From the IMG/VR virus record IMGVR_UViG_3300042556_002257, positions 1-27,773 of that record: a DNA stretch of 27,773 bases; one strand, given 5' to 3'. Position 1 is the stretch's first letter, and each line of letters begins with the position of its first letter. Of this stretch, positions 1 to 27,773 are shown one piece after another. This DNA comes from a virus. Position numbers and translations under genes: made by a program. The notes beneath the pieces were generated by a model that made no database searches, had not been told where the DNA came from, and saw only the letters and a list, made by a program, of their open reading frames with translations.

Positions 1-1081
1 GGGCGTAGTCGTTTTGGCTGGCCGACAGGCTGGACGGCGTGACGATCACCGGCGCGATCGCGTCGGCCTGGCCGGTCTGGTGGGTGGACGCATGGCTGGT
101 CGGCGTGCGGGCGTTGGACAGCCGCGAGTCGTTGCCTTCACACACCGTCCCGGCCGTCGTTCCGTAGGCCACGCCGAGGTTCGTGCGAGCCGCAGATGCC
201 GAGGTCGCTCCGGTGCCGCCGTAATCGACAGCGACGGCCGTGGCTTGCCAAGTCCCAGTGGTCACAACCCCAGTCGAACTCACCTCGAACAGCGTCGTCG
301 CGCCAATGCCCAAGACAGCGAGTCGCCCAGTAGTGGCCGTCACGCCGCCAGCACCAGCCGCCATCGTTCCCGCGCTCACGCTGCCGAACGACACGGTTTG
401 GTTGCTCGCGATTTTCTCCGCGGTCACAGCCCCGTCCGCGAGCTTGGCCGTCGTGACGCTGCCGTCGGTTGGCGCACGCTGGTCCGTCAGCCGCGAGTCG
501 TTCCCCGCCGCGACCGTCCCGGCCGTCGTGCCGACGTTGAGCGTGGCGGCCCCGCCGAGGCCAGACACGTCCGCCGCCGCCAGCGTCACCGCGCCGGTCC
601 GCCCCGCCACGCTCTGCACCGGGGCAGCCGCCGCGGCCCGGCCCGTCGTGTGGTAGAGGTTCGTCGTGCCCTCCGGCACGGCATCGGTCGAGCCCGGGGC
701 CGCCGAAATCTCGATGTACTGGGATCCGCTCCAGCGGAACACCTTCCCGTTGTCGATCGTGACGTAGATCTTCCCCGTCTCACCCGTGGCCGGACGGGCC
801 GCGGCGTTGGCGTACTCGAGCACGTCGTCCACGAAGCTCGGCAGCTGCGAGGCCTGGACCTTGCCGTTCCCGTCCAGTTCAACCTTCTGATCGAGGGCCG
901 CCTGGAGGCCGACCGTGTCGGCGATGAAGTGGTTGTGGGCCTGCGGCGGAAACGTCGTTGGCTTGCCGGTGATGCCGGACCACGAGACGTTCGCCCCTTC
1001 GGCGAGCGTCACGGTCACCGCACCTCCGGCCGTCACGCTCACGCCGGTGCTGCCGGCCACCGATACCACAATGTCGCTCAT
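1..1081 (-). CDS. Phage tail fibre protein, C-terminus beyond window
   Basis: The frame is open for 360 codons from ATG at 1081 to the left edge with no stop, so the gene is partial. The product is rich in G, A, T and V and carries two copies of a fibre-type motif, GTTAGTVAAGNDSRL and GTTAGTVCEGNDSRLSNART, in the second half. A segment near residues 95-150 (GETGKIYVTIDNGKVFRWSG) is also common in phage fibres. The visible end, SLSASQNDYA, normally leads into a further beta-rich C-terminal domain, so substantial sequence is probably missing. It is the last visible gene of the structural operon, 13 bases after the preceding stop. It probably forms part of the host-contacting fibre. The receptor cannot be inferred. 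Confidence 0.85.
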   Translation of the reverse strand, partial: MSDIVVSVAGSTGVSVTAGGAVTVTLAEGANVSWSGITGKPTTFPPQAHNHFIADTVGLQAALDQKVELDGNGKVQASQLPSFVDDVLEYANAAARPATGETGKIYVTIDNGKVFRWSGSQYIEISAAPGSTDAVPEGTTNLYHTTGRAAAAAPVQSVAGRTGAVTLAAADVSGLGGAATLNVGTTAGTVAAGNDSRLTDQRAPTDGSVTTAKLADGAVTAEKIASNQTVSFGSVSAGTMAAGAGGVTATTGRLAVLGIGATTLFEVSSTGVVTTGTWQATAVAVDYGGTGATSASAARTNLGVAYGTTAGTVCEGNDSRLSNARTPTSHASTHQTGQADAIAPVIVTPSSLSASQNDYA

Positions 1082-1094
1082 TCGATGCCCTTCG

Positions 1095-1571
1095 TCAGAG
1101 GATGGCCGGTATCAGGTCGGTGTTTCGCTTGATCGGGGACAGGTCGGTGCCCTTTGCCACCCCGTATTCTACCAGTGCTTGCTGTATGCCAGCCCCGCCG
1201 TCGGCCGTGACCACGGTGGACGCCGCCGATTGAATCAGGAGGGTCTGGACTCCGGCGGAGTAGGCGATGGGGTCGCCTCCGGGGCCTCCGACGAGGTTTC
1301 CTCCGGCGACTCGGGCGATGTAGTTGCCAGCGGCAAAACGAAGTTGCCAGTTCCCCAGTAGTTCGCAGGTGAGGCCGACCTGAACCCCTTGGCCGAGGGC
1401 AACGAGTCCCGATCCTCTGGCGATCCGCTCATAGATCACACCCTCCTCGCTTGCCTGGGCCAACTTGCACGCCAGGTACAGGTCGGCGCAGTCCACGTCC
1501 GAGACGCCCGAGGCGACGTCGATGACCGACGAGGCGAAATTGAACGTGTAGGAGCCGGATGAAAACGGCAT
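1095..1571 (-). CDS. Probable virion structural protein, 158 aa
   Basis: The ATG at 1571 follows the 478-residue structural gene by three bases, and the gene sits just before the fibre gene. The N-terminal half is mixed helix (ADLYLACKLAQASEEGVIYERIA). The second half is glycine-rich, with GGNLVGGPGGDPIAYSAGVQ followed by LLIQSAASTVVTADGG, a style seen in small tail or baseplate-associated phage proteins. No catalytic motif, signal peptide or membrane segment is visible. The upstream ribosome site is weak, so translation may depend on coupling. The structural role is inferred from position and composition; the family is not recognised. Confidence 0.75.
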   Translation of the reverse strand: MPFSSGSYTFNFASSVIDVASGVSDVDCADLYLACKLAQASEEGVIYERIARGSGLVALGQGVQVGLTCELLGNWQLRFAAGNYIARVAGGNLVGGPGGDPIAYSAGVQTLLIQSAASTVVTADGGAGIQQALVEYGVAKGTDLSPIKRNTDLIPAIL

Positions 1572-1574
1572 GGA

Positions 1575-3011
1575 TCACACATCGGAGTTACGCGAGGCAT
1601 TGACCGAGGCACCGGCAGACGTCACCGACAGGAGCGTCGAGAACGGAATGATGGGCGACAGGCCCGATCCGTTTCGCACATCCACGCGAGCCGAGAAGTT
1701 TGCACTGTAGATGAACGTCACGCTCTCGGAAGCAGATGCGGCGACCCGGTCAACGTAGGGCACGAACACGTCGTCGGCCGTCACGATGTTGCCAGCGAGC
1801 GCAGGCGACAGACCCGAGAAGGTCTTCGTGCCGGCGTTGAACGCCGAGTAGGTGTACCGCAGTCCCTTGATGCGGATCACGCCGCTCGACGGCGTGTCGG
1901 TCTTGATCGACTCGACCACCGTGAGCGCCGTGGCCCCGGCACTCGCCGCGACGGGTGTGTATTCGTCGCGGAGGATGCCGCCGCTGCCGTTCTCGCGGGC
2001 GACCAGCACGCGGTCGCCGCTCACGAGGTTGCCCACCGTCACGCCGATCAGCGTCGGGGGCGTCTGCGTCGTGCCGTCGTCGGCCACGAGCTGGTAGCGG
2101 GTGGACTCGCCCGCCAGGACGCCGGTCACGAACCAGCCACGCGCGGCGAAGAACGTACCACCGGCAAACGCGCCGAAGGGAGCCGACGGGATCTCCGTGT
2201 AGCCCGAGTTGAGGACGCGATACCGCCAGCCGGGGATGCTGTTGAGCGTCGTGGTCGAACCCTCGCGGGTGACATACTGGAGGTACTGGTACGCCTCCTG
2301 GAGCGTGCAGCCGTTCGAGAGCGTGATCGTGCCGCGGTAGAGCTTGGAGCCGTTGCCGTTGCCGAGGTCTTGATTCGTGTCGCCGAAGGTCACCGCGACC
2401 TTCGTCGAGAGGGCCGCCGCCTGGACCTCGGTCAGCACGACGTTACTATCGACGGCGGTCGAGAGAGCCGCGTTGCTCTCGCCACCCGCGCTGAGATTCA
2501 CGTCGAAGTGGGAATAGGTTTGCCCCCACTTCCGCGAGAAGGCCGTCACGTTGCCGGAGTCGATGAGCGAGCCGGCCGACCGTACCTTCACCAAAATCTG
2601 AACGTGGCCGTCGGCCCAGAACTTCGTCAACTTGTTCCCGTCCTGGACGACGTAGATCGGCGACGCGGCGACGATTCCACCGATCGTCTTCAAGCCACTG
2701 TATTGGACGTTGCCGCCGTCCTGCTTCACCGAGCCGAAGTTCACATACTGGGCGGCGTCATCGTCGAGGTTGAATGCGACCGAGCCGCTGGTGAGCAGAT
2801 TGAGCCTTGATGCCACGGCCACGTCTCGCGGGCCGTCGAGGCGGGACGGATTCGGCGCCAGGATGTCCACGAGGTCGTTGGACGTTGCCGCCGCATCGTC
2901 GGCCAGGTCTTGCAGCCAGGCGTGCAGGTCGAGCACGGAGTAGACCGTGGTGCCGCTCGTGTGGCGGATCGCACCGACTGCGGAGATCGAAAAGTCGTCT
3001 TGGATGGGCAT
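1575..3011 (-). CDS. Tail or baseplate structural protein, 478 aa
   Basis: This long beta-rich protein starts at ATG 3011, with AGGA seven bases upstream, directly after the 858-residue fibre gene. The N-terminus (MPIQDDFSISAVGAIRHTSG) continues into a helical stretch (SVLDLHAWLQDLADDA). The middle includes FTFGDTNQDLGNGNG-like loop sequence and the segment LQEAYQYLQYVTREGS. The C-terminal part is alternating T, V, S and G strands. This architecture matches large phage appendage proteins, with no enzyme motif visible. It is most likely a fibre, tailspike-associated or baseplate component assembled with its neighbours. The exact role is unknown. Confidence 0.8.
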   Translation of the reverse strand: MPIQDDFSISAVGAIRHTSGTTVYSVLDLHAWLQDLADDAAATSNDLVDILAPNPSRLDGPRDVAVASRLNLLTSGSVAFNLDDDAAQYVNFGSVKQDGGNVQYSGLKTIGGIVAASPIYVVQDGNKLTKFWADGHVQILVKVRSAGSLIDSGNVTAFSRKWGQTYSHFDVNLSAGGESNAALSTAVDSNVVLTEVQAAALSTKVAVTFGDTNQDLGNGNGSKLYRGTITLSNGCTLQEAYQYLQYVTREGSTTTLNSIPGWRYRVLNSGYTEIPSAPFGAFAGGTFFAARGWFVTGVLAGESTRYQLVADDGTTQTPPTLIGVTVGNLVSGDRVLVARENGSGGILRDEYTPVAASAGATALTVVESIKTDTPSSGVIRIKGLRYTYSAFNAGTKTFSGLSPALAGNIVTADDVFVPYVDRVAASASESVTFIYSANFSARVDVRNGSGLSPIIPFSTLLSVTSAGASVNASRNSDV

Positions 3012-3014
3012 GGC

Positions 3015-5591
3015 TTAGTCCTGCTCTTGGAGGGCTGTCACTGTGGTCGTGGTTCCGGTAGCGATCGAGACTTGCGTGACCCACGGTCGGTAGGTCGTGG
3101 CACCGCTGGCGTTTCGGGCCTCCACGCGAACCGCTCCGGTGTAGGCCATGTCGAGCGTCAGTGAGGTTCCGGCGGTCGAGTCCTGCGCCAGTAGCGCCCC
3201 AGTGTCCAACCGCGTCACCTTCACGCGGCTGCCCGCGACAAGGCCCGACACCGTGAGCAGCGCCCCGGGCAGCGGGTACTCGCGCTGCTGGTCGGTTGCG
3301 GTGGTCGTCGTGGCGATGGTGATGTAGGTCAGGAGGTTCGTGGCGGATGCCGCGTTCACCGTAGCCCGCACGCGGAGCTTCACGCCGACGGCAGGGTTCA
3401 CGCTCACGCTCGCGAGGTTCGCGCCGGTCAAGGCCGTCCATGTACCGTTCCAGCCGCTTCCGGTGTCCGCCTGAAACTGGAGCGTGTGGTTGGCGGTGCT
3501 CGTGCCGGTGATCGTGGGGGCCGTGTTGGCGAACCCCGTGACCCCCAGGGCGAAGTACGGCATCTCCCAAATTACTGAATCAGTTAGCAGCTTCATCGCT
3601 ACGTTCCCCGATGCAGTAAAGCCGGAGCCGACGCCGAGAGATGCAGTGCATTGAGCGAGAGACTCAGCGGTTGGTTCGTTACATGCGAGCAGGATGAACC
3701 CAGCAGTTGTCGAGGTCCATCCATCCATCCAGTGCGTCCCATAAACGTAAAATTGACCTGTGGTCGTCGGCGTGTAGCGCCCGCCTCGCAGTGTAGAGTT
3801 TTGGCAGGTGTTGATTTGCACGTCCGCCGCATCACCCCAACAGTTGTACGCCTCGAAACCAACCGCGGGCGATGCCGGACTGACCATCGCTAGCCTGAGA
3901 TTTGTGCCGTAACAGCGTCGCATGACCACACCCAGGCAGGTTGAGAGTAGCGCTAGGTATGCGCACTGGTTCGCACTGCCACCGTCGTAAGGGGTCGAGG
4001 ACGTGCCTATATTTTTGATCTCGATGTTGTTTCCGCTCGGGATGTTTACTATTCCGTTATACGGGTGCGCGTTCGCAATGCTGTCAAAATTACTGAAGCC
4101 ATCAACCGTCACCGTGTCCGAGCCGCCTGTGATTGTTACGCCGAAGTGCGCGTCAGTTTGCGTTGTACCTATTGACCTGCTCGCATATTTAGTGCCGATA
4201 ACCTTGACTCGCGTGCATGGAGTTAACGTGAACCCGATTCCACCAATGGCAACGCAGTCAGTGAACGTGGAGTCCACCAGTCGAGTGGCCTGTATCGCAC
4301 GAGCCGATGCACCGGGGGCATTGGTTCCGGTCGTTCCAAACGAAATGCACTTCAGCCCAGTAACCGTGTATTTCGCGACGTCTGTTATTGCGAAAGCCAC
4401 AGAGTTGACCGCATTGTTGGCGATATACACATCTTCTACAGTGGTCCCTGCGTAACTGTTTAGGATTGAGAATGGGGATGCACCCGCCATATCAACCACG
4501 AGCCCGACGCCTACGTTCCGAAACACAGCGGTGGCGGTAATCGTATTGAATGACGTTGCTCCGGCAATGCCTGTATTTTGTATGCTGACCGAGTAGGTGG
4601 AACTTCCGGCGACGTTCCATCCGCACGAGGCGTAGTTGATATTTAGAGACCCCCCCGGAGTTTGGTATCCGAAGCGAAAGGTCATGCTGCTGGGCGCGAT
4701 ATTCACGGCGTAATTACCGGGTTCGGCGCTCGAAAGTATGACATTCGGAATACGAACTTTACATCCCGTTGGCGGTTTCAAGCCTGCATTGTTTGCCCCA
4801 CGTGCTGCGATTGTTATGACGCCGGTTGAGCCGTCGCAGTTGAAAAACATTCCTCGTTTATCGCTTGTTGCGACGGCGCCGTCCGTCCATCTCGTGTGGG
4901 CGTTGAGCCAGATTTCGTAGACGCCAGAACCAGCAGAATTCTCAATCCAAATCGCTGGGCAAATATCAGACACAGGGTATTGAAAAGTCTGGTTGTCGTT
5001 TCCGTTTGTGGTGCCGAGTTCGTACCAGTCGCCGGTGATCGAGTGCGTACCTAGTCGTGGAATGGACAGGCGGGAACCTGCTGCCGTCAACGAACCTCGA
5101 CCGACAACGTGAATCCATGACCGCCTGCCTGCGCTGCTCGCCGTGACCGTCGCCCCGCCGGGCAGCGTGATGGTTTCGCCGGCCTGGAAACTGCCTGACC
5201 TGGAGCGGAGTTTGATGTAGCCCGTCGCAGGCATCGCACCGCCCGCTGCGGCAGGAGTGAGCGAGCCGGTCGCCCACACTCGCGTCAGTTCGCCCGTTGC
5301 GCCGCTGGTTCCGCCCGTGACGCCGTTTGAGCCGAGGGCGGCCTGCGTCGGCACGTTTCCGGTCGATGCCGAAAATGGCACCTCCCACACCTGCGTCCCG
5401 TCAATCAAAAACGATCCGCCCAGCGACGACGAGATTGTCACTGCGCCAAACACGGCGGCCTGCTGGTTCCATCGCACATCTGCACTTACCGTGACGCTGC
5501 CGCCGTTGATCGTGATCGACTCGCCGTCGAGGAGGCCCGAGATCGAGGCCGCGTCGTAGTTGACGGTCGTGGTGACTGTCTGGCTAGCCAT
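3015..5591 (-). CDS. Large tail fibre or tailspike-like protein, 858 aa
   Basis: The start ATG at 5591 lies inside the end of the previous gene (8-base overlap), with GGGTGG close upstream. Residues 1-160 are a Gly/Thr/Ser-rich beta N-terminus (SGLLDGESITINGGSVTVSA) suited to virion attachment. Residues about 160-670 are rich in N, T, S, G and I, with short-strand periodicity typical of a right-handed parallel beta-helix. Residues about 670-858 return to an Ig-like, Ala/Thr/Val-rich pattern. The DNA of the middle segment (about 3560-5110) is clearly AT-richer than both flanks, which suggests exchange of the receptor-binding part. No glycosidase or lyase motif could be assigned by eye. It is probably the host-range determinant. 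Confidence 0.85.
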   Translation of the reverse strand: MASQTVTTTVNYDAASISGLLDGESITINGGSVTVSADVRWNQQAAVFGAVTISSSLGGSFLIDGTQVWEVPFSASTGNVPTQAALGSNGVTGGTSGATGELTRVWATGSLTPAAAGGAMPATGYIKLRSRSGSFQAGETITLPGGATVTASSAGRRSWIHVVGRGSLTAAGSRLSIPRLGTHSITGDWYELGTTNGNDNQTFQYPVSDICPAIWIENSAGSGVYEIWLNAHTRWTDGAVATSDKRGMFFNCDGSTGVITIAARGANNAGLKPPTGCKVRIPNVILSSAEPGNYAVNIAPSSMTFRFGYQTPGGSLNINYASCGWNVAGSSTYSVSIQNTGIAGATSFNTITATAVFRNVGVGLVVDMAGASPFSILNSYAGTTVEDVYIANNAVNSVAFAITDVAKYTVTGLKCISFGTTGTNAPGASARAIQATRLVDSTFTDCVAIGGIGFTLTPCTRVKVIGTKYASRSIGTTQTDAHFGVTITGGSDTVTVDGFSNFDSIANAHPYNGIVNIPSGNNIEIKNIGTSSTPYDGGSANQCAYLALLSTCLGVVMRRCYGTNLRLAMVSPASPAVGFEAYNCWGDAADVQINTCQNSTLRGGRYTPTTTGQFYVYGTHWMDGWTSTTAGFILLACNEPTAESLAQCTASLGVGSGFTASGNVAMKLLTDSVIWEMPYFALGVTGFANTAPTITGTSTANHTLQFQADTGSGWNGTWTALTGANLASVSVNPAVGVKLRVRATVNAASATNLLTYITIATTTTATDQQREYPLPGALLTVSGLVAGSRVKVTRLDTGALLAQDSTAGTSLTLDMAYTGAVRVEARNASGATTYRPWVTQVSIATGTTTTVTALQEQD

Positions 5592-6108
5592 ACGCCACCC
5601 CCGTCAGGGTTTCGCCGCTGTAGGTCAGCGTCTTCGTGGTCGCGATGCCAGACGGCAGCGCCCCCGAGAGGACGATCGACGCGAGCCGGCCTGCCGTGCG
5701 GTTGAGCGTCTTGACGATCGACCCGCCGGGCGTGGCGTAGGTGATGCTCGCCAGCTCGCCAGCCGCGTAGGCGAGCGTGGCGGGGTAGGCCCCGAGGTTC
5801 TTGGCGACCGTCTCCCAGGTCTCGGCCGCGGCCTCGCCCGTGGTAGGCGGTGCCACCGTGATCACGACCGTCTCGCCGTGATCGGCGATGGCGACCGCTA
5901 CGGCGTCGGCGTCCGGCAGCACGGCCAGGGCGATGGTCTCCGCGGCCTCGACCACGGCCAGGGTCGCGACGTCGCCTGCAGCGGCCACCACCAGCGACAC
6001 CGTTTCGGTCGTGCCTCCCACGGACAGGCCGACGGTCTCTCCGCCGCCGACGACCAGCCCGACGTCCTCGACCGTTTCCGCAACAGAGATCGAGACGTCG
6101 TCGATCAC
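5584..6108 (-). CDS. Repeat-containing structural protein, 174 aa
   Basis: The start is GTG at 6108, overlapping the previous stop as GTGA, so the GTG choice is supported by coupling. The first 110 residues consist of about seven 11-13-residue units of the form E-T/D-V-x-L-x-V (VEDVGLVV, ETVGLSV, ETVSLVV, DVATLAV, ETIALAV, AVAVAI, ETVVITV), like stacked short beta strands. The rest (AAAETWETVAKNLGAYPATL onward) is a separate mixed domain. It lies between the BppU-like pair and the large fibre, which fits a tail or fibre-linker role. The family is not recognised. Confidence 0.75.
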   Translation of the reverse strand: MIDDVSISVAETVEDVGLVVGGGETVGLSVGGTTETVSLVVAAAGDVATLAVVEAAETIALAVLPDADAVAVAIADHGETVVITVAPPTTGEAAAETWETVAKNLGAYPATLAYAAGELASITYATPGGSIVKTLNRTAGRLASIVLSGALPSGIATTKTLTYSGETLTGVAYG

Positions 6109-6461
6109 GTGCTCACGTCCGCGAGCACCCGCATCCGGCCGGCCACGTAGGTCCGCACACGGCCGTCGGGGTAGGTGAATTGGATGTCGTAGCGGTACGG
6201 ACCGGGCTCGCGTGGCACCGAGAAGCCGCCCAGATCAAAGATCCCGCCGGCGGCGTTCACGACAGTGAGGCCGCTGCCGATCGCCAGTTTGAGCACGACA
6301 GGCCCGCCACCTTCGCCACGCGCGAACCAGCACGCGATCGCCACGCCGGTCAGGTTCTCCGGCGACGTGACGCCGCCGACGGTGCGCGTCACCGTGAACC
6401 TGCGGTTGGCGACCGTGTCGCCGGCCGTCTGGTCGGGGAAGTCGTACTTTGCCGGCGTCAT
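6105..6461 (-). CDS. BppU-like Ig-fold tail protein, 118 aa
   Basis: The start is ATG at 6461, which overlaps the stop of the preceding gene as ATGA. A longer open frame upstream (to 7079) is arginine-rich shadow sequence and was rejected. The product begins MTPAKYDFPDQTAGDT. It contains a beta-sandwich-like pattern with LTGVAIACWFARGEGG, VVNAAGGIFDLGG and PGPYRYDIQFTYPDGRVRTY, the style of the N-terminal domain of baseplate upper proteins and related phage Ig-fold proteins. It resembles the 114-residue protein encoded just before it, so the two may be paralogues. It is likely a small virion component. Confidence 0.75.
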   Translation of the reverse strand: MTPAKYDFPDQTAGDTVANRRFTVTRTVGGVTSPENLTGVAIACWFARGEGGGPVVLKLAIGSGLTVVNAAGGIFDLGGFSVPREPGPYRYDIQFTYPDGRVRTYVAGRMRVLADVST

Positions 6462-6802
6462 GGCTTCACCGCCCGGACGGTGCCGGCCAGGATCGTCCGC
6501 GTCACGCTGCCGGGGGCCGGCGACACCCAACGGAAGAACCACCGCATCCGAGCCGCCGTCAGCACGGCCGTCTGGGTTTCGGTGAGCAGGAAGGCCACGG
6601 TGCTGGTCGTGACGCCGCCCACCGTGGCGGTGGTCATGTTCACCGACGGGGCCGTGAGTTCCGTGCCGGTGGCGTCGTTGTAGATCGACGCCTGGAGCGT
6701 GTAGCCGGTGAGGTTGGTGTTGAATGTGGCGGAAAACGGAAACTCGTCGCCGCGCACGAGCGACAGGTTCAGTTCGCCGGGAAGCTGCTCGAACACGGCC
6801 AT
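6458..6802 (-). CDS. BppU-like Ig-fold tail protein, 114 aa
   Basis: ATG at 6802 is preceded by GAGGG eight bases away. The protein has the signature of phage Ig-fold/BppU N-terminal-like domains: VRGDEFPFSATF, then LTGYTLQASIYND, then VAFLLTETQTAVL and MRWFFRWVSPAPG. Its stop overlaps the start of the 118-residue gene by four bases. The two successive genes have the same fold-like pattern, which suggests duplication. It probably acts as a tail or baseplate accessory protein. Assignment is by pattern only. Confidence 0.75.
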   Translation of the reverse strand: MAVFEQLPGELNLSLVRGDEFPFSATFNTNLTGYTLQASIYNDATGTELTAPSVNMTTATVGGVTTSTVAFLLTETQTAVLTAARMRWFFRWVSPAPGSVTRTILAGTVRAVKP

Positions 6803-6805
6803 CGG

Positions 6806-7186
6806 TCACGCCCTCGGATATTTGTCGGTTTCCAACGTGTGAATCCGGCGGACGCCCTGATTGCGGTCCACCCACTTCCACGCCTGTTGCATCCCCTGCG
6901 GGACGATCACCTGATACGTCCGCTCGACGCCGTTCTCCACCACCACGATCCGATCGCCGCGAACCGGGTCCGCCGCGTAGTCGGCGAAGCCGATGATGAA
7001 ATCCCGCGTCTCGATCCGCACCACCTGCCCGGTCGAGTCGATCCCCTCCCATCTCCCGATGGTCGGCGTGGCCCGGCACGTGACCGGATGGCTGGCACCG
7101 ACCGGGAAGTAGGACACTGCCGCCGAGAGATGCTCACGACGCTGCTGCTCAAACCAGCCGCCAGCCTTCGCGAGCATGTCCTGCAC
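6806..7186 (-). CDS. Probable head-tail adaptor protein, 126 aa
   Basis: The start is GTG at 7186, chosen because GGAGG lies eight bases upstream; the nearer ATG at 7177 has no such site. The N-terminus is helical (MQDMLAKAGGWFEQQRREHL). It is followed by a beta-barrel-like part (IETRDFIIGFADYAADPVRGDRIVV...ERTYQVIVP), the layout of small head-completion or stopper proteins such as gpFII-like joiners. It is encoded between the DUF2190 capsid-accessory gene and the tail genes, the usual place for a connector. Function is inferred from position and overall pattern; no single motif proves it. Confidence 0.7.
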   Translation of the reverse strand: MQDMLAKAGGWFEQQRREHLSAAVSYFPVGASHPVTCRATPTIGRWEGIDSTGQVVRIETRDFIIGFADYAADPVRGDRIVVVENGVERTYQVIVPQGMQQAWKWVDRNQGVRRIHTLETDKYPRA

Positions 7187-7205
7187 TGCACTGCCCTCCG
7201 GCCAT

Positions 7206-7247
7206 GGCCGGGGGCGGGCTGCGATTCACGCGGCCCGCCCCGCGGCC
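7206..7247 (-). terminator. Intercistronic GC hairpin after DUF2190 gene
   Basis: GGGGCGGGC (7211-7219) pairs with GCCCGCCCC (7233-7241), extended by GGCC (7206-7209) with GGCC (7244-7247). It begins five bases after the DUF2190 stop, and no T-run follows. It could slow or end transcription by a factor-dependent route, or protect the upstream mRNA 3' end. Confidence 0.5.
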
Positions 7248-7251
7248 TGGA

Positions 7252-7581
7252 TCAAGACTTCATCAACTTGACGTCGACCGTCGCATCGCCAGCGGCGGCC
7301 GAGGCGACCGCGTAGCCAGCCAGCACGTTGCTGCCCACGGTGCTGGTGAAGACGCTGTTCGTCGCGTCCCAGTACACCTTGACGTAGGCGTTGATCGCCT
7401 GGTTGGAGGTCTTCGGGTGCCGCACGACACCATCGACGAACAGGCTGCCCTTCTCGTTGGCCGCCAGGGCCACCGGCACCACGCCGACACCCACGCTGCC
7501 CATCACGACCACCGCACCGGCGGCCACCGCGGCCGTCGGGGTGTAGTCGATCGCCTCGCCCCTCTGCACGAACGTCGCCAT
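7252..7581 (-). CDS. DUF2190 family capsid-associated protein
   Basis: The 109-residue product begins MATFVQRGEAIDYTP. It shows the DUF2190 pattern: VAAGAVVVMGSVGVGVVPVA, then ANEKGSLFVDGVVRHPK, then a strand-rich end with VKVYWDATN and VLAGYAVASAAAGDATVDVKL. Proteins of this family lie next to major capsid genes in many phages and are thought to be decoration or capsid-fibre proteins. It is encoded 98 bases after the protease-capsid gene, with hairpins on both sides of the gene. The ribosome site (GAG about eleven bases from ATG 7581) is weak. Family assignment is confident; the exact role is not. Confidence 0.88.
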   Translation of the reverse strand: MATFVQRGEAIDYTPTAAVAAGAVVVMGSVGVGVVPVALAANEKGSLFVDGVVRHPKTSNQAINAYVKVYWDATNSVFTSTVGSNVLAGYAVASAAAGDATVDVKLMKS

Positions 7582-7627
7582 GTTTGTTTCTCGCTTTCTG
7601 TGATCTGGAAGGAACTTGAGTCGTCAC

Positions 7628-7659
7628 CCCGGGGCCGGGCTTGGGCTCCCGGCCCCGGG
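7628..7659 (-). terminator. Perfect 12-bp GC hairpin after capsid gene
   Basis: CCCGGGGCCGGG (7628-7639) is the exact reverse complement of CCCGGCCCCGGG (7648-7659), with an eight-base loop. It lies 20 bases after the capsid stop and before the DUF2190 start. No T-tract follows on the minus strand, so it is not a classic intrinsic terminator. It may set different mRNA levels for capsid and downstream genes. Confidence 0.55.
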
Positions 7660-7679
7660 CACGATTTGCACTGTCAGGG

Positions 7680-9542
7680 TCAGGCCGTGGCCATCCGGTA
7701 GCAGCTCTTCGGCTCGCCCTTGGCGACACCGAAGTCGAAGTACCCGCGGACCTGGATGCCGAGCGTGTCGAAGTCCGCCTCGGCCTGCTCCACGACGGGG
7801 TTGCGGTTGCCGTTGAGGAACAGCACCTCCATCGCGTTCAGGTCGCCCGGGTTCGCCACGAGCCACCAGGTGCTCGCGCTCGACAGGTAGACCGACGACA
7901 CGACCTGATAACGACCGGCCAGCACGTTCGTGCTGGGGGCCGCACCGCTCGTGCCGTGGATCAGGGCCGAGCCCATGAGCTCGGCACCCGCGATCTCCAG
8001 CTCCGGCGGGAGCAGCAGCATCGCCGGGGCCACAGACAGCGGGTTGCCGTCCGCGTCGGTGACCTTCCGGTAGGCCGACACGGCCGCCTTCAGGCTGGTC
8101 AGGCTGAGGGCGTTGCCAGCCCCGGCCGTGGCCCGCTCGAAGTAGGTGGCGTTAGACGCCTGGAACTCGGCCCAGAAGTTGGTGTTGAACCGGAGAGCCG
8201 CACCACGGCCGAGCCGGGTGGGCACCACGGTCAGAGCACCGAGGTCGTCGTTGATCAGGTCCCGACGGCTGATCGCGGAGATCCGGCCGTAGGACTTCGC
8301 ACCGAACGAACGGGCCTCGTCGGTCGCTTCGGCCGACTTCAGCTCGCCGGCCGGGCCGACTTCCTCGAACGTGAACCCGCCGTTGACGCGCACGCCGGTC
8401 ACCGCCTTGAAGTCGGAGACGGGGCGGATCATCGAGATCCGGTCCCACACCGACTCCACCGAGGTGTAGCCGTTGAGGAGGAACTTGCCGTAGGCCGTGC
8501 CGACGACGTTGGCGATCGAATGGGTGCTGGACCCGAACGATGCCTTCAGCACGTCGCGAAGGTTGCCGTCGGTGAGCTTGTAGGCATCACCCTGGTAGCC
8601 GTTCGCCTTCGCGGCCCGCAGGAGCATCTCCTGGAGGCCCATGTTCCGCCGCTTGTGGGCGGCTTCGAGCGTCCGCTCGCCGAACTGCTTGTCGACGCCG
8701 GGCAGGTTGCCGGCGAGGCAGATCGAGGCGACGAGCAGCTCGTCGGTCTCGGCCGGCTTGGCGACGACGTGAACCGCCGGAGCGGACGGGCGATCGGCAC
8801 GAATGTCCGCGAGGGCTTCGGCCTTGACCTCCTTCCGGATCTGCTCGAGCAGCTCGGCCTTGATCGCACCCAGGTCCACGGAGGGAGCGGGCGGCGTCAC
8901 GGCCTCGGGGGCCTTCGCTTCCACGGCGACCTTCGCCGTGGCTTCCGCCGAGGCCTTGACCTCGTCGGGCTTCTGGGTGGCGTGATCCGCCATGGGGAAA
9001 CCTCCATCATTCGCTTCCGCAGCGATCGCGGCAGACGTAGCGGCGTCTGCTCCGAAAAGGACGATCGACACCTCGCGGAGCGTGCTGGCACGCACCACGC
9101 TGATCGGGCCGGCGAACTGGCGGCCGTTCACCTCGACGCTCTCGCCGGCGGCGATGTTCTCGATCCGGCCGACGTCGGCCCCGATCGACGCCTGGAACCG
9201 CCAGCCCTTGCGGGCCAGCGTCACGGCCTTCGCAACCTCTGGGCTCTCGCCGATGACCTCGGTGGCCACGGTCAGGTCCGTGCCGCTGTTCACGACATCC
9301 GACGCCTGGCCGACGGCGTGGTCGATGTCGTACTGGTGGCCGAGCATCACCGCGATCGGCTGGCTGGTCGTGTCCATGCCGGCCAGGTCCACGACGAGCG
9401 GCGTGCGGCTCCATGCCTGCCGGATGGCCCGGCCGGTGTAGCCCACGAGCGAGAACTTCGGGTTGCCGCTGCTCTGGCCGTCCGCGAGGATCGGGGCCTC
9501 GATGAGCGTTGCTTCGCCGCCGAACGTGATTTTCTGGCTCAC
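7680..9542 (-). CDS. Prohead protease - major capsid protein fusion
   Basis: The start is GTG at 9542 (GTGA overlap with the portal stop), with AGGAGG seven bases upstream. Residues 1-170 form an HK97-type prohead protease: His in MLGHQYD (H69) and Ser in WRFQASIG (S119), spaced as in that family, plus the acidic LREVSIVLFGAD strand near 155-166. Residues about 185-265 are Ala/Lys/Glu-rich and helical, like a scaffolding or delta domain. Residues about 266-620 match an HK97-fold capsid, with SISRRDLINDD-like and LLLPPELEIAGAELM segments and a C-terminal VRGYFDFGVA. Protease-capsid fusions are known in other phages. A strong internal start at 8993 could make the capsid part separately. Confidence 0.92.
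   Translation of the reverse strand: MSQKITFGGEATLIEAPILADGQSSGNPKFSLVGYTGRAIRQAWSRTPLVVDLAGMDTTSQPIAVMLGHQYDIDHAVGQASDVVNSGTDLTVATEVIGESPEVAKAVTLARKGWRFQASIGADVGRIENIAAGESVEVNGRQFAGPISVVRASTLREVSIVLFGADAATSAAIAAEANDGGFPMADHATQKPDEVKASAEATAKVAVEAKAPEAVTPPAPSVDLGAIKAELLEQIRKEVKAEALADIRADRPSAPAVHVVAKPAETDELLVASICLAGNLPGVDKQFGERTLEAAHKRRNMGLQEMLLRAAKANGYQGDAYKLTDGNLRDVLKASFGSSTHSIANVVGTAYGKFLLNGYTSVESVWDRISMIRPVSDFKAVTGVRVNGGFTFEEVGPAGELKSAEATDEARSFGAKSYGRISAISRRDLINDDLGALTVVPTRLGRGAALRFNTNFWAEFQASNATYFERATAGAGNALSLTSLKAAVSAYRKVTDADGNPLSVAPAMLLLPPELEIAGAELMGSALIHGTSGAAPSTNVLAGRYQVVSSVYLSSASTWWLVANPGDLNAMEVLFLNGNRNPVVEQAEADFDTLGIQVRGYFDFGVAKGEPKSCYRMATA
8991..9005 (-). promoter_or_regulatory. Internal ribosome site and in-frame start in capsid gene
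   Basis: GGAGG (9005-9001) stands seven bases before an in-frame ATG (8993) at residue 184 of the fusion, just after the protease domain. Initiation here would make a 437-residue protein with scaffold-like helix and capsid but no protease. This mirrors nested scaffold genes such as lambda Nu3 inside C. Use of the site is inferred. Confidence 0.6.
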
Positions 9543-10999
9543 TGGTTCGCCTCCTGGGGCTGGTCGGCCGGGGCCGGCTGCTGATCGGGCGTCGTGAGGT
9601 CGATGCCCAGTTCAGCCGCATACGCCTCCTCGGCGGCGATCTGGCGGAACACCTGCCGCCAGTCCTTGCCGCGGCGGGCACAGGCTTCCGACCGGCTCAC
9701 GGTCTTGTTTTCCAGGCCGACGCTCTCGGCGTTGGCTTCCTTGAGCGGGTCGATGTGCTCATGGCCGTCCCAGCGCCACCGCCACGTCCACTGATCGCGG
9801 GGCGGGAGGCCGTCGGGGATCATGCCGTCCACCACGGCGGCCTCGTCGATCCACCGCTGGAGCAGCGGGTCGAGGATCACCCGCTCCACGTCCGCCCGTT
9901 CGGCGTTCATGTGCTGGCGATACACGAGGTAGTCGCCACGCATGGTGGAGTAGTTCGCCCCGGTCGCGTCCATCACCGCGACGATGTACGGCATCGACAG
10001 GGCGCGGCTGATCTGCATCAGAATCCGCCGCTCAAAGGCGTCGAACGTGCTGGTCGGGTGCTCGGCCCGCATCTGGGCAACGTCCCACCCCTCGGGAGCC
10101 GCCATTGCCATGCCACGCATGATCGGCAGCGTCTCGGCCAGCGGCAGGGCGGCAGCGGTGCCGCTCGCCGGCATCGTGGTCTTGAAGATCGCGGCGAAGT
10201 CGGCGGCCGTCTCCGCAGCGGTCACGACCGCGTACTGGTAGCGGCGGAGCATCGCGAACAGCTCGAGGGCCGGCACGACCTCGCCGACGCCGCGGTGCTG
10301 CCCGGGGCGGGTTGCGTGAAAGTAGTGGTGGACGTAGCGAGCATCTACCCACTTGCCGCCCAGCGTCACGCCGAAGTGCAGCGAGCCCGGGTGGTGGTCG
10401 AGGAGGAAGTATTCGGACGGGTTGCCGTCGGCATCGAACCGCACGCCGTCGACGGCACCGCCGAACTCAAACCGGCTTGCCGGGTCGGCGATCATGTCGG
10501 CCTCGACCAGCCGGAGATCGAGTTGCACGTTCCGCAGCCGGCGGTTGGTGGTCTGGATGCCGAAGCCGTCGCCGTCGATCGCCTTCACGCTGCGGAGCGT
10601 CCGGAGCTTCTTCGCCAGGTCGATCTCCTGGTGCCACTCGAAGACGTTCTCCTCCACGCGGGCGACGGCCGACTGATCGGCGTCCGGCCCGCAGTCGAGG
10701 AGCAGCGTCGGCCCCTTGCCGACCAGGTCGGTGGCCAGGGTCGCCACCATGCCAGCGAGGTAGCCGTTGTTCGCGGCCTCGTAGCGGGCACGGGAGCGGA
10801 GCGTCCGTCGCACCCACGGCGACAGGGCGGCGTCGGCCGCCATGTGGTCGGCCTGCGACCAGTGGTTCTTGTTGCCGGGCGTGGTCTGGGCGGCGTCGTA
10901 CCGTGCCCGGATGAGGTTGGTGACGGCGTGCCGCTGCTTGGCGATTGTCGCCTCCAGCGACCGCCGGGACTGCCCGAGGAGGTTGCCGAACAGGCCCAT
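9539..10999 (-). CDS. Phage portal protein, lambda family
   Basis: The start ATG at 10999 overlaps the preceding TGA as TGATG. A 15-codon longer frame to 11044 lies inside the upstream gene and was rejected. The 486-residue protein has lambda-type portal features: an N-terminal RARYDAAQTT and SPWVRRTLRSRARYEAANNGYLAG, then WHQEIDLAKKLRTLRSVKAIDGDGFG, then ADMIADP and the conserved late block LMQISRALSMPYIVAVMDATGANYSTMRGDYLVYRQHM region. Portal proteins form the dodecameric ring through which terminase pumps DNA. It is encoded between a gpW-position gene and the protease-capsid fusion, the lambda W-B-C order. The C-terminus (TTPDQQPAPADQPQEANQ) is a low-complexity tail. Confidence 0.93.
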   Translation of the reverse strand: MGLFGNLLGQSRRSLEATIAKQRHAVTNLIRARYDAAQTTPGNKNHWSQADHMAADAALSPWVRRTLRSRARYEAANNGYLAGMVATLATDLVGKGPTLLLDCGPDADQSAVARVEENVFEWHQEIDLAKKLRTLRSVKAIDGDGFGIQTTNRRLRNVQLDLRLVEADMIADPASRFEFGGAVDGVRFDADGNPSEYFLLDHHPGSLHFGVTLGGKWVDARYVHHYFHATRPGQHRGVGEVVPALELFAMLRRYQYAVVTAAETAADFAAIFKTTMPASGTAAALPLAETLPIMRGMAMAAPEGWDVAQMRAEHPTSTFDAFERRILMQISRALSMPYIVAVMDATGANYSTMRGDYLVYRQHMNAERADVERVILDPLLQRWIDEAAVVDGMIPDGLPPRDQWTWRWRWDGHEHIDPLKEANAESVGLENKTVSRSEACARRGKDWRQVFRQIAAEEAYAAELGIDLTTPDQQPAPADQPQEANQ

Positions 11000-11205
11000 C
11001 AGCCGGTCGCCCCTGGGGATTCGATGCGGGCCATCCGCAGACACGCGAACGGCGAGCCGGCGGCGGCGCGCGAGCGGATCACGAAGTCGGCGGCGGCCAC
11101 CTGGCGATCGAGTTCATGCTGCTCGACCTCGCCGGCGTCGGTACGTGCCCGGCGCGGCTGCGCAAGATTCGCCGCGATCGCGTCGAGGATGTCTTCGTTG
11201 GCCAC
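10999..11205 (-). CDS. Small head-joining protein in gpW position
   Basis: This 68-residue protein starts at GTG 11205 with CGGAG seven bases upstream, and its stop overlaps the portal start. It is the same length and position as lambda gpW (directly before the portal). Its sequence is an N-terminal helix (EDILDAIAANLAQPRRA), a polar middle (GEVEQHELDRQVAAADFVIRS) and a short end (ACLRMARIESPGA). A head-completion role is inferred from location and size; direct homology to gpW was not shown. A near-perfect palindrome sits just upstream in its leader. Confidence 0.75.
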   Translation of the reverse strand: MANEDILDAIAANLAQPRRARTDAGEVEQHELDRQVAAADFVIRSRAAAGSPFACLRMARIESPGATG

Positions 11206-11217
11206 GGGCCGGCTCCG

Positions 11218-11245
11218 ATGGTCGGGCGAGGGCTCGCCCTACCAT
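11218..11245. repeat. 28-bp near-perfect palindrome before gpW-position gene
   Basis: ATGGT-c-GGGCGAG-gg-CTCGCCC-t-ACCAT forms two matching arm blocks with one mismatched pair. It lies 12 bases upstream of the GTG start at 11205 and close to its ribosome site. It could be a REP-type element, a factor-dependent terminator for the preceding transcript, or a leader hairpin affecting translation. Confidence 0.5.
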
Positions 11246-11282
11246 CACTGTACCGGCGTTCACAGGTGTTCCCGGCCGTGGC

Positions 11283-11366
11283 TCACAGGAACTCGATGCC
11301 GGACAACTCGTCCGAGAGCGAGTCCAGTTCCGCGTAGAAGTCTTCCCACACTTGATCGACGTGCAT
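11283..11366 (-). CDS. Possible 27-residue acidic protein
   Basis: ATG at 11366 with GGAG ten bases upstream encodes a 27-residue acidic peptide that starts MHVDQVWEDFYAELDSL and ends IEFL. It fills part of the gap between the membrane-protein gene and the gpW-position gene. Acidic, helical composition and a reasonable ribosome site argue for translation. Its short length makes chance possible. No function can be assigned. Confidence 0.35.
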   Translation of the reverse strand: MHVDQVWEDFYAELDSLSDELSGIEFL

Positions 11367-11413
11367 GGTGGCGGTCTCCGGCGGAAGCGGACACCACCAT
11401 TTTCAGACCGCGG

Positions 11414-11674
11414 CTACGTGTGTTTTCGGCCGTGGAATCGCACCGTCAGGTAGGTGCCGAGGAACGCTCCAGAGGCGAGCGGCACGAGGTAGATCGGGTT
11501 CTTGGAGTAGGTGATGACGCCGAAGGCCAGGAGCGAATAGAGCACGGACGAGATGCCGGCCGCGGCGAGGGCCTGCCGTCGCTCCACGCAGATGATGTAG
11601 CAAGCGTAGAGGATGTCCACCGCCACGTAGGTGAAGAAGATCACGGCGGCTGTCATGGGGGAGAAGTCGGTCAT
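11414..11674 (-). CDS. Small membrane protein, three predicted helices
   Basis: The 86-residue reading from ATG 11674 has GGAG eight bases upstream; longer open frames through 12025 are arginine-rich shadow. Three hydrophobic segments are visible: about residues 7-27 (MTAAVIFFTYVAVDILYACYI), 36-55 (AAAGISSVLYSLLAFGVITY) and 60-78 (IYLVPLASGAFLGTYLTV). The tail is basic (RFHGRKHT). It is encoded among late accessory genes between DUF7448 and the head genes. It acts in the membrane, but whether it is a holin-like, superinfection-exclusion or other protein cannot be told from sequence. Confidence 0.75.
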   Translation of the reverse strand: MTDFSPMTAAVIFFTYVAVDILYACYIICVERRQALAAAGISSVLYSLLAFGVITYSKNPIYLVPLASGAFLGTYLTVRFHGRKHT

Positions 11675-11813
11675 GGCGTTTGCTCCGGCACTGGTTCCCG
11701 TCACTTTCCGTCCACTCGCCGCTTCGCCGCCTTTCTCGGGCCGTTTCGCTCCGTTCGGCCGTGAAACGCATTTCCGCGCCGTGTTAGGCGGCGAAGATGC
11801 GGTCGAATACTGG

Positions 11814-12224
11814 TTAGGCGTCAAATCCATCGACCGGCAGATGCGTCCGCTGGAAGTGAACGCTCTCGCCGTAGTACCCGTTGCTCTCGCCCAGCCACCG
11901 CACAGCAACGTCGGCACCGTTCGCGGCCTTGAAGCGGTGCGTCGTCCAGGTAAACGAATCGAGGTACTTCGGCTTCTCGACATCATCAGGCCAGTTATCG
12001 CTCTCGGCGTCCTCGCTCGCCTCAATGATCGTCTGGCCGATCAAGTCGCACAGCATCCCCTTGGTGTCGTGGATTCGGACGTGCTCGCAGCAATCCTGCA
12101 TGTGGTAGGCCCGGAATGCCTCTCCGTCCGTGCAGACGAAAAGCATCTCGTCGCCCTCCTTGTTAGTTTCGATCCGATCAATAGTCCTGCCGACCAGTAA
12201 TGCCGGTGTGCATTCTTCTCGCAT
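11814..12224 (-). CDS. DUF7448-like protein
   Basis: The 136-residue protein starts at ATG 12224 with AGGAGG seven bases upstream (an excellent site). It reads LVGRTIDRIETNKEGDEMLFVCTDGEAFRAYHMQDCCEHVRI and later GQTIIEASEDAESDN and SFTWTTHRFKAANGADVAVRWLGESNGYYGESVHF, the pattern of the DUF7448 family found in phages; function is unknown. Its TAA stop lies inside GCCTAAC (11818-11812), and a second GCCTAAC precedes its ribosome site inside the attC-like element. Gene and element together look like a mobile gene cassette. Base composition is lower in GC than its neighbours. Confidence 0.82.
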   Translation of the reverse strand: MREECTPALLVGRTIDRIETNKEGDEMLFVCTDGEAFRAYHMQDCCEHVRIHDTKGMLCDLIGQTIIEASEDAESDNWPDDVEKPKYLDSFTWTTHRFKAANGADVAVRWLGESNGYYGESVHFQRTHLPVDGFDA

Positions 12225-12245
12225 AAATCATCCTCCTGTGTTTTT

Positions 12246-12333
12246 GCCTAACCACGCGATGCAGCGGACCCGCGATGCCGTCTGCCGGAATGGTAAGTCA
12301 GCGGTCGCGGGCCGCTGATCGCTGGAGTTCTCA
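12246..12333. repeat. Integron attC-like imperfect hairpin
   Basis: GCCTAAC (12246-12252) faces GTT (12327-12329). Inside them GCGAT (12256-12260), CAGCGG (12262-12267) and CCCGCG (12269-12274) pair with the reverse-complement blocks in 12306-12322. Two single unpaired bases, G12261 and A12268, are on the same arm and six pairs apart. A short unpaired spacer separates AAC/GTT from the stem, and the apical loop is about 31 bases. This is the layout of integron attC sites (R''-L''/L'-R' with extrahelical bases). The right-hand core reads GTTCTCA rather than GTTRRRY, so it is degenerate. It could instead be one of the intercistronic hairpins common here. Confidence 0.6.
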
Positions 12334-12657
12334 CTTCGTCCGCTCCAGCAGGCCGTCAATCACCGCCGCGATCCTGCTGCAAGAATCGTCCTCGTCATGC
12401 GATGCGTAGATGTCCCTGACGGTTGCCAACACATCCCGCTCCGCGTCGGTGAGCCGCAGGCGCTCGATCTCTGACTCCAGTTGCGCGACCTGGATCGCGC
12501 CGCTGGCGACAGCGTGCCGCAGCCAGTCGGCGGCGTCAGCCATTGGTGCCTCTCGCTCCGCGTCGGTGAGCCGCAGCCGCTCCACCTCCGCGTGCGCCGC
12601 CTGGAGTCTCAGTCTCGCAATCTCGGCGTCACCACGCATGGAAACGATGTCTTTCAT
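12331..12657 (-). CDS. Coiled-coil protein with internal duplication, 108 aa
   Basis: The likely start is ATG 12657 (MKDIVSMRGDAEIARLRL); an upstream extension to 12708 runs into a hairpin. The sequence is strongly charged and heptad-like, with two copies of ERLRLTDAERE about 39 residues apart. They are encoded by a perfect 23-bp direct repeat (12437-12459 and 12554-12576). The C-terminus (YASHDEDDSCSRIAAVIDGLLERTK) is a separate helix. Function is unknown. It is a late accessory gene, ending exactly where the attC-like element begins. The start has no strong ribosome site, so a start at MRGDAE is also possible. Confidence 0.65.
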   Translation of the reverse strand: MKDIVSMRGDAEIARLRLQAAHAEVERLRLTDAEREAPMADAADWLRHAVASGAIQVAQLESEIERLRLTDAERDVLATVRDIYASHDEDDSCSRIAAVIDGLLERTK

Positions 12658-12673
12658 TTGAGGCAGGGCGGCA

Positions 12674-12706
12674 GGCCGGCCGCGGCATGGGCGTCCGCGG
12701 CCGGCC
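12674..12706 (-). terminator. Perfect 12-bp GC hairpin after secreted-protein gene
   Basis: GGCCGGCCGCGG (12674-12685) and CCGCGGCCGGCC (12695-12706) are exact reverse complements with a nine-base loop. It begins 11 bases after the preceding stop and 17 bases before the next start. No T-tract follows. It has the same architecture as the hairpin after the capsid gene. Confidence 0.55.
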
Positions 12707-12717
12707 ACCGCCAGCGG

Positions 12718-13014
12718 TCACCGATACCGGATCACCGCGAACCACTGCCGGCGAGCCGGCGAGTAGGCCACGCCTTCCTCGACGATCGGCCGACGGCCGA
12801 AGTAGCAGCAGTTCCGCCGAGCGGCATCGGGCGTCGAGCCGGAGCCGATGCCCTCGTACTGGCCGCACGACGAATGCACGAGCGTGCCACGTCGAGCGAT
12901 CACGGTGGCGTGGTCCTGGGCGGAGATGACGACCGACCGCCGCGGGGCCACGATCACGTCCTGTGCGATCGCGGTGGTGCAGAGCAGGGCGGCCACGAGC
13001 GTAAGAAACTTCAT
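12718..13014 (-). CDS. Small exported protein with signal peptide, 98 aa
   Basis: ATG 13014 is preceded by AAAGGA seven bases away. The N-terminus MKFLTLVAALLCTTAIAQ is a typical Sec signal peptide, with likely cleavage after AIA. The mature part is basic and contains RRGTLVHSSCGQYEGIGSGSTPDAARRNCCYFGRRP, with three cysteines (SSCG and NCCY) that could form disulphides outside the cytoplasm. It lies between terminase and the head genes. No enzyme motif is seen. Possible roles include modification of the host envelope after infection or lysogenic conversion, but these are guesses. Confidence 0.78.
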   Translation of the reverse strand: MKFLTLVAALLCTTAIAQDVIVAPRRSVVISAQDHATVIARRGTLVHSSCGQYEGIGSGSTPDAARRNCCYFGRRPIVEEGVAYSPARRQWFAVIRYR

Positions 13015-13088
13015 GCTGGAGTCCTTTCAGCAAGGGTGAAACCGAACCACCCGCAGGCTCGCACGGATCCCGCAGCCGTCAACCGAGG

Positions 13089-15254
13089 CTATCGGCCGAG
13101 TTTGGCCAGCAATTCCGCACGCCTGGCGGCCATCTGCTCCGCGGTGATGACGCGGGCCGGGGCCGCCGGCGCACCATCGGCACCGATCGCCGACACGCCG
13201 GAGTAGCTCGCCGCCACCGCCGCCCCGATCAGGCAGTCCCACAGGTGGTTATCCCTGCCGGGGATCAGCCGCCACTCGTCCACCACCCGCTGCCGGCTTT
13301 CCACGCGGACCGGCACCTCGCTCGACAGCTGCTCGGCCAGCATGTCGTGCTCGCCGGCGTGGATCGTCAGCCCTTGCGGGTCGCCGACCGGCAGTTTGAC
13401 GCGGGCGGCCACGAACGTCTTCCAGGCGTTCGTGTCGTAGAGGATGTGCCGCTGCCGCTGGATGGTGCTGGTCCGCCAGTTGGCCCCGATCCGTTCGCCG
13501 CGGTCGGGGGCCTTGTCGCTGATCGTCTGCCCGCTGGCCCCCACGAAGCGGCCGTGCGTCGGCAGCACCCGCGGCCCCCACCGGGAGCGGCGGGCGAAGT
13601 CTCTGACCACGCCCTGCGACTGTGCCCAATTCGCATCGATGCACAACTGGCCAACGCGGAGGACGGCATCGTCCGTCTCGCGGGTGAACTCCCGCTCGAG
13701 CAGATCGCCGGCCAGGGCCTCGAGGCCTGCCAGGATCGCCGCCTCTACGTTTGCACCATGGGCGCGGGACAGCGTCTTCTTTGCATCGCGGAGGGTGAAG
13801 TAGGCCCGGCCCTGGTCCGGGTACGTTCCGTAGGCCACGACGTGCCCGCGGAACTGGTGGCCCCATGCCACGACGGCCCAGTAGAGCAGCTCCTTCTGGA
13901 CGTCCACGAACGCCGTGAGCGTGTCGAGGCCGCGCGGCACGGTCCAGCGCGGGACGTTGATGATGCGGCTGGTCACGTCGGCCGGCTGGAGCCCGTCCGC
14001 CCTGGAGGCGTCTTCCAGGGGGTCATTCTGGAACTCGGCAGCAAACGCCGCCTCGCCGCGGTCGATGCGGAGGTTCCAGGCGTGTTGAATCGCCGACAAC
14101 TCGTCGGCTTGTTTGCGGGCTGGCCAGCCGACCTTGGCTCCGGCGTCCATGGCCTCGCGGTGCTTGGCGTAGAACTCGTCGGCCGCGGCCGTGCCATGGC
14201 CGTCTCGTTGACCACGCCGCCGTAGTTCCGCGTACTCGTCCCACAGGGCGGTCGCGGTCGGCCACTGGTAGACCAGCCGGAAGCGGCGGCCTTGCCAGGC
14301 CGGGTGGCGCTCGCGGTCCAGGAGCCGGTCCGCCAGGTCGTCCGGGCAGATGACAGTCACGGTCGCCAGGCCGGCGATCTTCACGCCCGGCCCGGCCAAG
14401 CCAAGGATCGCCCCCTTGAGCACTGCTTCGCGGTTGGCCACCTGGGACGGGCTGCGGGCGGATTCGTCCGTCTGCGGATCGTCGATGAGCACGAGCGAGG
14501 GCCGGACCTTGCGTCCGTCCGCCGCCCGCTTCGCGGTCATGCCTCGGATCCGCCCGGTGATGCCGGCCACGCGGATGATGCCGCTGGATGCCGGCGAACC
14601 GGGGATCGTCGGGAATTGCACCTCGTTGGCCGTCCACTGGATGTGGGTCGGCTTGCCGTGGTACAGCTGCCCCTTCGCCCGCTGGTGAATCCGCTCCAGG
14701 GCCACGATCGGAAACACCGCCTCGGGGAAGTCCTCGAGGAGCAGCTCGTTGGTTTCGCACTCGACCTTGATGCTGTCCAGCATGGTCGAGGCGTGCCCTT
14801 CATCGCTGCCGATGATCGTGACGAACTCGCGGTAGCCGTAGAGCAAGGCCCAGAGCGCCGCCGCCTCCACGAGCGACGTTTTGCCGGAGCCGCGGGCCAT
14901 GGCAAACGCCAGCAGCTCGCCGCGGATCACCGCGGCCTCCACCGCCGCGATCGTCTCCAGGTGGTCGTCGGACCATTCCAGGCAGAACGTCGCCGGCATG
15001 TAGGATTCGCAGAACGATCGGAACGATGCCCGCGCCGCGTCCTTGCGGGCCTGGTTCACGACTTTCGGCATCTCGCCGATATCGCGGCCGGACTCAGAAA
15101 GCTCGGACTGGCGGCGGGCGGCGCGGTCCTTGTGGGATTCGTAGGCGTTTCCTGGCGTGCCCAGCTTCTTGCGGGCCTGCCGGATTTCCTTCAGGTCACG
15201 CTCGAGCTGGCGTTCCTTCTCGCGAGCGCGTTTGAGGACGTTGTCGCCGCTCAT
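13089..15254 (-). CDS. Terminase large subunit, GpA-like
   Basis: The 721-residue packaging motor starts at ATG 15254, overlapping the methyltransferase stop as ATGA. Residues 1-75 form a charged helical extension. The ATPase has Walker A MARGSGKT (119-126), Walker B LVLIDD (254-259) and coupling motif LATVT (296-300). The C-terminal half carries the nuclease-type acidic positions TAFVDVQ, CIDANWAQS and DNHLWDCLIGA expected of the RNase H-like domain of GpA/TerL. It cuts concatemeric DNA and pumps it into the prohead through the portal. No separate small terminase was recognised; one of the small DNA-binding proteins upstream could serve. Confidence 0.93.
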   Translation of the reverse strand: MSGDNVLKRAREKERQLERDLKEIRQARKKLGTPGNAYESHKDRAARRQSELSESGRDIGEMPKVVNQARKDAARASFRSFCESYMPATFCLEWSDDHLETIAAVEAAVIRGELLAFAMARGSGKTSLVEAAALWALLYGYREFVTIIGSDEGHASTMLDSIKVECETNELLLEDFPEAVFPIVALERIHQRAKGQLYHGKPTHIQWTANEVQFPTIPGSPASSGIIRVAGITGRIRGMTAKRAADGRKVRPSLVLIDDPQTDESARSPSQVANREAVLKGAILGLAGPGVKIAGLATVTVICPDDLADRLLDRERHPAWQGRRFRLVYQWPTATALWDEYAELRRRGQRDGHGTAAADEFYAKHREAMDAGAKVGWPARKQADELSAIQHAWNLRIDRGEAAFAAEFQNDPLEDASRADGLQPADVTSRIINVPRWTVPRGLDTLTAFVDVQKELLYWAVVAWGHQFRGHVVAYGTYPDQGRAYFTLRDAKKTLSRAHGANVEAAILAGLEALAGDLLEREFTRETDDAVLRVGQLCIDANWAQSQGVVRDFARRSRWGPRVLPTHGRFVGASGQTISDKAPDRGERIGANWRTSTIQRQRHILYDTNAWKTFVAARVKLPVGDPQGLTIHAGEHDMLAEQLSSEVPVRVESRQRVVDEWRLIPGRDNHLWDCLIGAAVAASYSGVSAIGADGAPAAPARVITAEQMAARRAELLAKLGR

Positions 15255-16498
15255 TCATTGGCTCGTGTGGCCTTCTTGCCGGTCAGCGTTTCCCACCGCT
15301 TCACAATCACGTCGCAATACTGCGGGCTGATCTCCATGCCGTAGCACTTGCGGCCGAGTTGTTCGGCGGCGATCAGCGTGGTGCCGGTTCCGCAGAATGG
15401 ATCCGCGACCGTTTTGGCTTCACGGCAAAGCGACTGCATGAACCAAGCCGGCAGCTCCAGCGGAAAGACCGCCCGGTGTTTGTCGGCTTGGTCGTTCTTA
15501 CCTCGTGGGTCAAGCCGCAGCACGTTTGACAGTGTGCCGTGAAAGTCAGCGAAGGGCACCGCCCGCGACGCGTTGCCTCCGAACACGAAGCAAAACTCGA
15601 AAGCGTTCGACAATACATTCGCTTGCATCTGCGGGGCGGCGTTGATCTTGTCCCATACGATCACGTCGACCAGATCGTCCGCCCGATCGGCGAGCCATCG
15701 GATCATCGCCCGCTTGTTGTCGGCGAGCATTTGGACATTACATATCACGCACTCGCTCACGGGCCGAAACGCAGCGAACCAGCCCGCCATAAGATCCGGC
15801 CACGAGTCCGGATCGTCTTCGTGCTGGTCGTAGAACGATTCGCGCTTTGCGGCCCCAGGGATGTAGTGATCTCGCAGCTTGGCAACGTTGGCCGCACCGT
15901 AAGGCGGCGACGTGAAACAAAGGTCCGCCTTCGCCCCAGCCATCAGCCGCTCGACATCTTCCGCCTTCGTCGAGTCGCCGCACAGCAGGCGATGCTCCCC
16001 TAGCAGCCACAGGTCGCCCGGCTTCGTGATCGGATCGACCGGCGGCTCGGGGACCTCGTCCTCGACGATTTCCTTCGCATCGTCCTGGTAGAGTCCAGCC
16101 TCTTCCGCCAAGTCCGCAAGTAGCTGCTGAACGTCCGGTGAACCGGTATCGACTTCGCGGAGGATCGCGTCCAGCTTGGCCGCATCGGCTTCCGCCATCG
16201 CGGCCAGCGGGTCGAGCGTCGCGAGGATCTTGTCGGCCTCTGCTTCGTTGACGTCGAGGACCAGGACCGGAACTTCCTCTTCGCCGATCGTCTCTGCCCG
16301 CAGGTGCCCGTCGATGAGCATGAGCGAACCGTCTTCCAGTTCACGGGCGAGAACGGCGTCAGCCATCCCAACCTCCGACAACAGGCCGCGGAGGGCGTTC
16401 GCCTGGGCTTCCGGGTGGGTTCGCCAGTTCTTGGGGTTCGGCCGCAAGTCGGATGCGGGCACGCGGCGTAGTTCGCGGATTCGGTCGCGGATTTTCAT
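15251..16498 (-). CDS. ParB-domain DNA methyltransferase
   Basis: This 415-residue fusion starts at ATG 16498 with AAGGA nine bases upstream. Residues 10-95 form a ParB/Srx-like domain (LRPNPKNWRTHPEAQANALRG, then LIDGHLRAE at 62-69). The rest is an amino-methyltransferase with motif IV TSPPY (196-200) before motif I DPFCGTGTT (366-374) and GMEI (387-390), the beta-class order; N6-adenine or N4-cytosine is expected. The target site is unknown. Genes of this type often accompany phage terminases. They may protect phage DNA or mark packaging or replication sites. No cognate restriction enzyme is visible, so it appears to be an orphan. Confidence 0.93.
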   Translation of the reverse strand: MKIRDRIRELRRVPASDLRPNPKNWRTHPEAQANALRGLLSEVGMADAVLARELEDGSLMLIDGHLRAETIGEEEVPVLVLDVNEAEADKILATLDPLAAMAEADAAKLDAILREVDTGSPDVQQLLADLAEEAGLYQDDAKEIVEDEVPEPPVDPITKPGDLWLLGEHRLLCGDSTKAEDVERLMAGAKADLCFTSPPYGAANVAKLRDHYIPGAAKRESFYDQHEDDPDSWPDLMAGWFAAFRPVSECVICNVQMLADNKRAMIRWLADRADDLVDVIVWDKINAAPQMQANVLSNAFEFCFVFGGNASRAVPFADFHGTLSNVLRLDPRGKNDQADKHRAVFPLELPAWFMQSLCREAKTVADPFCGTGTTLIAAEQLGRKCYGMEISPQYCDVIVKRWETLTGKKATRANE

Positions 16499-16632
16499 GG
16501 GGTTTGGTCCTTGGAAAGAAAGTCAGTCGGCAAAAGTGGATTTCGTAGCCGGGGCACGCCGCGTGCCGCGGCCGGGAGGACCCGTCGGCCGCGACCAAAA
16601 ACCGCGTTTCGCCCGTGTTTTTCGTATGCCAT
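16495..16632 (-). CDS. Possible 45-residue basic protein
   Basis: The ATG at 16632 has AAGGA ten bases upstream. The stop overlaps the methyltransferase start as ATGA, so it could be a coupled leader gene. The peptide starts MAYEKHGRNAVFGRGRRVLP and is rich in R, A and P, which is also what random GC-rich sequence gives. A short hairpin (GCGGCCG at 16568-16574 with CGGCCGC at 16586-16592) lies inside it. Real translation is uncertain. Confidence 0.4.
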   Translation of the reverse strand: MAYEKHGRNAVFGRGRRVLPAAARGVPRLRNPLLPTDFLSKDQTP

Positions 16633-16673
16633 GTGCGTTTCGTCCTTGTTTTCTAGGGGTTTTCGCACGCCCG

Positions 16674-17177
16674 TCAACCGACCTCGCCCTCGACCCCATG
16701 AGCAACAGCCGTGCCATTCCCATGCCGAATCCACCAATGGCACAGCAGCGCGGCATCCGCGCGCCCGTCGTCCTTCACCCGTGCGAACAGTGACGCCTGC
16801 CGTGGCCACAGGTTGGCCGCTGCCTGCCTGTGGGCTCCCTTGTCCCTGCTCACCCCGAGGGCCTTCGTCCATGCCTGCGGTCGCACGAGCACGAGCGGCA
16901 GGGCCAGCCCTGCCACCACGCCCTCGACCAAACCGAAGGAGCGGCCGAAGCTGAACGCAGACGTCGCCCCCGTGCCCTGCACGCCCTGCACGTGCTCGAG
17001 CACGACGGCGTCGATGTCGCCTGGCTGGCCAGCGAGGATCTCCCGCAGCCCATGTGGGCAGACGTGCCGCTTGCCACGCACCTCGACGGTGGGCATGTCG
17101 AACGCTTCGATTGCGTCTCCCCAGATTGCGGCCACCGCACCGCTCACGCCCGGGTCGATCCCGATCACGATTCCCAT
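16674..17177 (-). CDS. ruvC: RuvC-like Holliday junction resolvase
   Basis: ATG 17177 follows GGGAG at nine bases. The 167-residue protein has the RuvC acidic set: D8 in GIDPGVSGA, E61 in VVLEHVQG, and the late pair in KDDGRADAALL (D137 and D141), spaced as in bacterial RuvC. K113 in SRDKGAHRQ also fits. It resolves branched recombination intermediates before packaging, consistent with the upstream Sak4 and SSB genes. The length is standard for the family. The last 15 residues are Gly/Val-rich and less certain. The start is clear because a LexA-like gene ends five bases upstream. Confidence 0.9.
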   Translation of the reverse strand: MGIVIGIDPGVSGAVAAIWGDAIEAFDMPTVEVRGKRHVCPHGLREILAGQPGDIDAVVLEHVQGVQGTGATSAFSFGRSFGLVEGVVAGLALPLVLVRPQAWTKALGVSRDKGAHRQAAANLWPRQASLFARVKDDGRADAALLCHWWIRHGNGTAVAHGVEGEVG

Positions 17178-17181
17178 GCCG

Positions 17182-17442
17182 TCATTCTCCCACGAGTCGT
17201 AGTGTGCGAGCCTTGCCCTCGTTCCACGTCACCCAGCCCTTCCGGGCCATGAACCGCAGGTGTTGCTTCACGCCATTCGGTCCTGCGATGGCGAGGTCTT
17301 CCGCCAGCTCGCGAATCGTCGGTGGGTAGCCGCGGTCGCGGGTCAGCCGGCGGATGGCCGATACCACCTGCCGCTGCCGCGGCGTGAGCGCCACCCGGCC
17401 GCGCCGGTCGCGCGGCTGGTTCTCGATCTGGTTCCAGGTCAC
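17182..17442 (-). CDS. LexA-like winged-helix DNA-binding protein
   Basis: The start is GTG 17442, overlapping the previous stop as GTGA. The 86-residue protein is the LexA N-terminal domain type: LTPRQRQVVSAIRRLTRDRG, YPPTIRELAEDLAIAG as recognition helix region, NGVKQHLRFMARKGWV, then a short wing (NEGKARTLRL). The Ser/Lys peptidase half of LexA is absent, so self-cleavage is not expected. It may regulate late or recombination genes, or compete for host SOS boxes. Position between a hypothetical gene and ruvC suggests control of DNA-processing genes. Target unknown. Confidence 0.88.
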   Translation of the reverse strand: MTWNQIENQPRDRRGRVALTPRQRQVVSAIRRLTRDRGYPPTIRELAEDLAIAGPNGVKQHLRFMARKGWVTWNEGKARTLRLVGE

Positions 17443-17954
17443 GATGCCTTCCCAAACGCGGCAGGCTCGACATCACCATCGGCCGAAACGCGACCGAACA
17501 TGGCATCCTGACCAAGCAACCGCTTCCTGGCGTACATGAGCACTCGACGTGCTGGCAGCATGTCGATCTTGAGCTGCTGCACCTTGTCGAGTACCAGCCC
17601 CTCGATCATTCCGAAGTCCGATGGCGATGCCCCTTCGATCATCCCAACGAACTCGGACGCCAATCGCCTCGACTCGTCTGCGTCCACCGGCACAGACTTG
17701 TGGACCTCAAAATCCTTGCGCGACGATGACGCCTGTTTCCTCGCGGACGTCAATTCCCGATACGCATCGAGAATCCACTTGATTTGCGGGTACAGCGTGT
17801 CCCGCGACCGCTTCACGTTCCGCAGGGCATCGTAGAGCGTGTCCTGGTCGAGGCCGCCGAGGTCGTCGTTCAGCAGACGTCGCTCCTCGTCGGACCACTG
17901 GCACTGCGGCCAGAGTTGGTTCATGGCAACCTTGTTTTGATCCCACGTCCTCAT
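17439..17954 (-). CDS. Hypothetical protein, 171 aa
   Basis: ATG 17954 has AGGAGG six bases upstream, a strong site overlapping the end of the DUF1376 gene. The protein is helical and charged: SDEERRLLNDDLGGLDQDTLYDALRNVKR, then PQIKWILDAYRELTSARK, then a repeat-like FVGMIEGASPSDFGMIEGLV and a basic LPARRVLMYARKRLLG. No catalytic or metal-binding motif is seen. Directly after a DUF1376 replication protein one often finds a DnaC-type loader or primase helper, but no Walker motif is present here, so that role is not supported. Unknown function. Confidence 0.78.
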   Translation of the reverse strand: MRTWDQNKVAMNQLWPQCQWSDEERRLLNDDLGGLDQDTLYDALRNVKRSRDTLYPQIKWILDAYRELTSARKQASSSRKDFEVHKSVPVDADESRRLASEFVGMIEGASPSDFGMIEGLVLDKVQQLKIDMLPARRVLMYARKRLLGQDAMFGRVSADGDVEPAAFGKAS

Positions 17955-18727
17955 AGATTTCCTCCTGCCATTTGCCGACCTCTCCCGGATGCCCTCGTCT
18001 TGGCATTGTCGAACTCACCGGCCAAGATCCGATCCACGAAGTCGAAGAACCGGGTGACGGCGAGCGATTGCTCGAACCACTGGCACGACGGCAGCCGCGC
18101 CATGGCCTCACGCGCCCGCCCGAGCCACCCCGGGGACGCGGCGTAGTCCACCCAAGCCGAAGGCGGCCCGAGGGACGTCCAGGGCACAGCCCGGCCTGTG
18201 GCGTTCCACTCGGCCACGAACCGCTGCCACTCGTCGGCTGCCCACCCTGGCTGGCGAAACTCGTCGCCCGCTGCCGTGTGTGTGTGTGTGTTCTCTTCTT
18301 GGATAAGGGAAGGATAAGGGGCGATCGGTTTGCGATCGCTCTGCGATACCGTCTGCGATCGCTCTGCGATCGTCTTGCGATCGTTCCCGCCTCCCCACCT
18401 CGCCACATTGCCCTTCTTGCCAGCCTCCGACTTCTTGGCTGACATCTCGGCCACCGCCACCCGCTCGCGCTCCAGGCGGTCGTGACTGAGCCGTCCGTCT
18501 TCGAGCACGGTCAGCCGCTCGCGGATCTGCTGCCAGTCATCCGGCTCCAGGCCGCCTGCGATGCGGCTGCAGGAAGCCTCGTTGTCGGGGATGCCGCCAC
18601 GGGTCCAGGCGTAGCACAGCAGTCGCATGTACGCCCCGAAACACGCCGGCGTCATATCGACGCACGACGCGATCAAGTCGTCGCAAAACAGCGGCAAAAC
18701 GTGGTGGCTGTCGGCTTTCCTTGCCAT
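17951..18727 (-). CDS. DUF1376 family replication-associated protein
   Basis: The 258-residue protein opens MARKADSHHVLPLFCDDLIA, then SCVDMTPACFGAYMRLLCYAWTRGGIPDNE and the winged-helix pattern of DUF1376 (LTVLEDGRLSHDRLERE). The family is found in phage replication modules and resembles replication initiators. Residues about 115-155 are a low-complexity linker encoded by phased repeats and a (GT)8 tract. The C-terminal part (WQRFVAEWNATGRAVPWTSL onward) is a second folded domain with aromatic residues. Repeats inside an initiator gene recall the lambda O gene, where the origin lies in the coding sequence. Confidence 0.85.
   Translation of the reverse strand: MARKADSHHVLPLFCDDLIASCVDMTPACFGAYMRLLCYAWTRGGIPDNEASCSRIAGGLEPDDWQQIRERLTVLEDGRLSHDRLERERVAVAEMSAKKSEAGKKGNVARWGGGNDRKTIAERSQTVSQSDRKPIAPYPSLIQEENTHTHTAAGDEFRQPGWAADEWQRFVAEWNATGRAVPWTSLGPPSAWVDYAASPGWLGRAREAMARLPSCQWFEQSLAVTRFFDFVDRILAGEFDNAKTRASGRGRQMAGGNL
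18301..18382. repeat. Phased iteron-like repeats, candidate replication origin
   Basis: TGCGAT occurs at 18331, 18342, 18354, 18365 and 18376, with a related GGCGAT at 18320. The steps are 11, 11, 12, 11 and 11 bases, close to one helical turn. GGATAAGGG is repeated just upstream (18301 and 18312), also 11 apart. The array encodes the linker of the DUF1376 protein. Such phased iterons are typical initiator-binding sites. GATC in several copies could link it to methylation. Confidence 0.5.
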
Positions 18728-18730
18728 CGC

Positions 18731-18979
18731 TCAAACCCCTTTATTTGTGGCCTTCTGACGCTTCTTGGACGACTTCCGCATGGCCAACGTCTCGGCCTCG
18801 TACCGCTCCGGGTCGGCACACCACTTTTCGTACTCGCGGATCGAGTACCTGACGCATCCGCCGAACCGTGTGGGCCTCGGGCCTCGACCAGCCACCGCCC
18901 AGTTGGCGAGCGTCCCTGGCGAGACTCGGCACCGTTCGGCGATCTCCTGCCGCGTCAAAAATGCTTCCGGTTGAATCAT
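18731..18979 (-). CDS. Excisionase/AlpA-like HTH protein, 82 aa
   Basis: ATG 18979 is chosen because GAGGAG lies nine bases upstream; a longer frame reaches 19069. The sequence AFLTRQEIAERCRVSPGTLANWAVAGRGPRPTRFGG followed by RYSIREYEKWCADP is the MerR/excisionase-type helix-turn-helix (HTH-17) pattern with its wing. The C-terminus is strongly basic (MRKSSKKRQKATNKGV). These proteins act as excisionases or small transcription regulators. It lies directly before the DUF1376 gene, far from the integrase, so a regulatory or replication role is as likely as excision. Confidence 0.82.
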   Translation of the reverse strand: MIQPEAFLTRQEIAERCRVSPGTLANWAVAGRGPRPTRFGGCVRYSIREYEKWCADPERYEAETLAMRKSSKKRQKATNKGV

Positions 18980-19034
18980 GCCGTTTCGCTCCTCATCACT
19001 GGACATAATTTCAGTGTAAGTAGGTGCCGAGGTG

Positions 19035-19358
19035 TCACCGCGATCTTGTGTTCCGATACATCGCCTCACGCCCGCCGGTCCCCGACCGGCACTCGCCGCA
19101 TCGCTCGATCCGCCCCGCGTCCCGCAGCTCCTTGAGCCGCTTGCTGACCGCGGCGACCGTCAGCCCTGTGCGCTTGGCGATCTCGCTCTGCCCTGCCGGC
19201 CCGCCCACCAGGGCCTCGACGATGGCCTCGCGGTGCCCGCCGGCGGTGCTCGCCGCCCGCTTCGCGGCCGCGTGCGATGTCGCGGGGTCGGTGGCCCTGG
19301 CTCGCGGCTGCGAGAACAGCGGCCCGTAGTCGATCGTCTGCGGGTAGTAGTCGCTCAT
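19035..19358 (-). CDS. Winged-helix regulator, 107 aa
   Basis: ATG 19358 has AAGGAG eight bases upstream. After a polar start (RATDPATSHAAAKRAA), common in phage HTH proteins, come HREAIVEALVGGPAGQSEIAKRTGLTVAAVSKRLKELRDAGRIER, an ArsR/MarR-type winged helix with clear recognition helix, and a Cys-containing end (CGECRSGTG) that could bind metal with the wing. It may act on DNA in the replication or late region. It precedes the AlpA-like gene in the same direction, with a 55-base gap that may hold a promoter. No effector domain is present. Confidence 0.8.
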   Translation of the reverse strand: MSDYYPQTIDYGPLFSQPRARATDPATSHAAAKRAASTAGGHREAIVEALVGGPAGQSEIAKRTGLTVAAVSKRLKELRDAGRIERCGECRSGTGGREAMYRNTRSR

Positions 19359-19522
19359 GTCTCACGCTCCTTCGTGTATTTGCCCGGATACGCCGGGCGC
19401 GGCAGGATCACCGGCCGGAGTGACCACCGGCTCCTGCTGCGGGTGTTGTCAGACGACCGCCCGCGGCGTCCTCCCTGTGGCCTTGATGCCAGCAGCCACT
19501 TCGGCCGGGAGCGGCCGGTGTT

Positions 19523-19753
19523 TCAGTCTCCCCAGTTGCCAGACACGGGCGATTCTCCTCGCGGCACCTGTCGGGCCGCGTCAACGAGCTCGTGCCCCCA
19601 CCGCTCGAAGAACGCCGCCCTCGCGGCGTTCGCGTCGGCCTCGGGCCGCTTCCGTTGCATGGCCTCCATCGCGACGTCGTTCCGGATTCCGGATGCCGTC
19701 TGCCAGTCCGTCGCCGTGCGGATCGCCTCGACCGCCTGCTCGATGGTCAGCAT
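19523..19753 (-). CDS. Small helical protein, 76 aa
   Basis: The start is ATG 19753, overlapping the stop of the preceding gene by three bases or so; much longer open frames through this point are arginine-rich shadows. The protein is helical (MLTIEQAVEAIRTATDWQTA, then AMQRKRPEADANAARAAFFERWGHEL) and ends PVSGNWGD. No known motif. It is a member of the recombination operon by position. The 164 bases between its stop and the next gene hold no supported gene; an overlapping +1 frame continues for about 25 codons past the stop. Confidence 0.65.
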   Translation of the reverse strand: MLTIEQAVEAIRTATDWQTASGIRNDVAMEAMQRKRPEADANAARAAFFERWGHELVDAARQVPRGESPVSGNWGD

Positions 19754-19992
19754 GCGTCCGCCTCCTGCCGCAGCTCCGCGGCCCGCTCCGCGAGCCGCTG
19801 GCGGATCGCGTCGATCTTGTCGGCCGCCTCCCGCTTCGCGTCCGCGAGGCTGGAGTGGAAGCCTTCCGGCTTCACGATCGTGCCGTGCCGCAGCTGCACC
19901 ATCGGCAGCCCCCGGAAGACGACCAGTTCGCCCGCCTTTTCGTAGAGCGTGACGTCGCACCCGTAGACCTCGACCTTGTGGACCGTGCTCAT
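19747..19992 (-). CDS. Small protein, 81 aa
   Basis: ATG 19992 begins eight bases after the SSB-like stop. The first half is strand-rich (VHKVEVYGCDVTLYEKAGEL, then VVFRGLPMVQLRHGTIV) and the second is helical and charged (SSLADAKREAADKIDAIRQRL). The alternating helix is amphipathic, which suggests a dimerisation or protein-binding tail. The upstream site is only a weak GAG. Not recognised. Its position directly after the SSB-like gene suggests a helper role in recombination or replication, but this is inference. Confidence 0.68.
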   Translation of the reverse strand: MSTVHKVEVYGCDVTLYEKAGELVVFRGLPMVQLRHGTIVKPEGFHSSLADAKREAADKIDAIRQRLAERAAELRQEADAC

Positions 19993-20000
19993 GTCGCACC

Positions 20001-20483
20001 TCAAAACGGGATGTCGTCGCTGTTGGTCGTGCCGGAGGCCGCGTCGGCCTTCTGGGTCGGCGTCCGCTTGGCCACGGCCTTCGCCGGCTCCGGCTCGCGG
20101 TACTGCTCGAAGGCCGGGGCCGACGAGGCCGCGAAGGCGTTGCAATACACCACCGGCTCGCCGGTCTTTTTGCTGACGCCGCGAGCCGTCGTGACCCGCA
20201 CGCGCCGGCCGATGATCGAGTCGTCGAACGCCGCATCCCTCGGCAGCCCGATCGCATCGGCCAGTTGCATGGCCGCCTTGTGGTCCCGCTTCTCCTCCGG
20301 GTTGAACCACTTCTCCACCGGCTGATACGTGCCTTCGACCGCCTGGAAGGTGACGATCAGGGCCTCGCGGCTGCCGTCCTTGGCCTGCCACTCCTTCCGC
20401 TTGATGATCTCGCACTCATGCGTGTCGTCCGGGAGCAAGTCGTCCCCCGCCTCGTATCCCGCGTCGTACCTGTCGAACCTCAT
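20001..20483 (-). CDS. SSB-like single-stranded DNA-binding protein
   Basis: The 160-residue protein has an N-terminal OB-like pattern: HECEIIKRKEWQAKDGSREALIVTFQAVEG, then GRRVRVTTARGVSKKTGEPVVYCNAF. It then has a Pro/Ala/Lys linker and the terminal DDIPF. The acidic D-D-I-P-F tip is the hallmark through which SSB proteins recruit partners. It resembles phage DUF669-type ssDNA-binding proteins. It would coat single strands for the Sak4-like recombinase encoded just upstream. Its start overlaps the 72-residue gene by four bases. The exact family (DUF669 or another OB type) is not settled. Confidence 0.82.
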   Translation of the reverse strand: MRFDRYDAGYEAGDDLLPDDTHECEIIKRKEWQAKDGSREALIVTFQAVEGTYQPVEKWFNPEEKRDHKAAMQLADAIGLPRDAAFDDSIIGRRVRVTTARGVSKKTGEPVVYCNAFAASSAPAFEQYREPEPAKAVAKRTPTQKADAASGTTNSDDIPF

Positions 20484-20698
20484 GTCTGCACCTCTGGGCT
20501 ATGGGTCTCACCGATCCGCGTCACGACCGGGTTCGCCCGGCCCGCCTCGATCCCGATTGCATGAGCCGCGATCAGGGCCTCGTGCAGCCCAAGGTCTCCG
20601 GCCCGACACTTCCGCTCCACGTCCGCCAGCCGCTCGGCCGCGGTCGTGATCTCGGCCTTCCGCTTGGCCCGCCACGGGGCCGCGTCATGCCACGACAT
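20480..20698 (-). CDS. Small helical protein, 72 aa
   Basis: This gene sits between the Sak4-like ATPase (14-base overlap) and the SSB-like gene (ATGA-type overlap). The sequence is helical: SWHDAAPWRAKRKAEITTAA, then ERLADVERKCRAGDLGLHEALIAAHAIG, ending in a polar tail. No motif is recognised. The tight overlaps suggest translation in fixed ratio with the recombination proteins. The clear overlapping layout is the main argument that the ORF is real. Confidence 0.65.
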   Translation of the reverse strand: MSWHDAAPWRAKRKAEITTAAERLADVERKCRAGDLGLHEALIAAHAIGIEAGRANPVVTRIGETHSPEVQT

Positions 20699-21662
20699 TG
20701 GCGGCCTCCTTCGGCTCGAGCACGTCGTGCCGGGCCGCGATCGCCGCCCGCAGGGCGTCCGCCTGGTCGGCGGTCAGCTGGCCGTCGGATTCGTAGGCGT
20801 CGATCTTGTCGCCCACCTTGCCCAGCGTGGCCACCGTCTTCGCCTCGGCGATGAACGTGGCCATCCGCTCGTGCAACGGCGGCTCGTCGCTTGGTGCCGC
20901 CGCCGGGGCCGTACCCGTAAACAGCGGCCGGAGCGTGTCGATGCTCATGGGCATCGACTCCGGCAGGCCGAACCGGTTCTTGGCATCCCATGCCGCCGAC
21001 CTCTGACAGTGCATGATCCGCTCCTTCCCGCCGCGGCCCTTCATGCGGCCGTCGTCCCCCTCGGTGACGATCGTGCGGTAGTTGAGGAACAGCAGCAGGT
21101 CGCACCATTCCTTGAACAGCGGCCCGACTTGCTTGTGCATCTTCAGTTCGTAGCGATCAAACCCGTCCGTTTGATCTGGCGGACTGACGCGAACAGACTT
21201 TGAATGCGCGACCCATACAACGTTCAGCCCAGCCCGCACCATCTCGTCGCATGTCGCCAAGCATTTGCTGACGATTTCGGCAAGCATTACGTAGCCCTTG
21301 CCGTATCCGTAATCTTCGATAGACGTCCGTTTCTTTTCCTTGTCGCTCTCCAGCAGGTGAGTCGTCGCAAGAGACTCGGCCCAGTCAGCGGAGTCGATCA
21401 CCACAGTCTCGTAACCCTCCCTGTCGCGAATCAGTTGGTGCATCACACCCAAAAGATCAACCCACTTCCGAATCACTGGATCGTGTTCGTCCCTCGGATT
21501 AGGGACACGTTCAACATCGAAATGGACAGTGCTGCCCTCTGTGTCCAGGAACACTGGCCGCGGAAACTGGCTTGCGAGCGTCGTCTTTCCGATGCCCTCA
21601 ACGCCGTACAACACGACACGCAGCGGCTTGCGAAGCCTGCCCTTTGAAATCTTCAGTCCCAT
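20685..21662 (-). CDS. Sak4-like RecA-family ATPase
   Basis: The start is ATG 21662 (MGLKISKGRL) with GGAGG six bases upstream; a 14-codon extension to 21704 is Arg-rich and rejected. Walker A is GVEGIGKTT (20-28). LDTEGSTVHFD follows, and TVVIDSADW (86-94) serves as Walker B. This is the RecA-core layout of Sak4-type phage annealing ATPases, which work with an SSB. VVWVAHSK is a sensor-like strand. The C-terminal third (from about residue 240) is Ala-rich and helical. DNA from about 21150 to 21640 is AT-richer than both flanks, a sign of mosaic origin. Confidence 0.85.
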   Translation of the reverse strand: MGLKISKGRLRKPLRVVLYGVEGIGKTTLASQFPRPVFLDTEGSTVHFDVERVPNPRDEHDPVIRKWVDLLGVMHQLIRDREGYETVVIDSADWAESLATTHLLESDKEKKRTSIEDYGYGKGYVMLAEIVSKCLATCDEMVRAGLNVVWVAHSKSVRVSPPDQTDGFDRYELKMHKQVGPLFKEWCDLLLFLNYRTIVTEGDDGRMKGRGGKERIMHCQRSAAWDAKNRFGLPESMPMSIDTLRPLFTGTAPAAAPSDEPPLHERMATFIAEAKTVATLGKVGDKIDAYESDGQLTADQADALRAAIAARHDVLEPKEAANVVA

Positions 21663-21877
21663 TCTTCGCCTCCCTTCTCGGCGTGCTCGTCGATTGCAAC
21701 GCACAACCGCAGCACGACCTCCGGTGGAATCACGTAATGACCCTTCATCCCTGTGTGCCGCATCCGCTGCACGAGCAGCCGCGCGACCTTCACCACCTCG
21801 GCCGCTTTGGCGTAGTGGTAGGACAGTCGCCCTACACGTTGCCTCTGCTCACCCGTCCGAATCGCCCGTGGCAACAT
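21653..21877 (-). CDS. Small basic protein translated from within csrA end, 74 aa
   Basis: The likely start is ATG 21877, nine bases after GGAGG (21891-21887 region), so the gene overlaps the csrA 3' end by 29 bases and the Sak4 start by 10. The product is MLPRAIRTGEQRQRVGRLSY, then HYAKAAEVVKVARLLVQRMRHTGMKG, then an acidic end (AIDEHAEKGGEEWD). Its ribosome site and start codon lie in two GGA motifs resembling CsrA targets, so CsrA may block its translation. Function unknown. An upstream ATG at 21901 has no good site. Confidence 0.7.
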   Translation of the reverse strand: MLPRAIRTGEQRQRVGRLSYHYAKAAEVVKVARLLVQRMRHTGMKGHYVIPPEVVLRLCVAIDEHAEKGGEEWD

Positions 21878-22079
21878 CCGTGGTGCCCTCCGTGTAGACA
21901 TGCAGTTCCGGCAGTTCGTCTCGCCGCACGAGCACCGCGGCCGGAGCCGTGATGCCGAGCTTGGCCACAGGCCGGCCGCTGGCCAGCTTGCGGATGTCGG
22001 TCACCATGACGTCGATCCGGGTGCCGTCGGGGCAGGTGAGCACCAGCCCCTCGTCCACCTTCCTGCTCAAGATCAGCAC
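21849..22079 (-). CDS. csrA: Carbon storage regulator CsrA homologue
   Basis: The start is GTG 22079 with AAGGAG eight bases upstream. The 76-residue protein reads MLILSRKVDEGLVLTCPDGT, RIDVMVTDIRKLASGRPVAKLGITAPAAVLVRRDEL. It keeps the MLIL(S/T)RK start, the G(V/I)xAP turn and VxR(R/E)DE of CsrA, with a slightly longer loop and a polar C-terminal tail. CsrA dimers bind GGA motifs in mRNA leaders and change translation or decay. Here it is part of the early operon, not a flagellar or metabolic one. It could act on phage genes (the next gene has two GGA motifs at its start) or redirect host metabolism. Confidence 0.92.
   Translation of the reverse strand: MLILSRKVDEGLVLTCPDGTRIDVMVTDIRKLASGRPVAKLGITAPAAVLVRRDELPELHVYTEGTTDVATGDSDG
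21874..21897 (-). promoter_or_regulatory. Candidate CsrA-binding region over a start codon
   Basis: On the minus strand CUACACGGAGGG (21897-21886) holds the ribosome site and CCACGGAUGUUG (21883-21872) holds the start codon of the 74-residue gene. The two GGA cores are 12 bases apart. CsrA sites have a GGA core with flanking ACA and UGU; each copy keeps much of that. Binding by the csrA product of the overlapping gene is inferred. Confidence 0.45.
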
Positions 22080-22131
22080 GTGCCTCGCTCCTTCTCCCGC
22101 TGGTCAGCCGTGACTCGCGGGCCTGCGTCCT

Positions 22132-22476
22132 CTACCTGCGGCTCCTTTGCCGCTCCTTCCCGCTGGCTTCCGAGCCCGCGGTCTCCTGATTGACTTGCTC
22201 GCCGGCCTGCCTGCCGCCGGCGATGATCGGGGCCGAACCGTAGGCCGGCTTGAGCCGCTCCAATTCGCGGAGCCGATCCAGGGCCACGGCGTCGTCGATG
22301 AGGGCCACGCCCAACTGCGGCAGCACGGCCGTCAGCCGGTCGCGGGCCTCGACGATCACGTCGTAGGCTGCGAGGTTGTCGCCGAGCGTCAGCCGCTTCT
22401 CGATCGGCATCCGCATGGCGTCCGCCAGCGGCAGCGCGCTCCGGCAGTCCTTGCACCGGTGCAGCCGGCCGACCAT
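22132..22476 (-). CDS. Small CxxC protein, about 114 aa
   Basis: ATG 22476 (MVGRLHRCKDCRSALPLADA) is the first good in-frame start. The frame looks coding up to about 22508, so a CTG start overlapping the upstream TGA is possible. C8-x-x-C11 is a single CxxC pair, suggestive of metal binding by dimerisation. The rest is helical (LGDNLAAYDVIVEARDRLTAVLPQLG, then DDAVALDRLRELERLKP) with a polar C-terminus. Longer frames to 22770 run antiparallel to the neighbouring gene and are rejected at the N-terminus. Unknown function, early operon. Confidence 0.65.
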   Translation of the reverse strand: MVGRLHRCKDCRSALPLADAMRMPIEKRLTLGDNLAAYDVIVEARDRLTAVLPQLGVALIDDAVALDRLRELERLKPAYGSAPIIAGGRQAGEQVNQETAGSEASGKERQRSRR

Positions 22477-22505
22477 GTCGTAGCCGGCCGCGATGGCGTC
22501 CTCGA

Positions 22506-22724
22506 TCAGCCGGAGCCGTTGAGCATCTCGCGAAGATCCGCAGGGCAGTGCGGTGCCTGCCACCGGTACTCGCTGAACTGGGCACGGCTGATCCGCTCGG
22601 CTTCGCTCCAGCCCATGCGAATCACCGCACAGGCGGCCCGAATCTGCAGCGGGTTGGGATCCGGCTGCCGGCTGAACTCCCCGCCGCGTTGCCCGAGTCG
22701 CGAATCGCGTTCGTCCTTGAACAT
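22506..22724 (-). CDS. Small protein, 72 aa
   Basis: ATG 22724 has a strong GGGAGG five bases upstream. The product starts MFKDERDSRLGQRGGEFSRQ and continues PDPNPLQIRAACAVIRMGWSEAERISRAQF, an amphipathic helix pair followed by SEYRWQAPHCPADLREMLNG. No enzyme motif is present. The helix-loop-helix with Arg and Trp could bind DNA or a protein partner. It is the first gene after the early leftward promoter and operator at about 22795-22853, so it is probably expressed immediately after infection. Confidence 0.72.
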   Translation of the reverse strand: MFKDERDSRLGQRGGEFSRQPDPNPLQIRAACAVIRMGWSEAERISRAQFSEYRWQAPHCPADLREMLNGSG

Positions 22725-22794
22725 CTCGACCTCCCTTCCGGGCGGCCGACTGCTTCTTGCTCGTTGCCATCGGCGCGTCCCTCGCCTTGGTTCC

Positions 22795-22814
22795 CGTCGA
22801 TCGCGGTGATCGAC
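22795..22814. promoter_or_regulatory. Palindromic operator candidate at early promoter
   Basis: CGTCGATC (22795-22802) and GATCGACG (22808-22814 and one base more) are exact inverted repeats around gcggt. The palindrome covers about +5 to +24 of the predicted early leftward transcript. It is the best candidate for binding by the adjacent XRE-type regulator. Confidence 0.5.
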
Positions 22815-22824
22815 GTTGGGCGAG

Positions 22825-22853
22825 GTTCTACGCGACACTTCAGAACTCGTCAA
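22825..22853 (-). promoter_or_regulatory. Early leftward promoter
   Basis: On the minus strand TTGACG (22853-22848) and TAGAAC (22830-22825) are spaced by 17 bases. This is upstream of the small-gene/csrA/Sak4 operon and just downstream of the XRE gene. TTATAA with a small palindrome (22862-22876) lies farther up and could be a second element. Predicted from sequence only. Confidence 0.5.
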
Positions 22854-22887
22854 TGCCAAGTTATAAAGCGTGCTTTGCAGCAAAAAA

Positions 22888-23175
22888 CTAGAGGGCGGCC
22901 ACAAGCCTGTCGGACGGGATGCCCAGGGCGCGGGCGAGCTTTGCCAGCGTCATGCCGCTCGGGTTTTTGGTCTTCCCGCGGCGGATGTCATTGAGTGCCA
23001 CGAAGGTGATTCCTGCCTTCGCGGCAACTTCATCCAGGTGCAGCCCTGCGGCATCGGCCGCTTGTTCAATCACGACGCCGAGCCGGCAGGACGGCGTCCT
23101 CCGTGGGGCACCGCCAGCGTGGCGGGCCTTTTTGGCCTTTGGGCGGCGCGAATGTCGGGTGCTGACGGTCGCCAT
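22888..23175 (-). CDS. XRE-family transcription regulator
   Basis: ATG 23175 is supported by GGAGGG six bases upstream. After a basic leader (RHSRRPKAKKARHAGGAPRR) comes a Cro/C1-type helix-turn-helix: LGVVIEQAADAAGLHLDEVAAKAGITFVALNDIRRGKTKNPSGMTLAKLARALG. No peptidase or oligomerisation domain is present, so it is Cro-like or a small repressor. It is encoded between the attachment site and the early leftward promoter, the usual place for a lysogeny switch. Candidate operators are the palindromes at 22795-22815 and 23187-23207. Confidence 0.85.
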   Translation of the reverse strand: MATVSTRHSRRPKAKKARHAGGAPRRTPSCRLGVVIEQAADAAGLHLDEVAAKAGITFVALNDIRRGKTKNPSGMTLAKLARALGIPSDRLVAAL

Positions 23176-23186
23176 TTTCCGCCCTC

Positions 23187-23207
23187 CGGTGCCAATTCTT
23201 TGCACCG
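23187..23207. promoter_or_regulatory. Inverted repeat upstream of the XRE gene
   Basis: CGGTGC (23187-23192) and GCACCG (23202-23207) are perfect six-base arms around a nine-base AT-rich centre. They lie just upstream of the ribosome site of the XRE gene. An autoregulatory operator is likely; it may also act as a leader hairpin. Confidence 0.4.
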
Positions 23208-23244
23208 ACTCCAGACTGATCCTATGGTCAATCGAGGAGCCGAA

Positions 23245-23294
23245 TACACCCGGAAGGGCTCGAACCTTCAACCTTCGGTTCCGTAGACCGATGC
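23245..23294 (-). other. tRNA-Arg(ACG) 3' fragment, candidate attP core
   Basis: On the minus strand the anticodon stem TCGGT, loop CTACGGA (anticodon ACG) and ACCGA are followed by a T arm GAAGG-TTCGAGC-CCTTC and 3' acceptor CGGGTGTA. The 5' half (D arm and acceptor) is missing. Phages that integrate into tRNA genes carry just such a 3' piece to rebuild the gene. The integrase starts about 120 bases away. The fragment is not itself a functional tRNA. Confidence 0.8.
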
Positions 23295-23413
23295 CGTACC
23301 GAGGGGGTCATTCCCCTGTAGGGATTGTTTTGATTGTGCGGAAAGATTCTGGAGTTTCGGCCACCACTGCCGCATGAAGCGGCTTGTCTCGCGATGGATG
23401 CGAACTACATCAG

Positions 23414-24337
23414 ATGGGTGCATCCATGATTCGCCACGTTGCCTCGCAGACCCTCGCCGACTACGTCGGCCACTACGCGCTCACGCATCCGCTCGATCGT
23501 GAGTCGCTGCGGCAGTATGAGATCGTCGTCCGGCTCCTCGACCGCTGGGCCGGCCACCCTGTCCGTTTGGATGAACTCGACACGCAACTCGTGTCGTCGT
23601 GGCTCGCCGAATACGGGCAGACCGTCAAGCCGAGCACGGCCCGTTCCAAGCGGCAGATGGTGTTGAGCCTGTGGCGATCCGCCGTGGACGACGGCCTCGT
23701 CGATCCGGTGTCGCTGATGCGGCGCGTCCGCCGCGTCCGCGTGCCGCATCAGGCCCCGGTCGCCTGGACCCGCGACGAGATCGAGCGACTCCTGGTTGCC
23801 TGCCGGTCGCTCCCGCGGTGGCACCGCTGCGGCCTGCGGCGGTCGGAGTGGTGGGCGCTCGCGATCCGTGTCGCCTATGACTCGGGCCTCCGTTGGGAGG
23901 ACCAGGTCCGCCGGCTCCGCGTCGATCAGGTGACCGAGGACGGCGTGGTGGCGTGGGACCAGCACAAGACCGGCCGGTTCACGGTGTTCCAGTTATCGGA
24001 GGCGACGATGACCGCCCTGCGGGCCTCGCTCGTGCGGCGCCCCCGCGAGCTGGTCACGCCGTGGCTCGGCTCGCACGAGACGTTCAGCGATCAGGTCCGG
24101 ACGTTGGTCCGGCGGGCCGGCGTCCGCCCTGGCACCTGGAAGTGGGTCCGGCGAACGTCCGCGACCGATGTGGAGATCCAGGAGCCGGGGGCCGCTCCGC
24201 GGCACCTCGGCCACGCCCCGGGGTCGAAGGTCGCCTATGCGTCCTACGTCGATCCGGCCCAGGTCGCGGCCGCCCGCCGCGGCGTGTCGCCGCGGCCGTT
24301 GTCGGTGCCGCCAGGCGATCGTCAGGCGGCCGGTTGA
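23414..24337 (+). CDS. int: Tyrosine recombinase (phage integrase)
   Basis: The chosen ATG is 23414; TTG 23384 and ATG 23426 are alternatives, none with a strong ribosome site. The N-terminal SAM-like domain (TLADYVGHYALTHPLDRESL, then QLVSSWLAEYGQTVKPSTARS) precedes the catalytic domain (numbered from 23414): Arg I in YDSGLRWED (R160), catalytic Lys in HKTGR (K185), KWVRR where HxxR is usual (R246), LGH (H267) and nucleophile Tyr in SYVDP (Y278). It would recombine the tRNA-Arg site upstream. The lower-activity-looking K in place of H is notable. A strong inverted repeat GGATGC/GCATCC flanks the start. Confidence 0.9.
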   Translation: MGASMIRHVASQTLADYVGHYALTHPLDRESLRQYEIVVRLLDRWAGHPVRLDELDTQLVSSWLAEYGQTVKPSTARSKRQMVLSLWRSAVDDGLVDPVSLMRRVRRVRVPHQAPVAWTRDEIERLLVACRSLPRWHRCGLRRSEWWALAIRVAYDSGLRWEDQVRRLRVDQVTEDGVVAWDQHKTGRFTVFQLSEATMTALRASLVRRPRELVTPWLGSHETFSDQVRTLVRRAGVRPGTWKWVRRTSATDVEIQEPGAAPRHLGHAPGSKVAYASYVDPAQVAAARRGVSPRPLSVPPGDRQAAG

Positions 24338-24376
24338 CGCCGAGGGTAGGATCACACCACCGAAGCGGAGGGTGCC

Positions 24377-24601
24377 TTGCCAGACTTCAGTTTCCTCGAG
24401 GGCGAAGACGACGATGTCATACGCATCAACACCGCTACAAATCGGAGGCCGAAGCCGAAGCCGTCTCGCACGTCAATGCAGCAGCTTGACGCGATGCAAA
24501 AAGGGCTGGATGGTTGTGCCAAGCAGGTGCAGGGGTGCGGCTGTCTGCTGATGACCATCGGTGGGTTGATGCTGTTGCCGTTCCTCCTGGCCTTGCTCTG
24601 A
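24377..24601 (+). CDS. Small membrane protein, 74 aa
   Basis: The start is TTG 24377 with GGAGG five bases upstream, the best site in the region. The N-terminal two-thirds is polar and charged (FSFLEGEDDDVIRINTATNR, then PSRTSMQQLDAMQKGL), with a Cys-containing stretch (DGCAKQVQGCGC). It ends in one transmembrane helix (LLMTIGGLMLLPFLLALL). The protein probably has its charged part in the cytoplasm. It is expressed with or shortly after the integrase. No role in lysogeny or exclusion can be read from the sequence. Confidence 0.72.
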   Translation: MPDFSFLEGEDDDVIRINTATNRRPKPKPSRTSMQQLDAMQKGLDGCAKQVQGCGCLLMTIGGLMLLPFLLALL

Positions 24602-24604
24602 CGG

Positions 24605-24633
24605 TTGACCGCGGCCACCGATCGGCAATACTT
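24605..24633 (+). promoter_or_regulatory. Promoter, probably giving a leaderless mRNA
   Basis: TTGACC (24605-24610) and AATACT or ATACTT (24627-24633) are spaced by 16-17 bases. The expected start of transcription is about 24639-24641, at the ATG of the HTH gene, and no ribosome site lies between. CCGATCGG (24618-24625) between the boxes is a short palindrome that could be an operator. Confidence 0.5.
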
Positions 24634-24639
24634 GCGGCC

Positions 24640-24828
24640 ATGAAGATCGACCCGAGCGAATACGTGCGAATCGGCACCGCGGCCAAGTTGGCCGGGAAGA
24701 CCCGCGCGTACCTCAATCGCCTGATCGCAGCCGGCCGCCTCCCGGCGGTGGCCATCGACGGCCAAAACTTCATCCGCCGGGCGGACGCTGTCCGGTTCAA
24801 GCCCGCCCCTCCGGGCGGCGAAAAGTAG
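24640..24828 (+). CDS. HTH protein, excisionase-like, 62 aa
   Basis: ATG 24640 begins at the predicted transcription start with no Shine-Dalgarno sequence, so the mRNA is probably leaderless. The sequence YVRIGTAAKLAGKTRAYLNRLIAAGRLPAVAIDGQNFIRRADAVRF is a MerR/excisionase-type helix-turn-helix. It is the correct size and position (next to int) for an excisionase controlling integration direction. It could also be a repressor, as leaderless repressor mRNAs are known in lambda. The second HTH gene of this type, at 18731-18979, lies in the leftward operon. Confidence 0.78.
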   Translation: MKIDPSEYVRIGTAAKLAGKTRAYLNRLIAAGRLPAVAIDGQNFIRRADAVRFKPAPPGGEK

Positions 24829-24877
24829 CCCCTTTCCGCGGGGAAAACAGGCCCACGGATTTTTTTGGCTCATGCCC

Positions 24878-24906
24878 TTGCATGACCGTATCCGATTGGA
24901 TACAGT
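24878..24906 (+). promoter_or_regulatory. Rightward promoter with 16-bp operator palindrome
   Basis: TTGCAT (24878-24883) and TACAGT (24901-24906) have a 17-base spacer. Inside the spacer and over the -10 box, GTATCC-gatt-GGATAC (24888-24903) is a perfect inverted repeat. A repressor bound here would block the promoter of the rightward small-gene operon. A T-run (24860-24867) upstream may end the preceding transcript. Confidence 0.5.
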
Positions 24907-24958
24907 GTGGGCATGACGCGGGCGAGTGACCCGCGGCCGACAACCGGGAGACGAAACG

Positions 24959-25228
24959 ATGAACGCGATCGCCACTAAGCCGATGACCTGGGCCGTTGGG
25001 TTTGAAAACGTCGCCTGGAGCCGAAACGACCCAAGCTGCGAAACGATCGAGGTGAAGGCCGTGACGGAAAAGGCGGTGCAAATCTTCAATGACCGCAAGG
25101 GACGCACGGCGTGGTTTCCGAAGTCGGCTTTCGAGCCCAGCACGCACGGCACCTGCTTTGTGGTGCGGCAGTGGTTCCGCCTCAAGATCACAAATCATCA
25201 GATGAAAACGCTCGGCTACATGGTTTGA
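24959..25228 (+). CDS. Small protein, 89 aa
   Basis: ATG 24959 with GGGAG eight bases upstream is preferred over an upstream ATG at 24914 or 24926. The product (MNAIATKPMTWAVGFENVAW, then SCETIEVKAVTEKAVQIFNDRKGRTAWFPKSAF) looks like a small beta-rich fold with aromatic residues, and ends LKITNHQMKTLGYMV. The base composition is less GC-rich than the phage average. No motif is recognised. It is the first gene of the operon behind the palindromic promoter, so it may be a regulated early protein. Confidence 0.72.
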   Translation: MNAIATKPMTWAVGFENVAWSRNDPSCETIEVKAVTEKAVQIFNDRKGRTAWFPKSAFEPSTHGTCFVVRQWFRLKITNHQMKTLGYMV

Positions 25229-25238
25229 CCTACCACCC

Positions 25239-25263
25239 GCCCGCCGGCACAGGGCCGGCGGGC
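25239..25263 (+). terminator. Perfect 10-bp GC hairpin between small genes
   Basis: GCCCGCCGGC (25239-25248) and GCCGGCGGGC (25254-25263) pair exactly around a five-base loop. It starts 10 bases after the 25228 stop and has no T-tract. It is the plus-strand counterpart of the late-operon hairpins. Confidence 0.5.
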
Positions 25264-25293
25264 AACACCACCACGAACACCGGAACCCACCCC

Positions 25294-25491
25294 ATGACCG
25301 CCGCCGAAACCATGACCGCCCGAATCGAAGCCCTGACCGACGACCAGATCCGCGACGTGATGTGCGGCCTGATGGCCGACTTCCGCCCGGAGTCCGACAT
25401 CGTGTTCGCCGCCTGCATGAAGGTCGCCGAGGCCCGCATGTCCTCCGCCCTGTTCCTCGCCCTTTGCGGCGAACTGGAGGCCGCAGCATGA
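25294..25491 (+). CDS. Small helical protein, 65 aa
   Basis: ATG 25294 is the first start after the hairpin; the ribosome site is weak (GGAA). The product is helical and acidic (MTAAETMTARIEALTDDQIR, DVMCGLMADFRPESDIVFAACM, KVAEARMSSALFLALCGEL). Its stop overlaps the next start as ATGA. A long frame to 25111 exists but lacks a supported start. Unknown function; probably a small regulator or adaptor. Confidence 0.6.
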   Translation: MTAAETMTARIEALTDDQIRDVMCGLMADFRPESDIVFAACMKVAEARMSSALFLALCGELEAAA

Positions 25492-25748
25492 GCCGCTCGA
25501 TCCTCGCCGCCGTCTGCGGCATGGTGTCCGGACAATGCAAGTGGATCGGTCGAGAGGACATCCACGTCTATTGCCACGCCCCGATGGTCGAGCGGCTCAT
25601 GCCGACCGGCCGCATGGGCTGGCAGCCGGGGCCGGCCACCTATTCCGTCGTCTGCCCCGATGCCGGGCTGGAGCCCGGCACCTGGGTGACCGCACGCGAG
25701 GCCGTGCGGCTGATCGAGTCAGCCCTTGTGATGGAGGCCGCAGCATGA
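25488..25748 (+). CDS. Small Cys-containing protein, 86 aa
   Basis: ATG 25488 overlaps the previous stop as ATGA. The sequence (SRSILAAVCGMVSGQCKWIG, REDIHVYCHAPMVERLMPTG, TYSVVCPDAGLEPGTWVTAREAVRL) has four cysteines, with CxxxxxxC spacing and a later pair. Metal binding or a compact beta fold is possible but not shown. It resembles small phage proteins of unknown function. It is coupled to its neighbours on both sides by ATGA overlaps. Confidence 0.62.
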   Translation: MSRSILAAVCGMVSGQCKWIGREDIHVYCHAPMVERLMPTGRMGWQPGPATYSVVCPDAGLEPGTWVTAREAVRLIESALVMEAAA

Positions 25749-26122
25749 AAAGAGGAACGAAACTACCGGCGATGAACATCGAGCCGCATGAAGTGAAAAA
25801 CATGCTCCGCGATTTGGTCAACATCCGCCACGAAGTGGACAGGATGATTCATCGCGTAGAAAACGCCATGGACAGGTATTTCACGCCAGTCGGTCAGGAG
25901 CCGCAAATCTCCGACGACGATTTCAAGAAAATCACATCCCGCTTGCCTCCGCGTGAATGTCGCGTGCTGATTCGATTGTCTGCGAACAGCGCCAAAAAAC
26001 TTTCTGCACTGACAGTTCAAGAACTAAGGGGCGCACAAGGAGTCGGCCCGAAGACAGCGCTTCGGATCGAAAACGTGCTGCATGAGTTTGGTTACACGTT
26101 GCGGCAGGGGAGATTCCAATGA
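25745..26122 (+). CDS. Helix-hairpin-helix / RNAP alpha-CTD-like protein, 125 aa
   Basis: ATG 25745 overlaps the preceding stop as ATGA. The N-terminal half is a long amphipathic helix (EPHEVKNMLRDLVNIRHEVDRMIHRVENAMDRY), possibly a coiled coil. The C-terminal half, LSANSAKKLSALTVQELRGAQGVGPKTALRIENVLHEFG, is a helix-hairpin-helix very like the C-terminal domain of RNA polymerase alpha, and could bind DNA or the polymerase. It lies upstream of the prim-pol gene and has lower GC than its neighbours. Roles in transcription control or in DNA replication are both possible. Confidence 0.75.
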   Translation: MKRGTKLPAMNIEPHEVKNMLRDLVNIRHEVDRMIHRVENAMDRYFTPVGQEPQISDDDFKKITSRLPPRECRVLIRLSANSAKKLSALTVQELRGAQGVGPKTALRIENVLHEFGYTLRQGRFQ

Positions 26123-26616
26123 TCCACGAAATCGAATCCCTCGCGTCAATCGGCTGCCGGTTCGTCCGGCTGGCCCGCCGCGAGAAGCGACCCGTCGGGG
26201 CCGCATGGCAGACCAGGAGCACGGGCAGCCCGGAGGACGTCGCCGCCTGGCTGCGGGCCGGGGCGAACGTCGGGCTCCTCCTCGGGCCGGCCTCCGGCGT
26301 GGTGGATGTCGAGTTTGACGAGTGGCCCGGGATGGAGGAGCTTGCCGCCTTCGGCCTGACCGACATCCCGACGCCTCGGTGGAAGTCGAGCCGCGGCGAG
26401 CACCGGCTATACCGCTGGGAGCCGTGGATGCCGCAGGCCGCCGTGGTGAAACTCGGGATGCTGGAGATCCGCATCGGAGGCCGCGCCGCCCAGAGCGTCC
26501 TCCCGCCGTCCAGGCACCCGGATGGGACCGTCTACGAATGGATTGTGAGCCCGCAGGAGGTCGCCGTGGCGGCGTTTCCTGCTCAACTGCTGGCGGGTGC
26601 GAAATGCGTAGCCTGA
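26119..26616 (+). CDS. Bifunctional DNA primase/polymerase domain protein
   Basis: ATG 26119 has GGGGAG six bases upstream and overlaps the previous stop. The 165-residue protein matches the prim-pol N-terminal domain: an N-terminal FVRLARREKRPVGAAW, the acidic pair in VVDVEFDE (D63, E65), GEHRLYR (H95) and MLEIRIGG (E116), and then QSVLPPSRHPDG. The family synthesises primers and extends DNA in phages and plasmids. The helicase domain usually fused to it is absent, so it must work with another helicase, perhaps the host DnaB. It may prime at the iteron-like site in the DUF1376 gene. Confidence 0.88.
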   Translation: MIHEIESLASIGCRFVRLARREKRPVGAAWQTRSTGSPEDVAAWLRAGANVGLLLGPASGVVDVEFDEWPGMEELAAFGLTDIPTPRWKSSRGEHRLYRWEPWMPQAAVVKLGMLEIRIGGRAAQSVLPPSRHPDGTVYEWIVSPQEVAVAAFPAQLLAGAKCVA

Positions 26617-26738
26617 ACTGGTCTTCCCTCGTCCACTCCCTCGTCCTGATCCGGCTCGGCCAAGAGCTGGGCACCGACTCGCGGCTGGCCCGGGCGATCC
26701 ACGACGTGATCGAGATTGTCGTGGCGTTTGCCAGGTAG
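26604..26738 (+). CDS. Small protein, 44 aa
   Basis: ATG 26604 lies 13 bases inside the end of the prim-pol gene. The peptide is MRSLNWSSLVHSLVLIRLGQ, then ELGTDSRLARAIHDVIEIVVAFAR, a pair of amphipathic helices with hydrophobic faces. Longer open frames in the same phase read from alternate starts through the prim-pol gene and are rejected. The close overlap supports translation. It may be a partner of the primase. Function unknown. Confidence 0.58.
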   Translation: MRSLNWSSLVHSLVLIRLGQELGTDSRLARAIHDVIEIVVAFAR

Positions 26739-26740
26739 GG

Positions 26741-26764
26741 TTTCGCGATTCGCGAATCGCGAAA
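26741..26764. repeat. 24-bp perfect palindrome between convergent operons
   Basis: A perfect palindrome, made of three overlapping TTCGCGA-type units, starts three bases after the stop at 26738. It sits between the rightward operon end and the minus-strand tRNA. It could be a bidirectional terminator with the following hairpin, a repressor or nucleoid-protein site, or a site for a DNA-processing enzyme. Confidence 0.6.
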
Positions 26765-26769
26765 GCGGT

Positions 26770-26804
26770 GCCGCTGCCGGGCTTCGCCCCCACCCGGCAG
26801 CGGC
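26770..26804. terminator. Perfect 12-bp GC hairpin after rightward operon
   Basis: GCCGCTGCCGGG (26770-26781) and CCCGGCAGCGGC (26793-26804) are exact inverted repeats with an 11-base loop. It lies 31 bases after the last rightward stop and 67 bases from the tRNA 3' end. No T-tract follows on either strand. It is probably a transcriptional end or barrier shared by both convergent transcripts. Confidence 0.55.
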
Positions 26805-26871
26805 CGCAGCGGCGCGGATGGGGGCTCCCGCCGGCGACCCGGCCGCGTGTTTCAGCGGCTCGGGGTTTCAG

Positions 26872-26947
26872 TGGCAGCGGTCGGATTCGCACCGACGATC
26901 TCCGGGTTATGAGCCCGGCGAGGACGACTGGCCTCCTCTACGCTGCT
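26872..26947 (-). tRNA. tRNA-Met (CAT), initiator-like
   Basis: Minus strand, 76 bases. Acceptor AGCAGCG pairs with CGCTGCC except the first pair (A1 with C72). The D stem is GAGG/CCTC with A11:T24. The anticodon stem is CCGGG/CCCGG with loop CTCATAA (anticodon CAT). The variable loop is AGATC, the T stem GTCGG/CCGAC and the discriminator A; no CCA is encoded. Three G:C pairs by the anticodon, A11:T24 and an unpaired 1:72 are initiator signs. The T loop is TGCGAAT and the D loop lacks GG, so the elbow is abnormal. It begins four bases after an upstream stop and may be co-transcribed. Confidence 0.8.
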
Positions 26948-26951
26948 GGAT

Positions 26952-27317
26952 TCAGTCTACCCGGCTGGCCATCTGCTCCAGCTGCACCCGCCATGACGGC
27001 GTGCTCCACCACAGGCCGAGGAGCACCTGACAGATAGCCGACGTCGTGCCGGCAAGGAGCATCGGCCACAGCGGCCCGACGCCGTGGGCCGCCTCCCACC
27101 GCTCGCGGACCTGTGCCCGCACGAGCGTGAGCACGTGGTCGATCGCCTTGTGGTTCTCGCCGCCGAGCCGCTCGATGTCCTCGAGGTGGCGGCTTGGCCA
27201 ATGGCGGACCACCAGCCGCGTCAGTTCGTCCACCCGCCAGGATTGCGCGTAGTGGACCCGGGAGCCGAGCGTGGCCCGGACGTGGGCCTGGAGCGAGGCG
27301 AGGCCGTCGTCGGTCAC
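26952..27317 (-). CDS. Small membrane-associated protein, 121 aa
   Basis: ATG 27317 overlaps the previous stop as ATGA. The polar N-terminal part (TDDGLASLQAHVRATLGSRV, then WRVDELTRLVVRHWPSRHLEDIERLGG) is followed by helices (NHKAIDHVLTLVRAQVRERWEA). One hydrophobic segment (GPLWPMLLAGTTSAICQVLLGLWW) near residues 80-103 is probably transmembrane. It ends before the tRNA. Its position after a TM-coiled-coil gene suggests a holin-spanin type group, but no lysozyme or other lysis enzyme is visible in the window. Confidence 0.68.
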   Translation of the reverse strand: MTDDGLASLQAHVRATLGSRVHYAQSWRVDELTRLVVRHWPSRHLEDIERLGGENHKAIDHVLTLVRAQVRERWEAAHGVGPLWPMLLAGTTSAICQVLLGLWWSTPSWRVQLEQMASRVD

Positions 27318-27604
27318 CGCTGCCCTCCCGTCACGGCTTCGCGGATTTCACGCTGGGCTTCGGCCAACTCGCGGAGCGTCTCGGATTGCCGCTCCTGGGC
27401 ACGGCCGAGGCCTTGGAGAGTTTCGCTGGTCTGCCGCAGGAACGTCGCGTGCGATTCGACGACCGGCACGACGACGGTGTGATGGAGCGCGGTCGCCGCC
27501 TCGCGGGCGCAAAACAGCACCACGCTCGCGACGACCACAGGGAAACCGAACTCCCTGGCGATGCGGATACCGACGTCGATCGCGTCGCTCGTCTGCTGTG
27601 TCAC
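27314..27604 (-). CDS. TM-coiled-coil protein, holin-like, 96 aa
   Basis: The start is GTG 27604, overlapping the previous stop as GTGA; a longer frame to 27730 is shadow. A single transmembrane helix (FPVVVASVVLFCAREAA) near residues 21-37 is followed by a long coiled coil (LRQTSETLQGLGRAQERQSE, TLRELAEAQREIREAV). The order (short N-terminus, one membrane helix, charged coil) is seen in BhlA/UviB-like holins and in spanin-type proteins. The function is inferred from this shape and the small-gene context. It is coupled to genes on both sides by four-base overlaps. Confidence 0.7.
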   Translation of the reverse strand: MTQQTSDAIDVGIRIAREFGFPVVVASVVLFCAREAATALHHTVVVPVVESHATFLRQTSETLQGLGRAQERQSETLRELAEAQREIREAVTGGQR

Positions 27605-27773
27605 TGGTCGTCCTCCCACCACTTCTTCACAAGTGCCTGCACGATCGCCCCGATGGCCCACCACAGGAGCATGGTCATGAACGCGAACCCCGCGCGGCTC
27701 GCGTATTCGTCGCGGACACGGCCTTGCCATGTCCGCCGCACGTCTTCGCGGTCGGCCCTGCCACGCGGCCGAC
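27601..27773 (-). CDS. Small membrane protein, N-terminus at or beyond edge
   Basis: The frame is open from the right edge to the TGA at 27603-27601. It reads VRRTWQGRVRDEYASRAGFA, then FMTMLLWWAIGAIVQALVKKWWEDDQ, so the C-terminal half is one hydrophobic helix with charged ends. No ATG precedes the helix within the window; a GTG at VRRTWQ is possible, or the start lies beyond the edge. It is the first visible gene of the second leftward group. A role in lysis or in the membrane is inferred only from its type and neighbours. Confidence 0.55.
   Translation of the reverse strand, partial: RPRGRADREDVRRTWQGRVRDEYASRAGFAFMTMLLWWAIGAIVQALVKKWWEDDQ

Follow-up and report, generated by a model that had tools for sequence, protein, structure and literature searches.

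A perfect palindrome just downstream of an early promoter in a virus record of 27,773 bases (the window, that is, the whole stretch of DNA analyzed) is most likely an RNA element, the upstream member of a hairpin pair in the early-operon leader, and not a repressor site. We regard as moderately probable a model in which this two-hairpin leader acts as RNA, the switch operated by an XRE-type regulator lies at an inverted repeat over the −35 box, and the second hairpin is read by a CsrA-family protein. The direct support for the model comes from sequence, covariation, position, the association with csrA, and the exchange of XRE genes together with their operators.

On the minus strand, the XRE gene is followed by the promoter, the palindrome (9 nt past the −10 element), and the first ATG at 22770. 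An earlier sequence-only reading had placed an early-type promoter directly after the XRE gene and ahead of a recombination and replication operon, and its description is accurate: TTGACG (22853–22848) and TAGAAC (22830–22825) are separated by a 17-nt spacer on the minus strand, and the downstream genes comprise g1 and g2 (small and conserved), a csrA homologue, a small gene, and genes for Sak4, an SSB-like protein, a primosomal protein, and a Holliday junction resolvase. The same run also includes, at 15251–16498 (minus strand), a single protein that combines ParB-like and DNA methyltransferase matches. The palindrome reported behind the promoter is present at 22815–22795, as an element of 21 bp (8-5-8) rather than 20; the loop given for it, gcggt, is the plus-strand reading of a loop that is ACCGC on the minus strand. 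The features are collected in Table 1. The XRE regulator scored 39.7 bits against Pfam HTH_3 in its 127-aa form and 40.3 bits over 22888–23172, without the ATG (gathering threshold 23), and falls in the PHROG category of transcriptional regulators. The csrA product matches PHROG 9500 (CsrA-like, 2.4e-05), while a PHROG search with g1 at E up to 0.01 returned no match.

Table 1. Features of the early-operon leader and flanking genes (window coordinates)
Feature	Position	Strand	Remarks
XRE/Cro-CI type regulator	22888..23175	−	95 aa from ATG at 23175; 127 aa with TTG at 23271
Probable XRE operator, inverted repeat CTTTATAAC-n13-GTTCTGAAG	22838..22868	−	across the −35 box
Early promoter, TTGACG-17-TAGAAC (predicted)	22825..22853	−	equivalent position in relatives
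Hairpin 1, CGTCGATC-ACCGC-GATCGACG	22795..22815	−	fold, covariation; begins at about +3 of the inferred transcript
Hairpin 2, GGCG-AGGGACG-CGCC	22772..22786	−	GGA in loop; 1 nt before the first ATG; candidate CsrA-type site
ORF0	22132..22770	−	212 aa; start behind hairpin 2, end inside the conserved g2 part
g1	22506..22724	−	72 aa; lies within ORF0 in frame +1; has a ribosome site of its own
csrA homologue	21849..22079	−	76 aa, GTG start; Pfam PF02599 34.3 bits (gathering 27)
Small gene between csrA and sak4	21653..21901	−	present in relatives
Sak4-like ssDNA annealing protein	20685..21704	−	PHROG 124, 2.7e-48; AAA_24

The promoter is of moderate strength, with 9 of 12 consensus letters and a final −10 base other than T, and this moderate match accounts for its absence from the list of a simple promoter scan. 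Perfect palindromes with 8-bp arms and loops of 3 to 8 nt are no rarity in the window (17 seen versus 6.2 ± 2.6 expected); the chance of finding one in a 6-nt range behind a given −10 element is about 0.0013. The window has a single copy of the exact palindrome, and its conservation in relatives makes it more than a chance occurrence. In the loci collected at that stage of the search, a hairpin stood 6–11 nt after a σ70-like −10 element at 36 of 153 distinct plus-strand sites versus 5 of 115 minus-strand sites, some of those 36 matches belonging to unrelated loci (L086, L096, L115, L164, L227). Three loci (L060 at 1510, L175 at 542, and L176 at 1396) carry an extra promoter-like site with a long hairpin of its own (TCGTTGATACG...), which in L060 precedes the leader detected with model R1.

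Relatives were gathered from viral contigs by XRE and Sak4 searches, and because these loci share kinship, counts among them overstate independence. In the closest (L003, L004, and L011), the elements run integrase (divergent), XRE, promoter, leader, g1, g2, csrA, small gene, sak4. The leader region has no DNA match in 50,697 phage records. A first alignment of 16 leaders (A1) misaligned L026, L034, and L054; these were dropped and L296 was added to give an alignment of 14 (A2), so covariation in the dropped group is uncounted. Among the 14 leaders, compensatory changes of the kind expected of a structured RNA were found in the stem of hairpin 1: six of its eight pairs have changed on both sides, and 98.2% of the 112 cells are paired, compared with at most 49.1% when the partner arm was slid. 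The loop AYCGC is kept on nine different stems. The binding site of a protein dimer has conserved arms and a free spacer; a kept loop between varied arms is the reverse of that expectation and counts toward an RNA stem. When G-T and A-C were scored alike, the hairpin was found in 33 of 48 distinct leaders, with 13 G-T cells versus six A-C cells, on nine and four distinct stems, respectively; five of the six A-C cells (L060, L175, L176, L193, L240) were judged afterwards to lie at non-leader promoters. That the stem tolerates G-U is support for an RNA, not proof of one.

Hairpin 1 is present in 35 of 46 leaders versus 160 of 920 random stretches, three of the 35 (L182, L183, L259) resembling other repeats, and under the strict test it is absent from 11 of the 46. 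Folding of the window leader gives a pair of hairpins with −21.7 kcal/mol (z −2.26; equaled by 3 of 200 shuffles); the leader scores 63.5 bits with model R1, in whose construction it was included. In the L055 group, hairpin 1 begins about 23 nt after the −10 element by hand count, so it need not be strictly 5'-terminal. A CsrA site in hairpin 1 was considered and rejected, since none of the 14 A2 leaders has GGA in this loop; CsrA therefore does not account for hairpin 1. Inspected by eye, the AYCGC loop showed no consistent pseudoknot pairing with hairpin 2. In loci L249–L251, hairpins 1 and 2 are separated by a third one, CTGCCAG-ATGCA-CTGGCAG, at about 3940–4000.

In many relatives hairpin 2 reads GGCG-A[A/G]GGA-CGCC and covers the first ribosome site. 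It thus presents ANGGA in the loop of a short hairpin, the CsrA/RsmA pattern; its loop is 7 nt in the window versus the preferred 6, and is 6 nt in several relatives. Most hairpin-2 loops retain ANGGA while the surrounding letters vary. Of 30 leaders, 24 have a hairpin with GGA in its loop immediately ahead of the first start; the control, 315 starts with a ribosome site from those loci, gave 49 and may itself include some leader starts. The cited sections of PMC7652899 describe CsrA/RsmA sites as ANGGAN hexaloops, often at the ribosome site, on hairpins that in SELEX mostly have no more than four pairs, and report that iraD is repressed by CsrA through a short coupled ORF. As far as those sections go, hairpin 2 resembles the targets of CsrA/RsmA repression (glgC, csrA autoregulation, iraD) in its ANGGA loop, short stem, and position at the ribosome site, and the shared features extend to a csrA gene in the same operon and a further start nested in the first ORF. 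The present case differs from the systems described there in belonging to a phage early operon, in pairing one GGA hairpin with a GGA-less 5' partner, and in being known from sequence. A second hairpin, with an AAGGAG loop, lies at 19363–19376 (minus strand) just before the ORF at 19035–19358; it is kept in L003/L005, L021, and L004/L006 and not in L007 or the further relatives listed, and was set aside.

The frame that begins at the first start passes g1 without a stop and terminates within g2 in all 31 loci (near-copies included), where 7.3 of 31 would be expected if g1 had random synonymous codons, and the third frame is open through g1 in one of the 31. From this excess, g1 appears to be nested in another frame of ORF0; at a distance, g1 (frame +1) is the better conserved protein.

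The presence of hairpin 2 goes with that of csrA. Of the 36 leader loci, 34 showed a csrA homologue in the first pass and 35 in the second profile round (the miss being L068), with csrA starting about 510–790 nt past the first start codon; the 36 were hand-collected and include near-copies, and the starts of L249 and L250 were set approximately. Thirteen of 14 sequences pass the Pfam PF02599 cut-off of 27 bits, L011 failing at 22.4. In a comparison of 125 distinct Sak4-family loci, each with 2 kb or more of sequence ahead of sak4, a strict hairpin-2 motif, defined after the leaders had been seen, is present in 46 of 60 loci with csrA (and absent from the other 14) versus 2 of 65 without, and stands 508–781 nt before csrA; the opposite strand, taken as background, has 23 occurrences in 1793 kb. 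With a looser definition, the counts were 35 of 60 versus 9 of 65. A Sak4 tree (94 rows, built by a quick method) implies 10 or more changes in csrA. Six supported independent csrA contrasts gave 4.5 in the same direction, none opposite, and 1.5 without difference (p = 0.0625), and 10 motif contrasts gave 3.6, none, and 6.4, respectively (p = 0.125); they agree in direction with the link between csrA and motif and are too few to settle it. L010, which is close to the window (Sak4 74%, integrase 94%), has neither csrA nor the strict motif; the looser test finds the hairpin GTGC-ATGGAG-GCAC there, and no hairpin of at least six pairs lies behind its best promoter at 4026.

These data bear on what the phage CsrA does. 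We consider it unlikely that hairpin 1 is a mere 5' stabilizer and hairpin 2 a mere ribosome-site hairpin, with CsrA a bystander that acts on the host: the hairpin-2 motif tracks the presence of csrA at the distance given above, and ANGGA is kept in most loops amid varying letters. This reading nevertheless draws on the stabilization of some mRNAs by 5' stem-loops (cited part of PMC7509114), on the proposal that phage RsmA/CsrA acts on host functions, for instance against CRISPR-Cas (cited part of PMC8450108), and on tree-controlled contrasts that do not reach 0.05. In the cited part of one survey, csrA was present in 30 of 2517 phages, and loss-of-function tests were called for (PMC7366521); in our data, 79 of 50,697 phage records match a composed CsrA query. 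The window shares with the phages of those two accounts (PMC7366521, PMC8450108) a csrA homologue in the phage genome, and differs from the host effects considered in the parts cited in that a likely self-target within the operon is proposed here. Among the matches listed in the literature on csrA in phages and mobile elements, mostly non-subscription papers, none names a phage CsrA with a target in the operon that encodes it.

Two stem-loops near the 5' end, right behind an early promoter (here a predicted one), also recall the HK022 put RNA, of which putL is described in the cited part of PMC9378689, and the hairpins might then bind RNA polymerase and allow terminator readthrough in the early operon. 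We hold this to be improbable. The leader is about 50 nt long versus about 70 nt for put, hairpin 2 carries the ribosome site and is associated with csrA, and a scan of 22650–23400 with Rfam covariance models (E up to 1) left the leader unmatched; compared with put as set out in that source, the leader is known from its sequence and not from antitermination.

The XRE regulator is likely to repress the promoter, as judged from sequence comparison, by way of the repeat over the −35 box. In a set of 19 distinct loci, each with an XRE gene immediately upstream, similarity among the XRE proteins is correlated with similarity in the 40 bases around the −35 box (Mantel r = 0.485, p = 0.0002) and not with that of the leader carrying the palindrome (r = −0.027, p = 0.56); operator and leader similarity are likewise uncorrelated (r = −0.155, p = 0.92). 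An XRE gene had been picked by eye for 22 of 32 promoters, and removal of the near-copies L003, L041, and L251 left the 19; the ten promoters outside the comparison are L014, L030 (in which an XRE-like ORF is present and was left unpicked), L059, L067, L068, L072, L179, L234, L235, and L296. The inverted repeat has 9 of 9 arm pairs in 16 of the 32 promoters and at least 8 of 9 in 23. In the window, 7 of 9 arm positions pair, a value equaled by 23 of 300 shuffles (14 of 300 in a run on the same sequence in L003); being weak alone, the window repeat owes its assignment as an operator to the relatives. The repeat is a dyad that overlies promoter elements and changes along with the repressor, and the palindrome does not covary with the repressor (r = −0.03 when rounded, p = 0.56, n = 19). 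The repeat at 22838–22868 and its counterparts in relatives also fit the arrangement of CI/Cro-type operators, which we take to lie over the −35 box, and the palindrome does not.

Individual pairs of loci show the same separation. Between the window and L004, similarity is 0.38 for XRE, 0.30 for the operator, and 0.96 for the leader. In L007/L011, L188/L189, and L249/L250, leaders at 0.96, 0.88, and 0.92 accompany XRE similarities of 0.28, 0.27, and 0.31, so that in all four pairs the XRE gene and the −35 repeat change jointly above a near-constant leader. L004 and L011, the one pair in which both XRE (0.92) and operator (0.95) are near-identical, have leaders at 0.67 and different palindromes. 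L007, whose XRE is different and whose leader is L011-like, has an inverted repeat (GTTGTAGGG/CCCTACAAC) between −35 and −10, at 3847–3875.

The sequence-only reading was that the XRE repressor could bind the palindrome just past +1 as a roadblock and so silence the operon in lysogeny. Silencing by XRE is retained as likely, with the −35 repeat as its site; a transcriptional roadblock by an XRE dimer at the palindrome, which a perfect dyad beside the inferred +1 and an adjacent XRE gene would suit, we now judge very unlikely. XRE similarity is linked to the −35 segment and not to the leader, the window and L012 share the palindrome at an XRE similarity of 0.20, and L014, L059, and L234 carry it without an XRE gene directly upstream (by eye). 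The retention of an asymmetric loop while the arms vary, and the G-U changes, also argue against it. A site for some other phage or host DNA-binding protein, despite the perfect dyad and its near-constant distance from the −10 element, is hardly credible given varying arms, an asymmetric loop that is often kept, and the excess of G-U over A-C on the transcribed strand.

The host of the phage is possibly a planctomycete, the phylum of Rhodopirellula being the sole phylum compared. Between the XRE and integrase genes lies the 3' part of a tRNA-Arg(ACG)-like sequence (23243–23308, minus strand; Rfam tRNA 24.7 bits, below the cut-off of 29), which is the probable attP. It is matched in 139 of 392 genomes of that phylum, the best six matches being 92–98% over 43–52 nt, and a tRNA-Arg(acg) is present at all six of these loci. 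The same 392 genomes contain two Sak4 relatives at E up to 1e-40, each 39% identical. The idea of a general planctomycete element was dropped: with the best 150 candidates of each genome scored, one of 21 Planctomycetota genomes had an R1 match at E up to 0.01, and as that locus (L305) has no significant match to eight operon proteins, it was taken as chance.

In the two-hairpin model, the XRE regulator would close the promoter from the inverted repeat over the −35 box. Once the promoter is open, transcription would begin 7–8 nt past the −10 element and yield a leader of about 50 nt, with hairpin 1 first and hairpin 2 at the ribosome site. Near the 5' end, hairpin 1 may stabilize or insulate the leader, protecting the 5' end or keeping hairpin 2 correctly folded. 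Hairpin 2 would offer its A(N)GGA loop, placed where ribosomes bind for the first start codon, to a CsrA-family protein. The likeliest candidate is the CsrA that the phage itself makes from this operon, with host CsrA as the alternative. When abundant, CsrA would block translation of ORF0 together with its coupled genes, providing autoregulation and an early-gene off switch. Here we infer the transcript start, the binding of CsrA, the sign of its effect, and the role of hairpin 1.

The joint variation of regulator and −35 repeat suggests that repressor and operator are swapped together over a little-changed RNA leader. More tentatively, and with less confidence than in the two-hairpin model, we envisage a phage family, possibly of planctomycetes, whose early operon would be under two layers of control, exchangeable XRE-operator cassettes at the promoter and a two-hairpin leader bound by the phage's own CsrA. 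In such a family, hairpin 1 with its AYCGC loop would be an RNA recognition element of a new kind, and a second gene would be nested in another frame of the first ORF. The presence of csrA in phages is already known; what is proposed here from sequence is CsrA-type control of a phage early operon through its leader. In the loci considered here, csrA shares the early operon with a conserved CsrA-type hairpin, which makes self-regulation directly testable with a 50-nt RNA and a 76-aa protein.
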